Positions 1-64,000 of a stretch of DNA of 64,000 nucleotides are shown piece by piece. Numbering within the stretch: the stretch's first letter is position 1; the number at the start of each line of letters is the position of its first letter. Source of the stretch: Bdellovibrionota bacterium. Its GTDB lineage: Bacteria > Bdellovibrionota > Bdellovibrionia > Bdellovibrionales > JAEYZS01. The stretch spans positions 1-64,000 of the forward strand of contig JAZKEU010000001.1 of the NCBI GenBank assembly GCA_040386775.1, read 5' to 3'. The notes under the pieces were generated by a model, which saw only the letters and a program-made list of their open reading frames with translations, did not search any database and had not been told where the DNA came from. Position numbers and translations under genes: made by a program.

Positions 1-2
1 AA

Positions 3-161
3 AAAGCCAATTACAAATGCCAATACCCAGGATGCACTCAAAACCATTTCTTACAAATTGATCATATAAAATCTGTAAGCAAGAATGGCAGTAATCAAAC
101 CGATAACCTTCAGGTATTATGCCAAGCTCACAATAAATTCAAATATCAGAGACATGGCTAA
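3..161 (+). CDS. HNH endonuclease, C-terminal fragment (cut by window start)
   Basis: The open frame from base 3 to the TAA at 159-161 encodes the end of an HNH nuclease. Visible are a zinc-type Cys pair (CQYPGC), then the core DHI, the NLQVLC strand and the HN pair (AHNKFK). This order, CxxxxC - DHI - N..VLC..HN, is the usual metal-binding beta-beta-alpha fold of McrA-like HNH domains. The N-terminus lies outside the window, so the enzyme's role (restriction, phage or mobile-element related) cannot be told. The sequence from 162 to 237 holds no further gene. Confidence 0.8.
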   Translation, partial: KANYKCQYPGCTQNHFLQIDHIKSVSKNGSNQTDNLQVLCQAHNKFKYQRHG

Positions 162-237
162 GCATAATGCAATTGAGCTTACGATAAGAAGATTAATAGG
201 TTAAAATTTGAGTGGCGCCTAACTCTCGTAAGTTTCT

Positions 238-867
238 TTAAGTACCAAAGCGCCAGCCTATGGAGAGGCCCAATGACATTTGGTCGTCGAATTGGCTGCT
301 GAGATATTTTCGGATTCTTAAATCGTAGGAGACGGGGCGTTCGAAAAGGGTCGATTCGTATTGGATACCTAGGATAGCCGAATATATTGAATCGAATTCT
401 GATTTATCAAAATTTGTCGTGCTTGAAGTTAACCTTTGCCTAACTCTCCATGGATACATAGAGCCTAAACTTGCAGAGGCCCAGAAATCTCCGGCAATGT
501 GTCTGCGATAACCAAGATCAAATGAAATGGCTTCCAATGTGTATTTATCTACATATAACTCTGTTTCTTTACGGAAATTGTGTATTCCTAGGGTAACCTC
601 TGCTAGCAAACTACTCTTGGAACTGAGATCTCCCAAGGCTTGCGCGAGCACAGCAAAGCTTTGACTTCGATCCAACTTAGATTGACTATCGTTGTTATGA
701 AATAAGTTCTCTTGGAAATTGGCGTTGGCGAGAAATCCTGCAAGATATGTGATTCGACCGTCCTCAGGAGTGTAAGAAGCAACAATCTTATCCATGGGAT
801 AAAAACTTAAAAGTGTTATTATGAGTGTAGACTTAAAATTTAGCTTAAAATTTTTGAATAACTTCAT
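238..867 (-). CDS. Outer-membrane beta-barrel-like protein, unknown function
   Basis: The protein has an N-terminal hydrophobic segment (STLIITLLSF) preceded by lysines, consistent with a signal peptide. Then come alternating hydrophobic and aromatic stretches, and it ends in GLSIGWRFGT, a barrel-like terminal strand although the last residue is Thr rather than Phe. No enzymatic motif is visible. I place the start at the second Met (base 867), which gives a normal signal peptide; an upstream Met at 897 is in frame. Either start makes its 5' end overlap the divergent gene beginning at 821. It could be an OmpW- or OmpA-barrel-type protein, but I do not recognise the family. Confidence 0.6.
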   Translation of the reverse strand: MKLFKNFKLNFKSTLIITLLSFYPMDKIVASYTPEDGRITYLAGFLANANFQENLFHNNDSQSKLDRSQSFAVLAQALGDLSSKSSLLAEVTLGIHNFRKETELYVDKYTLEAISFDLGYRRHIAGDFWASASLGSMYPWRVRQRLTSSTTNFDKSEFDSIYSAILGIQYESTLFERPVSYDLRIRKYLSSQFDDQMSLGLSIGWRFGT

Positions 868-1849
868 AGTTCGCTTTATCTGTACATTCGTGTTCATAGT
901 TTATGTGCCTTCAGTACTTTATGCACAAAGTGAATCAGTAGCGCAACCAAATAAGGACAAGCCAGCAAAAGTTGACGAAATCGAAAACCCCTCACCATTT
1001 ACAAGAGAGTTGATCCGAGCTAATAAAGCCGCGGCAGAAGAAATCGATAAAGCCGCTGATATTATTGACAAGAATGTTTCTCCTAAAATGGCCGGCGCGG
1101 TTGGAAAAAACGAAACCCAAGTCTATGTTATCTTAGGAGGAGACTTTGCCGATAATGGCGATATTGAATCCAACTTTCGCTATGGCGTTCAATTGCATTT
1201 ACCTCGCTTTGAAAGATACTGGAAAGTAAAATTTGCCAACCAAGATGAAAAAAGAGATCGTGGTCAGAGCTCGGTGACAAGGCAGCAGAGAACTAGAAAT
1301 ACAAACGATGATGTTTTCTTGGGCGTGAGCTTTATGAAAAATTGGGATCGTGTTGAAGTCCAATATAAACCTCAAATTGCAATCAGTGATGGAATCGGGC
1401 TAGATCATTCGATAGAGGCTGATACAGAGTATGAATTTGGAAGATTTAATTTTGAGCCTAGTCTCGAATTCTTTGCCAATCACGATGATGGTGCGGGGTC
1501 CTCGATTTCATTAAAGTTTGTCTATTGGTTGTATAAAAAAATGATTTCATTTGAGCAGGGGAACGACGCCAGATTTCTTTATCTACGAAATATTTTAGCG
1601 GAAAACCATTCTGCAGGATTCGCTTATACTCCCAATGATAGATTTAGTGTCTCCACTCATTATTTTAGAAGCTTTGGAAATGACATTGCCGGTTACATGC
1701 TTTCGGCCTACGGGGGATACATTACTATTAATTCTGTGATTTACAAAAAAGTTCTTTCTATGGAAGTTAAGCCTTATGTTGTTTTTGAACGAGAAGAAAA
1801 TTTTAAGCAAATCAACGGTGCCTTGATTAACTTTCGCTTAAATTTTTAA
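821..1849 (+). CDS. Secreted/outer-membrane protein of unknown function
   Basis: 342 residues with a Sec signal peptide (FICTFVFIVYVPSVLYA before Q). A polar linker rich in Lys, Asp and Glu follows, then from about residue 85 a region of alternating strands (YVILGGDF, YGVQLHLPRF, VQYKPQIAIS) ending in INFRLNF, a typical barrel C-terminus with terminal Phe. This suggests an outer-membrane barrel. No family is recognised. The start at 821 lacks a strong ribosome-binding site; a TTG at 854 would give a shorter 25-residue signal peptide. It is transcribed divergently from its left neighbour with a short antisense overlap of the 5' ends. Confidence 0.65.
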   Translation: MSVDLKFSLKFLNNFIVRFICTFVFIVYVPSVLYAQSESVAQPNKDKPAKVDEIENPSPFTRELIRANKAAAEEIDKAADIIDKNVSPKMAGAVGKNETQVYVILGGDFADNGDIESNFRYGVQLHLPRFERYWKVKFANQDEKRDRGQSSVTRQQRTRNTNDDVFLGVSFMKNWDRVEVQYKPQIAISDGIGLDHSIEADTEYEFGRFNFEPSLEFFANHDDGAGSSISLKFVYWLYKKMISFEQGNDARFLYLRNILAENHSAGFAYTPNDRFSVSTHYFRSFGNDIAGYMLSAYGGYITINSVIYKKVLSMEVKPYVVFEREENFKQINGALINFRLNF

Positions 1850-1893
1850 TGGTTCTAAGGTAGATCTCAGTTTGTATTGAGCAAAAGAATGAC

Positions 1894-2469
1894 TCATAAA
1901 CCGAAAGTCATTTGCAGACTGAAAAATAAACCTTGAATGTTAGTATTGTTAGAAGACATCACAGAATATCTCCCTGCGGCCTTGAAGAGTTTGTTGAACA
2001 TTTTGAAATCATATTCTGTTCCAAAGCCTAAACCAGAAATGGAGTAAACTGATTTGGATCCATTTAAGAAAACTTGATCGATGCCAAGCCCTACCTTCAA
2101 AGAGTTCTTTTTATTAGTGCTTTCCATGACGATTGGCGCTCCATCGAGAGATATAATTTTATTAAAGCTACAGCAATCTCCAGTCAATGTGTAATAAAAA
2201 TATCCTCCAAGAGTAGTGAAGCTAGAAGATGTGCTGGCATTTATGGCCGATGTGATAAACATCTCAATACTATACTTATTGACAAAGTAATGAGTAAAAT
2301 CAACGCGGATTGCGCTGCCTGTGATGGATCCACTTTCCAAACTGAACTGCGCATACTCTAAGCCTGCAGATAAATAGTTTCTACTCTCTTTAATTTCAGT
2401 CACAACGTCGACTGCAAATGCCGGCGATGCAAAGAACCATAGCATGAGAGCAATATTAAGCAGCTTCAC
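1894..2469 (-). CDS. Outer-membrane barrel protein, last gene of motor-like operon
   Basis: 191 residues, signal peptide MKLLNIALMLWFFASPAFA, then repeated amphipathic strands (YLSAGLEYAQFSLES, AIRVDFTHYFVNKY, LKVGLGIDQVFL, GLGFGTEYDF) ending FFSLQMTFGL. This is a small OmpW/OmpX-like barrel with one CC pair in an outer loop. The start is a GTG preceded by an AAGGA box inside the end of the upstream gene, so the two overlap by 14 bases and are probably translationally coupled. As the fifth gene behind MotA/MotB-like and FliF/FliG-like genes it may be the outer-membrane partner of that complex. The barrel assignment is from sequence; the role is inferred from context. Confidence 0.68.
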   Translation of the reverse strand: MKLLNIALMLWFFASPAFAVDVVTEIKESRNYLSAGLEYAQFSLESGSITGSAIRVDFTHYFVNKYSIEMFITSAINASTSSSFTTLGGYFYYTLTGDCCSFNKIISLDGAPIVMESTNKKNSLKVGLGIDQVFLNGSKSVYSISGLGFGTEYDFKMFNKLFKAAGRYSVMSSNNTNIQGLFFSLQMTFGL

Positions 2470-3895
2470 TTTTTAATCCTTCATCGACTAGGAGTTGGTA
2501 GACGTCATTGTGGCGATTAGGATTTGATTTTTCTTTATAAACCAATAACAGTTTTAATTTCTTTTCTGGTAAGTGAGCTTCTAATGCTTTTAAAATTTCC
2601 TCTGGCCCAACCCATGCCGCGGCAAGAGATCTTGTGTCGAATTGTGAAAGTACAGATTTGATTTCTTCTGGCGACTTGAGAGCTAACCAGGCCAGAGTCT
2701 TTACGTGTTTGCGTAAATTGTCCGGAACCATTTGCGGGTTATTGAATATTGCAGCTTCATCAGTCAATGACAATTCTCCCCAAGTCGGAGTGGCGCTGAA
2801 GGTTCTTAGAGTGCTCTTGGTTTTTGCAGTGAATTCAGATACAGACGGTTTTGCTTGGATTGCTTTTAATTTTTCATCAAAACCCAGCTTCATGTTCTCT
2901 TTTCTCATCGGACTGATAGCATGCCATAATCCGATGTCTTTTTTTACTGATTCACTAAGATCTTTTTGTGAAATTTGCGCAAGAGAACAAGGTTCCATAT
3001 AATAAGGATGCTCGTGATAGGACATAGGCCTTGCTGCTGTTGTGACAAAGAAAAGAGAGTATTCCTTCAAGAAGGGGAGTTCTGATGTGATCTCTTTCTT
3101 TTGTTCGGTAGAGATGTTTTTCCATAACCAATTCGCATAGCCGTCCTGCTCGGTCCAATAGCAATCTGCAAAAATTTCTTTTAAAGAATTTGTGCTGAGC
3201 GTATCCAATATAGAATCTTGATTCTTTGATGAAGACGGCACAAAATTTTGATTTTGCGGCATCGAAGGAGTAAATGCAGGAGAAGTTCTTGGAGCAGGTG
3301 TGTTTCCACTTCCTTCCGCAAGTGCACCGGCTAAAACTTTGATTTGTTCTTTTAATTCGGATGATCTTTTCTTGCTGAAAGAATTTGATAAATAGAATGT
3401 ACAACCAAACCCTAAAGCAAAGATTGCGAAAATAAGTTTTGCAAATGTCCAAATTGTTTTATCTGCAACTTCAAATAAATCTTTCACTTCAATAGACTTA
3501 GAAAGTTTAACAAGTTTTTGGTCTACTTTGCTAAAATGGATGAATACATTTTTCTTATTCTCCACAGGAACTGCTTTATAAAGCGCATCTTGTGCGCCTG
3601 GTGGGATAGTCTCTAAAGAGCTATAAATATCCACATTGATTTTTTTGATATCATTCAATTGGATTTTTTCTGGAGATATTTTTTCTCCATCCGAAAAATT
3701 TGTACCTGGCAGAGTTCCTTGAAAGCTGTCAAATTCGAGCTTTACGACAATCTTTGCTGAATCATCAAACATCTTGAATGTATTTTGTAATCTCTCTTGG
3801 AGAGTTTGCTCGAGGTTGAGTTGATCCAGTAAATCCGCTCGACTGATCAGTGGGAGCATCAGTAATGATAGTATTAATAATAGTGTCTTTTTCAT
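2456..3895 (-). CDS. FliF/FliG-like membrane protein of a motor-like operon
   Basis: 479 residues. Order: signal peptide (1-20); periplasmic part (about 21-145) with a stretch resembling the FliF/YscJ C-terminal periplasmic region (LEQTLQERLQ..., IVVKLEFD, INVDIY); one transmembrane helix near 150-172 (FAKLIFAIFALGFGCTFYL); a Pro/Ser/Asn linker; and a cytoplasmic domain of about 250 residues. Its end (FDTRSLAAAWVGPEEILKAL, then HLPEKKLKLLL) resembles the FliG middle-domain pattern TLA.AL.G..EE....L.....K....L. The start ATG overlaps the MotB-like stop as ATGA and follows AAGGAGA. I infer a ring or scaffold protein that bridges the stator to the cytoplasm. The family assignment is tentative: the resemblance is by eye and could be convergent. 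Confidence 0.55.
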   Translation of the reverse strand: MKKTLLLILSLLMLPLISRADLLDQLNLEQTLQERLQNTFKMFDDSAKIVVKLEFDSFQGTLPGTNFSDGEKISPEKIQLNDIKKINVDIYSSLETIPPGAQDALYKAVPVENKKNVFIHFSKVDQKLVKLSKSIEVKDLFEVADKTIWTFAKLIFAIFALGFGCTFYLSNSFSKKRSSELKEQIKVLAGALAEGSGNTPAPRTSPAFTPSMPQNQNFVPSSSKNQDSILDTLSTNSLKEIFADCYWTEQDGYANWLWKNISTEQKKEITSELPFLKEYSLFFVTTAARPMSYHEHPYYMEPCSLAQISQKDLSESVKKDIGLWHAISPMRKENMKLGFDEKLKAIQAKPSVSEFTAKTKSTLRTFSATPTWGELSLTDEAAIFNNPQMVPDNLRKHVKTLAWLALKSPEEIKSVLSQFDTRSLAAAWVGPEEILKALEAHLPEKKLKLLLVYKEKSNPNRHNDVYQLLVDEGLKSEAA

Positions 3896-4599
3896 AGTGT
3901 CTCCTTGTGCGGCTCTATCCTGATAGAGAGAGATCTGGAGTTTCTAATATTTGATGAAGCTGCTTGTATAAATAATTTTTTTTCTGAGAACCCTAGATCT
4001 CTTGCTATAATAAGAGCGCTTGATGCTCTTAGGGAAGAGAGCACAAAATTGTCGACCACGATGTTTGTTTTATGTATGTTCATGGGACGGTTGTCCGCGT
4101 GACCTTCAAAGTATAGATTAACACTTTCTGAGAATGGATGAATTTTTTCTAAAATTTCCTTTAAGACTGCAATTTGATCTTTGTACATTTCGTGTTGCCC
4201 AGCTTTGTACATGTTGTCTGCAAAATTGATAATCAAACTTTCATGATCAGTATCTACGCTCACATTGAACTTGTTTAAAGAGTCCGAAAGACTCGAAGGA
4301 AGCCTGTCATCCACTTTGTCATTGATCGCATTGGCTAGGGCACCGCCCGTGCCTTTGGTTTTTCCATCAGCGGTTTGTAAGTCGCTTTTGCCTTTGCTAT
4401 CAAATTGCTTAGCAAGATTAAAGATGATTTTACTTTTAGAAGCAGGATCTGCCGAGTAAAACAAAATAAAGAAGCTCATGAGCGCCATCAAGAAATCGGC
4501 GTAAGAAACGGCCCAAAGGTGAGCGTTCTCGTCCTCATGGAGAGTCGTAGACTCGTCTCGTTCTATTCGCGGTAATCGAATCTTCTTTTTAGCTTGCAC
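3892..4599 (-). CDS. MotB-like stator protein with OmpA peptidoglycan-binding domain
   Basis: Proton-channel stator subunit. After a basic N-terminus comes the single transmembrane helix WAVSYADFLMALMSFFIL, whose Asp (in YADF) corresponds to the proton-binding Asp of MotB. The C-terminal half is an OmpA-like domain (NLYFEGHADNRP, then FVLSSLRASS and the final RSLSIRIEP) that would hold peptidoglycan. I choose GTG at 4599, preceded by AGAGG nine bases upstream; this puts the channel Asp near residue 35, close to its usual place. In-frame ATGs at 4617 and 4638 lack such a site. It overlaps the MotA-like gene by 11 bases and the FliF/FliG-like gene by 4. No flagellar genes are nearby. Confidence 0.85.
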   Translation of the reverse strand: MQAKKKIRLPRIERDESTTLHEDENAHLWAVSYADFLMALMSFFILFYSADPASKSKIIFNLAKQFDSKGKSDLQTADGKTKGTGGALANAINDKVDDRLPSSLSDSLNKFNVSVDTDHESLIINFADNMYKAGQHEMYKDQIAVLKEILEKIHPFSESVNLYFEGHADNRPMNIHKTNIVVDNFVLSSLRASSALIIARDLGFSEKKLFIQAASSNIRNSRSLSIRIEPHKETL

Positions 4600-5293
4600 G
4601 TAATTCGACCTCTTCATTAATGAGTTCTGCCGCTTCATCTTGATTAATCAAAAGTAAAATTTGATAAATACTTTGTAAGTAACGAGTTGAAGCCATGTGC
4701 TTCACTTGCAATCTATCAGAGATAGGCATGATGATCGCGTTGGCGATAATCAAACCAAAGAACGTTGCTGTCATCGCCATCGCAAGTCCTGGACCAATTT
4801 TGTCTTTTGCTCCATCCAAAGCTTGGAAGAGGGTCACAATACCCATCACAGTACCTGCCATTCCGAGAGAGGGTGGGTATTTGGCTAAGTTTTTTAGGGC
4901 TTGAATTGCATCGACTGAGCGTTGCTCAATTTCTTTTTTCTTTTGTGAGATTAAGACTACAAAAAGATCTTGCGCAACACCTTGCGACCAAAGCAATTGC
5001 GCGTAAGACACCAGGTCGTCTTTTGAGGTGAAGGTGGCTTCTTTATTTTTAGTCAACGCTTCGATTTCGCTTTTGGTATCTTGCATTGTCAAAGGCTTGG
5101 CGCCTAGAGTTTTTAATTCATAGAAAAGATTTTTTAAAACAGCTTGTGGGGTAGCGAAGAATAAAATTCCTATGGTACCACCACCAACGATCAAGACAGA
5201 GTGGAGGTTGAAGTAAGTTCCAATAGTGTCTAAACCCATTGAGAATAAAAATACAAAGAATGTTAAGAAAATACCAATTGGTAAACTGCTCAT
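4589..5293 (-). CDS. MotA-like stator protein
   Basis: 234 residues of the MotA/TolQ/ExbB proton-channel superfamily, closer to MotA. Four membrane segments: IGIFLTFFVFLFSMGL, SVLIVGGGTIGILFFA, the SLGMAGTVMGIVTLF segment following the MotA-like sequence YPPSLG, and GLAMAMTATFFGLIIANAI with the LGPALA-type motif (IGPGLAMAM). A cytoplasmic loop of about 100 residues lies between helices 2 and 3. The ATG follows AAAGGCGG and overlaps the upstream TPR gene by 4 bases. With the adjacent MotB-like gene it forms a complete stator pair that probably converts ion flow into movement or force on the neighbouring FliF/FliG-like protein. Confidence 0.88.
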   Translation of the reverse strand: MSSLPIGIFLTFFVFLFSMGLDTIGTYFNLHSVLIVGGGTIGILFFATPQAVLKNLFYELKTLGAKPLTMQDTKSEIEALTKNKEATFTSKDDLVSYAQLLWSQGVAQDLFVVLISQKKKEIEQRSVDAIQALKNLAKYPPSLGMAGTVMGIVTLFQALDGAKDKIGPGLAMAMTATFFGLIIANAIIMPISDRLQVKHMASTRYLQSIYQILLLINQDEAAELINEEVELRAS

Positions 5294-5847
5294 GTGCCGC
5301 CTTTAAGCTTTGATAAAAGCTTTTTTGCATTTTCATTAGTTGGGTTGATCACAAGACCTTCTTGTAAATCATTTATGGCGCTTTGTTTGTCGTTCTTGAG
5401 GTAGTTGATGCTGGCGCTCATAAACAATATGGAGGAATTGTTTTTGTATTTTTGTTTTAGAATGCTGATTGTTTGAGAAGCCTGGTTGTAGTCACGCTTT
5501 TGAATGAATACTTCTGCTCTTCTTAAATTCTCAATGATTTCATCTGTTGATTTTTCAACGTGGGAGTTTATAAGCTCAATTACACCGGTGCTCATACTAG
5601 CTTCAGATATGGTGATTTGGGAATCTGAGCTATGAGCAGAGAAGACCAACATCGGAATGTTTTTCTTAGAAATGATAAAGACATTCTCGCCCTTTTGGAT
5701 CTCGATCTTTTGTCCAGCTTTGAGCATCTCAAAATTTTGTTGATCGTTTTTTTTATATTGTACATCAGTTTCAAAGCTGATTTGTTCAGCCAAGGAAATT
5801 GACATGTACCCAAAAATTAAGATTGTTGAAAAGTATTTTAACATCAT
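5290..5847 (-). CDS. Exported TPR protein, first gene of motor-like operon
   Basis: 185 residues, signal peptide MMLKYFSTILIFGYMSISLA, then a beta-rich stretch (about 25-80). The second half contains two to three TPR-like helical pairs (IENLRRAEVFIQKRDYNQAS; SILFMSASINYLKNDKQSAI; INPTNENAKKLLSKL). It probably works in the periplasm as a protein-interaction scaffold. It heads the operon, overlaps the MotA-like start by 4 bases, and is preceded by a block of repeated TTAAG sequences that may be its control region. No strong ribosome-binding site precedes its two adjacent ATGs. Confidence 0.7.
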   Translation of the reverse strand: MMLKYFSTILIFGYMSISLAEQISFETDVQYKKNDQQNFEMLKAGQKIEIQKGENVFIISKKNIPMLVFSAHSSDSQITISEASMSTGVIELINSHVEKSTDEIIENLRRAEVFIQKRDYNQASQTISILKQKYKNNSSILFMSASINYLKNDKQSAINDLQEGLVINPTNENAKKLLSKLKGGT

Positions 5848-5905
5848 CTTAATAATTCTCGGTATAGAGTCTTAACATCTTAATAAAACTATTGAATTAT
5901 CTTAA
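5848..5905 (-). promoter_or_regulatory. Repeated TTAAG box upstream of motor-like operon
   Basis: Four TTAAG copies on the minus strand (plus-strand CTTAA at 5848, 5871, 5879 and 5901). Two of them form the composite ATTAAG-ATG-TTAAGA with an 8-base period. A near-identical composite occurs at 12243-12257 on the other strand. It is a candidate binding site for an operon regulator; no such regulator is identified in the window. Confidence 0.4.
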
Positions 5906-5912
5906 TAAAGAG

Positions 5913-5936
5913 ACAAAAGTCGCATGCGACTTTTGT
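5913..5936 (-). terminator. Perfect palindrome after the giant lipoprotein gene
   Basis: A 24-base perfect palindrome with half-site ACAAAAGTCGCA begins immediately after the TAA of the giant gene (minus strand). Folded RNA would give a stem of about ten pairs with a four-base loop, followed on the minus strand by CTCTTTATTAAG, a weak U-rich tail. It is probably an intrinsic terminator separating the giant gene from the motor-like operon downstream on the same strand. Confidence 0.6.
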
Positions 5937-8900
5937 TTAGTTGATGGGGATTGTAACAGTACGATTGTTTCTGCCGTCTTTAATATAGAGATAATTTGTG
6001 TCTCCATAGAGTCCAACTGGATTATCAAATCCACCAAGTTGTTTCGCTGGTCCAGATGATCCGCCTGTACACCATGTAGGAGTGATATTGCCAATACCAG
6101 CGGTATTGCAGGCAGCAGGGGCAATGGCTGTCGGTCCAGATCCCAATCCTGAAATATAACCTTTCCACCCTTGGAATGATCCGTCAGTAGCAGAGATACG
6201 AACAATTCTGTGATTGTAAGAATCAGCTACATATAAATAAGTATTGTTCGCCCAAATTGCTCTTGGAATATTGAACGAGCCATCTTCTGAACCCGCGCCG
6301 GTGGTTAAATTCTGTCCCGCTGTTCCGGAGTTACACCAGCCTTGCAGTGGCTTGTTTGCAGTTTGTCCTACGCAATATCCAGTTAAGCTTAAGTTTGTGA
6401 GAACACCAATTCTACCAATGATACCGGCAGGAGCTCCTGAAGTTTTATTGTATCTAGAAATTCTATGAGTCCCTGTATCAGAAACGAAAATGTATGAGCT
6501 GTTTGCCGCAATACCACTCGCAGAGTTGATGGACCCATATCCGCTTGATCCGCCACCACCAGTTGCCGCAGTTGTACACCAACCTTGAGCTACGTTGCTA
6601 GTGATTGTACAGACAGAGCCTGAAGTGATGTGTCCGATCGCTCCGTCAAAGGCACCTGTTGTCGGATTAACTCTCATCAATCTTGCCGTGTTGTCTGTCA
6701 CGTACAAGTATGGTGAATCATAGTGAACAACTCTTGGAGCATTGAACATTCCGTTTGTTGTGCCGTTAATGGCCGAACCACCAATACACCAAGTTGGAGC
6801 AGGATCGTTGACGTTGGCTCCAGTACAAGAAGCTCCACCATCGGTAGGAACCGTATTGATTTTTCCGATCCAACCTTGATAGAGAGCATCACTGATTCTC
6901 ACGCGATCCACTCTATGGTTCGAATAATTAGCAATATAAATATAAGTGCTATCTGCTGTAACAGAATATGGATTGTTGTAACCATGAATACCAGAGCCGG
7001 CCGAAGTTCTTCCTCCTCCAGTACACCAATCTGGAGTCATACCTGAGGTGAATCCAACGCAACCCGCAGGACCTGTTGGAGCAAAAGTACCAATGATACC
7101 AATATAACCCAACATCTGACCAGTTAAGCGATTGAACTTTTTAATTCTAGCAGAAGCAAAATCGGTCTCAAACATGTGAGTGCTGTTCATGGATACACTG
7201 TTGTATGCAGTGCTAGTTTCTAAGTTTGCATAGTCGTCAATACCAGCACGCGAAGCCAATACACCTGAAGCAATCGTGCGCGACCATTTTGTAGATTGTG
7301 ATGTAGCAGTGCCAATCCATCCCGCAGCTGTACCGTCAGCCAAATCAAAAGATTGAATTCTAAAATTGTTGTAATCAGCCACATAAATTTTAGAACCTGA
7401 AATTGTCATGCCGTAGGGGCTATAGAAGGCACTGTTCGTATTGCCAACTCGACTTGCTTGACCACCTATGCACCATCCCGGCGTGACCCCGCTCACTGGC
7501 GTACTGCTGCAACCGATGTATCCACCTGTAGGTGAGACTGAAACTCTACCAATCCAGCGGAAATTTTGTCCGTCAGAAAGTTGTACGCGCATCAATCTAT
7601 GATAATCATCAGTGATATAAAGATATGTCCCATCCGTAGTTAAGCCGCGGATTGTTCCGAAACCATTTGTTGTATCTCTAGGGTATGTAATGCCATTTGT
7701 TGTCCAATTTGAAGTGTATGTCGAAGCAAGAGTAGCTGGCGATGGTATATTTGTAGGAAGAGTTCTTGTGAGCGCGCTTCCAATGTATCCAGAGAATGCT
7801 CCTGAAGTTAAATCGATCCTTACAACTCTCACGTTACCAGAGTCACCCACATACAAGTATGTTCCGTCGGTTGTAAGACCAATCGCATTTTTAAATCCTT
7901 CATTTGGCGCGGCAACTTCAACGGGATTAGTAGATAAGTTATATCTGTCGGAAGCCTTCGCTGTTCCTGTCGTACCACTCAAGCACCAGCCCGGAGTACT
8001 ATCGTTTGTTGCAGGAATCGGGCTGCACGTTGCGAGTTGTCCTGCCCAGTTCTGTGGAGCTGCGTTTGTAAGACCCACCCAACCTGCGGCTGCACCAGTT
8101 GAGGCTACAAATCTTTGTAAACGTTGGTTCGCATAATCCATCACATACAAATATCCACCGTAGTGAACAATAGATTGTGGGTTATTGAGCATTCCATCAA
8201 GAGTACCAGTTTGTGAGGTTCCACCTACACACCATCCAGGAGCAGCAAGTCCATTCGAAGAAGCACATGGACCCGTTGCTGGAGAAGCTAAGATGCGACC
8301 GATCCAACCTCCATACGCACCAGTATCTTTGTTGAATCTTAAAATTCTATGGGATCCTGCTGTGACATAAATGTATGTTGAATCCACGGTAATGTATTTT
8401 AAACCTGTTACCAGTGCAGCCGTCACAGTGTTACTACGACCACCTTTGCACCACACAGGAGTTAAATCACCAAGGGTTGGGTTTAAGTTATTGCAAGATG
8501 CAGAAGAGTCGTAAGCAGAAATTCCTTCTGTTGAACCTACATGACCAATCCATCCCACAACTTCATTCAATACAACATCATATTTTACTATTCTGTTGTA
8601 AGTTGCCTCAACGGCGTAGATATAATTTCCATCGGCAACAACATCTTGTGGATTGTACAAACCATTCGTGTCATCGGCAACCATTTCATTTCCACTACCA
8701 CTCATAGTGAATTCACCCGCAGAACCAATCCATGAAATTACCGGAACGTTAGTAAGAGTGGTAGATTGAGATGCAATCGTACCGAGTGAAGGAGTCAGAG
8801 TTAAGCTCATTGATTGTGGCAGATAAGATTTATAGTAGAAGCTATTGCTTGTCACACTGATACCAAATGGAAGAGTGACTAATGTTGAAGTGCAAGAAGC

Positions 8901-11900
8901 ATCAGTAAACAGAGTTCCTGTGTGTACAGATCCTGATGATGAGAAACTCATATTGAAAGAAGAAAGTGAAGATGTTGTATTTCCAGCAGCATCTTGCAAT
9001 GTCACAACGTATGGACCATTACAATCGATACTGTTTAGAGGGTTTGCGGGCCCGACAATAGACATTTGATTTGGCGGGCCTTCAGTGACTGTCGCACTCA
9101 CAGTCATTGCAGAAATTGCTGTTCCATTGGTGACAAGAGTAATTGTTTGCGCAGAGCCTTGAGTAGTGCCCGTGTAGGTTGCAGAATAATTGCCACTACC
9201 TAAATTTGAAACGCCACTGATTGTACCGTTACTTACTCCGGCTGTTTTGTTGAACGTTACAGTTAAGCCACTCGTGATGGCGTTATTATTTGCATCACGT
9301 AAATTCATCGTTAAATTTACAGTGGAACCAGATTGAACTGTAGAACTTGAAATTGTAAATGTAGAGTTGGTAGGGTCTACTGATCCTGGAACAACTTGGA
9401 TTGTTCTTGTTAATCCCGCGATCGGAGCTCCATCAGCCAACACGCGCAGAGTTTGCGCTGAACCAGCAGTCGCACCAGTGTATGTATTTGTGAAATTACC
9501 ATTACCAGCATTGTTCATTGTGCCTAGGGTGCCAGTGGATGATCCGCCAATAGTATCAAATAAAATTGCATATTCACTTGTGATAGGGTTGTTATTCACA
9601 TCTCTGATCACAGCGCTGATATTTGCAATGGCGCCAGATGCGAGAGTAGCTGGGGCAACAGTCAGCGAAGAATTTGCGAGGTTCGGTGCACCTACTAAAA
9701 CTTGAACCGTTTGTGTTGTCGCAAAACCAGATCCATTCACTGTGGTTTGCAATGTGTTGGCAGTTCCTGCGGTGATACCGGTGTACGTCGCCGTGTAAAC
9801 ACCATTACCTTGATTTGTAACAGCGCTCAAGTTACCGAAGGATGTACCGCCAACTTTATCAAAGCCCACAACAATTCCTGCGCTGATCGGATTGTTGTTC
9901 GCATCTTTAATAGTTGCAGTCAGTGTAATGTCAGAGCCGGAGATTACTGTCGCAGCTGAAACTGTAAATGTAGACAGTAAATTCGCAGGTGCGCCCGGAG
10001 TTACGGTGATTGTAGTTGTAGGACCTAGGTTACTACCGTCAACAATCACTCCAATTGTTTGCGCGCTTCCAGAGGCAACGCCTTCATAGTTGATTGCGTA
10101 TTGACCATTACCTTGATTGGTCACAGAGCTAAAGATACCTGTGCTTGTGCCCCCAGCCTTTGAGAAGGTAACCAAAATTCCAGAACTGATTGGGTTATTG
10201 TTGGTATCGCGGATTGTTGCTGTCGCGGTAACAGTAGCTCCAGAGACAACTGTTCCAGAAGTTACGGAGATTGCAGATTGTGTTGAAGAAGGAGCGCCAG
10301 GTACAACATTTACAGAAGTCGATGCACCTAGATCAACGCCATTCACGAGAACGGTAAGAGTTTGCGCAGTCCCGGCAACAACACCTGTGTATCTTATATT
10401 GTAAACGCCGTTACCTTGATTCGTTACAGTTCCGAAAGTACCTGTGCTTGTTCCTCCGGTTTTTCCAAAAGTCACTGTGATTCCAGAATCAATAGGATTA
10501 TTGTTTGAGTCTTTAAGAGTTGCAGTAAGAGTCACAAACTGATCAGAAATTACAGTTGGGTTGCTTACAGTTAAATTGGAATTTGCAAGGTAAGCTGCGC
10601 CTGGAACAACAGTGATTGTCACCGTGGGAGCAAGGGTTACACCATCAGCAGCAACAGAGAGAACTTGTGCGGTACCAGAAATTAATCCTGTGTATGTCGT
10701 TGTGTAAGCGCCGTTACCTGCATTTACCACTGCGCTGAATGAACCTGAACTTGTACCGCCCGCTTTATTGAAAGCCACCAAAATTCCTGATGGAACAGGG
10801 TTATTGTTCACATCTTTTAATGTTGCAGTTACGGTTGCTGATGCGCCAGAAGAAATACTAGCTGCGCTAATTGTCAGAGTTGAGTGAGCATTTGAAGGAG
10901 CTCCTGGCAACACTTGAACTGTGGTTGAGGGAGTGAGCGGTGTTCCATCCACAGATACAGAAATTGTTTGCGCAGTCCCTGAGGTAATACCCGTATAAGT
11001 TGTAGTGTAAACACCATTTCCTTGATTTGTAACTGCGCTGAATGACCCAGTAGATGTTCCCCCCGCTTTGTTGAACGTAATTGTTGAACCAGAAACGATA
11101 GGGTTGTTATTACTGTCCTTAATAGTTGCAGTTACAGTTACGGAATTGGCAGAAACCACAGTGCTCGAACTGATATTTATATTAGATAAAGAGTTGCTTG
11201 GACTTCCTGTGATAACGGTGATGTCACTGGTATTATTTAAATAGAAAGTCGTATTTGATGTGACTTCTAATGAAACCGGAGTTCCCACAATCACCGGAGT
11301 GAATGTGAAAGTGTAAGTGCCATCATTGTTATCTATAACTGGGGTGAAGGTTCCGGTGCTTGTCCCGCTTTGAATTTGAGGAGTAACAGAAAGTCCACCC
11401 ACAACTTGCGGTGTATCATTTGAATTGTAGGCTTGTGCAGTAATAGTTTGCGAGCTTCCAGAAGCTACAGTCGCAGTTGCTGGAATCATAGAAAATTTTG
11501 TTAAACTATTTGTCGTGAACGATCTTGATACAACATTTCCGTCTGGATAGCCTAAGGCATCTACAGCTTTTAATCTTAAAGTGTAAGGAGAATTTGGGAC
11601 GAGGCCTGTAAGATTATAGGTACTTGTTGATCCACCAATGATTGAACCCAACAATTCGTATTGTCCTGTAATCGTATTCAACTTATATATCTGATAGCCA
11701 GTGGCAGCAGTGTTGGGAGACCAATTTAAAGTTACACCCAAACCTGTAATATTAGTAAAGGCATCAAGTCCTGCGAATAGAAGTCTTGAGCCGATAGTGA
11801 ATACTTCATCGTATGTTCCGTCAGAGCTGGTACCTCTAATTTTAAATTCATAGTTACCTATGACAGATGTAGAAGGCGTCCATTTTAAAATTCCAGTCGC

Positions 11901-12218
11901 TGTATCAAATGAAATTGCTGAATTGGGTAGTGAAGTGCAGGGTAATGTTTCATCAACGTTATCATCTATTGTTTGGTCATAGTAGCAAGCATAGCTCATG
12001 CCGGTATCATTACCTGGAAGTCCTACTTGGATATTATTTATATCAACAATAACTTCTGTAGTTTGAGCTACTGTCTGGTTTGGAATAGAGGTCAGTACTG
12101 GAGCACTGCTAGAGCCAAACAAATCATCGATCTGTCCTGAGCTAGAGCCACATCCCGTAAATATTAGAGAAAAAATTGCGACTATTAAAATTTTTGATGC
12201 TATGAATATACGTTCCAT
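5937..12218 (-). CDS. Giant lipoprotein: Ig-like repeats plus two NHL-type propellers
   Basis: 2093 residues. A lipoprotein signal with lipobox FTGC (Cys at 22) anchors it in the membrane. Next are a putative-Ig segment (about 38-140) and an FN3-like domain (about 144-237; LNWSPNTAATGYQIYKL). Then come eight Ig-like repeats of about 100 residues (238-1046) with the recurring core DxNNNPI..G and NQGNGVY, resembling invasin-type Big_1 domains. A linker (about 1047-1165) leads to twelve NHL-like blades (about 1165-2093; TYLYVADSYNHRIVR type), enough for two six-bladed propellers. Nine of the twelve blades carry a Cys pair ending in xWC (PGWC, PTWC, QGWC). A surface adhesin or long extracellular reach structure is likely. 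The ATG is only 0-1 bases from its AGGA box, so the exact start is uncertain. Confidence 0.85.
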   Translation of the reverse strand: MERIFIASKILIVAIFSLIFTGCGSSSGQIDDLFGSSSAPVLTSIPNQTVAQTTEVIVDINNIQVGLPGNDTGMSYACYYDQTIDDNVDETLPCTSLPNSAISFDTATGILKWTPSTSVIGNYEFKIRGTSSDGTYDEVFTIGSRLLFAGLDAFTNITGLGVTLNWSPNTAATGYQIYKLNTITGQYELLGSIIGGSTSTYNLTGLVPNSPYTLRLKAVDALGYPDGNVVSRSFTTNSLTKFSMIPATATVASGSSQTITAQAYNSNDTPQVVGGLSVTPQIQSGTSTGTFTPVIDNNDGTYTFTFTPVIVGTPVSLEVTSNTTFYLNNTSDITVITGSPSNSLSNINISSSTVVSANSVTVTATIKDSNNNPIVSGSTITFNKAGGTSTGSFSAVTNQGNGVYTTTYTGITSGTAQTISVSVDGTPLTPSTTVQVLPGAPSNAHSTLTISAASISSGASATVTATLKDVNNNPVPSGILVAFNKAGGTSSGSFSAVVNAGNGAYTTTYTGLISGTAQVLSVAADGVTLAPTVTITVVPGAAYLANSNLTVSNPTVISDQFVTLTATLKDSNNNPIDSGITVTFGKTGGTSTGTFGTVTNQGNGVYNIRYTGVVAGTAQTLTVLVNGVDLGASTSVNVVPGAPSSTQSAISVTSGTVVSGATVTATATIRDTNNNPISSGILVTFSKAGGTSTGIFSSVTNQGNGQYAINYEGVASGSAQTIGVIVDGSNLGPTTTITVTPGAPANLLSTFTVSAATVISGSDITLTATIKDANNNPISAGIVVGFDKVGGTSFGNLSAVTNQGNGVYTATYTGITAGTANTLQTTVNGSGFATTQTVQVLVGAPNLANSSLTVAPATLASGAIANISAVIRDVNNNPITSEYAILFDTIGGSSTGTLGTMNNAGNGNFTNTYTGATAGSAQTLRVLADGAPIAGLTRTIQVVPGSVDPTNSTFTISSSTVQSGSTVNLTMNLRDANNNAITSGLTVTFNKTAGVSNGTISGVSNLGSGNYSATYTGTTQGSAQTITLVTNGTAISAMTVSATVTEGPPNQMSIVGPANPLNSIDCNGPYVVTLQDAAGNTTSSLSSFNMSFSSSGSVHTGTLFTDASCTSTLVTLPFGISVTSNSFYYKSYLPQSMSLTLTPSLGTIASQSTTLTNVPVISWIGSAGEFTMSGSGNEMVADDTNGLYNPQDVVADGNYIYAVEATYNRIVKYDVVLNEVVGWIGHVGSTEGISAYDSSASCNNLNPTLGDLTPVWCKGGRSNTVTAALVTGLKYITVDSTYIYVTAGSHRILRFNKDTGAYGGWIGRILASPATGPCASSNGLAAPGWCVGGTSQTGTLDGMLNNPQSIVHYGGYLYVMDYANQRLQRFVASTGAAAGWVGLTNAAPQNWAGQLATCSPIPATNDSTPGWCLSGTTGTAKASDRYNLSTNPVEVAAPNEGFKNAIGLTTDGTYLYVGDSGNVRVVRIDLTSGAFSGYIGSALTRTLPTNIPSPATLASTYTSNWTTNGITYPRDTTNGFGTIRGLTTDGTYLYITDDYHRLMRVQLSDGQNFRWIGRVSVSPTGGYIGCSSTPVSGVTPGWCIGGQASRVGNTNSAFYSPYGMTISGSKIYVADYNNFRIQSFDLADGTAAGWIGTATSQSTKWSRTIASGVLASRAGIDDYANLETSTAYNSVSMNSTHMFETDFASARIKKFNRLTGQMLGYIGIIGTFAPTGPAGCVGFTSGMTPDWCTGGGRTSAGSGIHGYNNPYSVTADSTYIYIANYSNHRVDRVRISDALYQGWIGKINTVPTDGGASCTGANVNDPAPTWCIGGSAINGTTNGMFNAPRVVHYDSPYLYVTDNTARLMRVNPTTGAFDGAIGHITSGSVCTITSNVAQGWCTTAATGGGGSSGYGSINSASGIAANSSYIFVSDTGTHRISRYNKTSGAPAGIIGRIGVLTNLSLTGYCVGQTANKPLQGWCNSGTAGQNLTTGAGSEDGSFNIPRAIWANNTYLYVADSYNHRIVRISATDGSFQGWKGYISGLGSGPTAIAPAACNTAGIGNITPTWCTGGSSGPAKQLGGFDNPVGLYGDTNYLYIKDGRNNRTVTIPIN
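5940..8726 (-). repeat. Twelve NHL-like blade repeats within the giant gene
   Basis: Twelve units with the pattern NP..V..D..YIYV.D..NHRI.R, separated by insertions that often read GWIG...C...PGWC.GG. The number twelve fits two six-bladed propellers. Blades four, six and twelve lack the Cys pair. Boundaries are approximate. Confidence 0.7.
9081..11507 (-). repeat. Eight tandem Ig-like domain repeats within the giant gene
   Basis: About 300-base units encoding roughly 100-residue domains, each closing with VxPGAP-like residues. Units two to six are most alike, sharing ATIKDSNNNPI- and TNQGNGVYTTTYTG-like cores. Unit one, next to the FN3-like domain, and unit eight are more diverged. This gradient suggests expansion by recombination in the middle. 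Boundaries are estimated from residue counting. Confidence 0.75.
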
Positions 12219-12240
12219 TCCTGATACATTTCGGGATAAA

Positions 12241-12276
12241 GTATTAAGTTGTTAAGATAATATTAAGAATATTAAG
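12241..12276 (+). promoter_or_regulatory. Four TTAAG repeats between giant gene and FKBP gene
   Basis: TTAAG begins at 12244, 12252, 12263 and 12272. The first two form ATTAAG-TTG-TTAAGA, matching the composite box upstream of the motor-like operon at all but one base, on the opposite strand. It sits between the divergent starts of the giant gene (12218) and the FKBP gene (12347) and could act on either. Confidence 0.4.
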
Positions 12277-12346
12277 TCCATAAGACACTTATGAGGGTCT
12301 AGCTTAACTGTTCATTAATATTCTAAAACGAAAAAAAGGGGTTAAA

Positions 12347-13045
12347 ATGAATTTCTCATTAAAAAATAAAATAAAAAATAGAACAATAAACACTTTGGTC
12401 TTGGTTCTATTTATGGTCGGTGTTTCATCTTGTACAAAAAAACTAGACACAGATGGAAAGAAGGCTAGCTATGCTATAGGCCAACAAATTGGAAAAAATT
12501 TGAAACAACAATTTCCAGACTTCGATGCGGATGCACTTGCAGCAGCAATAAAAGACGCACAAAAAGATAAAAACCAAATGACAGATAAAGATATGCAAGA
12601 TGCCATGATGAAAATGCAAATGGCTGCAATGGAAAAACAAAAAGTGGACGCTGAGAAGAACTCAAAAGCGGCACAAGAATTCCTCGAAAAAAACAAAACA
12701 GTTGAAGGAGTGAAAGTAACACCAAGCGGACTTCAATATATCATTGAAAAACCAGGAACGGGAAAGTCTCCAAAAGCTGACGACGCAGTAAAATGTGATT
12801 ACAAAGGAACTTTGGTTGATGGAACAGTATTTGATTCATCTTACGAAAGAGGCGAGCCTGTGGACTTCCCACTCAAAGGCGTAATTCCAGGTTGGACAGA
12901 AGGTCTTCAGTTGTTAAAAGCTGGTGGTAAAATGAAATTATTCGTTCCACCAGAATTGGGTTATGGCAATCAAGGCCGTCCAAAGATCCCACCAGGATCA
13001 GTTCTAATTTTCGAAATCGAACTTATCGAAATTCTAAAGAAATAG
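12347..13045 (+). CDS. FKBP-type peptidyl-prolyl isomerase, FkpA/Mip-like lipoprotein
   Basis: 232 residues. It has a lipobox (VSSC, Cys at 29), an N-terminal dimerisation region typical of FkpA/Mip (KKASYAIGQQIGKNLKQQF, then a charged Met/Gln-rich helix) and a C-terminal FKBP domain (about 125-232) with the usual GTLVDGTVFDSS, PLKGVIPGWTEGLQLL, and LGYGNQG...IPP motifs. It accelerates proline isomerisation during folding of exported proteins in the periplasm or outer membrane. An AGGGG ribosome-binding site precedes the ATG. A strong terminator follows. It stands alone next to the giant extracytoplasmic lipoprotein, whose folding it might assist. Confidence 0.93.
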   Translation: MNFSLKNKIKNRTINTLVLVLFMVGVSSCTKKLDTDGKKASYAIGQQIGKNLKQQFPDFDADALAAAIKDAQKDKNQMTDKDMQDAMMKMQMAAMEKQKVDAEKNSKAAQEFLEKNKTVEGVKVTPSGLQYIIEKPGTGKSPKADDAVKCDYKGTLVDGTVFDSSYERGEPVDFPLKGVIPGWTEGLQLLKAGGKMKLFVPPELGYGNQGRPKIPPGSVLIFEIELIEILKK

Positions 13046-13051
13046 TTTTCT

Positions 13052-13088
13052 AAAAAAATGGCTCGCAGCTCTTGCGAGCCATTTTTAT
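13052..13088 (+). terminator. Bidirectional terminator between FKBP gene and potC
   Basis: A ten-base stem ATGGCTCGCA / TGCGAGCCAT (13058-13067 and 13073-13082) with a five-base loop is flanked by an A-tract on the left and a T-tract on the right. It can therefore stop both the FKBP transcript and the opposing pot transcript. Confidence 0.88.
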
Positions 13089-13137
13089 TTTTATCTTTAA
13101 TATGATAACCGATGGCCATATTATTCCAGAAAGATAA

Positions 13138-13929
13138 TTAGTTTTTTTTCTGACCGATCAATTCTTTTACATTTTGAGTTCTAAAGAAAATCACTGTTAA
13201 AATGAGAGTGAATAAGAACATCAATGTGGACAGGGCACTGAGCTTGGGAGAAAGTCCTACCTTCATTGCACTGTAGAGTTTGATAGGTAACGTATCGCTG
13301 CCAAGTCCGTTGGTATAGAAGGTGATGAGAAAGTCATCAAAGGATATCAAAAAACTCAAGATAAACCCAGTGACAATAGCGGGTTTTAATAAGGGAAGGA
13401 TAACTTTCCATAGTACGATGAGATCATTGGCTCCAAGGTCTCTCGCCGCGTCTTCAATGGAAATATCTAAACTGCTGAGTCTTGCGCCCACCGTAAGCAT
13501 AACAAACGAAATTGTAAATGTCACATGGGCGATGATCACAGTAAATAAACTCAAATCCAATTTTAAAATGAAAAACCAAGATAGCAGAGAAAGAGCAAAT
13601 ACCAGCTCTGGAAGAATGAGAGAAACTGTAGAGAAAAATTCTAAATATTCTTTAAGTATTGATTGAGATCTTAGAAGAGCAATGGCTCCCAAAGTTCCAA
13701 TCACAGAAGCCACAGCTCCTGCCGAGAAAGACACGATCAAGCTTCGAAGGAGTGATTCTATCAACTCGTTATCCTGAAAAATGGCCTCGTACCATTCTAA
13801 AGTAAATCCCTCATTATTGAGGAAGGAATTCACCATCATCATACCAATAGGCAGATAGAGTAAGATCAGTGTGAAAGCGAAAATCCATTTCGTGTAGAGA
13901 GGTGGTTTTGGTCTAAGAGCTTCACTCAC
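13138..13929 (-). CDS. potC: Spermidine/putrescine ABC transporter permease PotC
   Basis: 263 residues with about six membrane helices and the permease EAA-type loop (ISIEDAARDLGANDLIVLWKV) that contacts the ATPase. The phrase YNEAIF-like WYEAIFQDNELIESLLRSL and the closing region match PotC/YdcV-type permeases of polyamine importers. It overlaps the potB-like gene by 8 bases and is the last gene of the potABC unit. The usual family length is about 260, so it is complete. Substrate preference among polyamines cannot be decided from sequence. Confidence 0.88.
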   Translation of the reverse strand: MSEALRPKPPLYTKWIFAFTLILLYLPIGMMMVNSFLNNEGFTLEWYEAIFQDNELIESLLRSLIVSFSAGAVASVIGTLGAIALLRSQSILKEYLEFFSTVSLILPELVFALSLLSWFFILKLDLSLFTVIIAHVTFTISFVMLTVGARLSSLDISIEDAARDLGANDLIVLWKVILPLLKPAIVTGFILSFLISFDDFLITFYTNGLGSDTLPIKLYSAMKVGLSPKLSALSTLMFLFTLILTVIFFRTQNVKELIGQKKN

Positions 13930-14749
13930 TAGGCACCCTCCTTAAGAAAACTTTTTTAAGTAAAATTGGCATCAAGATTAAAATCAAAATCAAAACCATA
14001 GAAAGTGCAGCGCCGAATGGCCAATCTCGTGCTTTTAGAAATTGTTCGGTGATGAGGTTTCCTACGAGCATATTTTTGGCTCCGCCCAAAAGATCAGGAA
14101 TAACGAACTCCCCTAAGCAAGGAATAAAAACTAAAATAAAACCATTTACGATGGCAACTTTCATATTGGGAAGTAGTACTTTAAATAAAATTCTTGTTGG
14201 AGAGGCTCCTAGATCCAGCGCCGCTTCTACAAGAGAAAAGTTGAATTTTTCAAAGGCCGCATAGAGAGGGAAAATCATAAATGGCAAATATGTCGTCACC
14301 ATACCGTAAAGCACGAGCACTTCGTTTTGTGTGAAGGCAAATTCATCAAAAGGAATACCTAAGGATCTCATTAGACCTTGCACGGGGCCGTCGATTCCCA
14401 CAAATAATCTAGTAGCATAAATTCTAATGATCAAATTTGTTAGAAACGGAATGGCTAGAGACATAATGAGCGCCGGCCTATATTGGGCCTTCGATGTGGC
14501 GATCACCCAAGCAATGGGAAAGCCAATCATCAAACAAAGAAAAGAAGTGAGAAAGGCAAGTTTTAAAGAGGCCGCAAAAATTTTTAAATAAACAAATTGA
14601 AAGACTCTCGCGTAATTGTCGATTTGAAAGATATACTGAATGCTTCCGTATTCACTGCGAGATAAAAAACTTACAAATAAAACTATAAAGAGAGGAATGA
14701 TAAGAAACAGTAAAAACCATATGAATGCAGGATAGACTAATTTTTTCAT
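13922..14749 (-). CDS. potB: Spermidine/putrescine ABC transporter permease PotB
   Basis: 275 residues, six predicted membrane helices, with the cytoplasmic EAA loop LVEAALDLGASPTRILFKVLLP followed by IPCLGEFVIPDLLGG, a strongly conserved PotB/PotH stretch. The ATG overlaps the end of the potA-like gene by four bases (ATGA), so translation is coupled. Together with PotC it forms the channel in the inner membrane. Confidence 0.9.
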   Translation of the reverse strand: MKKLVYPAFIWFLLFLIIPLFIVLFVSFLSRSEYGSIQYIFQIDNYARVFQFVYLKIFAASLKLAFLTSFLCLMIGFPIAWVIATSKAQYRPALIMSLAIPFLTNLIIRIYATRLFVGIDGPVQGLMRSLGIPFDEFAFTQNEVLVLYGMVTTYLPFMIFPLYAAFEKFNFSLVEAALDLGASPTRILFKVLLPNMKVAIVNGFILVFIPCLGEFVIPDLLGGAKNMLVGNLITEQFLKARDWPFGAALSMVLILILILMPILLKKVFLRRVPSE

Positions 14750-15855
14750 GTGCCGAAAACCAAAGTTTCCTCAGGGTCAAAACTTAAAAATACAGATTGA
14801 TAGATTTGAATGTCTTTTAGACCAGAGTCGACCATTACGCGCATGCTGAGCTTGTTGTCGATATCTACGCAGATCTCAGATTGATCTCCTCTGAAGATTT
14901 TTTGGGTGACTTGGCCTTTTAATATATTGAAGTTTTTGGTGTTTGGGTCAGATGGATTTGGGATATGAGCGGAAATTTGAATATTTTCTGGACGAATATA
15001 AATTAAAGCAGCGGGTGAGTCTGGCTCTCTTAAAAGTTTACCCTTAATTCTGTGCTGCTGAGTCAGTTCAATCGTGGCGTGCTGAGATGTTCTATCGACG
15101 ATCTTGCCTTTCAACTCACACATTTGGCCGACAAACTGAGCAGTAAATAGGCTCTTCGGATTTTCATAAAGTTCTTCTGGTGTATTTACTTCTTCTAGAA
15201 CTCCGTGATTCATAACTCCGATACGATCAGACATGATCATGGCTTCTTCTTGGTCATGAGTTACAAAAATAAAGGTGATACCTAATTTTTTTTGCAAAGC
15301 TCTTAGCTCGACCTGCATGTACTCTCGCATTTTTTGATCTAAAGCTGAAAGAGGTTCGTCCAATAGAAGAACTTCCGGTTCGTTGACGAGAGCTCTCGCC
15401 AGAGCCACGCGCTGCGCCTGTCCGCCTGAAAGAGTTTCAGGATATCTTTGACTGAATTGAGAAAGTCCTACAAGGCTAAGGGATTCTTCCACGCTCTCGC
15501 GAATTTCTTTTTGAGATTTTTTCTTAATTTTAAGTCCAAAGGCAACGTTTTCGAAAACGCTCAAATGAGGAAATAGAGCATACTTTTGAAAAACCATATT
15601 GAATGGCCTTTCTTGTGGAGTGAGCGTGTCGATGCGCTTACCTCCAAGATGGATTGTTCCTGACGTTGCAGTCTCAAATCCTGCGAGGATTCTCAACAGA
15701 GTGGTTTTGCCACAACCGCTTGGCCCTAATAGGGAAAAAAACTCACCCTTTTTGATCTCAAGGTTGATTTCTTGCAAGGCAGTTTGACTTAAAAATTGTT
15801 TTCTAATATTTCCCAGCTTTAGGATTGTAGGGCTTAAAACAGTTTCATTAACCAT
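14746..15855 (-). CDS. potA: Spermidine/putrescine ABC transporter ATPase PotA
   Basis: 369 residues. The nucleotide-binding domain shows Walker A GPSGCGKTT, the Q-loop in FNMVFQKYALFPHL, signature LSGGQAQRVALARAL, Walker B VLLLDEPLSALD and the switch His in FVTHDQEEA. A C-terminal TOBE-type regulatory domain (about 240-369; IYIRPENIQIS) is typical of PotA. It energises import through PotBC. It is divergent from potD, with 31 bases between the start codons chosen here. Confidence 0.93.
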   Translation of the reverse strand: MVNETVLSPTILKLGNIRKQFLSQTALQEINLEIKKGEFFSLLGPSGCGKTTLLRILAGFETATSGTIHLGGKRIDTLTPQERPFNMVFQKYALFPHLSVFENVAFGLKIKKKSQKEIRESVEESLSLVGLSQFSQRYPETLSGGQAQRVALARALVNEPEVLLLDEPLSALDQKMREYMQVELRALQKKLGITFIFVTHDQEEAMIMSDRIGVMNHGVLEEVNTPEELYENPKSLFTAQFVGQMCELKGKIVDRTSQHATIELTQQHRIKGKLLREPDSPAALIYIRPENIQISAHIPNPSDPNTKNFNILKGQVTQKIFRGDQSEICVDIDNKLSMRVMVDSGLKDIQIYQSVFLSFDPEETLVFGT

Positions 15856-15886
15856 AGGTCACGTAAAATAAAGAGGAATGAGTAAA

Positions 15887-16930
15887 ATGTCGACACTAAA
15901 AAATTATTTTTTACACTTTTTTTTGGCAGCAGTTGTAATCGCTACATTTGGATGTACAAAAAAAGAATCCAAAGAGGTCAATTTAGCAATTTGGGGCAGT
16001 TACTTGTCTCCAGAACTGGTGGAAAAGTTCACGAAAGAAAATGGAATCAAAATTAACGTTTCAAACTACACTTCCAACGAAGAGCTTTTGGCAAAAGTAC
16101 AAGCTGGATCGAGCGGAATCGATGTAGCAGTTCCTTCAGACTATATGGTGCAAATCATGATCAAGTTGGATTTGCTTGAGCCCATCGATATGGCAAAGAT
16201 CACAAACAAAGATCTTTTTGCTCAAGAGTGGATGAATCAATCTTTCGATCCAGGAAATAAATTTTCTTTGCCATATGCTTGGAGCACGGCGGGTATTGCT
16301 GTGAACAGAGCGCTCTATAAAGGCGAAATTAAGGACTGGAAAGATGTCCTGGAGAATCCCGAGCTCAAAGGCAAATTCTCTCTCTTGGATGATGTGAGAG
16401 AGGTTACAGCCATGGCTCTGAAGTTCAATGGAGCGACAGTAAATTCTGTGGATCCTAAGGAGCTGGAAAAAGCAAAAGCACTTCTCTTAAAAGTAAAACC
16501 CAATGTGAAGATGTTTAGATCAGATACTGTAGAAGCTCTAGTGCACAAAGAGATTGCGGTAGCTCATGCTTATTCTTCAGATGCTTTAATGGCCGGATCT
16601 AAAGACTCTAATATTGAGTACATCCTTCCCGCAAGTGGTGGAACAAAGGCCATGGACAATCTCGTTGTTTTTAAAAATGCTAAGAACAAAGAAAACGCGT
16701 TTAAACTTTTAGACTTTATATCGAGCAAAGATTCAAACCTTGCCTTTGTAGTGAGATCTAGAGGCGGGCCAGTTTTAAAGACAACAAGAGATCTGTTGCC
16801 TGCGGACATCAAAAACAACCCATCACTTTTCCCAGATTCAAAAACCCTCTCAAAATTTGAGAGCCTCCAAGATCTAGGAGAAAATACAAAACTCTACGAC
16901 ACCATCTGGACCTCCGTAAAATCCGAATAA
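15887..16930 (+). CDS. potD: Polyamine-binding lipoprotein PotD
   Basis: Type-2 periplasmic substrate-binding protein. It has a lipobox (ATFGC), the NLAIWGSYLSPELVEKF opening and the DVAVPSDYMV segment typical of PotD/PotF. I choose ATG 15887, not the in-frame ATG at 15878, because the AAGAGGA ribosome-binding site ends at 15877, adjacent to the first ATG but nine bases from the second. It is transcribed away from potABC, an arrangement in which the binding protein is expressed separately from the membrane parts. Length (347) is normal for the family. Confidence 0.9.
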   Translation: MSTLKNYFLHFFLAAVVIATFGCTKKESKEVNLAIWGSYLSPELVEKFTKENGIKINVSNYTSNEELLAKVQAGSSGIDVAVPSDYMVQIMIKLDLLEPIDMAKITNKDLFAQEWMNQSFDPGNKFSLPYAWSTAGIAVNRALYKGEIKDWKDVLENPELKGKFSLLDDVREVTAMALKFNGATVNSVDPKELEKAKALLLKVKPNVKMFRSDTVEALVHKEIAVAHAYSSDALMAGSKDSNIEYILPASGGTKAMDNLVVFKNAKNKENAFKLLDFISSKDSNLAFVVRSRGGPVLKTTRDLLPADIKNNPSLFPDSKTLSKFESLQDLGENTKLYDTIWTSVKSE

Positions 16931-16965
16931 CCAAAAGTACCCCCTGGTTTTTAACGTCTATACTG

Positions 16966-17026
16966 CGTTAAAAATGAGTTGATTTGCATTTGATTACTAG
17001 CTGCGATCAACTCATTTTCAATAACG
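16966..17026 (+). terminator. Long inverted repeat downstream of potD
   Basis: Perfect 13-base arms AAAATGAGTTGAT (16971-16983) and ATCAACTCATTTT (17006-17018) are separated by 22 bases and extended by CGTTA / TAACG on the outside. It may terminate potD or act as a processed RNA end. The T-tract is weak (CTTTCTATTT), so factor-independent termination is uncertain. Confidence 0.5.
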
Positions 17027-17092
17027 CTTTCTATTTGCCATACTCCCTTAGCTTTATTAACTTTTCGTCTTAACCATTCTAGGGGAGGCCTC

Positions 17093-17518
17093 ATGAAACT
17101 ATTCGCATTTATTACAGCACTTTCAATCTCAGTTACGAGCTTTGCCGGTATCGATATCGGTAAATACGAAGGAACATCACAAAAAGGTGAGCCTTGTAAG
17201 TTGGAAGTTCTGAGCTACAGCTATGAAAACGATGTTCATCATCCATTGAACGAGAGGGTCACGATCGTTGAAAATGGTACCGAGTGGATCGTAAGGCATC
17301 CGCCCGTCATCAACGAAGAAGAAGGCAAAGTGAGATTCAATCACAATTTCTTTGAAACGGTATCACCAACTCCAACAGGTGCAAAGTTTCTAAAAATGAC
17401 AATCAATCACGATGCAGAACCACACGCACCAACATCCTACACCTTCATCGAAGACAATTACAAAGATGCGACAAAGTCTGTAAAAGAAGTTTGTAGCGGA
17501 TTAGTAAAAGTAAAATAA
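17093..17518 (+). CDS. Small secreted protein, unknown function
   Basis: 141 residues with signal peptide MKLFAFITALSISVTSFAG and a mature domain of about 120 residues holding two Cys (PCKLEVLSY near the start, VCSGLVKV at the end) that could form a disulfide. The GxYEGTSQKGEPCKL opening resembles small periplasmic beta-fold proteins, and the 47.3 kb gene encodes a similar layout, but I recognise no family. AGGGGAGG lies eight bases before the ATG, so translation should be strong. Probably monocistronic. Confidence 0.65.
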   Translation: MKLFAFITALSISVTSFAGIDIGKYEGTSQKGEPCKLEVLSYSYENDVHHPLNERVTIVENGTEWIVRHPPVINEEEGKVRFNHNFFETVSPTPTGAKFLKMTINHDAEPHAPTSYTFIEDNYKDATKSVKEVCSGLVKVK

Positions 17519-17561
17519 TTTTTCAAAGCCAAACCCTCAATTATTTGGTCATTCAAATATT

Positions 17562-18677
17562 TTAGTGAGCAAATAGAGGAGCGCAAAGAGCAGGGGTTTT
17601 GAGAGTTAAAGAGGGCGTCGATCTGACCGCGGTTTTTTTACGAAGTGGTTCCAATTCGCCTGTGTCTGGATTGTATAGAAATAGCCCAAGAAGTCGCGTG
17701 GCATTTCGTAGGGCTACGCTATCCTGAACTGGTTCAATAACATTAAAGTCATTATCGCGGGCTCTTTGTTCTGAGATGGGTGCACGGAATGTCCACGTGT
17801 GTTTCAAATATTGTTGTAGATAAGGATCCCCTGGAAATTGATATAAAAGCATAGAGCTCATTCTGTAGGAATTTAACTTCACAACTCTTTTAACAATGGG
17901 GTATCTGAGTTCTTTGGCTATCCTTTTAACTTCTGCAATTGGCAATTTCCAGGCTTGATCTTTTATAAAGAGTTCCATTGATTGACGATAGATATAATCA
18001 TGAAGGATATCCAATGCTGTCGGGTCATAGCTAGGGTCACTAGATCGCTCCATCATTCCGTCAGATGCCGGTTGAATGTATTTTAAGCGCGAATCATTTG
18101 GAGCTAGCTCTTTCATGATTTGATCGTAATTGTTGTAGTGATTTCTTGCGACACGGAATTCATATTTGATGTCTTCATCGGAAAGGATAGGCGCTTCTGT
18201 TTTAAATTGGGCTTCAGTATTGGTTTGAGTGGCAAGTGGCGCTCCATTTTCGGCCCCTCTCGCTCCTGCAGATTTGAGTTTATTTAAAAGCTGTTGGAAT
18301 AAAAATACTTGTGGATAGGTAAGAGGATCCGAAACAATTTCATAAACCCAGTTGGATTTATCATTAATGGATTCGCTTGTTTGGTTTGTTTCTACCTTGA
18401 TTTTAATATCTCCAATAAGGGATGATTTAACAGTCAGTGCATCTAAACCTTCTTTGGATTTTGAAGCTTCAATGGTGCCACCTAAAAAGGATTTTGCAAT
18501 GCCGGCGGCTTCTTCAATGGAGAGATGGGTGTATTCGACTTCAAGTCCAAAACGCTGTTTGCCATCGTAAGAGAAGTATTGAGTTCTAAGAGTTTTAAGA
18601 AACGAGGGGGTGCTGTCCGCCCAGAGTTGGACGCTGCAAAGAAAAATAAGTAGAAAGTATTTAAACCCAAAACCCAA
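17562..18677 (-). CDS. Secreted amidoligase-like protein
   Basis: 371 residues. After a signal peptide (FKYFLLIFLCSVQLWA), the mature N-terminus reads RFGLEVEYTHLS, matching the GxExE-type opening of the Amidoligase_2 family (COOH-NH2 ligase fold related to glutamine synthetase/GCS). Then WVYEIVSDPLTYPQ and a central EFRVARNHYNNY region. Amidoligases join carboxyl and amino groups using ATP; an exported version would lack ATP in the periplasm, so either the signal is a membrane anchor or the protein is non-catalytic. The assignment is from the opening motif only; the rest is not confidently aligned. Confidence 0.5.
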   Translation of the reverse strand: MGFGFKYFLLIFLCSVQLWADSTPSFLKTLRTQYFSYDGKQRFGLEVEYTHLSIEEAAGIAKSFLGGTIEASKSKEGLDALTVKSSLIGDIKIKVETNQTSESINDKSNWVYEIVSDPLTYPQVFLFQQLLNKLKSAGARGAENGAPLATQTNTEAQFKTEAPILSDEDIKYEFRVARNHYNNYDQIMKELAPNDSRLKYIQPASDGMMERSSDPSYDPTALDILHDYIYRQSMELFIKDQAWKLPIAEVKRIAKELRYPIVKRVVKLNSYRMSSMLLYQFPGDPYLQQYLKHTWTFRAPISEQRARDNDFNVIEPVQDSVALRNATRLLGLFLYNPDTGELEPLRKKTAVRSTPSLTLKTPALCAPLFAH

Positions 18678-18842
18678 TTAAATTCCCCACAAAATGTAAA
18701 GAATGGTTTTATTCGATCATGTGGAATAGAGTAAATAATTAATGTAAGAGTTGTATAAGTTACCCACATGATTGGTCCTCTTGCCATTTAGTAAAATGGA
18801 CTCATATTTAAAGCATTCTATTTAAAGCACTAAAGGTGGCCT

Positions 18843-19352
18843 ATGAAACACTATATTATTTTATCCATTTTACTAAATATTTTATTAAATGCAGGAGCAG
18901 CCATGAGCCAAGAGTACAAAAAACCATCTGACAATGAACTTAAAAAACTACTTTCACCAACACAATATGAAGTCACGCAGAGATGCAATACCGAGCCTCC
19001 TTTCCAAAATGAATATTGGAACCATAAAGAAGAGGGGATTTATGTGGATGTTGCTACAGGAGAACCTCTTTTTAGCTCCACTGATAAGTTTGATTCCGGA
19101 ACCGGTTGGCCGAGTTTTACCAAACCCATCGATAAAAAGCATGTTCAAGAAAAGAAAGACTCTACTCACGGGATGGTGAGAACCGAGGTTGTTTCGGCCT
19201 CGGGAAAATCTCATCTGGGGCACGTCTTTGACGACGGGCCAAAAGGCCAGCCTAGGTACTGTATCAATTCCGCATCTTTAAAATTCGTTCCTAAGAATGA
19301 ATTAGATAAGAAAGGGTACGGTCAGTACCTAAAATTATTCGATAAAAAGTAA
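18843..19352 (+). CDS. msrB: Peptide methionine-(R)-S-oxide reductase MsrB, exported
   Basis: 169 residues, signal peptide of about 20 residues, then an MsrB domain. Landmarks: [50 protein letters not shown] and the catalytic-Cys motif [11 protein letters not shown]. The two CxxC zinc pairs found in many MsrBs are absent (the usual CxxC position reads [10 protein letters not shown]), so this is a zinc-free form. It repairs oxidised methionines in envelope proteins. GGTGG precedes the ATG. No MsrA is fused or adjacent. Confidence 0.93.
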
Positions 19353-19457
19353 GAAAAACTAGACGCTACCATAGACCAGTTTCATCATATGCCTTTTAGA
19401 CTAGGATGACTTTCATCCAGAGCTCCCCCTTAATAAATATTCAAGGGGGATTCAAGG

Positions 19458-21014
19458 ATGAAACAATTATCGTTATTATTAGTAGTACTCGCATTTGTAA
19501 CTAAGGTGAACGCTGCGGAAATTTCTATCAGCGCTTCAAATATCAAAGTTGCTAAAGCAACTAAAACCACACTCAGTAAGAGTATCGTTAATCAAAACAT
19601 TGCAGGATTTTCAACAATCACGGTAGAAGATTTAGAGAACGATAAGAACATTGGAGCTCCAGCGCTTCCGGTAAAAAGCTTATTGTTACAAGGTACACCA
19701 GAGCAAATTCAAGTTGCAGTATCCGTAAAATCTGAGCAAGTACTAGCTAACGTAAAGCCAATTCCTACTCAAGAAGAAGACTGCCGTTGCGCAACTCAAA
19801 AAATCAGAAGTTTTCAATACAATGCAAACCTCTATAAGTCACAAGCTCCATACACATTGACATACCTAGGTGCGTTCCGTGGAACACCAATCACTAGATT
19901 GGATGTGAATGTTGCTTCTTACGATGCTACAAAAAATCAGGTTGCAGTAAAAACACAAATGAATGTGCAATTCAATGTTCCTGAATACTCATTCCAAGCG
20001 GGTGATTATAAAGATTATTTGATCGTTACCACGCAAAACCTAAAAAGCGGTGTAGATCAATTTGTTACTTGGAAAAAATCTCAAGGTTACAATGTTAACG
20101 TTGAGGAAGTTTCAGCTCCAACGATTGCTTCTATTTCTGCGTTAGTGAAAAAACATTATGCGGCAGGAGCGGATTTCGCGATCTTTATCGGTGACGAAAA
20201 ACAAATTCCTATGCATAAAGTAGATACTGATGGTTCAAGCCAAACTCCAACGGACATCAAGTATTTCACTTTAGACGGAGCAAACGATTATATTCCTGAC
20301 ATGTTCTACTCAAGAATCGTAGCTTCATCTGCGGCCCAAGTTGCAACAGAGTTGAACAAATCTTCAGAGTTCGAACAAAAAAGCGCTCAAGATTTAACAG
20401 GTCTTAAAAAGATTATCGGTATTGCTTCTAACGAAGGCAGCGGTCCCTCTGACGAACAATACGTAAGATCTATCGAAAAGAATTTTGCATCCGTACTGGG
20501 TACAACTTCAACCCACTTCAACCAAGACGATTCAAGCTCAAATCCAACAGAGCTCAATGAAGCTTTCAATGGTGGAGCTTTCTGGCTAACTTATCTTGGT
20601 CACGGTAGTGGAACTGACTGGGCAAGTATGGCTAAGTGGTACAATGTTAGTGACGTTCAAAGAATGAAGAATGCTTCTTCAGTAAAACCCATCGTGATCG
20701 ACGTTGCCTGCATGAATGGTGTGATTGAATCAGGTTATCTCGGATCGACATTGATGGCAGGGTTTGAGAATTCCGATGCTGCTGGTGTTGCGGCTTACTA
20801 CGGTGGAACAGTGAATATCTCTTGGCATCCACCTGCAGTCATGGCTCAAGGTATTGCTTCAGAACATCTTTCTAAGAAGTTCAAGCACTTGGGTGAAGCA
20901 TTATTTGCAGGTCAATTGTACTTAGCTGCAAAATGGAACAACAAAGAGCAAGTTATTGATAATTTCGAGTGGTACCATCTACAAGGTGATCCAGGAATGA
21001 ATATCGAGTTTTAA
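19458..21014 (+). CDS. Gingipain-like C25 family cysteine peptidase
   Basis: 518 residues with signal peptide MKQLSLLLVVLAFVTKVNA. An N-terminal pro-region (about 20-190) contains the Propeptide_C25-like pattern GAPALPVKSLLLQG. The catalytic domain follows: DYLIVTT..L, ADFAIFIGD, the His dyad member in YLGHGSGTDW and the Cys in VIDVACMNG. These are the peptidase C25 residues. It ends at HLQGDPGMNIEF, the usual close of the core, so no Ig or sorting domain follows as in Porphyromonas. It is probably secreted and activated by propeptide removal. It is preceded by a GGGGGA ribosome-binding site. Confidence 0.9.
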   Translation: MKQLSLLLVVLAFVTKVNAAEISISASNIKVAKATKTTLSKSIVNQNIAGFSTITVEDLENDKNIGAPALPVKSLLLQGTPEQIQVAVSVKSEQVLANVKPIPTQEEDCRCATQKIRSFQYNANLYKSQAPYTLTYLGAFRGTPITRLDVNVASYDATKNQVAVKTQMNVQFNVPEYSFQAGDYKDYLIVTTQNLKSGVDQFVTWKKSQGYNVNVEEVSAPTIASISALVKKHYAAGADFAIFIGDEKQIPMHKVDTDGSSQTPTDIKYFTLDGANDYIPDMFYSRIVASSAAQVATELNKSSEFEQKSAQDLTGLKKIIGIASNEGSGPSDEQYVRSIEKNFASVLGTTSTHFNQDDSSSNPTELNEAFNGGAFWLTYLGHGSGTDWASMAKWYNVSDVQRMKNASSVKPIVIDVACMNGVIESGYLGSTLMAGFENSDAAGVAAYYGGTVNISWHPPAVMAQGIASEHLSKKFKHLGEALFAGQLYLAAKWNNKEQVIDNFEWYHLQGDPGMNIEF

Positions 21015-21067
21015 TCGCCATAGTATAGAGTAAAAAGTTCCTGTAAAATTATAGGACACTACTCAAG

Positions 21068-21116
21068 AACCCTTAAAGCAGGCTATATTGGCCGGATGAC
21101 TTTAAGGGTTTTTTTA
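21068..21116 (+). terminator. Terminator-like hairpin overlapping the next start codon
   Basis: Arms AACCCTTAAAG (21068-21078) and CTTTAAGGGTT (21100-21110) are followed by TTTTTA. The right arm and T-tract are also codons 2-8 of the next gene (ATG at 21096). It could terminate the C25 peptidase transcript and control entry into the next gene. Confidence 0.65.
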
Positions 21117-22169
21117 TTTTCATTGATGCTTTCATTGATACTTCCTCAATGGTCTTACGCTGCAGATTCCTGTGCGACACTTTTTGAAGCAAAACCCAAA
21201 GTCAATTTCGAAGCTCAACTTAAATCTTTAGTTTTTGTAGATGAATTTAAAGCTCTGATCCTAAGAGATGCTTTAAGGCAAAACCCTCACATCCAGCTTA
21301 AAGGCGATAAATCCTACATCAATGAGGTTCTCAATCGTTGGAATTTAAAAGATTCCTCTCCTGCGCAAATAGAGAAAATTGCGCAGGCTCTTGTTATTAA
21401 GTTGGATGAAAAGAGAACTTTTTTCCAGTGGGTGCGAGAAATAATTCTAAAAGGTGACTACGTTAGAGAAGCAATGAGAGTAAGATCTGAGACCCGCAAT
21501 CTTACCATAGATATCCTTGATGCAATGGATGTGCGGGGCTATTTCACAAATAAAGACTCTTTAGCCTTTAGAAAAAACCACTATAACAAAATTCAATTGG
21601 GAAAATTTGTGGCGGTGAATGGTGCATTGATGTCGGCAATTTACTATTTGACCGGCACATTCGTTCCGGCGTTAATCTATGTTCCAAAGCTTGATATCCT
21701 AAGAAATATAGATTTAGACCAAGCCGACCTCACCCTTATTCGGGTTGTAGGTTTTTATAAGGCTTATCCCAAAATCTTGCAAAAATACAAATTGCAGTTA
21801 CGCTCGCAAATAGCGCTAGAACAAGCGCCGAAAGTGCTTTTCTTAAGTGTGGCGAGTTACATCGGATATAATTATTTGAGTTTTAGAGTAGAAAAAAAAA
21901 TTGAAGAAGTAAGGTACTCCGTTCCGGCAGAGCAAAAGGCTTCTATCTATAAGGATTATTTTGAACTGTGGAAAGCGGATTATGAAAAACGAGAAAGTAG
22001 ACCGCTAGATATGAAAAATGCCCAAGATCGTACAGCGTGGGAGACTTTCGTCAAAGCACACTATCGCGCTTGGGCAGATACATACCAGGCCACCAACGGG
22101 CATTATCCTGACCTTACTAAGGAACAGGATTTACGGGAGTGGGAACAGTTTCTGGCTTTGCCGGAGTAG
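21096..22169 (+). CDS. Exported protein of unknown function
   Basis: 357 residues. Signal peptide (VFLFSLMLSLILPQWSYA), mostly alpha-helical charged sequence, and a possible hydrophobic hairpin near residues 170-200 (VAVNGALMSAIYYLTGTFVPALIYV). No recognised domain. The first codons lie inside a terminator-like hairpin, and starting downstream at 21126 would remove the basic n-region of the signal peptide, so I keep 21096. The 3' end overlaps the convergent gene by 53 bases. Confidence 0.6.
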   Translation: MTLRVFLFSLMLSLILPQWSYAADSCATLFEAKPKVNFEAQLKSLVFVDEFKALILRDALRQNPHIQLKGDKSYINEVLNRWNLKDSSPAQIEKIAQALVIKLDEKRTFFQWVREIILKGDYVREAMRVRSETRNLTIDILDAMDVRGYFTNKDSLAFRKNHYNKIQLGKFVAVNGALMSAIYYLTGTFVPALIYVPKLDILRNIDLDQADLTLIRVVGFYKAYPKILQKYKLQLRSQIALEQAPKVLFLSVASYIGYNYLSFRVEKKIEEVRYSVPAEQKASIYKDYFELWKADYEKRESRPLDMKNAQDRTAWETFVKAHYRAWADTYQATNGHYPDLTKEQDLREWEQFLALPE

Positions 22170-23502
22170 GCTGTGCGGGCTTAACGGTTGTACTTTCCTC
22201 TGGAAGAGAAATCTCAACTTGATTGTTATGTACCATAACATTTGCACCTGGAATTTCTAAAGCCTTCTCTATAATTCCATTGAGAGTTTCTTGATCAAAG
22301 GAGGAGAAACGATTTGCAATAGCATTGAAATTGACCACGCCACCATACTCTCCTTTAAACATTTTACCTCTAGGGGTTTGGTATCCAAATTGTTTCGTTA
22401 ACAGTATGTACCCGTGTTTTAGAACATCTCTGAGCTGTAAAGAGCCAGCGAATGTTTCTAAAACCGCACCGATAATTCCATAGCTTAAATTCACGTGAGT
22501 AGGGATTGTAAGGGCGCCATCGAGCATAGATTTTTTAACGTTGAAAGAGTTTGATAAGCCGAGAACACCACCATGGACGTCTGCCATTCTGCTGAAGTTT
22601 CCAAACAGCAATCCTCCTCCTAATTTAAGTGGACCTTTTACTTCGTGTTTATCAGTTTTCAGATCTTTTAGCGCCCAAGCTTGTGCTGAAATTTCAAAGT
22701 AAGGTGATGTTGTGATCACGCCAGTGTTTAAGTTTCTGCTGACCACTTTCCATGGACGAACCGTGACCGTGAAATTTAGAGAAGAATTAATAATTTTTCC
22801 GATAGCTTGAAAGTACGCTACTTTTGGTAGAGCTTCTAAAAAACTTGCCGGCAATTTAAAATTAACTACGAATATAAACGCCGATGGCGCCAATTTTTCT
22901 TTCACGAATGAATCTTGTAAATGATCGTCTTGGTATTTATTAAAAACATCAATAAGTTCATCGAATTCAACTAAGAACTTTGCTTTATCCTGTAATTTTT
23001 TTGCTGCATCTCTTGCATCGCCTGCCGCGGAGATGATTTCAGATCTTGTTGGCATTCCGCCCACTTTATCGGTGAATTTCTTTCGTATTTCTCCTGCTGT
23101 GAAATTTACGAGCTCTTGCTCCACCAAGGATTGATTTCCATCAAAACGTAGACTGAAAGCCTTCTCCAGCCAAACTTTCATAAGTTTTTCGGCAAGGATT
23201 TGCGAGTCATTAAAGATCTGTCTTCTTTCTTTCGACCACCATAAATCTGTTAGAGGAATCATCGTAATAAATTCATTACCACGTTGAAATCCTAAAACTC
23301 TACTGTCATAAGATCGCGTAGAAAAATCTTTAAGATCTTCTGGGGTGATTTTGCCGGAAGATTTTTTATCTTCTTTGATAACTTGAACATTTGGATCTTT
23401 AGCTCCGTTTTGAGCTCTCGTTACTTTAATGTCATTCGCATGGGCGTAGTGACTAACAACTACAATAAGTAATGCTATAAATACAGAAATCAGTGCCTTC
23501 AT
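22117..23502 (-). CDS. Exported protein of unknown function with Pro-rich tail
   Basis: 461 residues with a signal peptide (ALISVFIALLIVVVSHYAHA). A large central part has amphipathic beta-like stretches (SSLNFTVTVRPWKVVSR, YFEISAQAWAL, THVNLSYGIIGAVLETF), and a Pro/Thr/Lys-rich tail of about 30 residues ends VPTPVNPVP. It could be a lipid- or envelope-associated protein; no family recognised. It overlaps the end of the convergent gene at 21096 by 53 bases. The ATG follows AAGGAGA. Confidence 0.6.
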   Translation of the reverse strand: MKALISVFIALLIVVVSHYAHANDIKVTRAQNGAKDPNVQVIKEDKKSSGKITPEDLKDFSTRSYDSRVLGFQRGNEFITMIPLTDLWWSKERRQIFNDSQILAEKLMKVWLEKAFSLRFDGNQSLVEQELVNFTAGEIRKKFTDKVGGMPTRSEIISAAGDARDAAKKLQDKAKFLVEFDELIDVFNKYQDDHLQDSFVKEKLAPSAFIFVVNFKLPASFLEALPKVAYFQAIGKIINSSLNFTVTVRPWKVVSRNLNTGVITTSPYFEISAQAWALKDLKTDKHEVKGPLKLGGGLLFGNFSRMADVHGGVLGLSNSFNVKKSMLDGALTIPTHVNLSYGIIGAVLETFAGSLQLRDVLKHGYILLTKQFGYQTPRGKMFKGEYGGVVNFNAIANRFSSFDQETLNGIIEKALEIPGANVMVHNNQVEISLPEESTTVKPAQPTPAKPETVPTPVNPVP

Positions 23503-23705
23503 CGACTCTCCTTAGCGCTTCTCGTTTTTTAGTGAATGGCTTTTTTAGCGTAAGGTAGAATAGGGGGCTAAGTATTCCCCGTTGATTGTAAAAACTGGGT
23601 TTGTAAGGATTCCGTATATATGTCTTTATTTTACGTTTTTCTGAGAATTTGAGTGGATTCTAAGCAGATATTTGTAACGCACAGTGAAGTTCCCCTTTAG
23701 AAAAT

Positions 23706-24845
23706 TTAAAGAGCTTTGATTTTTTTCTTTTCTTCAGCACTTGCCTCAGGTTTTTTACCTTTTTTGACGTCTTCCATAGAAATGCTTTTCTCTAGTCCTT
23801 CTTTGAGTTTTTCATCTTTAAAAGTATTTTTTAGGGCTGAAAAGAAGGCTTCTTTTCCAGAGACCGAAAGTTGCGTGATGGGTCCTTCAATGGGAACCCT
23901 AAAGGCAATTTCTTTTTTCTCAGAGCTTCTCAGTAAAAGGTTTCCCAGGGCTGTCACCATTTCGTAGAGGAAGTGCTTAAAACTATCAAAAACTTCCTTA
24001 GGTGCAACTACGTCTAAATTTTTAAAGAAGGCTTTTACGTAACCATCAACACGGGTTTTTTGTGTAGCCATTTCAGAGTAAACACTCAAATTCCCACGCG
24101 TGAAAGTCACCGGCCCATAGGCAAAGAGCAATTTATTGATGATGGGTAAATTGAATTCTTTGATGGTGAGAGATAAATCATAAGCCGGAATTTTTGATAA
24201 GATATCAAATGATCCTTTAATATGGATGGGAGCTTGATCCTGAAGTTTTGCGGAAAAATTCAAATCACTGAATATGGTTTTACTCTTACGCTCACTGTTA
24301 TTGATATTGCTAGCTCTCAATTCAATCTGTGAAATATAAACATTTATAGGTTCTTTCAAATCATAATTTTTAAAAGCAATAATACTGTTATGAATTTTTA
24401 AATCTTCTATGTCTATCGGAATGAGAGTCACGAAGACGTCCTTCCAGCTGAGATCCTCTTCCATTCCACTTTGCGTATTATTTTTTGTTCCGTCTAAGAA
24501 AGTAATTTCTGCTTTGTTGATGTTAAGATCACCAAGCAGGCGACCTTTAAACAAAGCACGCCAAGCTAAAGACACGTCAATGAGATCTGCTTTGATGAGC
24601 GGGTCTAATTTCTTTTTTTGGTCTTCGCGATATTTTTCAATGACGAAGCCTTCGAATTGATAAGCGCCTCTTAATATAGAGAGATCAAAATCTTCAATGC
24701 GTCCGGTGTAGGGTAGAATTTTATCTTTGAGATACCAATTCACCGCATATTTTCCAATCATAGGCAAAGTTACTCTAATCAATATTAAAGCAAACAGTAT
24801 GTAGAGTAGTGATGTAGGAATTTTAAAAATATTTTTTTTGAACAT
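23706..24845 (-). CDS. DUF748/AsmA-like envelope protein
   Basis: 379 residues. One N-terminal transmembrane anchor (LLYILFALILIRVTLPMI), then a repeated beta-rich periplasmic domain. The segments YTGRIEDFDLSILRGAYQFE, ADLIDVSLAWRALFKG and INKAEITFLDG match the DUF748/AsmA-type pattern. The end is highly charged (KKGKKPEASAEEKKKIKAL). AsmA-like proteins are envelope lipid-transfer or assembly factors; this one is much shorter than most DUF748 proteins. It stands alone. Confidence 0.72.
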   Translation of the reverse strand: MFKKNIFKIPTSLLYILFALILIRVTLPMIGKYAVNWYLKDKILPYTGRIEDFDLSILRGAYQFEGFVIEKYREDQKKKLDPLIKADLIDVSLAWRALFKGRLLGDLNINKAEITFLDGTKNNTQSGMEEDLSWKDVFVTLIPIDIEDLKIHNSIIAFKNYDLKEPINVYISQIELRASNINNSERKSKTIFSDLNFSAKLQDQAPIHIKGSFDILSKIPAYDLSLTIKEFNLPIINKLLFAYGPVTFTRGNLSVYSEMATQKTRVDGYVKAFFKNLDVVAPKEVFDSFKHFLYEMVTALGNLLLRSSEKKEIAFRVPIEGPITQLSVSGKEAFFSALKNTFKDEKLKEGLEKSISMEDVKKGKKPEASAEEKKKIKAL

Positions 24846-25134
24846 AATCTAATTTAGTCTAAATGACTTCGACGATAATATTTATTTGAAAATGAGTTGT
24901 GTTGTTTTCTACACAACCACCTGAAATTAAAGGATATTTTTTAATGTCAATTTTAACGTGATTGTTTTTTTTCTCTACACACCCTGAATATTTTTTTAGC
25001 TAGATCGAAATTTTGAGATGAGATCAATCAGACTCTATTTTTAGTTGGAACGATCATTGCTCTAGTGGATCCGGTCACGATGACACAGCCTTAAGGGAAA
25101 ATTTTTTAACCAACCTCTATAAAAGGAGAATGAA

Positions 25135-26298
25135 ATGAAAACGAGTATTAAGCTTGTCACTGCATTTGCTGCACTGGCCACTCTTTCAACCTCAACTGTA
25201 TTTGCCCAATCCAAGTCCGATGAGTGGAAGCTGAATAAACCACATTGGGAAAAGCCACAATTATCATTGAGTGGTGGAGGCACCGCCGTGTATGCAACAA
25301 GTTCTACAGATTCTGCTATTGACGACATCGAAAATTTCGATGAGCTCGGTGGAAAAATTAGAATTAGAGATTTGAATTTATCAGCGGAAGCGACCATGAG
25401 TATTTTTTCCGGAAAATTAACTCTAGAAGAAAACACGAATGATTTGTCTGTAGATGCAACTACATTAAAAGATAAAGTCAGAGATCTATTGGTGGGCGTG
25501 AATCTTGTGGAAAATAAATTGTATGTTTATGCAGGTAAAACAGATATCCCTTTTGGTGCCGATCAATCGGATGACGCAGAAAGTGACGTCACTAAATTGA
25601 ATGAACAGTTAGAAAGACGTGCGATTGTTGCTGTGAAGGTGACGCCGGCTTTTGCGAAACAAGTATTTAACACCGCCGTAAAATTAGAATCTATCGAAGT
25701 GGCTAGATCTGCAAGTGCCTCAAGTCGTAGTGATGTGAGATTCAACGACAAGCTAGATACTTCTTCGGCAAGAGTTATCGCTACAATTGGTAAAGTTCTT
25801 ACGCAAGCTTCTTATATGAGAACTGATCGTGCAGAGTATCGTGCTTCATTGTCAGCAGCCAGAGCTTTTGCTCCGGAAATTGTAGGTCCATTTGAAATTT
25901 ACACTGAATTCCAAATCCTCCGTCATAGTCCATATACTGGAGATATCAATGTGGGAACTATTGGAGCAACAAAAGCTCTACCAACTCAAAGCGGAAAATG
26001 GTCTGTAGGTGCGGATTATTCTAGAATTCAAGCGGCAGGTACAAGCGCTAACGCCAGAAATGCCGGATCTGGATCTGTGAAGTACCAACTCAATAAAATG
26101 GTCAGCGTTCAAACTGGATTGCGTTCTCACGCGTTAGCAGCTCCTGGAGTTGTATCGCCAGTAAAAGATACGAATGCGTTTGTTGAAGTTAAGGTTCAAA
26201 CTCAGCCAAGAGCAGAATTAGGTTCTATGGGTAAAGATAAAAAAGATGCTGATGGTCAGATTTTAAGAGATCAAGCAGCAGCCATGAGAGCTAAATAA
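25135..26298 (+). CDS. Porin-like outer-membrane protein
   Basis: 387 residues. Signal peptide ends TSTVFA before QSKS. The mature protein is rich in alternating strands (LSLSGGGTAVYATSS, IRIRDLNLSAEATMSIFSGK, KLYVYAGKTDIPFG, WSVGADYSRIQAAG), resembling the LbtU/phosphate-selective porin style. The end (DQAAAMRAK) is not a classical barrel Phe terminus. AAAGGAG precedes the ATG and a strong terminator follows, so it is probably an abundant single-gene product. The 289 bases upstream contain only a small hairpin (GTTGTG / CACAAC, 24896-24917) that I can point to. Confidence 0.65.
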   Translation: MKTSIKLVTAFAALATLSTSTVFAQSKSDEWKLNKPHWEKPQLSLSGGGTAVYATSSTDSAIDDIENFDELGGKIRIRDLNLSAEATMSIFSGKLTLEENTNDLSVDATTLKDKVRDLLVGVNLVENKLYVYAGKTDIPFGADQSDDAESDVTKLNEQLERRAIVAVKVTPAFAKQVFNTAVKLESIEVARSASASSRSDVRFNDKLDTSSARVIATIGKVLTQASYMRTDRAEYRASLSAARAFAPEIVGPFEIYTEFQILRHSPYTGDINVGTIGATKALPTQSGKWSVGADYSRIQAAGTSANARNAGSGSVKYQLNKMVSVQTGLRSHALAAPGVVSPVKDTNAFVEVKVQTQPRAELGSMGKDKKDADGQILRDQAAAMRAK

Positions 26299-26354
26299 TA
26301 TTGTAATCAAGTAAGAGTAGATCTTTGATCCCCCTTGAAGATCAAAATTTACTA

Positions 26355-26391
26355 GAAGCCGAAGGAGTAGCCCCTTCGGCTTCAATTTTTT
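26355..26391 (+). terminator. Terminator after porin-like gene
   Basis: Eleven-base stem GAAGCCGAAGG / CCTTCGGCTTC (26355-26365, 26373-26383) with a seven-base loop and a T-run at 26386-26391. The remaining bases to 26612 hold nothing I recognise. Confidence 0.9.
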
Positions 26392-26612
26392 AAGCATCCT
26401 CAATAAATCATTAATATCAAAAGCAATATAGTAGAGTAGATGCTCATATAAGTATCAATCGCAGTAACAATTTCAGTCGATGACCCCTTTCATTTTAAAA
26501 AATATATAGAGTCTATTCAATGACACTTGATTCTTTGCTGCGATAGAGACCTAATATCTATTACTTTGTCTATTGCTTCAAAACGTAGGCAAAGAGTACG
26601 AGAGGGGTTTTC

Positions 26613-27038
26613 GTGAAAAAACTTGGTTTGCATATTCTAGGGGCAGTATTGTTATCGTCGATTCCGATGCATACAGCTTTTGCGATCAAAAAAAGAAAAT
26701 ACTACGAGTGTTATTCAGACAAAAAAATTTCTCAGAATTATAAAAATAAATCTAAAGCTCTGACTGTTTCAGAATATACAGCGGTAGTAAGAGAAATTGA
26801 CGAGAAAAAAGCTTACTTTACAGCAAAAAGAAATTTTATCGCAAACAATAAAGAATTGAGAACAGAAACCCTTTCTACGGGTGAAGCGCACGTACAGCAT
26901 ACTGGCAATTATCTTACGGTCCAAGCATTAGAATGGGCTTTGGCTATTGCTCCTGAAAAAAAACGCGCCAGTCTTTATAGCTCAAATCCTGATCTCAATG
27001 AAATCCCTATGTTTTGCTTGTCTCAACAAGTAAACTGA
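26613..27038 (+). CDS. Small exported protein, unknown function
   Basis: 141 residues starting with GTG, placed by GAGGGG upstream. Signal peptide (LGLHILGAVLLSSIPMHTAFA), then a lysine-rich mature part with one Cys near the start (YYECYSD) and one near the end (MFCLSQ), suggesting a disulfide. It lies 13 bases before the SpecificRecomb-family gene and may share its transcript. No family recognised. Confidence 0.6.
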   Translation: MKKLGLHILGAVLLSSIPMHTAFAIKKRKYYECYSDKKISQNYKNKSKALTVSEYTAVVREIDEKKAYFTAKRNFIANNKELRTETLSTGEAHVQHTGNYLTVQALEWALAIAPEKKRASLYSSNPDLNEIPMFCLSQQVN

Positions 27039-27051
27039 GTAAACATAAGTA

Positions 27052-29127
27052 ATGCTTGAGAATCTCAAACATTACTTTTCACGGTGGAAAGAATCTAAAA
27101 ATTATAAGCATGATCTAGATGCTTTATTAGGTAAGGCCAACCCAGAGAATCCTCTTCACGAAAGATTGGATTGGGCGGTGGACCTTATGCAGTGGGTAAG
27201 GTACAAAAGACCCACTCAAGACGATTATTCAGAAATCAAACATATCAAAGTCCCGACAGCAAGGCTCAGATTTCTTCTAATGGTGCTCGAGCGCCGCACA
27301 GATTGGAAAGTGAGTGTTGCAAAAACTCTAAGATCAATCATTCATGATGTTCCTGCGATGGAACTTTTTGCTGAGATCGGCCTCCCTCAAGAATTGGGTT
27401 TGATGGGAGAGTTTACCAGCAGATTCTTCAACAAGATCATGCCAGAAAGACCACTCAGTGAAGGCATGGGGCAGCTATTCAGCGCACTTTTTCCTCACGA
27501 TTATGATCCGGAGTGGATGGCATCATTGGATCCACAGGTGATGGGCAAGTTGATTGAGCTTTTCTTCTATGAAGTCGCTCCTGAAGAAAAGAATTGGAAT
27601 CGATTGCAATTAGATATCGAGGAAGCACTTTTGAGTTTGGTGGCACAGGTGAGTGCGACAGGCTTAAATTCGATGATTCGAAAGAGAATGGGACAAAAGA
27701 GCTTTAGAGAAATTCCATTTTTTAAATTGAGCCGCCAGTTAGATGAGCTTTTAGATGTTTATGAACTTGGTGATCGTGCGCTTTTTTTAGTGAAAGCCAA
27801 AGAATTTAGAAAGCTTATTTGGAATTGCATCAACGCCCTGAGGGAAGTCTATAAACATCTCAACCGATATGGTGTGAGTGTTTCTATTGTTTATCACGTG
27901 GAAGCAGCTCAGTCGAAACTCAAGCGTACCGATGATCTGATTGGTTTTTTGATGTTCGAAGAATTGGACATTGAGCTTTTGATGTATTTTCTGATTCAAT
28001 TGGTGCAAGAAAACCAAGAAAGAAAAAGTTTAAAAGCACTTTTCAACCAAAATACAAGATTACTTGCCAGAAAGATTGTGGATCGCTCAGCTGAAACGGG
28101 TGAACACTATATCACTCGCGATAAAAGTGAATACCAGTCTATGTTTAAGAAAGCTGCAGGCGGTGGTGCCTATACGGCAATGACGGTTTACTTAAAATTT
28201 TTAATTGTAAGCTTTCATATGCCGCTTTTTATGGAAGGTTTTGTAGCTTCCCTCAATTATTCAATCAGTTTTATTGCGATCCAGTTGAGTGGATTTACGT
28301 TGGCGACAAAACAGCCTTCGATGACCGCTTCAGCACTTGCTGCAAAAATGCAATTTATCGATACCGGTGAGTCTGTCGAAGTCTTGATTGATGAGATTGT
28401 TCATTTGGTGAGGTCTCAGGTAGCGGGAGTTTTAGGTAATGTGGGAATTGTGATCCCGGTGGTTTTAATTATCGATACGGCGGTTTACTTGATATCTGGT
28501 CACCATTTGATCGGAGAAGAAAAGGCTAAGGGAATTATCGATTCTACCAATATATTTGGTCCTACAATTATTTACGGTGCTTTTACTGGAGTTTTATTGT
28601 GGTTCTCAAGTATCTTCGCTGGGTGGATGGACAATTGGTTTGTATTCAACAATATGAAAACCACGATCATGTATAATCGCAGAATGAATTTTATCTTCGG
28701 GCTGGACGCTTGTAAAAGTGTGGCCAGTTATTTTGAAAAAAACATTTCGGCATTGGCAGCAAGCATTTCCTTGGGATTTTTGTTGGGGTTTGTTCCAGAG
28801 CTTATGAAGTTTTTAGGATTGGGATTGGACGTGAGGCACGTTACGCTTTCTTCGGGCTCACTGGCAGCTGCGGTTCCTCAGTATGGACTTGAAGTCTTTC
28901 ATATGAAGGAATTCTGGTTTGCGGTAGCTGGCATCATACTGATTGCTTTTTTAAATTTGGGTGTAAGTTTTGCGCTGGCACTGTTGACAGCAATCAAATC
29001 TAGAAATATTAAATCCATTCAGAGAGAAAACATTTATAAATCATTATGGAGCAGATTCAAAAAGAAGCCTCTTAGCTTCTTTTATCCTGTAGAAAATAAA
29101 TTAGTGATTGCCGAGAAAAAAGAATAG
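27052..29127 (+). CDS. SpecificRecomb-family (Gcr-type) membrane protein
   Basis: 691 residues. The N-terminal 370 residues are soluble and helical. Then come GGGAYTAMTVYLKFLI, SLNYSISFIAIQLSGFTLAT and KQPSMTASALAAKMQ, the conserved core of the family annotated as site-specific recombinase (Neisseria Gcr type), followed by several membrane helices (about 470-660). Despite the family name there is no Tyr- or Ser-recombinase catalytic motif, and the many membrane segments suggest an inner-membrane protein of another function. It is probably co-transcribed with the small gene upstream. Confidence 0.82.
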   Translation: MLENLKHYFSRWKESKNYKHDLDALLGKANPENPLHERLDWAVDLMQWVRYKRPTQDDYSEIKHIKVPTARLRFLLMVLERRTDWKVSVAKTLRSIIHDVPAMELFAEIGLPQELGLMGEFTSRFFNKIMPERPLSEGMGQLFSALFPHDYDPEWMASLDPQVMGKLIELFFYEVAPEEKNWNRLQLDIEEALLSLVAQVSATGLNSMIRKRMGQKSFREIPFFKLSRQLDELLDVYELGDRALFLVKAKEFRKLIWNCINALREVYKHLNRYGVSVSIVYHVEAAQSKLKRTDDLIGFLMFEELDIELLMYFLIQLVQENQERKSLKALFNQNTRLLARKIVDRSAETGEHYITRDKSEYQSMFKKAAGGGAYTAMTVYLKFLIVSFHMPLFMEGFVASLNYSISFIAIQLSGFTLATKQPSMTASALAAKMQFIDTGESVEVLIDEIVHLVRSQVAGVLGNVGIVIPVVLIIDTAVYLISGHHLIGEEKAKGIIDSTNIFGPTIIYGAFTGVLLWFSSIFAGWMDNWFVFNNMKTTIMYNRRMNFIFGLDACKSVASYFEKNISALAASISLGFLLGFVPELMKFLGLGLDVRHVTLSSGSLAAAVPQYGLEVFHMKEFWFAVAGIILIAFLNLGVSFALALLTAIKSRNIKSIQRENIYKSLWSRFKKKPLSFFYPVENKLVIAEKKE

Positions 29128-29131
29128 TAAC

Positions 29132-29302
29132 TTATTGGCCAGTGATCATGCGAATGAAAATTGCGCCAACACCAACTGTGATAACTCCACCCGCTAACAA
29201 ATTAATATAAAGAAAAGCCATAAAGCCGAGAAGGGCTGCTAATTTTCCAAATGAGATTGCTTTTTCTCTGAGTTCGTTTTTTTGGTGGTTTTCTTGATTC
29301 AT
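29132..29302 (-). CDS. Small single-helix membrane protein
   Basis: 56 residues: a charged N-terminus (NQENHQKNELREK) and one or two hydrophobic stretches (LAALLGFMAFLYINLLAGGVITVGVG). GGAG seven bases upstream fixes the start at 29302 rather than the in-frame ATG at 29332. It is convergent with the SpecificRecomb-family gene, with four bases between their ends. Function unknown. Confidence 0.55.
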   Translation of the reverse strand: MNQENHQKNELREKAISFGKLAALLGFMAFLYINLLAGGVITVGVGAIFIRMITGQ

Positions 29303-29386
29303 GGAATTCTCCGTAAGTGCTAGTTGATTCATTAACCGTATAGAATTTTAATTCCCCAGTCAAATTCAAAGGTGTCAGCTTATTTA

Positions 29387-30043
29387 TTAAGCAGCGGAGG
29401 GGCCGAGTTCTTTAAAAACGGACACGTAGATTATAGAAGTGCGCTCTAAAACTTTAAAAAGTACCTCAAAATCTCGCCCTTCAATTGAGACAGTGGGAGA
29501 ATTTTCGCTTTCAAAATTCCTTTGAGTAATTTTTGAAAAATCGAGTTTTGAAAATTTGATTTGTATCCCTAATCCACGACATTTTGAATAGGCCTCTTTT
29601 AAATTCCAAATTTTTAAGAATTCAGATTCTGGGTGTGCGGATTTTGTAATAAATTCGATTTCGTTGGGATGACAAACTTTTTTAATCATTCCATTAAGAT
29701 TAGAAAACTCTCTTTGAACTTGCAGATCAAGGCCCACTTCTTTTTTTGAAATCACATAGCCCACGTAGTTTTCCGAATGGGAAAGATTGAATTGAATTCT
29801 TTTTCCAGGAATAAAAGGTTTGCCGTGAGGCCCAAGTTCAAAGTGAATTTCATCAGCATTTTTGCTCGTCACTTCAAAAAGTTTATTTTTTAAAATAAAT
29901 CTTGAAAAAAGAAATTGGCGTTTTCTCAGTACATTTGAAAAACTTTTATAACGAAAAATTTCCTCGCGATTCAAAACAGGAAGATATCTCGCTTCAGTAA
30001 AGTTCTCAGGAATCTTTTCAATCTGAAAAATCACATTATTCAT
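29387..30043 (-). CDS. Sfp-type 4'-phosphopantetheinyl transferase
   Basis: About 218 residues. It transfers the phosphopantetheine arm of CoA to acyl-, peptidyl- or aryl-carrier proteins. The family landmarks are present in order: FNLSHS, VGLDLQ (Mg-binding Asp), and KIWNLKEAYSKCRGLGI (the W-x-x-KEA-x-x-K helix). I start at ATG 30043; the further in-frame 26 codons up to 30121 would be encoded by an inverted-repeat element and look non-biological. It is divergent from the TetR gene. No polyketide or NRPS genes are near, so it may serve fatty-acid synthesis. Confidence 0.88.
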   Translation of the reverse strand: MNNVIFQIEKIPENFTEARYLPVLNREEIFRYKSFSNVLRKRQFLFSRFILKNKLFEVTSKNADEIHFELGPHGKPFIPGKRIQFNLSHSENYVGYVISKKEVGLDLQVQREFSNLNGMIKKVCHPNEIEFITKSAHPESEFLKIWNLKEAYSKCRGLGIQIKFSKLDFSKITQRNFESENSPTVSIEGRDFEVLFKVLERTSIIYVSVFKELGPSAA

Positions 30044-30050
30044 AACATCC

Positions 30051-30126
30051 AAAAGGTGAGCCGCACCTTTTCCAAAACTTTGCGTCAATTGACACAAATC
30101 TGAGGAAAAGGTGCGGCTCACCTTTT
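30051..30126. repeat. Perfect 23-bp inverted repeat (REP/MITE-like)
   Basis: Arms at 30051-30073 and 30104-30126 are perfect reverse complements over 23 bases (core GGTGAGCCGCACC / GGTGCGGCTCACC) with a 30-base loop that contains the palindrome GTCAATTGAC. Each arm is itself partly palindromic (AAAAGGT...ACCTTTT). It lies in the regulatory gap between the transferase and TetR genes. Confidence 0.85.
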
Positions 30127-30186
30127 CCTTTTTATGGTTTTACTTGTAAGTCTTGAATAAGACTATCTTTTAATTATTTGCATAAT

Positions 30187-30198
30187 ACGAACGGTCGT
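30187..30198 (+). promoter_or_regulatory. Candidate TetR operator
   Basis: ACGA-ACGG-TCGT, a short inverted repeat with four-base arms, 17 bases before the TetR start. It is followed by a direct repeat TGCTATTATT (30198-30207 and 30227-30236). It is consistent with autoregulation but is too short to be conclusive. Confidence 0.35.
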
Positions 30199-30215
30199 GC
30201 TATTATTGTAAGTAT

Positions 30216-30833
30216 ATGGTAAGTCTTGCTATTATTAGACCATTGCGGGGACAAACTACTAAGAAGATCATCCTTGATGAAGCTATGAAGATTGCTTCGA
30301 TTCATGGAATTCAGGGGGTCACTATTGGGGAGCTTGCCAAGAAAGTGGGGATGTCAAAGAGCGGATTGTTTGCTCATTTTGAGAATAAAGATAATTTGCA
30401 GCTAGAGATTTTAAGAATGGCATCAGAGCATTTTGTAGAGTCCGTAATGAAGCCTGCTTTCAGAGAAGAGAAAGGTCTTCCGCGTATTATGGCAATGTTT
30501 AACCACTGGTTAGTGTTCTTAAATGACCACTCGACTTTGCCGGGCGGAAGTATTTTTATATCGGCGTCGTTTGAGCTTGATGATCGTCCAGGGGTTTTAA
30601 AGGATTTTGTACAAAAATCTCAAAATGACCTTATCCTTAATATGGAAAAAGCGGTGCAGTTGGCGATCGATTGCAAACACTTGAAATCATCAACAAATAA
30701 AAATGATTTTGCTTGGAAATTATATTCCTACATTTTGGGATATCATCATTTCAAAAGAATGTTGAATCACCCTGAAGCAGAAGAGCTGATGAGAAACGCA
30801 GTGAAAGAATTGATAGATAAAAATAGAGTTTAG
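30216..30833 (+). CDS. TetR/AcrR family transcriptional regulator
   Basis: 205 residues. The N-terminal DNA-binding domain shows the TetR pattern KKIILDEAMKIASIHGIQGV, the helix-turn-helix TIGELAKKVGMSKSGLFAHF and NKDNLQLEIL. A C-terminal ligand domain follows. It is 71 bases upstream of, and in line with, the FadE-type gene, so it probably represses fatty-acid oxidation and senses acyl-CoA, like FadR/PsrA-type TetR regulators. That link is inference from position. No clear ribosome-binding site precedes the ATG. Confidence 0.88.
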   Translation: MVSLAIIRPLRGQTTKKIILDEAMKIASIHGIQGVTIGELAKKVGMSKSGLFAHFENKDNLQLEILRMASEHFVESVMKPAFREEKGLPRIMAMFNHWLVFLNDHSTLPGGSIFISASFELDDRPGVLKDFVQKSQNDLILNMEKAVQLAIDCKHLKSSTNKNDFAWKLYSYILGYHHFKRMLNHPEAEELMRNAVKELIDKNRV

Positions 30834-30904
30834 ATTTTTAATTTTAGTAACAATAAACAACTTTAGATGTGGTGGGAAGCCATCACCAAAAGTGAGGATA
30901 CATT

Positions 30905-33382
30905 ATGGATTTATCAACAATACAAGGATTCTTCCTCGACGAGAATCTTTCATATTATATCGGTGGAGTGACCTTCTTGGCTCTCCTTTTGGGTTACAAA
31001 GGTGCGCCACTCTTCATGTGGGCAATTTTAGCAGTGGTATCATTGTTAGGATTTGGAGCGCCAACTGGATTAACGATTGCGGTGACAATAGTGTTAGCGG
31101 CTTTTGTGATTAAACCAGTAAGAGCGATTCTGGTTTCGAGCGTGGTTTTGAAAGTTCTGAATGCTCTTAAGTTCTTACCAAAAATTTCTCAAACAGAAAA
31201 AGTGGCACTTGATGCTGGTGTGGTTTGGGTGGAAGCAGATTTATTCTCAGGAAAACCTGATCTGAAAAAAGTTATGCAGGAACCATATCCAGAATTAACA
31301 AAAGAAGAAAAAGCTTTCATGGAAGGTCCTGTAGAAAAAGTTTGCGGAATGATCAATGATTGGGAGTTTTGGCAAACAAGAGAAATGTCTGCTGATGTTT
31401 GGAAGTATTTTAAAGACAATAAATTTCTAGGAATGATCATTCCAAAAGAATACGGTGGTTTAGGATTCACAGCTCTTGCTCACTCAGAGGTGATCATGAA
31501 GCTTGCTACAAGATCTGTTCCAGCTTGTGTCACTGTGATGGTTCCAAACTCTCTGGGTCCTGCAGAATTACTGATTCACTACGGAACAGATGAACAAAAG
31601 AAAAGACTGCTGCCGAGACTAGCGATAGGACAAGAAATTCCATGCTTTGGTTTAACAGAACCACAAGCAGGATCTGATGCTGGAGCAATTCAAGCTGAAG
31701 GTATCTTGTTCAGAGGTAATGACGGGAAATTATATGTACGTTTGAACTGGAATAAGCGTTGGATTACGCTGGCGGCAATTTCAACAATTATTGGTTTAGC
31801 ATTCAGAGTAAAAGATCCGGAAAATTTATTAGGCAGAGGCGAAGACCTAGGTATCACTTGCGGTTTAATCCCTTCAAATACTCCAGGTGTTGTTATCGGT
31901 AAACGTCATGATCCATTAGGAACTCCGTTCTATAACTGTCCAACGCAAGGTAAAGATGTTGTTGTAGAGGTAGAAGCTTGTATCGTTGGTGGTGAAAAAG
32001 GAATCGGCGAAGGTTGGAAGATGTTGATGGAATGTCTTGCTGCTGGTCGTGGAGTATCGTTGCCAGCACAAAGCACGGGTGGAGCTAAGTACTACACACG
32101 TGTCGTTTCTAATCACGCAACAATTAGAAAGCAATTTGGGATTTCAATTGGTAAATTCGAAGGAATCGAGGAACCAATCGCAAGAATTGCAGGTGGGTCT
32201 TATATGCTTGAGGCGATGAGAATTTTCACTCTTGGTGCATTAGATAAAGGAATTAAACCTCCTGTGATCACAGCCATTGCAAAGTATCATGCAACTGAAA
32301 TTCAAAGAAAAATGGTGAACGACGCCATGGATATATTGGGTGGAGCAGCGATATCAAGTGGTCCAAGAAACCTTGTAGCACACTCATATATTGCAACTCC
32401 AATTGGTATCACCGTTGAAGGTGCAAATATCATGACAAGAACTTTGATCATTTTTGGTCAAGGAGCTTTAAGAGCACATCCATGGGCATACAAAGAAGTC
32501 GATGCCGTTGAAAGAAACAATGTAAAAGATTTTGATATAGCCTTTTGGGGACACATCGGACACGTAGTGCAAAACGTATTTAGATCATTCTTGTTATCAG
32601 TGACAAGAGGTTGGTTATCCACTCCACAAGGTGGCGAGCTTGCTCGTTATTATAGAAAGTTAAATTGGACTTCGGCAACGTTTGCCATTATGGCGGACAT
32701 TGCCATGGGTTCACTTGGTGGGACTTTAAAATCAAAAGAGAAAATCACAGGAAGATATGCGGATATTCTTTCTTACATGTACATGGCGACTGCTGTATTG
32801 AGACGCTATGAAGCTGAAGGAAGAAGAAGAGAAGATCTACCGTTTGTTCATTACTCTATGAAGTACCTCTTTACAGGTATTCAACAAGCGTTTGATGGAA
32901 TTTTTGCAAATCTTAATGTTCCAATCATTGGATTCTTATTTAAGGGTCCAATCAGAGCTTGGGCAAACGTGAACTCATTGGGTGAGGATTTGTCAGATTC
33001 ATTGTCTAAAAAAGTCACTTCACTTGTCCTTGCCGATACGGAGCAAAGAGATCGTATGACTCAAGGGATTTACATTCCTAAAGATCCTACGGAAGCTCTT
33101 GGCCGCCAAGAAAAGGCTTACAAGCTAGCTAAAAAAGCAGAAGAAGCTGAAAGAAAAATCAGAAAAGCTGTTAGAGCTAAGATCCTTCCTAAGAAAAAAG
33201 CAGGAAATCTTGTTGAGCTTGCCTATGAAAAAGGTGTAATAAATGATGAAGACAAGAAAGTATTGATTGAAAGTGTTGCTGCGGTTTGGGATGCAATTCA
33301 AGTGGATGACTTCACACAAGAAGAATACTTGAATAGATCTCCAAAGAAAGCAGAAAATTTTAAGTTGGTCTCTGGGAAATAA
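30905..33382 (+). CDS. fadE: FadE-type acyl-CoA dehydrogenase
   Basis: 825 residues, close to the 814 of E. coli FadE. Two N-terminal membrane helices (about 17-75), then acyl-CoA dehydrogenase domains with CFGLTEPQAGSDAGA and, further on, DAMDILGGAAISSGP, and the FadE-specific C-terminal extension. It performs the first oxidation of fatty acyl-CoAs, probably at the inner membrane, passing electrons to ETF. It follows a TetR regulator. No thiolase or hydratase genes are adjacent. Confidence 0.93.
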   Translation: MDLSTIQGFFLDENLSYYIGGVTFLALLLGYKGAPLFMWAILAVVSLLGFGAPTGLTIAVTIVLAAFVIKPVRAILVSSVVLKVLNALKFLPKISQTEKVALDAGVVWVEADLFSGKPDLKKVMQEPYPELTKEEKAFMEGPVEKVCGMINDWEFWQTREMSADVWKYFKDNKFLGMIIPKEYGGLGFTALAHSEVIMKLATRSVPACVTVMVPNSLGPAELLIHYGTDEQKKRLLPRLAIGQEIPCFGLTEPQAGSDAGAIQAEGILFRGNDGKLYVRLNWNKRWITLAAISTIIGLAFRVKDPENLLGRGEDLGITCGLIPSNTPGVVIGKRHDPLGTPFYNCPTQGKDVVVEVEACIVGGEKGIGEGWKMLMECLAAGRGVSLPAQSTGGAKYYTRVVSNHATIRKQFGISIGKFEGIEEPIARIAGGSYMLEAMRIFTLGALDKGIKPPVITAIAKYHATEIQRKMVNDAMDILGGAAISSGPRNLVAHSYIATPIGITVEGANIMTRTLIIFGQGALRAHPWAYKEVDAVERNNVKDFDIAFWGHIGHVVQNVFRSFLLSVTRGWLSTPQGGELARYYRKLNWTSATFAIMADIAMGSLGGTLKSKEKITGRYADILSYMYMATAVLRRYEAEGRRREDLPFVHYSMKYLFTGIQQAFDGIFANLNVPIIGFLFKGPIRAWANVNSLGEDLSDSLSKKVTSLVLADTEQRDRMTQGIYIPKDPTEALGRQEKAYKLAKKAEEAERKIRKAVRAKILPKKKAGNLVELAYEKGVINDEDKKVLIESVAAVWDAIQVDDFTQEEYLNRSPKKAENFKLVSGK

Positions 33383-33420
33383 TTCCTTAGAGACTCTTCA
33401 GAAAATCTGGCGGCGGAAAG

Positions 33421-33993
33421 ATGATTTACATAATTTCAGGGACAAATAGGAAGGGCAGTAAAACTCTTGAGGTCGCAAAGATAGTTCAAAGAGAGTTTCG
33501 TCAATTAGGGCAGGAGACGCACATCATAGATTTGTGCGAACTCCCGCTTGATACGCTTCACGCCGTTAATTATGGAAAAAATGTTCCTCCAATTATTGGA
33601 GATGTAGTTGGTAAATTAAATAAAGCTGATGGCATTTTTCTTGTGACTCCCGAGTACAATGGGTCATTTCCAGGAATTCTAAAATATTTTATCGATTACT
33701 TTTCATATCCAGAGACATTTGAATATCGCCCGGTTGCTTTTGTGGGACTAGGTTGGAGATTTGGTGGATTGCGACCCGTGGAGCATTTGCAGCAGGTTTT
33801 CAACTACCGTAATGCCTTTGTATACCCTGAGAGAATTTTTATCACCAACGCTCCACAAGTCGTAGTGGACGGTGAGTTAAAAGATGAAAATTGTTTTAAG
33901 CTTTTGCAAAAACAAGCAAAGGGGTTTATGAAGTTCATACAAGCACTCAAATCCCAAGGTATCGACGCCAATTCTGTGAATAGCCAGAAGTAA
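33421..33993 (+). CDS. NADPH-dependent FMN reductase
   Basis: 190 residues with the flavodoxin-like fold of the FMN_red family. The phosphate-binding loop reads SGTNRKGSKT, and the flavin motif TPEYNGSFPG followed by LKYFIDYF is the family signature. Likely a quinone or flavin reductase that consumes NAD(P)H. It starts 38 bases after fadE and may be in the same transcript; electron-transfer partnership with FadE is speculative. Confidence 0.9.
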   Translation: MIYIISGTNRKGSKTLEVAKIVQREFRQLGQETHIIDLCELPLDTLHAVNYGKNVPPIIGDVVGKLNKADGIFLVTPEYNGSFPGILKYFIDYFSYPETFEYRPVAFVGLGWRFGGLRPVEHLQQVFNYRNAFVYPERIFITNAPQVVVDGELKDENCFKLLQKQAKGFMKFIQALKSQGIDANSVNSQK

Positions 33994-34026
33994 TTACCTT
34001 AGGGAGAAAAACGTAGGAGATTACTC

Positions 34027-34413
34027 ATGAACAACATGCCTCAAGTCACAATCGGATACGCACTACTACTTATTGCTATGGGAATTGGTGGATACTTTTA
34101 TTTTGATCAAGCTAGCAAAACAATTTTAATTCCTGCCTATTTCGGAGCAATAGTTTTGATTGTTGGTCTTATCGCTAGAAAAGAAAAATTCTTAAAGCAC
34201 GCAATGCATGCAGCAGCGATGCTAGGTCTACTTGGAGTATTTGCTTCGGTGAGAGGTTTTTTACAGTTGCCAACCCTTGTGGGCGGCGGAGAAGTGTTAA
34301 GACCCAATGCCGTGATCATGCAATCTGGAATGTTTTTGTTGTCAGCGATTTTTGTCACACTTTGTGTGATGTCATTCATTAAAGTGAGAAAAGCTAGAAA
34401 CAAAGTTTCTTAA
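34027..34413 (+). CDS. Small four-helix membrane protein
   Basis: 128 residues with four hydrophobic segments (IGYALLLIAMGIGGYFYF; IPAYFGAIVLIVGLIA; AAAMLGLLGVFASV; SGMFLLSAIFVTLCVM). A polar loop, LQLPTLVGGGEVLRPNAV, connects helices three and four. No function known. TAGGAG precedes the ATG, and it follows the FMN reductase by 33 bases. Confidence 0.7.
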   Translation: MNNMPQVTIGYALLLIAMGIGGYFYFDQASKTILIPAYFGAIVLIVGLIARKEKFLKHAMHAAAMLGLLGVFASVRGFLQLPTLVGGGEVLRPNAVIMQSGMFLLSAIFVTLCVMSFIKVRKARNKVS

Positions 34414-34716
34414 TTAACTCACTTTGAGTTTAACTTTTGGATTGATTTTCTGATATAGAGTCAAAAGGCGATCCGTTGAAAATTCATCAATTCTGTGATG
34501 CAGAATCTTGCTCATTTTAGATTTATCTATTCCTAGAGTTGCGGCAAGCTCAGTTTGATTGTAACCGTGTTCCCGTTCATATTTAATAAATTTCTGACAT
34601 ATATCCCATCGGAATTTTTCTAATGGCGTTGCATTGGGTTGTAGGGCCAATGAGCCTTTGGCTTTCTCTAATTGCTTTAGTATTTTATTAATTTCTTTTT
34701 TATTTGGAAATCCCAT
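34414..34716 (-). CDS. XRE-family HTH protein, probable antitoxin
   Basis: 100 residues. A helix-turn-helix is clear (GYNQTELAATLGIDKSKMSKIL), with a continuation IDEFSTDRLLTLYQKINPKV typical of HigA-type antitoxins and small XRE repressors. It follows the upstream gene with one base between them, toxin-first order as in higBA. It would bind its partner and the operator at 35019-35044. The family is secure; the antitoxin role is from context. Confidence 0.75.
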   Translation of the reverse strand: MGFPNKKEINKILKQLEKAKGSLALQPNATPLEKFRWDICQKFIKYEREHGYNQTELAATLGIDKSKMSKILHHRIDEFSTDRLLTLYQKINPKVKLKVS

Positions 34717-34717
34717 T

Positions 34718-35008
34718 CTATCTCCGGTAAGCGTTGATAATGCCGAGATAATTTTCGTTATCTTCTAGCATCCATATTAATTTATAAAATCGTTCTTTAT
34801 ATTTTATTTTATCATCCACAAAATATTTAAAATTTTTTGATACAGCAATGTGTCGATGCTCTTTTGTGCTAAGAGTTTTTGCAAGCTCAAGAATAATTTC
34901 ATCATTTACACTATTAGTATGTTTTTGCTCATAATGAGGATCAATAAGAACCTTTGTAATGAGAATATCATTAATAATTAAAAAAAGCGGGTATTCTCGA
35001 CGTTTCAT
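34718..35008 (-). CDS. Probable toxin partner of XRE antitoxin
   Basis: 96 residues from ATG 35008, which has GAGAGG just upstream; a longer frame to 35080 would run through the operator. It is basic and compact, ending in YKLIWMLEDNENYLGIINAYRR, a tail pattern seen in small RelE/HigB/BrnT-like toxins. I cannot assign the family. The gene is notably AT-rich relative to flanking genes, as is usual for mobile toxin-antitoxin modules. Confidence 0.5.
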   Translation of the reverse strand: MKRREYPLFLIINDILITKVLIDPHYEQKHTNSVNDEIILELAKTLSTKEHRHIAVSKNFKYFVDDKIKYKERFYKLIWMLEDNENYLGIINAYRR

Positions 35009-35018
35009 ACATCCTCTC

Positions 35019-35044
35019 AAATGTTGCCAAATATAGCAACATTT
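35019..35044 (-). promoter_or_regulatory. Operator-like inverted repeat before the TA pair
   Basis: Arms AAATGTTGC and GCAACATTT (35019-35027, 35036-35044), perfect over nine bases with an eight-base spacer, directly upstream of the toxin ribosome-binding site. It fits an autoregulatory site for the XRE protein. Confidence 0.6.
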
Positions 35045-35126
35045 ATTGTCACATAAGAATCTATGCAAATTAAAGAGCATGAGGAGGGCTAACGAGTTGA
35101 ATTTGAATAAAAAGATGAACGTATTC

Positions 35127-35143
35127 CGGACAATAATCCGAAA
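35127..35143. repeat. 17-bp repeat copy 1 (CGGACAATAATCCGAAA)
   Basis: The palindromic core CGGA-N6-TCCG lies just beyond the stop codon of the minus-strand lipoprotein. The same 17 bases recur at 36379-36395 behind lpxC. Confidence 0.7.
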
Positions 35144-35146
35144 TGC

Positions 35147-35404
35147 CTACCTTTCATTACAAAAGTAGGCGGTCTTTGAATAGTGAGATTCCCTGAAATT
35201 TTGATCGCATTGCTTGAAGAAAAATTCATTCGGACGGTATTTGTCCTCTCGGTAGGTGCGAGGTTCTTGCGTCATAAACCCTTCTTCGATGTCGCCAACA
35301 GGATTGCTGTTATCCATAGTATCTAAGTCTCCAGAAGCGCAGGAGCCTAAAGTTAAGGATGACAGTAGTAAAAATAGCAGAATCAGAACGCTTTTCATCA
35401 GCAT
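35147..35404 (-). CDS. Small lipoprotein, unknown function
   Basis: 85 residues with a lipobox (LGSC) after a hydrophobic signal (LILLFLLLSSLTLGSC). The mature part is acidic, then basic, and ends with two Cys (FKQCDQ, YFCNER). The second in-frame ATG at 35398 may be the real start; neither has a clear ribosome-binding site. It is divergent from lpxC with 54 bases between starts. Confidence 0.6.
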   Translation of the reverse strand: MLMKSVLILLFLLLSSLTLGSCASGDLDTMDNSNPVGDIEEGFMTQEPRTYREDKYRPNEFFFKQCDQNFRESHYSKTAYFCNER

Positions 35405-35458
35405 TCATATCGGACAAATGACCTTGTCTCTCGAGTTTTTTACGATTAAGATGAGATC

Positions 35459-36376
35459 ATGTTTTTCCAAAGAACCATTAGAGAAAGAGTCACAGTAGAA
35501 GGCATCGGAATTCACACGGGCGAGAAAGCTGCTCTACACTTTTGTCCAGCTCCCGCGGACTTTGGAATTCATTTCGTAAGAACGGATCTTCCTGGAAGAC
35601 CTTCGATTCCACTCGATATCAGAAGAGTTCAAGCAACCTTTATGGCAACAACGTTAGGAGGAGATCAATTCTACGTTTCGACGGTTGAGCACTGCTTATC
35701 TTCTCTTGCTGCTTTGAGAGTGGACAATCTGATCATCGAACTTGATGGACCAGAAATTCCTATCGTTGATGGAAGCGCAAAGCCATTTTTGGATGCATTC
35801 ATTAAAGTGGGAGTTGTTGAACTTGAGCAGCCTAGAAAGTATTTTTACATCACACAACCGATTCATGTGGGTGATGAAAATAAATATGCCTATGTAGTGC
35901 CTTACAATGGGTTGAGAGTGACTTGCGTGATTGATTTCCCGCATCCCGCGATTGGTAGGCAAGAAGTGGATTTTGATATCAACGAACACGTTTTCAAAAA
36001 AGAAATCGCAGCGGCTAGAACTTTTGGATTTATGAAAGACGTAGAAGCGTTGAAAGCCAAAGGATTGATCAAGGGCGGAAGCTTAGATAATGCCGTCGTT
36101 CTTGATGACGAAAAGATTTTGAACCCAGGCGGATTGAGATTTAAAGATGAATTTGTGAGGCATAAAGTCTTAGATACCTTAGGTGATCTTGTGACTCTAG
36201 GAGCTCCTCTCATGGGTCACGTTGTACTCTATAAATCGGGTCACGATATGATGAATAAGTTCATTCAGAAGGTTTTAGAGAGTAAAGAGTCCACAAAGAG
36301 AATGGAGCTCGGGACACACATTGATGAATTTGAGATGACTTCTTTTGGTAACTTCATGCCAGCAAAACGTTTGTAG
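35459..36376 (+). CDS. lpxC: UDP-3-O-acyl-N-acetylglucosamine deacetylase LpxC
   Basis: 305 residues. It catalyses the committed, zinc-dependent step of lipid A synthesis in the cytoplasm. Landmarks: GIGIHTGEKA, the zinc His in STVEHCLSSL, ELDGPEIPIVDGSA, AARTFGF, GLIKGGSLDNAVVLD and the second metal site in RHKVLDTLGDL, with the catalytic His in a later GHDMMNK-like stretch. Length is normal. It is alone here rather than in a division cluster. A short 17-base palindromic repeat and a T-rich tract follow the stop. Confidence 0.96.
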   Translation: MFFQRTIRERVTVEGIGIHTGEKAALHFCPAPADFGIHFVRTDLPGRPSIPLDIRRVQATFMATTLGGDQFYVSTVEHCLSSLAALRVDNLIIELDGPEIPIVDGSAKPFLDAFIKVGVVELEQPRKYFYITQPIHVGDENKYAYVVPYNGLRVTCVIDFPHPAIGRQEVDFDINEHVFKKEIAAARTFGFMKDVEALKAKGLIKGGSLDNAVVLDDEKILNPGGLRFKDEFVRHKVLDTLGDLVTLGAPLMGHVVLYKSGHDMMNKFIQKVLESKESTKRMELGTHIDEFEMTSFGNFMPAKRL

Positions 36377-36378
36377 AT

Positions 36379-36395
36379 CGGACAATAATCCGAAA
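36379..36395. repeat. 17-bp repeat copy 2 (CGGACAATAATCCGAAA)
   Basis: Identical to 35127-35143 and located two bases after the lpxC stop. Followed within eight bases by a seven-T run, so here it might act as a terminator. Confidence 0.7.
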
Positions 36396-36453
36396 ACTGT
36401 CTTTTTTTAAATTTAAAACAAATATAATAAATTAAACTCTGGTCTGAAAAATG

Positions 36454-36523
36454 CAAAAGCGAAGATGCCTTCGCAAAACTTCGCTTTTGGATGAACCTCT
36501 TTGTTCCAAAAAACAAAGGAGGT
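36454..36523 (+). promoter_or_regulatory. Structured 5' region that can occlude the sORF ribosome-binding site
   Basis: First hairpin CAAAAGCGAAG / CTTCGCTTTTG (36454-36464, 36479-36489), with a competing inner pairing GCGAA / TTCGC. Then ACCTCTTTG (36495-36503) can pair with CAAAGGAGGT (36514-36523) with one bulged base, covering the AAAGGAGG ribosome-binding site of the small gene. The layout suggests translational control. Confidence 0.55.
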
Positions 36524-36528
36524 CCGAT

Positions 36529-36630
36529 ATGAAATACAAACCAGTATTTCTTATTCGGAGTATTTTAGAAATTATTAAAGCTATTCTTTGGATAATTTTA
36601 TTGGTTTCGAAGATCTTAAACGTTCTCTAA
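36529..36630 (+). CDS. 33-residue hydrophobic small protein
   Basis: The frame from ATG 36529 to TAA 36630 encodes a short peptide with a basic N-terminus (MKYKPVF) and one hydrophobic helix (ILEIIKAILWIILLVSKIL). It has a near-ideal ribosome-binding site (AAAGGAGG, five bases upstream). The small size, single helix and occluded ribosome-binding site resemble type I toxins or regulated small membrane proteins. No homology is claimed. Confidence 0.6.
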   Translation: MKYKPVFLIRSILEIIKAILWIILLVSKILNVL

Positions 36631-36760
36631 TTCTCTATGGAATTAGCCTAGACTTATTAATTGGTAAGACCAAGGACAGGACTTTAAATCTGGAAATATA
36701 GAGTTCAGTCTAGAGAAGTTCTGCGAGGGCGCTTAAGTTATGATTTATAAGAAATGAAAA

Positions 36761-37189
36761 TTATTTCTTGCAGATGGGGGAGGTGAGTTCAGTTGCGTTT
36801 CCGTAATCCTCTTCAATCCCTGCTTTTGTAGGATCATGCTTTATAAGCCGAATCGTGCATTTGGTCTTGTCTAAAATATTCAATTTAAAATTCTCATTCA
36901 CTGTAGCATTAGCACAAGAAATAATGATGGATTTTTTTGTTTTCTCATCTAAGAAAACCAGTTCATTGATATGCTGATCCAGTTTAGGGAAGCTTGAAGA
37001 AATTGGAGGTAGTGAGTTTCTAAAAATCTCTGCCTTCTTCCCCTCAAAGCTCAGAGAAATTTCTGATGTATCGTCTGGAGATTTGGCAGCACTAATTTTT
37101 TCTACTCGGAGAAAGCGGGGTCCCTCTTGTGCAAAGGAATTTAAACTCAAAATCATTAAAAATAGCAAAATTAAAAACATTGTTTTCAC
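36761..37189 (-). CDS. Small exported protein, unknown function
   Basis: About 142 residues. GGAGG six bases upstream selects a GTG start at 37189, giving VKTM then the signal MFLILLFLMILSLNSFA. The mature part has three Cys (ISCANA, KTCTI-like KCTIRL, PICKK). A longer frame to 37264 lacks a ribosome-binding site. It follows, in the same direction, the split comEC genes, 123 bases downstream of the MBL gene. No recognised family. Confidence 0.58.
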   Translation of the reverse strand: MKTMFLILLFLMILSLNSFAQEGPRFLRVEKISAAKSPDDTSEISLSFEGKKAEIFRNSLPPISSSFPKLDQHINELVFLDEKTKKSIIISCANATVNENFKLNILDKTKCTIRLIKHDPTKAGIEEDYGNATELTSPICKK

Positions 37190-37312
37190 TGAAATCCTCC
37201 AAATCCTAAAGTTCTTCCTACTTTCTAAAGGAATAAATCTTTTAGATCTGAAGTCGCAAGGCATACTTAATTTGTGGTTAAATCTATTTATTTTTTTTGA
37301 AAAATTAATAGA

Positions 37313-38026
37313 TTAGTTTGTAAGTATTCTGATATTTCCCCACTCTTCGGTTCGAATTGAAGGAACTCTGTGTGCCTTAAGGCGTCTTAAGACTTCTTTG
37401 TGAGGATGACCATAAGCTTTTTTACGTGCGCTGATTATAGCCTGATTTATTTTTGTATTTTTGAGAAAGAATTCAGAGGTGCTAGTGTTGCTTCCATGGT
37501 GGCTGACAGAGAGCCACTTTATTCTTCTGTTTCTTAGAAGAGGTGACCAAATTTTTTCTATTTTTTTCGTAGAGTCTCCGGGAGACAAGAGTTTGTTTTT
37601 ATAAATAAAAATCTGACTGAGATCATTATCCAGCTTGCTTTTAGGATAATTGAATTTTAATTTTTCAACAAAAGAATATGCTTTTTCACACAAGGGAATC
37701 TTTAAAGTGGCCAGTTTATAGGATTTCGCGACTCCTTGTGGTCTCACAGCAATACAAACTCTCTGGAAATTCTTTAACTTACTCGTCAATCCGATATGAT
37801 CCCAGTCCCAGTGACTATAGTAAATAATATTTTGCTTCTTGGAACAACTTTCAGAAATGTTTTTGGGATTAAAGAACTCACCGCCGACATCAAAGTGATA
37901 ACAATTTTTAGAATCAATTGCCGTGATCCATTGTCCTTGGCCAATATTCCAAAACACTATTTGATTTTGTAGATTCAAAGACATTTTTATTGGAAAAAGG
38001 ATCAGTAACAAACTAAGGAAGACCAT
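37313..38026 (-). CDS. ComEC-type metallo-beta-lactamase domain protein (split ComEC, C half)
   Basis: 237 residues. One hydrophobic segment, then the MBL fold seen at the C-terminus of ComEC/Rec2: FWNIGQGQWITAI, FDVGG, the metal motif SHWDWDHIG, LSVSHHGSNTSTS and AIISARKKAYGHPHKEVLRRL. In ComEC this domain is thought to act on incoming DNA. The ATG lies within the end of the upstream gene (14-base overlap) with its own GAAGG site. So the two ComEC halves are separate, coupled genes here. Confidence 0.85.
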   Translation of the reverse strand: MVFLSLLLILFPIKMSLNLQNQIVFWNIGQGQWITAIDSKNCYHFDVGGEFFNPKNISESCSKKQNIIYYSHWDWDHIGLTSKLKNFQRVCIAVRPQGVAKSYKLATLKIPLCEKAYSFVEKLKFNYPKSKLDNDLSQIFIYKNKLLSPGDSTKKIEKIWSPLLRNRRIKWLSVSHHGSNTSTSEFFLKNTKINQAIISARKKAYGHPHKEVLRRLKAHRVPSIRTEEWGNIRILTN

Positions 38027-38954
38027 GGAACGCCTTCTTTTCTTGGTAAATGCCGTAGATATTTAAAGCTACTGCCATCATCCACATGTAAGAAATCAAA
38101 ATTTGAAATTTATCTAAACTCTCTAGCTCTGGTCCAACTGCAGAACAGAGAAATAAAAACCCTTTCCATAGTGGATCCACCAGCAAGTAAAAATAAGGAA
38201 TGATGTATGACAAAAAACTTAAAGGAAAAAATAGAAAACCAATGAGCGGAGCCAAAACCATATTGGTAATAAAGCTCAGAGGGTTCGGCGCAGAGAGTGG
38301 GAGTAGAAAGGGTAGAATCAAAAAATAAATCCAAATATTTTTTGCAATGAGATTTTGCTTTCCGGTCAGACTTAATGTTACGGAGGCCACATAGCTTAAG
38401 AGTAAAGAATATGATTTTTTCCATGGGTCAAAGAGGGCTAAGGAAATCAATACTGAGATAAAAATTACTTCGTTTTGATTCCAAAATAACTTTTTCTTTT
38501 TCTGGTAAGTGTCGATGCCTATACTCAAAAGCGCTCTTACCACTGGCGGCTCTGCTCCTGTTGCTAGGGCATAAGTGGCCAAAAGAGGTAGAGTAATAAA
38601 CCTAAGTTGACTTAAGCGAGGTGAAGAAAAAAATTTTTCTACCAATAGACTTAAAAAAATTAAGTGAGAACCGGAAACGATAATCACGTGATAAATCCCC
38701 AAATTTTTTAAGTTCTGGGAAAACTCAGAGGATTGAAGTTTTTTTCCACAGACAATGGCTGCATAAATTTCTTTGTAGAAACTATCTGGCGTAAACTTTA
38801 AGCATTGAGACTGGAGAGAGCTTGCAATATCCGAAATGCGTACAAAAAGGTCAAATTCGGAAATTCCAATAATCAAACTCAATATAATAGCTATGAACCA
38901 CATGAATCTTATATAATGCAAATTCGGATCAACAAGAGCTCTATTGTTACGCAA
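38013..38954 (-). CDS. comEC: ComEC/Rec2 channel-domain protein (split ComEC, N half)
   Basis: 313 residues. After an N-terminal membrane segment comes only a short region (about 35-100) where ComEC normally has a longer OB-fold domain. Then comes the competence core: NLGIYHVIIVSGSHLIFL (compare SHLLAISGLH), LATGAEPPVVRALLS and several further membrane helices. It would form the channel for single-stranded DNA across the inner membrane. The frame ends before any MBL domain; that domain is encoded by the next, overlapping gene. Confidence 0.83.
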   Translation of the reverse strand: MRNNRALVDPNLHYIRFMWFIAIILSLIIGISEFDLFVRISDIASSLQSQCLKFTPDSFYKEIYAAIVCGKKLQSSEFSQNLKNLGIYHVIIVSGSHLIFLSLLVEKFFSSPRLSQLRFITLPLLATYALATGAEPPVVRALLSIGIDTYQKKKKLFWNQNEVIFISVLISLALFDPWKKSYSLLLSYVASVTLSLTGKQNLIAKNIWIYFLILPFLLPLSAPNPLSFITNMVLAPLIGFLFFPLSFLSYIIPYFYLLVDPLWKGFLFLCSAVGPELESLDKFQILISYMWMMAVALNIYGIYQEKKAFHGLP

Positions 38955-39356
38955 AGTTCCAAGCAGATGTTCTTTCGATCGAATTTAAGAAACAGTTTTA
39001 TTATGTTAGGGTTTTGTCAAATACACACAAAAACATAGTTATATCATGTAATTATCTATGTTTATTTTTTAAGCAAAGTGCTGAAACCCCTGCAAAACAG
39101 TAGGTCTAAGGTCTGGGTTTTGTAATGATCCACATTTTTTGTGGAAAAGTCCCTGAAGAATTCCTTAGTAATCAGTGTGATGCATTAAAACCATAAATAG
39201 TATTTAGAGTCAGAAATGTTTGCTTATTTGTGATGGTTTTTTGCAACACTGGACTAATAGCTTGAAGGATACAAATTGTCCTCAAAATTTAGGTCTTTAG
39301 CATGCTAAAATTTGTAGTGAACTAAAATCCAAATCCTAAGGAAGGGATAAGGCTTT
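38955..39356. other. 402-bp intergenic region, probable promoters
   Basis: Lies between divergent comEC and the TPR lipoprotein gene. It contains the palindrome TAGCATGCTA (39298-39307) inside a looser pair CAAAATTTAG / CTAAAATTTG, and a weak hairpin of AACCC / GGGTT. A 23-codon frame starting with ATGATCCACATT has no convincing ribosome-binding site. No RNA gene is recognised. Confidence 0.5.
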
Positions 39357-40106
39357 ATGAAATATATTATTACGTTTGTATTTGCTGTATTCAGTATACT
39401 CACTATTGTAGGTTGCGCTCATACCCCAACAAACAAAGGCAGCGCAAAGCAAGCCAATGCGAAAAAACACGCGAAAAAACCAAGTGCTGTGAAAAAAGAG
39501 GCAGACGTCATTTCGGTACAAAAGAGCGAAGAAGATGGCGAAGGTTACACAAAAAAACTCATCGAAAAACTAGAAAAAGAAAAATCAGAGCTTGAAGTCC
39601 AAAATTCGATGCTTATGCAGGCGTTGAGCGAGAGAAAAAAAGCAATCCACAAACTTCCCAAAGGTGAAGTGGTACAGCAATTTCCAGAGTTTGAGGAATT
39701 GATCTTTGATCAGGCTAAAACTGCATACAGAGAGAAAGACGAAGAAAGGCTCCAAGAGGCGATTCGTATTATGAGAGCCAATCAACCTCATTCTCAGACC
39801 ATTGAGAGTATGTTCTTCTGGCTAGCACAGCTTCAAGAGAACAAAAACTTAAATAGCCAGGCACTTGTGACATACGACGAGTTTATAAAGATTTTTCCAA
39901 ACAGTGAATACGCTCCACAAGCTCTGTTTCTCAAGGGGAAACTCTATGAAAAACTAAACTTAAAACCTCAAGCCCTAAAAATCTACTCAGACATCCGAAA
40001 AAACTATCCCCACTCGAGAGAGAAGCATTTTGCGGAAGCAAAGCTTGAGATCAGAGCGGAAGCAAAGCTTGAAAATAAGTTACGACCACAAACGAAAAGG
40101 AAATAA
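39357..40106 (+). CDS. Lipoprotein with coiled coil and TPR repeats
   Basis: 249 residues. Lipobox VGC (signal SILTIVGC), a lysine-rich linker, a coiled coil (about 64-95; LIEKLEKEKSELEVQNSML), then tandem TPR-like repeats (ESMFFWLAQLQENKNLNSQALVTYDEFIKIFP; PQALFLKGKLYEKLNLKPQALKIYSDI) as in CpoB/YbgF-type proteins. It probably works in the periplasm with cell-wall or Tol-like machinery. Two bases separate it from the LysM gene. A 24-base tandem duplication lies near its end. Confidence 0.75.
   Translation: MKYIITFVFAVFSILTIVGCAHTPTNKGSAKQANAKKHAKKPSAVKKEADVISVQKSEEDGEGYTKKLIEKLEKEKSELEVQNSMLMQALSERKKAIHKLPKGEVVQQFPEFEELIFDQAKTAYREKDEERLQEAIRIMRANQPHSQTIESMFFWLAQLQENKNLNSQALVTYDEFIKIFPNSEYAPQALFLKGKLYEKLNLKPQALKIYSDIRKNYPHSREKHFAEAKLEIRAEAKLENKLRPQTKRK
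40032..40079 (+). repeat. Tandem 24-bp duplication in the TPR lipoprotein gene
   Basis: GCGGAAGCAAAGCTTGA occurs at 40032-40048 and again at 40056-40072, in register with a 24-base unit. It encodes AEAKLEIR-AEAKLENK. Confidence 0.85.
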
Positions 40107-40108
40107 CT

Positions 40109-41932
40109 GTGAAGCGCATCTTAGTGAATACATCGTGGGTAATTTTGTTACTTTTTATGGCTCCAGTTTCAGCTCAAGACGAACTTTCGAGCGAGATAGA
40201 TAAGCTTGAGAGTGGCCAATTGGAAAGTGAATCTCCTGTTGCCGAAGATCCTTCTCAATCGGCAGAAGATATCGAAAGTGAACTCAACGAAGAATTTGGT
40301 ATTTCAAATCAGAAAAAAGCAGTTGAAGCTGCACCAGAGCCTGTGGAGGCTCCTGAGGAATTGCCGAATGAGATTGCAGGTCCCCAAGACGAAGTTTCTC
40401 CTATCGTGGAAGAAACAAAGAGTCCTGAGGAGCTGAATGAAGAATTAACATTGGAAGAAACTGTTCCAATGGATACCGAAAAGAAAGCTCAAGATTTCAA
40501 ACCTATCAATCCTCCTCCAGCAAAAAACTTAGAGGAAACTCCAGTAGTAGAAGAAGAAAAACTTGCGCCCTATATAGAGCCAACACAATCTGAACCCACT
40601 TATTCAGAAAGTGTTCCGAATGATTTCGAAGAAAGAATGCACCGTATTTACAGTCAGTTTTACACAGAGGCGACATCGGATTCAGCATGGACACAAATCG
40701 CTGGCGAAAAAATTAAAGAAACATACACAGTACAGCCTGGAGATACACTTTGGGATATCAGTGTGACGTTCTTTGGTAATGGACATTATTGGCCGAAGGT
40801 TTGGCAGATGAATGAGAGTATTACCAATCCGCATTTGGTTTCTACGGGATATGTTTTAAAGTTTGTTCCAGGGCAAATCGATACAGCTCCACAGTTGAGA
40901 ATTACAGAGAATGGCGAGACCCAGCTTGTTCCAGGCACGACAGAACTTTCTACAAAGATTGAAGATCCTTCAATTGCTGCGGGTAGAGGGGAACCAACAC
41001 CGATTATTCCTCCGCCAGAAAGAAAATATGCTCCTGTTCTTACAACACTTCCACCAAGTTTACCCTACATCATGGGACCAAAATCAGAAGGTTTTGATAA
41101 AGATGGTTTTGATATTCAAAATAAACGACCTGCTATTCAGCCAGCAAAAGTTTATTTGACTTCGTATCTTTCAGAAGAAAAACCAATCCACGTTGGTAAA
41201 ATTATAGAAATGAATGAAGAAGACGACGAAACGGCAACTCTTTATGAAACTGTATTTATCCAAATGACAAATGGTGCGCAGATTGGTGAAAAATTATCAG
41301 TTCATAGCCTAGGCCCTCGCATTAAAGACACAGCTGGCAGAGGAATGGGATATGCAGTGATTCAAGAGGGCGAAGTTCAGATTCAAGAGCTTGTGAATCA
41401 AAAAGAGGACGTTTACAAAGCGCTTGTTATTCGCAGTATAGGCAATGCAAAAATAGGAAGCTTTGTTGCGAGAAGTCCTTTGGCGGTTGGAAATATCAAT
41501 GCAGAAAAACCATCACCAACGATCAATGCAGAGGTTGTAGGAAGCACATTTGATGGAGAAAGAAAGATATTAGGATTTCAAGATCTTGTTTATTTAAATA
41601 AAGGTTCAAATGAAGGACTTAAAGAAGGACAGGTCTTTACAGTTCTAAAAAGTGTTAGAGATAGAAAAAAAACCAGCCTGGTTGAAGATTTAAAAGAACA
41701 GATAGCAAGAATCAAAGTCATTAAAACAACAAGCGAAAGGGCCACTGCAATTGTCCTAAACTCTTCTCAGTTTGTCAGACCCGGAGATTTTATAGGCTCT
41801 CAGGCAAAGCTCCCAAAGCCTGAAGAGCTAAAGACTATGGAGGACCAAGATTCTGTTGGTGAAGAGGCTATTCCGGACGAAGATACAGATTCCGAACAAG
41901 AATCGGAGTCAGATGAACTAGAATTGGAATAG
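40109..41932 (+). CDS. LysM-domain envelope protein
   Basis: 607 residues starting with GTG. Signal peptide (ILVNTSWVILLLFMAPVSA), a long acidic Glu/Pro-rich stretch (about 25-170), then a LysM domain (about 208-255; YTVQPGDTLWDISVTFFGNG) that binds peptidoglycan. A further structured part has two repeated domains (about 320-580; VGKIIEMNEEDDETATLYET, LVYLNKGSNEGLKEGQVFTV), and the tail is very acidic (DSVGEEAIPDEDTDSEQES). It lies two bases after the TPR lipoprotein and surely shares its mRNA. The two may form a peptidoglycan-associated pair. Confidence 0.85.
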   Translation: MKRILVNTSWVILLLFMAPVSAQDELSSEIDKLESGQLESESPVAEDPSQSAEDIESELNEEFGISNQKKAVEAAPEPVEAPEELPNEIAGPQDEVSPIVEETKSPEELNEELTLEETVPMDTEKKAQDFKPINPPPAKNLEETPVVEEEKLAPYIEPTQSEPTYSESVPNDFEERMHRIYSQFYTEATSDSAWTQIAGEKIKETYTVQPGDTLWDISVTFFGNGHYWPKVWQMNESITNPHLVSTGYVLKFVPGQIDTAPQLRITENGETQLVPGTTELSTKIEDPSIAAGRGEPTPIIPPPERKYAPVLTTLPPSLPYIMGPKSEGFDKDGFDIQNKRPAIQPAKVYLTSYLSEEKPIHVGKIIEMNEEDDETATLYETVFIQMTNGAQIGEKLSVHSLGPRIKDTAGRGMGYAVIQEGEVQIQELVNQKEDVYKALVIRSIGNAKIGSFVARSPLAVGNINAEKPSPTINAEVVGSTFDGERKILGFQDLVYLNKGSNEGLKEGQVFTVLKSVRDRKKTSLVEDLKEQIARIKVIKTTSERATAIVLNSSQFVRPGDFIGSQAKLPKPEELKTMEDQDSVGEEAIPDEDTDSEQESESDELELE

Positions 41933-41979
41933 GGTTTTCACGATATTTGCAGCTCTGTCACCATAGAGGTGGCAAAATC

Positions 41980-42915
41980 ATGAAACCAGTTGAATTTTTA
42001 TCTATCCTGAGCACACAAGTCTCAGGAGTTAACTTAAAAAGTTTCCAAAAATTACATAGCTTAATCGATATTTATGATCTTAAAAAAGATCCCCGAATGA
42101 TCTTTGGTGACCAGCTGCCGGAGAAGTTGTCCGAAAACTGGTTCGATAAGGTTTTGCATGAGTATGATTTATTTCAAAAAAATAATATTCATCATATTTA
42201 TCCCGATCATCCACTTTATCCAAAGGATTTTAAGACTTTAGAAAAACCACCTTTATTTCTTTCGATGCTAGGGGATATCTCATGTCTCAATCGAGATAAA
42301 ATTTCAGTGGTGGGGAGTCGCTATCCAACGTCTGCCGTTTTGGAGTGGATGGATGTGTATTTAGATCCTATCGTAAAAGATGATATTGTTATTGTAAGTG
42401 GGGCCGCGAGAGGTATTGATCAAAAAGCTCATTCGATTTCACTTAAGAGCAGCAAGCCGACGATTGCCTTTTTGCCATCGGGGTTAGGCGAAATTTATCC
42501 AAAAGAATTTGCAAGATGGAAAGACAGAATTACAGATTGCGGAGGATTGCTTATAAGTGAATACGCTCACGATCAGTCTATTCACAGCCATCACTTTCAT
42601 GAGCGAAATAGAATGATCGCAAAGCTTGGATTATTTTTACTGGTTTGTGAGGCCAGAAGAAAGAGTGGGTCCACTATGACAGCAAGGCTTGCAATTGAAA
42701 ACTCTAAGACTGTCTGCGTGTTACCAGGATTCCCTACAAGTAAAAACAGTCAAGGTTGTTTGGATTTACTATTTCAGGGAGCATTACCTATAAGAGACAG
42801 TGATGATCTGAAAGTCTTAATCGAAGCAGAGAAAATGTCGACACAGAGAAATTTGCAGAGAAATTTATTTATCCCAGATTTGTTTCAGGGCATAGAGCGC
42901 AGTTATAAAGAATAA
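41980..42915 (+). CDS. dprA: DNA-processing protein DprA
   Basis: About 311 residues. DprA loads RecA on incoming single-stranded DNA during natural transformation. The Rossmann-like core shows ISVVGSRYPT, VSGAARGIDQKAHSISL, TIAFLPSGLGEIYP, ISEYAHDQ..., FHERNRMIA and the SGSTMTARLAIE motif. The start is ATG 41980, set by GAGGTGG eight bases upstream, not the upstream TTG at 41947. The 3' end overlaps the convergent LptF/LptG gene by 51 bases. It is 3 kb from the split comEC genes. Confidence 0.93.
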   Translation: MKPVEFLSILSTQVSGVNLKSFQKLHSLIDIYDLKKDPRMIFGDQLPEKLSENWFDKVLHEYDLFQKNNIHHIYPDHPLYPKDFKTLEKPPLFLSMLGDISCLNRDKISVVGSRYPTSAVLEWMDVYLDPIVKDDIVIVSGAARGIDQKAHSISLKSSKPTIAFLPSGLGEIYPKEFARWKDRITDCGGLLISEYAHDQSIHSHHFHERNRMIAKLGLFLLVCEARRKSGSTMTARLAIENSKTVCVLPGFPTSKNSQGCLDLLFQGALPIRDSDDLKVLIEAEKMSTQRNLQRNLFIPDLFQGIERSYKE

Positions 42916-43971
42916 AACATTTGGAAGCCAAAGTGCAATTGCGGGATGAATTGTTCCATTTCTAGCAATGGTTTCCATGGAGACATATAAAATCCAATAA
43001 GTTACAATCAAGCCAATGGAAACTACAAATCCACCAGACTTTGCCATACGGCGATTCACCACAGTACCTAGTCCTACGCCGATAAGGGAAAAGATAATAC
43101 AAGCGAAGGGGAGGGCCCATCTTTTGTGATATTCTGTATCTAGCTTTAGATAGCGATCTGACGTGATGTCTTTTTTGGCAAGTTCTCTGTGAATTTCGGT
43201 GATGGTCATGGCTTTTGGAGAATCTTCTTTTTCATTTTTATCTAATTCCGGAGTGAGGGAGATATCATAGTTTTCAAATTGAATTTTTGTATAAACACCT
43301 TCGCCAGTTCTATGAATGCTCCCCTTAAAGAGTCTTAAAACTGTGGAAGCTAAAGAGAAATCCTTTGGTGATAAAATTTGTCCTTCTTGGGCAATAATGG
43401 TTACAGGAACAGACTGAGATCTTTCATCGTAGATAAAAACATCTTTTAGAATTCCTTTTTTCTCATTCACACTATTGGCGTAAACAACAAGATCAAAAAA
43501 TCCCTCGGCAAAAGTTCCTTCACGAATATTTGAAATCACTTGGCTAGATCCTAATACGTTCAAAAGGGAATAAGATTGTTTTGCTCCCCAGGGCCCAATA
43601 AAAAAATAGGTTTGGGCTGAAACGACACACATAACAACGCCAATAACGATAGCGGGAATCGTCAAATATTTTTGGGAAACGCCTAGAGATTTAAAGGCAA
43701 TAATTTCAGAGTCTGTACTGAGTCTTCCGTAGGTCATAAGCACAGAGAAGAGAACACTCATTGGTAAAATGGCAGGTAAAAAACTGATCGATAAATAAAT
43801 CACGAGTCTCATGATCACTTCGATGGTTACACCATGAGCGAGAACAAATTCAGTGAGTTTTAAGACTTGGAACATAAGAAGAATAGAAATGAAAACAATA
43901 ATCCCAGTCAGAAGACTTGGGAGCATTTCTTTGATCATGTAAGTAACAGGTCTCATGTAGTTTCTAATCAT
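42865..43971 (-). CDS. LPS export ABC permease LptF/LptG family
   Basis: 368 residues. Helices 1-3 and 4-6 flank a periplasmic beta-jellyroll, as usual for YjgP/YjgQ proteins. Markers: LLTGIIVFISILLMFQVLKL, the ATPase-contacting region YGRLSTDSEIIAFKSLGVS, and in the second half YHKRWALPFACIIFSLIGVGLG. It helps extract LPS from the inner membrane with LptB. Whether it is LptF or LptG is not clear; the partner gene is not in the window. Confidence 0.9.
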   Translation of the reverse strand: MIRNYMRPVTYMIKEMLPSLLTGIIVFISILLMFQVLKLTEFVLAHGVTIEVIMRLVIYLSISFLPAILPMSVLFSVLMTYGRLSTDSEIIAFKSLGVSQKYLTIPAIVIGVVMCVVSAQTYFFIGPWGAKQSYSLLNVLGSSQVISNIREGTFAEGFFDLVVYANSVNEKKGILKDVFIYDERSQSVPVTIIAQEGQILSPKDFSLASTVLRLFKGSIHRTGEGVYTKIQFENYDISLTPELDKNEKEDSPKAMTITEIHRELAKKDITSDRYLKLDTEYHKRWALPFACIIFSLIGVGLGTVVNRRMAKSGGFVVSIGLIVTYWILYVSMETIARNGTIHPAIALWLPNVLFFITALYALKQIWDK

Positions 43972-44095
43972 GTTGTTTTTCTATCGTACTGCACTGTGGG
44001 AATGTATGCACGGCCCTCTTTAAAAGTATGCTATCGCATAACGCATAACAATAACAAATGATTTGGAGGGGCGTCTGGCTCATACTAATGAGTAT

Positions 44096-44782
44096 ATGAA
44101 AAGAATATTACTTATCAGCGAAGATTTTAACGAGATGACATTTCTTGAAACTTTGCTAAAAAAGTTAGGTTTCGATACTCTAGGTATTCAAAATCCATCG
44201 GTCGCACAAGAAAAGGCGATGACGATGAATCCAGAAATGTTAATTTTATCTGATTTCATTAAAGGACAATCTACTCATCAACTCCTAGAGGCGATGGTTG
44301 GTTATCGTCCCAACATGTTTGTTATTCTAATGAAGAGCGATGTGGGATCAAAAACTGAACACGTAGGTGAGTTTGTAAACAAGACCATAAAATCTCCAGT
44401 AGATCCTGTAGACTTCATTCAAAGTGTTGCAGAAGTTGCAAAGTTAAATGTCGACCTCCTGCTTGAGAAATTTTATAAACTGGGATTATTCAAAGGTATT
44501 CAAGGAACAGAAGCTTTCAAGGTGAGTGGTAAAGTCAAAAATACTCCTGACACCCAGTACATAAAAAATCTCAAAGGAATGGCTCACGAAAAAGGTGCCG
44601 CAGAAAGAAAGAAAAGATATGCAGCTCAAGTGAGCTCTCTTGGTGAACCTAAGGCCACAAATGTAGATCATAAAGTTGCACTGAAAGAAGCTCAAGAATT
44701 CCGTTCGCGCTTGCAAGACCCTGAAATAATAAAAATAGACGAACAAAGACAAAATTTCGTTCGCGCACTATTTAAAAAATAA
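44096..44782 (+). CDS. Receiver-domain-like protein
   Basis: About 228 residues from ATG 44096. The N-terminal 110 residues have the response-regulator fold: ILLISEDFNEMTFLETLLKK, MLILSDFIKG with a candidate Asp, and the Lys-Ser-Pro loop VNKTIKSPVDP. The C-terminal half is highly charged with no effector domain seen. GGAGGGG lies 24 bases before this ATG, with a four-codon frame between them that overlaps the start (ATGA), perhaps a coupling leader. It converges with the receiver-J-domain gene, which also bears a receiver. Confidence 0.65.
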   Translation: MKRILLISEDFNEMTFLETLLKKLGFDTLGIQNPSVAQEKAMTMNPEMLILSDFIKGQSTHQLLEAMVGYRPNMFVILMKSDVGSKTEHVGEFVNKTIKSPVDPVDFIQSVAEVAKLNVDLLLEKFYKLGLFKGIQGTEAFKVSGKVKNTPDTQYIKNLKGMAHEKGAAERKKRYAAQVSSLGEPKATNVDHKVALKEAQEFRSRLQDPEIIKIDEQRQNFVRALFKK

Positions 44783-44800
44783 GTTCAGTCGTCTTCTTAA

Positions 44801-46732
44801 TTATTTCTTTTTCTTGCTGAATAGCATTCCGACTACGTCTTTTAAATCGGCATTCATGAAGTCCACGGGTTTTGAAGACTTTTTTTGCAGAGTGATAATG
44901 TGCAATTCTCTTTGGGCTTCTATAAAGCTCGGTGTGAGGGAAAGAGCGTGTTTTACCGTTTTTTCAGCACTGTCCAAATCGCCAATTTGTCTTAAGTAAA
45001 GACCTTTTACAAAGTAGTAAGTAGAGTTGTGGCGATCTTCTGGAGGAATACGATTAAGATCTGCTTCCAGGCCTTTAAAGTAGGTTTCAATGTTGGAAGT
45101 TGGGGCCACTAATAATTTTGACCACAAGAAATGCAGCTTTAAATCCGAAGTAGGAGGTCTTAGGCTCATTGCTTTTTCAAACAACTGAAGAGCCTTTGCC
45201 GCCTGGTTGGCTTTTAAGAATGAGCGGCCCTCTTCGAATAATGATTCTGATTCTAAGATTTTTTCGGCAAAACCTTTTTCAAGTTCTTTCAAGTAAGTGG
45301 CGCGCCGGTTGTCGTCACTTAGAATTTCATTGGCTTTAGAGATTTTCGAGAAGATATACGAAGTGAGTTCCTTTGTTTCTTTTGGAGCGTCAGCAGAGAC
45401 TTTGTCTGGATGGAATAACTTTGAAAGTTCATAGTAAGATCTCTTGATCTCTTTAGATTTTGCCTTATCGCTTAACCCCAAGATTTCAAAATGATTTTGA
45501 TGATCCATTTCACGTCTCAACTTTACTAAACGATCGAGGTGAGACTTATGATCTTGGGGTTTACCTTGTTTATCAAAATAAATAAATTCTTGAGTAATGA
45601 GCAAGTGAACAGCCGAATACACATCATCTTCTGAGTATTTTCTCTGGTCTACGATCTGTTGAATTGTCACACCTTGGATAAGTTCTTGCGCAAACTTGGG
45701 CATTCTATTCAGTGGCGGCAGGGTATGCATGGGAGAGATATCCGCGTAGAGTGATCCTCTCATAATTTTCTTATCAATAAAAGACAGATAGAAAGTTTTT
45801 AACCAAGAAAGTGAAATTTTAGAATTCACCCAGTCACTCACGAATCTTTGGAGAACAGGCAGATCCATAGGAAGTTCTTCTTGGCCGACCGCTTGCTCGA
45901 AAATCTCCATATCATAAGAGGTATTCTTAATCAGGTAACCTAAGCGAATACCCAATTGTTCTACGTTGACGAGGTCAATCACATGGGGACTCACAAGGTT
46001 TGAGTCCACTAATCTTTCACCGATTCTTTTGGTATTTTTTTGTTGGAGCACAAGTTCAAGTTCTTCAAGGCTCACATAGTTTTTATCAACCAATAAAGCT
46101 CCGAAGAATGATTTAGGGTCATCCACTTCGGCCTTGATCACGTGGCCTGCGCGTAGAGTAACTTGTGCATCTTTGGTGTCAGGGTTCTTGAATTTTAGGA
46201 TCCCTGAAAATTGTGTACGAGATAAATAACTTAAAATTCTTGGAACTTCATAAGAATGAACACTTTGTGAAGTCTTAAGAGCATTTATTCTTTGAGCAGA
46301 AGTCAATTGAGGTGTGCAAAGTGCCTCGATGAAAGGCTCATGTGCCTCTGTCAATTGATCGGCAAACCTATCTTTAATTGCAGATACAATATGAGCTGGG
46401 ATCACTGGTTTTTTTAAAAAATGTTGAGACTTGGTTTGAAGCAATACATCTTTTACTGAAGACTTTTCTAAAATTAAGCTCACAAAAATAAATAGACATT
46501 CGTGATTCGAAGCCGTTTGAATGGATGTCACTAAGTTAGCGAGAGAAGTTTTTTGAGTTAAGCATTCGATAATGAAAACGTCGTACTTTCTCATCTTCAA
46601 GTTGGAAAGTATTTGTTCGTGATCTGCGAACGCAGAAACGGTATAGCCTTCTTTTTCAAGAAGTTCTTTTGTCGCGCCTCTAAAAGTGGCATCGATATCA
46701 AGCACGGCTATATTTATATCTCTTTTTTCCAT
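44801..46732 (-). CDS. Receiver - DUF4388-like - J-domain - TPR protein
   Basis: 643 residues with an unusual order. Residues 1-120 are a receiver-like domain (INIAVLDIDATFRGATKELL, YDVFIIE, FLKKPVIP), in which the usual phospho-Asp position reads IIE, so it may not be phosphorylated. Residues 165-390 match the DUF4388/PatA-type region (FSGILKFKNPDTKDAQVTLR). About 415-485 is a J domain with the HPD tripeptide (LSKLFHPDKV), able to stimulate Hsp70. About 495-610 is TPR-like. Such proteins are typical of deltaproteobacterial-type signalling. Targets are unknown. Confidence 0.85.
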   Translation of the reverse strand: MEKRDINIAVLDIDATFRGATKELLEKEGYTVSAFADHEQILSNLKMRKYDVFIIECLTQKTSLANLVTSIQTASNHECLFIFVSLILEKSSVKDVLLQTKSQHFLKKPVIPAHIVSAIKDRFADQLTEAHEPFIEALCTPQLTSAQRINALKTSQSVHSYEVPRILSYLSRTQFSGILKFKNPDTKDAQVTLRAGHVIKAEVDDPKSFFGALLVDKNYVSLEELELVLQQKNTKRIGERLVDSNLVSPHVIDLVNVEQLGIRLGYLIKNTSYDMEIFEQAVGQEELPMDLPVLQRFVSDWVNSKISLSWLKTFYLSFIDKKIMRGSLYADISPMHTLPPLNRMPKFAQELIQGVTIQQIVDQRKYSEDDVYSAVHLLITQEFIYFDKQGKPQDHKSHLDRLVKLRREMDHQNHFEILGLSDKAKSKEIKRSYYELSKLFHPDKVSADAPKETKELTSYIFSKISKANEILSDDNRRATYLKELEKGFAEKILESESLFEEGRSFLKANQAAKALQLFEKAMSLRPPTSDLKLHFLWSKLLVAPTSNIETYFKGLEADLNRIPPEDRHNSTYYFVKGLYLRQIGDLDSAEKTVKHALSLTPSFIEAQRELHIITLQKKSSKPVDFMNADLKDVVGMLFSKKKK

Positions 46733-46831
46733 TATTTTTTTAACCTTCGCCTACGATAACTATCGGTAATATTTGGGATAATTTTTAAAGAAATCGAAGA
46801 TTTAATTGTCTAGATTATAGCGCTTTTGGGG

Positions 46832-46860
46832 TTGACGGCAGCGGGGTTGAATCTCATATT
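46832..46860 (+). promoter_or_regulatory. Candidate sigma70 promoter for trxA
   Basis: TTGACG (46832-46837), 17-base spacer, CATATT (46855-46860), 76 bases before the trxA start. The -10 is only a partial match. Confidence 0.4.
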
Positions 46861-46935
46861 GAGAAGGTGCACAACCAATGTGTGCTTAGATTATATAAGC
46901 CTGAGTAATAACAGGTGTATGCTTAAGGAGATGAA

Positions 46936-47262
46936 ATGGGTCAATTTACAAAACCAATCACAGACGCAAGTTTTGAAGCAGATGTATTAAAAGCAAACAT
47001 TCCAGTATTAGTAGATTTCTGGGCAGAATGGTGTGGTCCATGTCAGGCCTTAGGTCCTAAGTTAGAAGAAGTTGCTCAGGCCCTTGGTCCTAAAGCAATG
47101 ATCGTAAAATTGAATGTGGATGAAAATCCAGAGACGGCAGCAAAGTACGGTGTAAGAGGAATTCCCACAATGATTCTTTTCAAAGGCGGACAAGACGTCG
47201 ACCAAATCGTTGGCAACGTCCCAAAAGAAACAATCTCTGCATTAATGAATAAATACCTTTAA
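46936..47262 (+). CDS. trxA: Thioredoxin
   Basis: 108 residues, the normal length. Active site WCGPC in VDFWAEWCGPCQAL, the cis-Pro in RGIPTMILF, and the final LMNKYL helix. It reduces cytoplasmic disulfides and could supply electrons to Msr enzymes. The ribosome-binding site AAGGAGATGAA precedes the ATG. It ends one base from the convergent small exported gene, so no separate terminator is seen. Confidence 0.97.
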   Translation: MGQFTKPITDASFEADVLKANIPVLVDFWAEWCGPCQALGPKLEEVAQALGPKAMIVKLNVDENPETAAKYGVRGIPTMILFKGGQDVDQIVGNVPKETISALMNKYL

Positions 47263-47263
47263 T

Positions 47264-47689
47264 TTATTTTGCAAGAACACACGTCATTTCTTCTACGACG
47301 TGATTGTTCACAAGATAGTTTTTTCCGCTGTATTTATTGATGTTTAAAATAAGTTTATCTTTTCCACCTTCAGCTTCAACGATAAGCAGTCCCGCTTCAT
47401 GCTCTCCGCCGAGAAGGCTGTCAGCGATGGCTTGTTTAATGACTAGCGCTTCATAGTTAGGATCGGTTGTTGGAATTGTTGATCCATAAGATATGGCTTT
47501 TGTAATGGAGTAAGTTTGTCCACCTTCATCGCTATCATATGAAGTTCGAAGAACAGTCTTTCCATTTTCTAATGTCAATACATCAACATAAGTTCCATGA
47601 TGTTCGCCGGAACAATTTGCAATAGTAATTTCTTTAGCATTAGCCTGGAATGATAACAGTGTCAGTGTGGTAACAAAAAATAACTTCAT
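47264..47689 (-). CDS. Small exported protein, unknown function
   Basis: About 141 residues from ATG 47689, which follows AAAGGGGAA; an ATG at 47746 lacks a site. Signal peptide MKLFFVTTLTLLSFQANA, then a beta-rich domain with Cys near both ends (IANCSGEHHG, EEMTCVLAK). The layout (short signal, about 120 residues, terminal Cys pair) parallels the gene at 17093. Function unknown. Confidence 0.6.
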   Translation of the reverse strand: MKLFFVTTLTLLSFQANAKEITIANCSGEHHGTYVDVLTLENGKTVLRTSYDSDEGGQTYSITKAISYGSTIPTTDPNYEALVIKQAIADSLLGGEHEAGLLIVEAEGGKDKLILNINKYSGKNYLVNNHVVEEMTCVLAK

Positions 47690-47757
47690 AAGATTCCCCT
47701 TTGTTGAAGAAGTGATATGGGGACCTGGATTTTCAGTCAATAGCAAAGTTCAAATTA

Positions 47758-48135
47758 TTAGAATTCAACATTATAGCAATAGCCTTCGTCGAAGGCCAAT
47801 TTGACGTAGGTTTGAGGATATTGTCCGTGGACTGACTTTAAATCCGATTTATTTGAAATCATTGAAGGAAAATAAACATTTTTATCAGTGAGCTTAACAA
47901 AGTGGTACATTGCCATCAAACGGTCACAGCCCTCAGCCATATCTGTACAGCTCACTGCTTCGATGGTGCAAACACCAAGTTCATCAGTAGAGGCTTTACT
48001 TAAAAGCGCTTCAGGGCTTAATGCCTTTAGCTTGTTATATTCTTGTTGGGAAATTGTAGGTTTTTCTGTATTAGTTTCATCTTCTTTGCCACATGAAACT
48101 AAAAATAAAGCTAAAGTTAAAATCAAAATTTTCAT
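47758..48135 (-). CDS. Small lipoprotein, unknown function
   Basis: About 125 residues. Lipobox LVSC after MKILILTLALF. The mature part has four further Cys (GVCTIEAVSC, EGCDR, GYCYN). Start ATG 48135 is favoured because GAGAGG abuts the ATG at 48141 but is six bases from the second. No family recognised. Confidence 0.6.
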   Translation of the reverse strand: MKILILTLALFLVSCGKEDETNTEKPTISQQEYNKLKALSPEALLSKASTDELGVCTIEAVSCTDMAEGCDRLMAMYHFVKLTDKNVYFPSMISNKSDLKSVHGQYPQTYVKLAFDEGYCYNVEF

Positions 48136-48214
48136 CGACATCCTCTCTTGAAAATTGAATTAACTCTAGGATAATAGTTCGCAGTTTTGAGTCAATAGTA
48201 TAAATGAAAGATGC

Positions 48215-49330
48215 TTAGAAGATGTATCTTCTCATGGCTACGCTAGAGATAATTCCTAAACATAAAAATGCAGTTATCATCCCAGATCCACCATAGGATA
48301 GAATTGGAAGGGGAATACCCACAATAGGCAGTATTCCAATCACCATCCCGATATTCACAAACATATGCCAGAATAAGAGGGAGAGACACCCTATAACTAA
48401 TAACGCTCCAAATTTATCCCTGGCTTGGGTTGCGATTTTAATTCCGATCAGAATGAGAATGATAAAAAGAGTAAGGACTGTAAAGCTTCCGATAAATCCA
48501 TGTTCTTCAGAAAGAACACTATAAATAAAGTCCGTGTGACGCTCTGGTAAGAAATCGAGTTGAGACTGTGTTCCTTTTCGAAAACCCTTTCCTAAGAATT
48601 TTCCGCTACCGACAGCAATTTTGGACTGAATGCTGTTGTAACCAGCACCCCTTGGATCACGAGTGGGATCTATAAATGTCAATACGCGATTTTTTTGGTA
48701 TTCTTTGAGGCCAAAATTATAAGCCAATGGTAAAATGAGAATGAATCCAATGATCGCCGAAATTAAAATTCTCTTCTTGATACCCACAAACAAAAGCATA
48801 GAAACGCTTACAGATGCTAGCATCATCGAGGTTCCAAGATCGGGTTGAATTACCGTTAGCATAAAGGGCACTGCTGTTAAAACAATTGGCAGTGCAAGCT
48901 TTCTCATTCCAAGACCCAAAGATGTATTTCTCTCAGCAAGAATTTTTGCAAGCAGAATCACAAGCATAAGCTTCATGGTTTCAGAAGGCTGGTATTTAAA
49001 GAATCCAAAATCAATCCAACGTTGAGCTCCTAAAGCCACGTTACCAAAAAGTTCCACGACGACCAGGAACAGAAGATTTATAACGTAAAGTCCATAAGCA
49101 AGCTTCGTGAGAATTTTGTAATCCAATACCGTCATAACTAGAAAAAGTCCCCAACCAAATAAAATCCAAAAAACTTGCATTGTAAACAGTCTATGTACGC
49201 CAACAGTTTCAGGATCGTGAGTGGCGCTATAAAGATTGATCAACCCGATAATATTCAGTGCAATGATCACGAATACGAGATTGAAATCTATCTTCTTTAG
49301 GAATGTCCGTTCTTCAACTTGAAGTTCCAT
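48215..49330 (-). CDS. rodA: Peptidoglycan glycosyltransferase RodA
   Basis: 371 residues, about ten membrane helices, SEDS family. Markers: LINLYSATHDP at the start, VIQPDLGTSMMLA, and the catalytic-region PERHTDFIYSVLSEEHGFIG, then ILPIVGIPLPILSYGGSGM. It polymerises glycan strands for cell elongation with PBP2. It overlaps the PBP2 stop by one base (TGATG). Together with mreCD it forms the elongasome operon. Confidence 0.95.
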   Translation of the reverse strand: MELQVEERTFLKKIDFNLVFVIIALNIIGLINLYSATHDPETVGVHRLFTMQVFWILFGWGLFLVMTVLDYKILTKLAYGLYVINLLFLVVVELFGNVALGAQRWIDFGFFKYQPSETMKLMLVILLAKILAERNTSLGLGMRKLALPIVLTAVPFMLTVIQPDLGTSMMLASVSVSMLLFVGIKKRILISAIIGFILILPLAYNFGLKEYQKNRVLTFIDPTRDPRGAGYNSIQSKIAVGSGKFLGKGFRKGTQSQLDFLPERHTDFIYSVLSEEHGFIGSFTVLTLFIILILIGIKIATQARDKFGALLVIGCLSLLFWHMFVNIGMVIGILPIVGIPLPILSYGGSGMITAFLCLGIISSVAMRRYIF

Positions 49331-51339
49331 CAGTCCGGTACCTCATCCGCAGGTGGCTTGGGCGGAGTCACAGCAGCAGGTGCTGCAGTCTTGGGCCCTT
49401 TAGCATTTTTTGCGGCTTCTATTTTTTCTGGGTGATATTTTTGCATATAAGATTCAATAATATCTCTTGCGATGGGACCTGCGCCACCAGAACCTGAGCA
49501 AGCATGCTCTGCAAGAACAGCAACCACGATGTCTGGATCATCACTTGGTGCGTAGGCTACGAACCAACCGTGATGGCGTTGTTTGATAGGGCGAGATTTA
49601 CAATCTGCAAAAACTTGATCGGCGGTGAGTGAGAAGAGTTGAACGGTTCCAGTTTTACCAGAGATTGGAACTCCTGGAACTTTTAGCCATTTCGCGGTAC
49701 CGCGAGCACCGTTACCCACCATCCATAAACCTTCGCGAACAAGTTTATAGTTCTCGGCAGTCACTTGAAGGCCATTAGTGTTGATTCCGGCAACTGGATC
49801 GAATTTTAATTCTGGTTGAAGCTCTTTTAAAACTTTTCCATCGATATCTAAAATCTTTTTAACAAAATGCGGTTGATATGCAGGACCGTTGTTTGCAAAA
49901 CTTGAGAAGGCTTGAGCAAGTTGCATTCCAGTCGTAAGCAAAAATCCTTGGCCAATGGCATTGGATAGGTTTTCGCCCGGTTGCCATTCTTCACCAAAAG
50001 TTTTCTTTTTCCACTCTGTACTTGGAACAAGTCCGGGAACCTCATTTACGAGATTAATTCCAGTTTTTTTACCAAGCCCTAGTGCTCTTGCGTAGCTAGC
50101 AAGCTTATCAATTCCAAGTGCCAATCCCATTTTATAAAAGAATACATCGCAAGATTGTTCAAGCGCCTGTGTCACATTCACATAACCGTGACCGTGTTTT
50201 GCGTGACAGTGATAATTTCTGCGACCAAATTTATAAAAGCCTGGGCAGAACACTGTAGAATTTTTTGTAATCAGCTTTTCTGAGAGAGCGGCAAGGGCTG
50301 TGATCGCCTTGAATGTAGATCCAGGAGGGTAGTGATCTTGAATTACTTTATTTCTGAGAGGTTTGAATGGATCATTCACAAGTACTGACCACATCTTTGA
50401 TGAAATCCCTTTTGAGAATTCAGTGGGATCAAAAGATGGAGCATTTACCCACGCTACGATTTCACCATTTTTAGGATTCATCGCAACGGCACCACCAATC
50501 TTTGCCTGGTTGATAAACGAATTGTAAGCTGCTTGCTGAACATCCTTATCAATCGTGAGCATGAGAGTGTGACCAGGAACTGGTTCTTTTGATAAGCTCA
50601 CTTCCCCAATAAATTCTGGAACCCCAAGGGCTGTGATCTCTCTCCCTCTTGCGTCCACTTGGATAAAGTCCTGTCCACTTTCTCCGCGAAGTTCTTTATC
50701 GTAAACAATTTCTAAGCCGTTCTTACCAACGATATCGCCTTGCTCGAATTGCTCATCAGGAGCCTTGTTTTTATTTAAACGTGGAAGTTCTTCCTTAGAA
50801 ATTTCCCCTACATAACCGTACATTTGAGCGCCAGTGTCCTTCATCAGATAAGTTCTCTGAATCGACATAGCGATATCAAGACCTGGATGATTGATTCTCA
50901 ATCGATCAAGTCTTGCCACCTCATCACGCGCAAGGTTGGTTTTGATAAGGACTGGTCTGAATGGACCATTCTTTTTCTTTTCGGTATTCACAAGGTGCGT
51001 AATTTTCTCTTTTGGAATACCTAGGATATCCCCAATTTCTTTTGCCGTCTTATCCAGCTCAATAGCGTACTGAGGAGTGATGGTCACTTCAAAACCTGGG
51101 AAGTTATCCACCAAGATTTGTCCATTACGATCGATGATCATACCTCTCGGAGCCTGAATTTTTTTAATTTTAAATCTGTTTCTCTCAGAAAAAAGTCTTA
51201 GTTCTTCACCTTGAAAAATTTGAAGGAACCAGAGTCTTAAAATAAAAATAATAAAAGTAAATGCAATAAGTGCATAAATATATTTAAACCTAGGCAAAAA
51301 CTCTTTCGCCTCTTCGGGATCATTGAGGTATTCGCTCAT
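49330..51339 (-). CDS. mrdA: Penicillin-binding protein 2
   Basis: 669 residues, single membrane anchor (IYALIAFTFIIFILRLWFLQ), dimerisation domain and transpeptidase domain. Catalytic motifs: SxxK in PPGSTFKAITAL, SxN region EQSCDVFFYK, and KTG in VPISGKTGTVQ. It crosslinks peptidoglycan made by RodA. The tail is Ala/Pro/Lys-rich (AAPAAVTPPKPPADEVPD). It overlaps mreD by four bases. Confidence 0.95.
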   Translation of the reverse strand: MSEYLNDPEEAKEFLPRFKYIYALIAFTFIIFILRLWFLQIFQGEELRLFSERNRFKIKKIQAPRGMIIDRNGQILVDNFPGFEVTITPQYAIELDKTAKEIGDILGIPKEKITHLVNTEKKKNGPFRPVLIKTNLARDEVARLDRLRINHPGLDIAMSIQRTYLMKDTGAQMYGYVGEISKEELPRLNKNKAPDEQFEQGDIVGKNGLEIVYDKELRGESGQDFIQVDARGREITALGVPEFIGEVSLSKEPVPGHTLMLTIDKDVQQAAYNSFINQAKIGGAVAMNPKNGEIVAWVNAPSFDPTEFSKGISSKMWSVLVNDPFKPLRNKVIQDHYPPGSTFKAITALAALSEKLITKNSTVFCPGFYKFGRRNYHCHAKHGHGYVNVTQALEQSCDVFFYKMGLALGIDKLASYARALGLGKKTGINLVNEVPGLVPSTEWKKKTFGEEWQPGENLSNAIGQGFLLTTGMQLAQAFSSFANNGPAYQPHFVKKILDIDGKVLKELQPELKFDPVAGINTNGLQVTAENYKLVREGLWMVGNGARGTAKWLKVPGVPISGKTGTVQLFSLTADQVFADCKSRPIKQRHHGWFVAYAPSDDPDIVVAVLAEHACSGSGGAGPIARDIIESYMQKYHPEKIEAAKNAKGPKTAAPAAVTPPKPPADEVPD

Positions 51340-51869
51340 AAAAAGCTACCTCCCTCAGAATCAATAGTTTCTTCAATTGGCGTAATGCGCTTGATTAAAC
51401 TGTAAAGGAACGGACTGATAACAAAAGCCAGAATACTTTGAATAAACCAGGTGAGAACTTGCGATAAAGATGTGGGTTGGGTTTCAAATACCCAAGCAAA
51501 AATAAACATCAGGATATGAAATACTAAAACAGACGATGCATACATCACGGAATAATAAAATTGCCCTGGTACAAAGACTCTATTTCTTACGGCTAGAACT
51601 AAGAAGAAGAGAAAAGTTTGCGCAAGAAGCAAGTATCCCAGAGGTTGCATTGTCAAAAGATAAAGACAAAGACTTGGAATATACACAATAAGTAGAGATT
51701 CAACAGGTGTGCGGTATAGAAATACGAACACAACGACAGAAAGCCAAATTTGAGGATTAGGAATAGGTGAAAACACTCTAGGCCATAGAGACGTCTCTAA
51801 CGTTGCAAAAAGCACAACTAATAAGAGATTGAATACAATGTGAAAACTGCGCTTATCCCGTTCGGTCAT
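51336..51869 (-). CDS. mreD: Rod shape-determining protein MreD
   Basis: 177 residues, five to six membrane helices (LLLVVLFATLETSLWPRVF; IWLSVVVFVFLYRTP; LLAQTFLFFLVLAV...). MreD is poorly conserved; the call rests on its size, topology and place between mreC and mrdA. One base separates it from the mreC stop, and it overlaps mrdA by four. Confidence 0.88.
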   Translation of the reverse strand: MTERDKRSFHIVFNLLLVVLFATLETSLWPRVFSPIPNPQIWLSVVVFVFLYRTPVESLLIVYIPSLCLYLLTMQPLGYLLLAQTFLFFLVLAVRNRVFVPGQFYYSVMYASSVLVFHILMFIFAWVFETQPTSLSQVLTWFIQSILAFVISPFLYSLIKRITPIEETIDSEGGSFL

Positions 51870-51870
51870 C

Positions 51871-52734
51871 TTAATCCTTGATGCTCATCTCTTTAATTTT
51901 TTCTTGCACTTCAACTTTGTCGTTTGCTTTGATTACAACAAAGACAGCTTCGCTATCAAAAGTAGAAACCAAGGGTTCGACTTGCACCTCTTGAGTGATG
52001 CCATAATCTTTTTTATCGACTCTTGTTACTTTCCCAATTGGAAACCCTTTTGGAAAGATATGGTCAAGGCCCGTCGTAAGAACAATGTCACCAACTTGAA
52101 CGTCATCTGTTCTTTGCAAATATTTGAGTCTGCACACGCTCGGAGAAACACCCTCAAGGATTCCTCTCGAACGAGATCTGTCGATCACAGCATCGATATC
52201 CGAGTAACGATCGGTGAGAGTTAAAATTTGCGAAAAATCTTTTTCCGTATTCAGTACAGAGCCCACAACTCCAACTGGAGTGATAACTGCTTGTCCTGGA
52301 ACAACTCCATCATCAGAACCTTTATCAATAAAGAGGGTAGAGTGTTGGCCAAGGATATCATGACCGATAACTCTTGCCGTTAATAATGTGTGAGGAGATT
52401 CTTTTTTAAACTCGAGAAGACTTGTGAGACGATCATTTTCGCTTTTGATTTCTTTGAACTGACTGAGATTTGCTTCGAGTTCATTGAGTTTTTCTTTAAG
52501 CAACCTGTTATCCTTGCGAATGTCTACTAAGTTCAAATACAAGCTTGTTGTATCTCTTACACCTAAACTGAAATTTGTAAAAATATTTTGTAAGAAAGAA
52601 GATGTGATGAATACAGGCTTTAGAAACCAAGCGAGTTGTTCTTCTTTGCGCTTAACGTTAATGGCAACGAGCGGAATTGCGACCAACACGATAACTATAA
52701 TCAATTTTTTAAAATCAAACGGGAAGATATTCAT
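51871..52734 (-). CDS. mreC: Rod shape-determining protein MreC
   Basis: About 287 residues. Membrane helix (FKKLIIVIVLVAIPLVAIN), coiled coil (LLKEKLNELEANLSQFKEIK), then the beta-rich MreC domain (ARVIGHDILGQHSTLFIDKG; GVVPGQAVITPVGVVGSV). ATG 52734 is chosen because AGAGGT lies upstream; a frame to 52842 starts earlier but has no site. It is the first gene of the operon, and mreB, normally just before it, is not here. Confidence 0.9.
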   Translation of the reverse strand: MNIFPFDFKKLIIVIVLVAIPLVAINVKRKEEQLAWFLKPVFITSSFLQNIFTNFSLGVRDTTSLYLNLVDIRKDNRLLKEKLNELEANLSQFKEIKSENDRLTSLLEFKKESPHTLLTARVIGHDILGQHSTLFIDKGSDDGVVPGQAVITPVGVVGSVLNTEKDFSQILTLTDRYSDIDAVIDRSRSRGILEGVSPSVCRLKYLQRTDDVQVGDIVLTTGLDHIFPKGFPIGKVTRVDKKDYGITQEVQVEPLVSTFDSEAVFVVIKANDKVEVQEKIKEMSIKD

Positions 52735-52861
52735 AGTTGCTTTGACCTCTATATGAATAAAGTTATCAAACCTCTTTGAAGATTCCAATAAACTACTTGA
52801 AAATTTTAAAGAAAATTGCGGATAATGACGTTTCAAGACCAAAGCACTCTAGGAGACTATA

Positions 52862-53875
52862 ATGAACATGCTCGATTCACTAAAGAAAAACCTTACTCGT
52901 AGAAACATCCTTGCATACCTGATTTTCGGCGCGATCATTTTGGTATTTGTACTGTTCGGTTACCAAGCCAGCGGCCCCCAGATGATGGGTTATGCAGCAG
53001 TCGTGAATGATAAAACGATCAGCATCCCAGAATTCCAAAATAGCCTCAATCAAATGATGCAGTTCTACTCAGGATTGATGGGCGGAAAAATCGGTGATTC
53101 CCCTGAAATGCAAGCTCAGATGAGAAACTCTGCGTTAGATCAATTGATTCAACGTGAAGTGGTTTCGCAAGTTGCTCACAAAGAAGGCTTTATAGTTACA
53201 GATGCAGAAATCAGAGATATTCTTTTAAAAGCTCCGACGTTTCAAAAAGACGGAGTTTTCCAAAGATCATATTATGAAGCTTACTTACAAAACCAAGGAA
53301 CTACGGCGGCACGTTTTGAAAATCAATTAAAGCGTGACATGGTAGTGGATAGAGTTCGTCGTGTGATTTCTGAAGGTATCGTGCCGTTCAATAGTGAGCT
53401 TAAAAAAATTCAAGTATTGAAATCAAAGGCTTACACTGTGGACTTCATGAAGATTGATGAAGTTGCGTTAAAAGATAAAGTATCACTTGAAGAGTTGGGT
53501 GGAAGGCTTAAGGATTCAAAAGCTTTCGAAGCTGACGTCCAGAAGTTGGGCTTAAAGTGGCAGACGGCTAAACCTGTATCATTAGATTCAGATACAATCC
53601 CTGAGGTGGGTGCATCTGAAAGAGTGATGGGTGAAGTATTTAAACTCACAGAAAAGGGACAAGTGGTTCCTGAATTGTTGTCCACGCCGCAAGGTTACTT
53701 TGCTGTAAGATTGAACAAAATTGAAAGCAAGGCTGTGCCGGCAAACCCTGAAAATCTTGATGCCACGAAGAACCAAATCGGATCGCAAAGATCGAATGAG
53801 TTTTTATCAAAGTGGACTCAAAATGCTTCAAAGAATTTTTCTATTGAAAAGAATTTGGCGTTGATTGGGCAGTAG
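52862..53875 (+). CDS. Short PpiD/SurA-like membrane chaperone
   Basis: 337 residues. N-terminal anchor (NILAYLIFGAIILVFVLFGYQ) and the SurA_N-type chaperone region (VVNDKTISIPEFQNSLNQMM, ALDQLIQREVVSQVAHKEGF) match PpiD. PpiD is about 620 residues with a parvulin domain between the chaperone halves; here that domain seems missing and the chain goes directly to the C-terminal chaperone helix set. It likely aids folding of proteins leaving the Sec channel. Divergent from the mreC operon. Confidence 0.8.
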   Translation: MNMLDSLKKNLTRRNILAYLIFGAIILVFVLFGYQASGPQMMGYAAVVNDKTISIPEFQNSLNQMMQFYSGLMGGKIGDSPEMQAQMRNSALDQLIQREVVSQVAHKEGFIVTDAEIRDILLKAPTFQKDGVFQRSYYEAYLQNQGTTAARFENQLKRDMVVDRVRRVISEGIVPFNSELKKIQVLKSKAYTVDFMKIDEVALKDKVSLEELGGRLKDSKAFEADVQKLGLKWQTAKPVSLDSDTIPEVGASERVMGEVFKLTEKGQVVPELLSTPQGYFAVRLNKIESKAVPANPENLDATKNQIGSQRSNEFLSKWTQNASKNFSIEKNLALIGQ

Positions 53876-53880
53876 GGACT

Positions 53881-54067
53881 GTCGCCCATCCATGGTTGAC
53901 GATTCGCGAAACCCACGCCATCCCGGCGTGGCCTCTTCGAGGTAAAGTTTCACGAATTAATTTTCTAATTGGTTTATTAAAAAAAATCTAAAGACAAGGT
54001 CGAGCGGCCACGATGGCCGATCGAAACGGGTTCAAAAGGGCAGTGGCCCTTTTCAGGCAGGATGCCT
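53881..54067. repeat. Array of short palindromes between convergent genes
   Basis: Within 187 bases I see: GTCgcCCATccATGGttGAC (53881-53900); outer pair ATTCGCGAAAC / GTTTCACGAAT (53902-53912, 53947-53957, one mismatch) enclosing CCACGCC-atccc-GGCGTGG (53913-53931) and CCTC-ttc-GAGG (53932-53942); CGGCC-acgat-GGCCG (54005-54019); AAAAGGGC-agtg-GCCCTTTT (54034-54053); and AGGC-aggat-GCCT (54055-54067). The region is visibly more GC-rich than the flanks. Confidence 0.75.
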
Positions 54068-54070
54068 TTC

Positions 54071-56059
54071 CTACGCCTTATTTAAACCTTTAGACCATTC
54101 ATTGATTTTAATCAGAGTTTCTTCCGCGATGTTTTGGAATTTCACACCATAACTATTGTTGCTCGACATCCAAACAATCTGGCCTTTAACATTTAAGTTT
54201 TCGCTACCAGCCGGGTTTGCGATATTTAATTCCAATGAATTGCCCAACTTTAATATCGCATTCGAGCTAAAGCTCAAGCCGCCTAATGAAATTGTGCCCA
54301 CTGAACCCAGGTATTCCTTGTGCCCAGTTTGGATTTGAACTTGTGAGCCCAAAAAGTAACGTTCGTAGCGACGTTGGTACTTTGTATTTTGGCGCATAGT
54401 TAAAGCCACCGCCATTGGGATCATCAATACTAAGAACGTAATGATCACCGAGAAGGGCTGAGCACCATTATTTTTTGGATTGCTTTGGTGTTTTTCGTAG
54501 TCTGTGTACACCTTCTGAACTAAACCACAGCCACCCGCTTCCGATGAAGGGCCTCTCATAGCGGCATCATATGAAGATGCATTGTAGCTTGGAGAAAAAG
54601 AACTAATACTTGTTGCTTGTGCAGTTTGCACTGTAACTTTTGAATTCATCCTACCGTTATTGCTGACTTTATTATCTAACTTATAGGACTCGTTTGAGTC
54701 TTTCACTGAATTGGAATTAGAGTCTATGAAAGGTTGGTCTATGGCACCAACAAGAATGTTCTTTAATTGGTAACCAATCATAGTTGGTTTTTCATAATTC
54801 ATCATCGCGGCAACACCTGCTATAAAGGGAGCGGCCATACTTGTACCACTCATAGAGATATGACCGCCGCCAGGAACAGAACTTGTGATTCCAACGCCAG
54901 GTGCTGCGATATGAACAGAGCTCAATCCGTAGTTTGAGAAGTATGGTAAGTAGTCAAAAGAGTTGGTTGCCGCAACGGCGATCACATTCGGAACCGGATA
55001 TGAAGCAGGGTATGTCGGAGTATTATCAATATTGAGGCCTGAGTTACCAGCAGCCGCTACGAAGAGTGTGTCATTATCATAGGCATAAACAATCGCCTGA
55101 TGAAGTGGAGTGCTATAAGCACCACCGCCCCATGAGTTATTTAAAATTTTTGCGCCTTTTCGAACAGCGTAATAGATTGCGCTCACGGCATCGGAAGTCA
55201 TCCCGATACCATCACAGTCGAGGAATTTTACAGGCATGATTTCTAATTTTGATTGAGTGATGTCACCATCATAGACTCCGCCCATATTTGGGATGACGTC
55301 TTGAGTAGAACCTCTCACAATACCGGCAACGTGGGTTCCGTGGTCGTTACAATCACTCACGTCATTATTATTAGAAACAAAATTCCACCCGTTAACATCG
55401 TCGATGTATCCGTTTCCGTCATCATCAATACCGTTTCCCGGAGTTTCGCCCGAGTTAGTCCAGATGGCATCTTTTAGTGATCTATGATTTATATCCACGC
55501 CCGAGTCGATCACGGCAACGACAGGTTTTGCTCCAGTGGGCGAGAGAAGCGCCCATGTTTCAGGAATATTGATCGGAGCTCCTGTTTGGCCGTAGGGAAG
55601 AGCGTTGGCTTCGTTTTGTGAAGGTGCATAGTTTTCATCAATATAGTTTTGAAGCTCTTCATCGCTCATGATTCCAGTTTCTTTAACAGCAGTTGCCGCT
55701 TGCAGATAATAGTTGGGTTCTGCGTATTCAACTTCTGGGTCATTCTTGAGGTCTAATATAACATCAGATACTTTTTGATCGTCTTTGATTTTATAGTGGA
55801 AGGCGCCAACATCACTCCACGCTGTTTTTACAGAGAAGCCTTTTTGAGCCATAATTCTTGAGTTCGATTTTTGAGCTGCTTGTGCTTTTGCTTTAGAAGA
55901 AAAACTTTTGCCGCCAGAATCTGCTGCAGGAGTTTTATATTTTACGATGATCTCGCCTGGCACATAACTTTTAGTTAGTGATTGCGAGAACGCACTTTCA
56001 GAAATAAATAGTGAGCCTAGAAATGTAACAGCAAACACTATGAGAAAAAAGAATCTCAT
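54071..56059 (-). CDS. Membrane-anchored subtilisin-like protease with PilZ domain
   Basis: About 662 residues (ATG 56059, set by GGAG; a GTG at 56071 is also in frame). Order: signal peptide; inhibitor I9-type propeptide (about 35-125); S8 catalytic domain with Asp in VAVIDSGVD, His in DHGTHVAGI and Ser in SGTSMAAPF; linker; one membrane helix (FSVIITFLVLMIPMAVALT); then a PilZ-like domain with RRYER and TISLGGLSF near the end. PilZ normally binds cyclic di-GMP inside the cell, so the topology would put the protease outside and the sensor inside. The second PilZ motif has Thr where Asp/Asn is usual, so ligand binding is uncertain. Confidence 0.85.
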   Translation of the reverse strand: MRFFFLIVFAVTFLGSLFISESAFSQSLTKSYVPGEIIVKYKTPAADSGGKSFSSKAKAQAAQKSNSRIMAQKGFSVKTAWSDVGAFHYKIKDDQKVSDVILDLKNDPEVEYAEPNYYLQAATAVKETGIMSDEELQNYIDENYAPSQNEANALPYGQTGAPINIPETWALLSPTGAKPVVAVIDSGVDINHRSLKDAIWTNSGETPGNGIDDDGNGYIDDVNGWNFVSNNNDVSDCNDHGTHVAGIVRGSTQDVIPNMGGVYDGDITQSKLEIMPVKFLDCDGIGMTSDAVSAIYYAVRKGAKILNNSWGGGAYSTPLHQAIVYAYDNDTLFVAAAGNSGLNIDNTPTYPASYPVPNVIAVAATNSFDYLPYFSNYGLSSVHIAAPGVGITSSVPGGGHISMSGTSMAAPFIAGVAAMMNYEKPTMIGYQLKNILVGAIDQPFIDSNSNSVKDSNESYKLDNKVSNNGRMNSKVTVQTAQATSISSFSPSYNASSYDAAMRGPSSEAGGCGLVQKVYTDYEKHQSNPKNNGAQPFSVIITFLVLMIPMAVALTMRQNTKYQRRYERYFLGSQVQIQTGHKEYLGSVGTISLGGLSFSSNAILKLGNSLELNIANPAGSENLNVKGQIVWMSSNNSYGVKFQNIAEETLIKINEWSKGLNKA

Positions 56060-56154
56060 CAAACGCTCCACGTATGGGTTGATTGGCTATACATACTTCT
56101 CGGCGAAAGGACTGTTGAACCTTGAATAAATCCAGGAATAAAAGAGGAGGTTAG

Positions 56155-56226
56155 ATGCGATTTTCATCTAAAGACAATCAATATGAAGCAGCGGTGAATA
56201 TGTGTATCAAGGTGAGACAGAAATAA
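56155..56226 (+). CDS. Very small ORF with strong ribosome-binding site (candidate)
   Basis: A 23-residue frame (MRFSSKDNQYEAAVN...) with AGAGGAGG four bases before the ATG. A +1 shift would continue into a longer frame ending inside hmgA on the opposite strand, so this may be a leader, a decayed gene or chance. Nothing on this strand follows that it could regulate. Confidence 0.3.
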   Translation: MRFSSKDNQYEAAVNMCIKVRQK

Positions 56227-56292
56227 AAAAAGTGCTTGGAAGTTGCCAAAAAGTGGCTAAAAGTTTTCCGTTATTAAACAACTTTTGGTCTG

Positions 56293-57585
56293 CTACTTCT
56301 TATAATTCTTTTTTAACCCTTTCCAGCACGACAGATAATCTTTTTGGAGTGTCGGCGAGTTCATGGCTGCTTCTGTGGTTTGGAAGACATAGCGGCTTTC
56401 AAACATAAAGGCTAAAGTGTGCTCGATCTTGTGCGGTTTCAATTGCGCTTTGCTGGCATTTTCGAAAGTCTGTTGATCGGGTCCATGAGCAGAGAAAGCA
56501 TTGTGCAGACTCGCGCCACCCGGAGCAAAGCCATCTTGTTTTGCATCGTAAGCGCCATAAATCAATCCCATAAATTCACTCATGCAATTCCTGTGGAAGT
56601 ATGGAGGTCTGAACGTATTTTCTCCTACCATCCATCGTGGAGGGAAAATCACGAAATCCAGATTCGCTGTTCCAGCGTCACTGGATGGTGAAGTTAAAAC
56701 AGTAAAGATCGAAGGATCCGGATGATCAAAGCTTACGGTATTGATCGTATTGAAAAGTTTTAGATCGTATTTGTAAGGATAAGTATTTCCGTACCATGCC
56801 ACTACATCAAGTGGTGAATGGCCGAGATTGGTTTTCCAGAGAGAGCCATTAAATTTTTGGATAAACTCATGAGCTTTGTCTTTTTCCTCAAAGGCCGCAA
56901 CGGGCGCTAAGAAATGTCTTGGGTTTGCAAGGCCGTTGGCCCCAATTGGTCCAAGATCAGGAAGTCTAAATGGTTTTCCAAAATTTTCGCTCACGTATCC
57001 GATTGCAGAATCGGATTGCAATGTCACTTGGAATTTTACACCTTTTGGAATCACGACGATTTCGCTGGGACGAACATTTAAAAAACCAAATTCTGTTTTA
57101 AATAACACTTCTCCGGATTGGATGACGATGAGCATTTCGCCATCTGCATTCATAAAAATTCTATCTGTCATAGAATCCGTGATGTGAAACATATGAATGG
57201 CAGATCCATTTTGGGTTTTCGGTGACCCAGATTCACAGTAAGTCACAAGTCCATCGATAAAATCTGTTTTCTTTTTTTTCTGTTTGTGATTCGGAGGGTC
57301 CCAACGAAGTTGATTAGGTGCTGTTTCTAAATCTGCAACGTGGGTTTGAAAAAGTTTATTTCCAAGATAAGGTTTGAATTCGCTATGAAGAACTGAAGGT
57401 CTAATTCTATAGAACCATGATCTGAGGTTTTCGTGTCTTGGAGCGGTGAAGGCAGAAGATGTGAATTGCTCTGCATAGAGACCATGATTCACCACTTGGG
57501 GTGAGTTTTGATCTTGAGGTAAGGCACCTTTAACGGCCTCTGTTGAAAATGTATTTTGGAATCCTGACATGTAATCAAGTTTCAT
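56293..57585 (-). CDS. hmgA: Homogentisate 1,2-dioxygenase
   Basis: About 430 residues, normal for the family. It opens the ring of homogentisate, the central step in tyrosine and phenylalanine breakdown, using Fe(II). Visible: YMSGFQNTFSTEA at the start, PPRWMVGENTFRPPYFHRNC with the metal-binding His and MSEFMGLIYGAYD with the Glu, and the second His in AFSAHGPD. The start is ATG 57585 with GGAGG six bases upstream. Other pathway genes (maiA, fahA, hpd) are not in the window. Confidence 0.95.
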   Translation of the reverse strand: MKLDYMSGFQNTFSTEAVKGALPQDQNSPQVVNHGLYAEQFTSSAFTAPRHENLRSWFYRIRPSVLHSEFKPYLGNKLFQTHVADLETAPNQLRWDPPNHKQKKKKTDFIDGLVTYCESGSPKTQNGSAIHMFHITDSMTDRIFMNADGEMLIVIQSGEVLFKTEFGFLNVRPSEIVVIPKGVKFQVTLQSDSAIGYVSENFGKPFRLPDLGPIGANGLANPRHFLAPVAAFEEKDKAHEFIQKFNGSLWKTNLGHSPLDVVAWYGNTYPYKYDLKLFNTINTVSFDHPDPSIFTVLTSPSSDAGTANLDFVIFPPRWMVGENTFRPPYFHRNCMSEFMGLIYGAYDAKQDGFAPGGASLHNAFSAHGPDQQTFENASKAQLKPHKIEHTLAFMFESRYVFQTTEAAMNSPTLQKDYLSCWKGLKKNYKK

Positions 57586-57686
57586 TCGAGCCTCCATTGC
57601 TGTCTCAGATTGAGATAATATCGATCAATCCCTCAAAAATCCACAAAAGTCTTAAGTAATCAACAGACTTAAGCCGTTAAAGTAGT

Positions 57687-58220
57687 ATGAAGGTCTTTAT
57701 ATTATTAGCAATTATATTTTTCTCGTGGAGAGTCTTCTCTAACGATGGCTACTATTATGAGGGGCGCTATTATAAGATCGACGAATATATTAGGTTCCAG
57801 GAAGATCCCGGTTACCAAGCATTTGTGAATGAAAAAAGAGCCGAAGCGCGTAATCAAAGAGTCGGCGTAGAAGAGTATTTTACCGAAATGGAAAAATCTA
57901 AGGCTCAGCAAGAAAGAACTCGGCTTCAACATTTAGCAGAAATGGATACGCAACCCGCAGAAAAAGATCTTTCCAAGCTTGAAGCAGAATATGAAAAAGA
58001 AAAACTTGCAGAAACTAAAATGAATGAAAAGTATCAGCAGATGTATCTTGCCGAAAGAGATGCGGAAGTGATGAAGTCAAGACCTACTAGAATGGTGGCC
58101 TCTGTATTCGAAAGTGGCGAAGATCAACCTCTAAAAAGAGTGCCTCGAGAAAAGCGCAAATACATCCCTAAGGCAAAATCTCCAATAGAACAAGCCAAAG
58201 CCAAGAAGAACCACTTTTAG
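57687..58220 (+). CDS. Charged exported protein, unknown function
   Basis: 177 residues. Signal peptide MKVFILLAIIFFSWRVFSN, an aromatic opening (DGYYYEGRYYKIDEY), then a long charged helix or coiled coil (KLEAEYEKEKLAETKMNEKYQ) and a basic tail. No family. The stop codon lies five bases before the inverted-repeat element that fills the gap to hemF. Confidence 0.58.
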   Translation: MKVFILLAIIFFSWRVFSNDGYYYEGRYYKIDEYIRFQEDPGYQAFVNEKRAEARNQRVGVEEYFTEMEKSKAQQERTRLQHLAEMDTQPAEKDLSKLEAEYEKEKLAETKMNEKYQQMYLAERDAEVMKSRPTRMVASVFESGEDQPLKRVPREKRKYIPKAKSPIEQAKAKKNHF

Positions 58221-58225
58221 AAATA

Positions 58226-58391
58226 AAAATCCTAAATATTATCTAAAAAGTTAACAGCCGACCACAAGGCCGATATAATCTTCATAAATAAACAAAATTC
58301 AATCGGCCGCGTAAGCGTACAGTTGACATCGGAAGATTTGAGGTATTTAAATTCTTTCGGCTGTTAACTTTTTAGATAATATTAGGATTTT
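58226..58391. repeat. Inverted-repeat element with 35-bp arms containing the hemF ribosome-binding site
   Basis: Arms at 58226-58261 and 58357-58391 are reverse complements over 35 bases except one inserted A. A second inverted repeat, GGCCGAT / ATCGGCC (58268-58274, 58302-58308), lies inside. The right arm contains the AGGA ribosome-binding site (58384-58387) of hemF. A promoter-like TTGACA (58323-58328) with TTTAAA 17 bases later lies inside. It could be a MITE. Confidence 0.85.
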
Positions 58392-58394
58392 AAA

Positions 58395-59294
58395 ATGCAA
58401 ACTCCCCAGTCAATTTTTTTTAAAAGTCTCCAAGAAGAAATCTCGAATTCATTAGCAAAAATCCAAGGCACCCCCTTTAGGCAAGACATTTGGAAGCGAG
58501 ATGAAGGCGGTGGCGGTGATACCCGCATCTTTCTAGACGGAGAATTCCTAGAAAAGGGTGGAGTAAACTTTTCTGAAGTTTTCGGAAAATTCTCGCCTGA
58601 GTTTGCCGAAAAAATTCCTTACGGAGAAGGCCTTGATTTCTACGCTACTGGAATCTCTTTAGTGCTTCATCCTAAGAACCCCTTTGTACCCACAGTTCAC
58701 GCCAATTTTAGATATCTAAAGCGTGGAAGTGCTGCATGGTATGGCGGCGGTGCTGACCTTACTCCTTATTACTTATTCGAAGAAGATGCTATTCACTTTC
58801 ACAAGACTTACGCCAATACTTTGAATGCATTTAGCAAAGATCTTTATCCAAAATTTAAAGCCACTTGCGATGAATATTTTTACTTGCCCCACCGAGCAGA
58901 AACGCGTGGAGTAGGGGGAATCTTTTTTGATTATCAATTAGAAGGTACAGCCTTCGACAGCAAACAGCCTGTATTTGAAATGTCGAAGGCTTGTGGAAAT
59001 TCATTTTTAAATTCATATTTACCTATTGTGGAAAAAAGACTTCACCTTCCTTTCACAGAGGAAAATAAAACCTTCCAAGAATACAGACGTGGAAGATATG
59101 TGGAATTTAATCTGCTATATGATCGCGGAACTATCTTTGGTTTGAAGACCAACGGGAGAATCGAATCTATCTTAATGTCTCTACCACTCAAAGCACGCTG
59201 GGAATATGACTACCAAACAAAGCCCGGCAGTCCGGAAGCGGCTTTAGCAAATTACCTAAAGCCCCGGGATTGGATAAATTCTTTAGGCGATTAA
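58395..59294 (+). CDS. hemF: Oxygen-dependent coproporphyrinogen III oxidase
   Basis: 299 residues, standard length. It decarboxylates coproporphyrinogen III to protoporphyrinogen IX in haem synthesis and needs O2. Landmarks: WKRDEGGGGDTRIF, FYATGISLVLHPKNPFVPTVH, WYGGGADLTPYYLFEEDA and ETRGVGGIFFDY, then RGRYVEFNLLYDRGTIFGL. Its ribosome-binding site is in the right arm of the preceding inverted repeat, so translation may depend on where transcription begins. Confidence 0.96.
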   Translation: MQTPQSIFFKSLQEEISNSLAKIQGTPFRQDIWKRDEGGGGDTRIFLDGEFLEKGGVNFSEVFGKFSPEFAEKIPYGEGLDFYATGISLVLHPKNPFVPTVHANFRYLKRGSAAWYGGGADLTPYYLFEEDAIHFHKTYANTLNAFSKDLYPKFKATCDEYFYLPHRAETRGVGGIFFDYQLEGTAFDSKQPVFEMSKACGNSFLNSYLPIVEKRLHLPFTEENKTFQEYRRGRYVEFNLLYDRGTIFGLKTNGRIESILMSLPLKARWEYDYQTKPGSPEAALANYLKPRDWINSLGD

Positions 59295-59297
59295 TTC

Positions 59298-60785
59298 TTA
59301 ACGTTTATTTTTCTTTTGAAGAATTCTTTTTACTGGAGCCTTTTTTATGGGCTGATCTTTTTTAGTGCTAGTACCAACCTCTTGCATGTTATTTCCATTA
59401 AAAGATTCTGAGGCGCCTTTTCTTGTCACTTGGAATTCTACGCGTCGATTTTGTTCGCGACCTTGGAAGTTTCCATTATCAGAGATTGGACGAGTTTCTC
59501 CGTAACCGATAGCTCTAATTTTAGAAACTGGAATGTTATGTTGATCCACGAGATACTTACCAACAGAGATCGCACGCTTCTTGCTGAGTTCAAGATTGTA
59601 TTTGTTTGCACCAATTGAATCGGTGTGACCTTCGACAACCACTTGCTCAAGTGCCGGTGGGCGCTTTAAGTATGTTGCAAATTTATCTAAAGTCTCAAGA
59701 GACTTGTCGTCCAGTTGATCAGAGTTGAATTCAAATAAGATATCGCGAACTAAGAATGATTCTTCTTCCGCGATCGGACCGTCAAGATCATCCACTTCGA
59801 TAGAAATCACTTCCTCTTCCTCGTTACGAGTCACTTTGTAGATGGGAGAACTTTCTTCTTTTTGAGTGACAGGATCAATCTCTCTTTCTTTTTTGAAGAG
59901 TGGGCCGAATGTCCAATTGATTCCAGTATAGATTCTCCAGTCGGGAGTCGCACTGCCTTGGAGAAGTTCTGTTCCGCCCCCTGCATGTAGAGCGATATTT
60001 TGAGAAGCATTGTACTTAACGCCTGCTAACCACTCTAGAGAGGAAAGTTCTCTCTGAGTATTGAGAGAGCTTTTTTCTGCGGGCCAGCTGCCAAAGATTT
60101 CTGCAATCAACTTTAAATTTAATTCTGTAACATAGTAGCTTGCAGCGAGAGATCCGATCCATTGATTTTCAAAAGGCGCAATTTCTGGAATAGAAGCAAT
60201 CTGTTCACCAGGATCCCTAAAGCGATAACCAGCATTGATTGCAAGTGCGATTTTTTTGTAAGTTGTATCTGCTGCCAATTCTAAATTGTAAGTGGGGCCT
60301 GAGCCTTCTCCAACGAAAGGATTGTTTTCAATTCTATTGAAATTTACGGAACCCACCAGAGCGAGGCCGCCAGTGTTGTCTCCAAAGAGTCTGTACTTGG
60401 AATTGATTCTATATTCTGTAAAACCTTGATCGACAAATTCTCCGCCAGCAGTTGTGCTCTTTACGGATTGATCAATCAAATATGGAAAACTGAGTCCGAT
60501 ATCCCAGTTTTCTCCAAGGCCGTAACCAATGTTCATGTCTGCAATAAGAAGTGAATCGTTTTCTTTGCCTTGCGAGAAGTAGGGAAGAGTGTTTTTTGCG
60601 TAATTGAAAAACAGCCCCAAGTTGAAAACTCCCGGAGCCAAGGTCTCTGAGGACTGAACCGTTACGAAATCCAAACCGCTCGAGATACTATTGAAGTTCT
60701 GAGCGTCTGTTCCTATGACGTTGGCTAGGGAATTGGTTGTCAGTAGAAGAATCATTAAGTAGTTAATAATCTTGATGTTTTTCAT
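59298..60785 (-). CDS. OmpA-family outer-membrane protein
   Basis: 495 residues. Signal peptide (INYLMILLLTTNSLA), an N-terminal barrel of about 290 residues (FNLGLFFNYAKNTLPYFS, NIGYGLGENWDIGLSFPYL), then an acidic linker (RNEEEEVISIEVDDLDGPIA) and the OmpA peptidoglycan-binding domain with FEFNSDQLDDKS, VVEGHTDSIGANKYN and LSKKRAISVGKYL, then NRRVEF. It links the outer membrane to the wall. A lysine-rich tail follows. It is convergent with hemF and ends three bases from it. Confidence 0.9.
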   Translation of the reverse strand: MKNIKIINYLMILLLTTNSLANVIGTDAQNFNSISSGLDFVTVQSSETLAPGVFNLGLFFNYAKNTLPYFSQGKENDSLLIADMNIGYGLGENWDIGLSFPYLIDQSVKSTTAGGEFVDQGFTEYRINSKYRLFGDNTGGLALVGSVNFNRIENNPFVGEGSGPTYNLELAADTTYKKIALAINAGYRFRDPGEQIASIPEIAPFENQWIGSLAASYYVTELNLKLIAEIFGSWPAEKSSLNTQRELSSLEWLAGVKYNASQNIALHAGGGTELLQGSATPDWRIYTGINWTFGPLFKKEREIDPVTQKEESSPIYKVTRNEEEEVISIEVDDLDGPIAEEESFLVRDILFEFNSDQLDDKSLETLDKFATYLKRPPALEQVVVEGHTDSIGANKYNLELSKKRAISVGKYLVDQHNIPVSKIRAIGYGETRPISDNGNFQGREQNRRVEFQVTRKGASESFNGNNMQEVGTSTKKDQPIKKAPVKRILQKKNKR

Positions 60786-60857
60786 TATTCAAGGATGGGT
60801 TCAAAATGTCCTTTTTTCAAGGAAAGAGTGGCAGTCCGATAGCTTAAAGTAATATTC

Positions 60858-60886
60858 TTGACTTAAGGACAGAGAATCTCTAATTT
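60858..60886 (+). promoter_or_regulatory. Sigma70-type promoter for rpmG
   Basis: TTGACT (60858-60863), 17-base spacer, TAATTT (60881-60886). Transcription would begin near 60893, about 40 bases before the rpmG ATG. Confidence 0.65.
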
Positions 60887-60931
60887 AGCCACTCTTAACA
60901 AACACTTGAAATCGAAATTTAAGGAATTTTT

Positions 60932-61111
60932 ATGGCTAAAAAAGGCAAAACAAGAATCATCACAATCGAATGTACAGAAGCCAGAAAAGAAGGAAAACCG
61001 CCTTCTCGTTACACAACTACGAAGAACACACAAACTCATCCAGAAAGATTAGAAAAGAAAAAGTACAATCCGTTCTTAAAGAAGCACACGATTCATAAAG
61101 AAATTAAGTAA
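60932..61111 (+). CDS. rpmG: Ribosomal protein bL33
   Basis: 59 residues, reading [20 protein letters not shown] at the start, then the family core [21 protein letters not shown] and a final HTIHKEIK. It is the C-minus form, as it lacks the paired CxxC zinc motifs, with one Cys only. It is part of the large ribosomal subunit near the E site. AAGGA precedes the ATG and a terminator follows, so it is a single-gene unit. Confidence 0.95.
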
Positions 61112-61137
61112 TTAATTTTTTATTTAATTATCTTCAC

Positions 61138-61166
61138 AAAAAGCACCTTACAGGGTGCTTTTTTTA
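61138..61166 (+). terminator. Terminator after rpmG
   Basis: Stem AAAAAGCACC / GGTGCTTTTT around a six-base loop (TTACAG), ending in a seven-T run. Confidence 0.9.
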
Positions 61167-61318
61167 TTTAAGCTATAGATTCTACCAAACATTTTAGTAG
61201 TTCCTACATCCATACCTATCTAATTAATTGTCTTTATATTACAGTTTATTATTCTCCCTTTTACAATTTTCTTATATTCGATTACTCCTACGAAAAACTA
61301 ATAATATAGAGGAGTTCT

Positions 61319-61648
61319 ATGAAATTATTTATTTTAATCGCTTCAGTGCTTATCTTAAATTCAGCTAAAACTTACGCTTGTTCACCACCGTACTACGCCT
61401 TTATTCCTCAGAAAATGGAGATCTCGTCAATGTTAGAGGATAAAGATGTGCAAGCGGCTTTAGAAAAAGCGGTGAATGACAATCGCGGAACTTACATTAC
61501 TTCCATCAGCACGACAGATGTTGGATATCAAATTGCCTTGTCCAATGAATGTTCAATAGTGGCAGAGCCTCAATGGAAAAAGGACAAGGAACCAGGAATG
61601 TGTCCACAGCTTGAAGGTTTTAAAGTAACTACGTCTTGTAAAAAGTGA
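61319..61648 (+). CDS. Small exported protein, unknown function
   Basis: 109 residues. Signal peptide (LFILIASVLILNSAKTYA before CSPP). Four Cys in the mature part (ACSPP, NECSI, GMCPQ, TSCKK), enough for two disulfides. GAGGAG precedes the ATG. It lies 67 bases before another small exported gene. No recognised family. Confidence 0.6.
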   Translation: MKLFILIASVLILNSAKTYACSPPYYAFIPQKMEISSMLEDKDVQAALEKAVNDNRGTYITSISTTDVGYQIALSNECSIVAEPQWKKDKEPGMCPQLEGFKVTTSCKK

Positions 61649-61715
61649 TCACTTTAGATAGGCGCAATTTAGTATATTAACGAATCATAGATCATAATGA
61701 ATGGAGAAATAAAAT

Positions 61716-62204
61716 ATGAAAATTTTTTTTATAGCGATTCTTATGCTGACTTTGTCGAATGTAGCGTTTGCTACGGGCGGGACAAACTGTTCGGTAGAGA
61801 ACGATGAAATAAAAATTAATGTAAATCTCACTAACGGCCGTATTTTCGGTAATCCCATTGTATCAGGCTCCACGGCGGAAGTAAGGATTAAAAAAAATGG
61901 ACTCACAGTAGGTATAGAGGAGTACACGTTCAAGAAGTCATATGAAGCTGATGAAATTCCTTACTGGTTTAATGTGGGTAAGGAGTTAAGACTTGGGGCT
62001 TATGCTGAACCAGATACTGACAGCGAAGGCAATCCGCTGGATATGTACGTATCTCTCTCATTGGTCATCAATGCCAAACAAGTCAGATGGGCGGATGGTC
62101 GTTCTTATAAAGGAACATACACCGTAACTCAAGTTTCCAGCACTCCGGGTACGGAACTCTCAACGAAAACATTTAAAGGCAAAATTAGATGTGAGGGAGA
62201 ATAA
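61716..62204 (+). CDS. Small exported protein, unknown function
   Basis: 162 residues with signal peptide MKIFFIAILMLTLSNVAFA. The mature part is beta-rich (EIKINVNLTNGRIFG, AEVRIKKNGLTVG, YVSLSLVINAKQVRW) with a Cys near each end (GGTNCSVEN, GKIRCEGE). GGAGAAA precedes the start, and a bidirectional terminator follows. No recognised family. Confidence 0.6.
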   Translation: MKIFFIAILMLTLSNVAFATGGTNCSVENDEIKINVNLTNGRIFGNPIVSGSTAEVRIKKNGLTVGIEEYTFKKSYEADEIPYWFNVGKELRLGAYAEPDTDSEGNPLDMYVSLSLVINAKQVRWADGRSYKGTYTVTQVSSTPGTELSTKTFKGKIRCEGE

Positions 62205-62244
62205 TCGTCGAGATACTAGTTTACTTTAAACTGACTTAATAAAG

Positions 62245-62274
62245 CGCCGACTCAAAAAAGTCGGCGTTTTTTTT
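62245..62274. terminator. Terminator between convergent genes
   Basis: Perfect eight-base stem CGCCGACT / AGTCGGCG (62245-62252, 62259-62266), six-base A-rich loop, then eight T. It serves the plus-strand gene; the opposite side has only a short A-tract, so it is weaker for the HiPIP gene. Confidence 0.88.
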
Positions 62275-62283
62275 AGTTTTTGA

Positions 62284-62649
62284 TTAAGCAGGAACCGCGG
62301 GATTGTGTGTCCAAGTTGGGCACCACGCAGTAGGTTTTACTTTTTTGTTGTTATCAGTGATAATTGTGCAAAGACCGTTTTGGAACAATATGCAGTTTGC
62401 GCAAGTTTGCTTTTCAAATGTAATTCCGCTTTTTGCAACTTGATCAGCTTTTGCAACTTTTGATTTGTCCTCTACATATTTAATCGTTGCAGCTGCACCT
62501 TTTCCAGGTACGGCTTGGCCAACTTCAGCGGCTGCAGCTCCTGCATCCCCTTTTTTCTTCTTCTTTTCTTGAGCAAATGCCATATTGCCCATAGCAAGAA
62601 CTGCGGGTACGGCAAGAATCATTTTCAGGAAACTACGTCTAGAGTTCAT
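62284..62649 (-). CDS. High-potential iron-sulfur protein (HiPIP), Tat-exported
   Basis: About 121 residues. Twin-arginine signal (NSRRSFLKM, then a hydrophobic stretch ending AFA), a Lys/Gly/Ala linker, and the HiPIP cluster domain: CANCILFQNGLC and PTAWCPTWTHNP supply the four Cys of a 4Fe-4S centre. It would carry electrons in the periplasm after folding in the cytoplasm, as Tat export requires. ATG 62649 follows GGAGG; an upstream in-frame ATG does not. Confidence 0.93.
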   Translation of the reverse strand: MNSRRSFLKMILAVPAVLAMGNMAFAQEKKKKKGDAGAAAAEVGQAVPGKGAAATIKYVEDKSKVAKADQVAKSGITFEKQTCANCILFQNGLCTIITDNNKKVKPTAWCPTWTHNPAVPA

Positions 62650-62761
62650 TAGAACCTCCATAGGTTAACGTTAATCATTAAGCTTTCAATGCGTTTTCAA
62701 TTATTATTCATTTAGATATACTTGGCAAGCGCAAGACAGAGGAGTACATTAAAATATATAA

Positions 62762-63670
62762 ATGAAAGTCAATCTCAAGAAGCTCCAAACTGAAAATGCA
62801 ATCCTCAATATATTGCTATCGACTTTATTTTTTGCGTTTATGAATGTGGTCGTAAAATACTTAAAGGACATCCCTTTTTTCGAACTCGTATTTTTTAGAG
62901 CCACCATTTCCTGCATCATTGGGTACTTTACTTTAAAACAAATGAAGATTTCCTTTAAGCCCAGTAATCCTAAAATGATTTTACTTAGGGGTATAACGGG
63001 AACAATTTCCTTAATGCTATTTTTTTATACATTACAGAGAATGCCGCTTACGACGGCAGTTACGATCCAATATTTGGCTCCTCTCTTCACGGCGATTTTA
63101 GCGGGATTTATTTTAAATGAGAAAACGACTTGGCTTCAGTGGTTCTTTTTATTGTTTTCTTTTTTGGGTGTGATGATGGTGAAAGGATTTGATTACCGCA
63201 TCAGCTGGATAGAATTGGGTCTAGGAATTACCGCCGCCTTTATGTCAGGTCTTACTTACAATTTGATCAGAAAATTAAAAGATCAAGAGCCTCCAATAAG
63301 AATCGTATTTTACTTTCCGATGGTAAGTGCAATCATTTCATTTCCATTTTTGTTTACAGAGATAGGTGGTGGATGGGTTACGCCAGATTTTAGACAATCA
63401 CTACTCTTTCTCTTTTTAGGGATTGTGACGTGGTTTGCTCAGCTTTTTATGACCAAGGCTTACCAGGCGGATGCCCCAGGCTATATCAGTATTTTTAACT
63501 ATCTCGGAATTTTCTTAGGCGCAGGCTTTGGTTACATCTTTTTTGATGAGACTCTGACTGTTCTTGCAAGTTTCGGGATTTTGATTATCCTTGTAAGTGT
63601 AGTTTTAAGTACGCTTTATCAGAACTATATTAAGCGCAAAGGAAAATACGTTGGCAAACTCACACGATAA
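62762..63670 (+). CDS. EamA/DMT-family transporter
   Basis: 302 residues, ten membrane helices in two EamA repeats. Markers: FFAFMNVVVKYLKDIPFFEL and FFRATISCIIGYFTL in the first half, TTAVTIQYLAPLFTAILAGF, and in the second YQADAPGYISIFNYLGIFLG then FDETL. It moves a small metabolite across the inner membrane, which cannot be told from sequence. The last 20 bases overlap the start of the CDF gene. Confidence 0.88.
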   Translation: MKVNLKKLQTENAILNILLSTLFFAFMNVVVKYLKDIPFFELVFFRATISCIIGYFTLKQMKISFKPSNPKMILLRGITGTISLMLFFYTLQRMPLTTAVTIQYLAPLFTAILAGFILNEKTTWLQWFFLLFSFLGVMMVKGFDYRISWIELGLGITAAFMSGLTYNLIRKLKDQEPPIRIVFYFPMVSAIISFPFLFTEIGGGWVTPDFRQSLLFLFLGIVTWFAQLFMTKAYQADAPGYISIFNYLGIFLGAGFGYIFFDETLTVLASFGILIILVSVVLSTLYQNYIKRKGKYVGKLTR

Positions 63671-64000
63671 TCACAATCACGATGACCATGGCGGGCATGA
63701 TCATAAACATGATCACAAGCCTGGTCATTCACATAGTCACCATGGGCATCACCATCATTATGTTCCGGGTATGACGACACAAAAAAAGTTATTCGTGGTT
63801 TTCCTTTTAAATTTTACTATGGCCATTGTAGAACTGATCGGTGGCATCATGACAAACAGTACAGCAATTCTTTCTGATGCTCTTCATGATTTTGGAGACA
63901 GTTTGTCTTTAGCTCTCAGTTGGTATTTAGAAAAAGTTTCTAATAAGAAAAGTGATAAACAATTCTCTTTTGGTTATCGTAGATTTTCGCTTCTTGCAGC
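63651..64000 (+). CDS. CDF-family metal (zinc) efflux transporter, cut by window end
   Basis: The first 116 codons are present. It starts with TTG at 63651, eight bases after AAAGGA, inside the end of the DMT gene. The N-terminus is remarkably His-rich (about residues 4-36, with HDDHGG and HSHSHHGHHHH), a metal-gathering tail. Then the first helix (KLFVVFLLNFTMAIVELIGG) and the metal-site helix with SDALHDFGDSL, whose His and Asp match the HxxxD site of the CzcD/ZitB zinc group. Confidence 0.9.
   Translation, partial: MANSHDNHNHDDHGGHDHKHDHKPGHSHSHHGHHHHYVPGMTTQKKLFVVFLLNFTMAIVELIGGIMTNSTAILSDALHDFGDSLSLALSWYLEKVSNKKSDKQFSFGYRRFSLLA

Follow-up and report, generated by a model that had tools for sequence, protein, structure and literature searches.

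A FliF–FliG fusion-like protein encoded with flagellar-type MotAB and a giant surface lipoprotein in Bdellovibrionota: a possible ion-driven machine of the cell envelope

What a pair of MotA/MotB-type stator genes does beside a FliF/FliG-like gene, when no export gate, rod, hook or filament genes are found in the block and its flanks, is the question raised by a locus of a Bdellovibrionota bacterium (GCA_040386775.1, contig JAZKEU010000001.1, positions 1 to 64,000, forward strand; the window hereafter denotes this whole stretch of 64,000 nucleotides). Five minus-strand open reading frames encode a small barrel-like protein, a 479-residue protein (FG), MotB, MotA and a TPR protein (Table 1). 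As originally predicted, the five genes overlap by 4, 11, 4 and 14 bases, given the GTG start of MotB with its AGAGG Shine-Dalgarno sequence (an alternative ATG at 4617 or 4638 is possible). The predicted span of 1894–5847 was nevertheless too short, as it left out the same-strand gene for a giant surface lipoprotein, which is the sixth member of the set and its most informative neighbor with regard to function. A terminator-like hairpin separates the giant gene from the TPR gene; this is weak evidence suggesting that the two may be transcribed separately, or that attenuation occurs. The host genome has an ordinary flagellum encoded on other contigs (FliF/FliG on C3; MotAB on C10 and C16).

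Table 1. Positions in the window of the genes, protein regions and hairpin discussed in the text.
Feature	Position	Strand	Basis
Small outer-membrane barrel-like protein, 191 aa	1894..2469	-	Signal peptide and beta pattern by eye
FG, FliF-FliG fusion-like rotor protein, 479 aa	2456..3895	-	Alignment A1, Foldseek, profile comparison, hydropathy
FliG C-domain-like region of FG, residues ~374-466	2498..2776	-	Profile comparison, ORF ranking
Transmembrane segment of FG, residues ~146-172	3380..3460	-	Hydropathy; equals FliF TM2 in the sister-protein profile alignment
FliF RBM3-like domain of FG, residues ~22-125, alpha-beta-(insert)-beta-alpha-beta	3521..3832	-	AlphaFold2 and Foldseek
MotB-type stator subunit	3892..4599	-	Ion-carrying Asp in WAVSYADFLM; OmpA-like peptidoglycan-binding domain
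MotA-type stator subunit, 234 aa	4589..5293	-	PDB ranking, tree
Exported TPR protein, weakly PEGA-like N-terminus	5290..5847	-	Weak TPR matches in the window copy
Terminator-like hairpin	5913..5936	-	Pattern scan, weak evidence
Giant surface lipoprotein, 2093 aa	5937..12218	-	Lipobox GCGSSSGQIDDLFG, fn3, about 8 Invasin_D3/Big_1 repeats, NHL repeats (Pfam)

The block is not a chance assembly, because homologous blocks recur both within the order (16 of 141 genomes) and across the phylum (about 30 of 369), a spread that bears out the block as a conserved unit. The central protein FG was found in 26 copies in 25 genomes, all from one phylum, usually with the same neighbors; the five-gene complement is present in 19 loci, and genes missing elsewhere mostly correspond to contig ends. 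The distances of all five proteins co-vary (r, 0.56–0.80; 0 of 999 permutations; shared ancestry uncorrected). Most genomes searched in the largest genus of the order lack the block. A single contig scan with MotA found only L018, a MAG of Bdellovibrionaceae, and a tblastn search found no FG on plasmids. Weak matches to the profile of alignment A1 in G057, G065, G069 and G072 were discarded as long membrane proteins, chemoreceptor-like by eye and distant from any MotAB, TPR or barrel gene.

The architecture of FG comprises a signal peptide, one periplasmic ring-building domain, one transmembrane segment, a proline-rich linker, and a FliG-like helical cytoplasmic part, with hydropathy peaks near residues 4–24 and 147–170. 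An AlphaFold2 model of the N-terminal part, built from two sequences with no FliF sequence included, had a core pLDDT of ~80, and among 350,000 PDB chains FliF RBM3/MS-ring entries took ranks 1, 2, 4, and 5 in a Foldseek search; the top matches (6sd1, 7d84, and 8ftf) were FliF RBM3/collar structures, and PrgK/EscJ were also retrieved. The periplasmic part is thus FliF-like in this structural check, as had been predicted, with a best E-value of 1.2e-3 for this shallow model. A direct sequence search of FG against the PDB gave no match, and the sequence profile of the window family gave no significant match to FliF. FliF RBM1–RBM2 were not found in FG, where a single domain of ~100 residues separates the signal peptide from the transmembrane segment.

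The likewise predicted FliG-like cytoplasmic end was borne out through a chain of profiles running via sister proteins. The window family (FGmain) matches the sister family (FGdiv) with an E-value of 9.4e-7, and FGdiv in turn matches FliG (1.9e-15 over 291 columns, FliG N-M-C) and FliF (1.7e-6 over 238 columns, RBM3-TM2-C-tail including the C-terminal FliG-binding helix of FliF), with reversed and unrelated controls at 0.011 or worse. In equivalent operons, the sister FGs have FliG M and C domains (and N in one case) above the Pfam cut-offs. The direct match of FGmain to FliG is modest (1.1e-3; reversed, 0.3), and an unrelated MotB profile reaches 7.6e-3; the best FliG_C Pfam match among FG relatives is 0.0011. 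In a search of 1556 ORFs, ranks 17–26 were all taken by the window FG family, directly below the FliG-domain proteins. Only the C domain is detectable in the window family, with Trp403, Leu424–Ala425, Trp428, a GPEE motif, and Lys445–Lys446 conserved, whereas N-M-C is seen in the sisters L151–L155. The charges of the FliG torque helix (DDR) are not kept in the window family (alignment A1), and a single-sequence AlphaFold2 run on the C-terminal 115 residues gave no usable model (pLDDT, 44). By these comparisons, the FliG-like part of the window copy is strongly diverged. The assignment of the FG family as FliF and FliG in one chain holds, on a case that runs via the sisters, the ORF ranking, and the shallow model.

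By profile matches and tree position, the stator of the block is of the flagellar MotAB type and not of the Tol/Exb/Agl type. MotA is recognized by MotA_ExbB above the Pfam cut-off (2e-17), and its best PDB match is flagellar MotA/PomA (4e-12), with TolQ at only 0.0018. In the MotA tree, the block proteins form one group (24 of 24 rows; UFBoot, 96; aLRT, 59); a 97/94 split places this group with flagellar MotA and apart from the TolQ/ExbB/Agl types, and none of 500 shuffles clustered as tightly (shared ancestry uncorrected). MotB matches MotB_plug above the cut-off (3.8e-9) and OmpA weakly, with MotD/MotB as the best NCBIfam model. Membership of a known Agl–Glt, Tol–Pal, Exb or Zorya system could be entertained on the grounds that MotB also matches ZorB models weakly (6.7e-8) and that four Agl-like ExbB/ExbD/ExbD sets lie elsewhere in the genome; it is contradicted by the tree and by the better fit of flagellar MotA models than of TolQ/ExbB models, and a PADLOC scan of the six proteins gave no ZorA, ZorC or ZorD match. 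We rejected this reading on the tree and the PADLOC scan and give it practically no weight, so that an Agl/Tol-type identity, named beforehand as an outcome that would refute the prediction, did not hold.

The ion-carrying Asp of MotB is invariant across all rows reaching it, and so are Pro140, Thr148, Thr175, Thr177, and Pro190 in the core of MotA. This conservation speaks against the view that MotAB is a channel that has degenerated or been repurposed and, with a ring scaffold, serves as a sensor or envelope strut without being a motor, a view that the lost torque-helix charges and the fast divergence (25–30% identity) would otherwise favor; we regard such a role as very improbable.

Regarding the remaining parts, the original prediction was met for MotA and MotB; in the window copy, the TPR matches are weak and the barrel is not recognized by Pfam. 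The TPR protein is a lipoprotein in many relatives, with a TPR domain above the cut-off in L084 and L152 and a PEGA match of 0.0019 in L156. Homologs of the barrel fill 23 rows, and the relative in L159 matches OMP_b-brl below the cut-off (9.5e-5). Of 25 evaluable loci, about 22 have an equivalent giant gene next to the block, sharing an N-terminal motif and an fn3 domain; the motif after the lipid cysteine, which was picked after viewing the giants, occurs in 10 of them and in none of 106 other lipoprotein-like ORFs. Three loci (L037, L038, and L040) encode an extra lipoprotein, and the L037 copy, the one tested, has a Thioredoxin_4 domain; an earlier reading of this lipoprotein as a PpiC chaperone was dropped.

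The giant lipoprotein, as the most constant neighbor, together with the extra lipoprotein as a possible folding factor, would suit an energized secretion or surface-assembly machine, comparable to TonB/Tol or the T9SS motor, in which MotAB and FG use ion flow to export, fold or flip the giant protein through or past the barrel and TPR proteins. However, MotAB is of the flagellar type, the barrel is small for a conduit (about 190–230 aa), and the block encodes neither a TonB-like nor a POTRA protein; this explanation is unlikely, although not negligible.

An additional rotor or stator around, or driving, the polar flagellum must also be considered. FliG is present in all FG-bearing genomes of the order, and FG in 0 of 17 genomes without FliG, a figure that is unremarkable because the overall frequency is only 16/141. 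The prediction that no other flagellar gene is present is true at the window locus, but the blocks of two relatives (L159 and L163) adjoin flagellin genes, so that the absence of flagellar neighbors is no general rule. Nevertheless, such neighbors are missing at most loci, most flagellated relatives lack the block, and its constant companion is a surface adhesin rather than a rod, hook or ring protein; a flagellar accessory thus appears improbable.

We therefore lean, with moderate confidence, toward a FliF–FliG fusion rotor that is driven by its own MotAB and linked across the periplasm to the barrel and the giant adhesin. The homology of the parts, their co-inheritance, the conserved Asp, and the conserved giant lipoprotein partner are established at the level of sequence; ring formation, rotation, coupling, and function are inferred, with no rotation, localization or phenotype data. 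FG would be a naturally occurring fusion in which the final portion of FliF (RBM3 ring domain and TM2) is joined to a diverged FliG. By homology, it should build an inner-membrane ring that has an RBM3 ring in the periplasm and a FliG-like track in the cytoplasm, and MotA5B2 units, held to peptidoglycan by MotB, would push on this track by means of ion flow. With the FG ring and the TPR protein as relays across the periplasm, the motion could reach the small barrel and the giant lipoprotein with its adhesive repeats; the likely output is that this adhesin is moved, turned or presented on the outside of the cell, so that the cell can glide or attach to prey or surfaces. The output is presumably not a filament, because the operon lacks RBM1/RBM2 as well as an export gate, rod, and hook. 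Engineered FliF–FliG fusions are known to make rings and working motors (PMC11481574, PMC6079021, PMC4768692). The uncharacterized ion-driven machine originally proposed is accordingly supported in its parts and their homology, and the refuting outcomes named with it did not hold, while its turning and its role are not shown. Only tentatively do we go further, to a new trans-envelope rotary machine whose self-sufficient rotor–stator core drives a giant adhesin, with several subtypes across Bdellovibrionota.

A 2025 survey (PMC12505986) placed flagellar-type MotAB in a single flagellar clade and recognized only Tol/Exb/Agl-like motors and Zorya as non-flagellar. Unlike that picture, the block pairs flagellar-type stators with a fused rotor of their own in the absence of a flagellum, which suggests that rotor and stator may persist as a module without an export apparatus and bears on the assembly or dismantling of the flagellum in evolution. 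The gliding machinery of the phylum has been described as not yet identified and as a major open challenge (PMC13104615); the block is a candidate motor and adhesin for it, despite its scarcity in the largest genus of the order.

Among open-access papers, preprints excluded, we found no FliF/FliG-like system with MotA and envelope lipoproteins. The block shares with the flagellar core the RBM3, TM2, and FliG-type parts of FG and MotAB of the flagellar clade with the conserved Asp, but FliF and FliG are fused, FliM/FliN are absent from the operon along with the flagellar parts named above, and a barrel, a TPR protein, and a giant lipoprotein are present instead. Bacteroidota gliding/T9SS is similar by hypothesis, in that a 5:2 inner-membrane ion motor (GldLM) acts on a giant surface adhesin (SprB); however, GldLM is not based on FliF/FliG, no secretion channel was identified in the block, and general Pfam/NCBIfam scans of the block proteins, without a dedicated search, gave no Gld families. 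Myxococcus Agl–Glt is also an ion-motor complex that spans the envelope and includes TPR and barrel proteins, but AglRQS is of the TolQR type, with no FliF/FliG-like protein known. Zorya ZorAB likewise represents MotAB-like proteins outside flagella, without the rotor protein and envelope partners of the block. A parallel to the fusion itself, a natural single chain outside the flagellum, is the FliF–FliG protein of Chlamydiaceae, which has been linked to the injectisome with no MotAB named (Bergeron 2016, PMC4768692); it lacks the SpoIIIAG-like (RBM3) domain and ends in FliG M only, whereas FG keeps RBM3 and has FliG_C.

The five-gene block lies in the window, which forms the beginning of contig C1 in a genome of 2.86 Mb and 98% completeness, and its genes overlap on one strand by 4, 11, 4, and 14 bases as originally noted, provided that the MotB start is taken as the GTG at 4599, which is preceded by a good Shine-Dalgarno sequence. 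MotA_ExbB and MotB_plug were found above the Pfam cut-offs, and neither Pfam nor NCBIfam gave a family name to the window copies of the TPR protein, FG, and the barrel. Two exported proteins adjoin the block, barrel-like by eye and without Pfam matches; they are not conserved with it.

Features of the window
Feature	Position	Strand	Description
Five-gene block	1894-5847	minus	order TPR protein, MotA, MotB, FG (479 aa), small barrel
Giant lipoprotein gene	5937-12218		2093 aa; fn3, Invasin_D3/Big_1, and NHL repeats
Exported protein	821-1849	plus	
Exported protein	238-897	minus	

Because direct searches with the window FG for likeness to FliF or FliG gave no match, three indirect routes were taken. 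A model of FG residues 21–165, for which two sequences other than FliF were used, has a core pLDDT of ~80 and a helix-strand-insert-strand-helix-strand topology. In its comparison with 350,542 PDB chains (best E, 1.2e-3; probability, 1.00), ranks 1, 2, 4, and 5 were Salmonella FliF RBM3/collar or MS-ring entries, after which came the type III rings PrgK and EscJ, in agreement with the periplasmic FliF-like part that had been proposed. Sister operons, located via a FliG_C family search, encode longer FGs, four of which (L151, L152, L153, and L155) pass the Pfam thresholds of FliG_M as well as FliG_C; one more (L084) passes that of FliG_C. The profile of these sister FGs matched FliF over 238 columns from RBM3 through TM2 to the C-terminal FliG-binding helix (E, 1.7e-6), and flagellar FliG across 291 columns (E, 1.9e-15); for both, reversed and unrelated control profiles gave 0.011 or worse. 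The window family aligned in register with the sister FGs in both the ring and TM part (E, 2e-4) and the FliG_C part (E, 9.4e-7). In two sister systems, each with two barrel-like genes, the gene of a second protein, related to the FliF-like N-terminal half of FG, adjoins the FG gene (L153:7299-8534 and L155:6620-7612; E, 1e-13 and 1e-11).

Directly against FliG, the window family reached an E no better than 1.1e-3, against 7.6e-3 for an unrelated MotB profile, and the predicted FliG-like cytoplasmic end is upheld through the sister FGs and a ranking of 1556 ORFs by a FliG-plus-sister profile, in which ten FGs of the window family (E, 4e-6 to 0.07) fell right below all FliG-domain proteins with no unrelated ORF above them. 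The DDR torque-helix signature of FliG is not retained in the window subtype. We take FG to be a FliF–FliG fusion with a FliG part strongly diverged in this subtype. Elsewhere in the genome, a 217-aa protein (contig C6, 48451-49104; L075:7451-8104) combines FliG_C, its sole domain (E, 1.6e-11), with a tail that is a coiled coil; proteins like it, of 215–280 aa, lie beside real FliG in many genomes of the order.

Among solved structures, the window MotA scored 4e-12 against flagellar MotA/PomA and 0.0018 against TolQ. In a tree including the same genome's paralogs (two flagellar MotAB, one TolQ, and four Agl-like), the block MotAs form one group (24/24 rows; support, 96/59), which falls on the flagellar side of the 97/94 split from TolQ/ExbB/Agl types, and the ion-binding Asp of MotB is retained in all rows reaching that position. 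In line with the original proposal, the block is not a known Agl/Tol-type system; Agl-Glt, Tol, Exb, and Zorya were ruled out by stator or partner tests. That FG is a FliF–FliG fusion with its own flagellar-type stator is, in our judgement, very probable. Contigs C12, C15, and C8 of the genome carry ExbB-like genes, four in all, with a pair of ExbD-like genes after each in an AglRQS-like layout.

The nearest precedent is the Chlamydiaceae FliF–FliG fusion; it is without a domain of RBM3 type and terminates in FliG M, and the paper that describes it mentions no MotAB (PMC4768692). The flagellar motor shares the core but has neither the fusion nor the envelope partners. A strictly non-flagellar role can be disputed, since within the order the genomes that bear the block are flagellated too, and flagellin genes (L159:2602-5838 and L163:10968-12949) adjoin it in two different families, which could point to a connection with the flagellum or to a common site of insertion.

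The block is not confined to the window, and its spread could be followed as proposed: FG homologs occur in 16/141 genomes of the order and, by profile, ~30/369 of the phylum, after a few weak matches to chemoreceptor-like membrane proteins were dropped. The same system is present in a Bdellovibrionaceae MAG (L018). The same five genes cluster in the fetched loci, some with MotAB inverted, and 19 have the complete set; genes missing elsewhere mostly reflect contig ends. Across the five proteins, distances are correlated (r, 0.56–0.80; 0/999 permutations, uncorrected for shared ancestry). The FG tree disagrees with taxonomic families, the window copy clustering with those of two other families and apart from the other copy in its own family, and a single genome carries two FGs; these sequence comparisons suggest horizontal transfer or else an old duplication followed by loss, which the trees cannot separate.

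A very long lipoprotein gene, or a contig-end fragment of one, adjoins the block in ~22 of 25 evaluable loci. Giants elsewhere carry laminin-G-like, GLUG, or HYDIN-like repeats, and most retain fn3 near residues 160–235 and a short motif past the lipid cysteine (e.g., CGSSSGQIDDLFG, CSSSGDSIDKLFG, and CSDGSGVDKLFN); a pattern written after seeing the giants fits 10 of them and 0/106 other lipoprotein-like ORFs. The moved object or cargo would be expected to be just such a protein, a surface adhesin whose docking end is conserved.

Stator and rotor homology, hydropathy topology, co-inheritance, the ion-carrying Asp, and the constant giant partner have been demonstrated for the block. By inference from the flagellar motor, FG would build rings and MotA5B2 would push on its FliG-like track; engineered FliF–FliG fusions assemble rings (PMC11481574, PMC6079021) and support rotation (PMC4768692). 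In the absence of an export gate, rod, or hook, motion would have to reach the giant through the ring in the periplasm, the TPR protein, and the barrel, a path inferred from gene content. The whole reading, a flagellar-type rotor–stator moving the giant lipoprotein via envelope partners, with rings, pushing, and output path all inferred, we favor only by a little.

In three loci (L037:4911-6308, L038:11912-13420, and L040:3031-4407), a further lipoprotein of 460–500 aa, with a GFGLEDSPIRF-like stretch past the cysteine and, in the L037 copy, a Thioredoxin_4 domain, is encoded between the giant and TPR genes.
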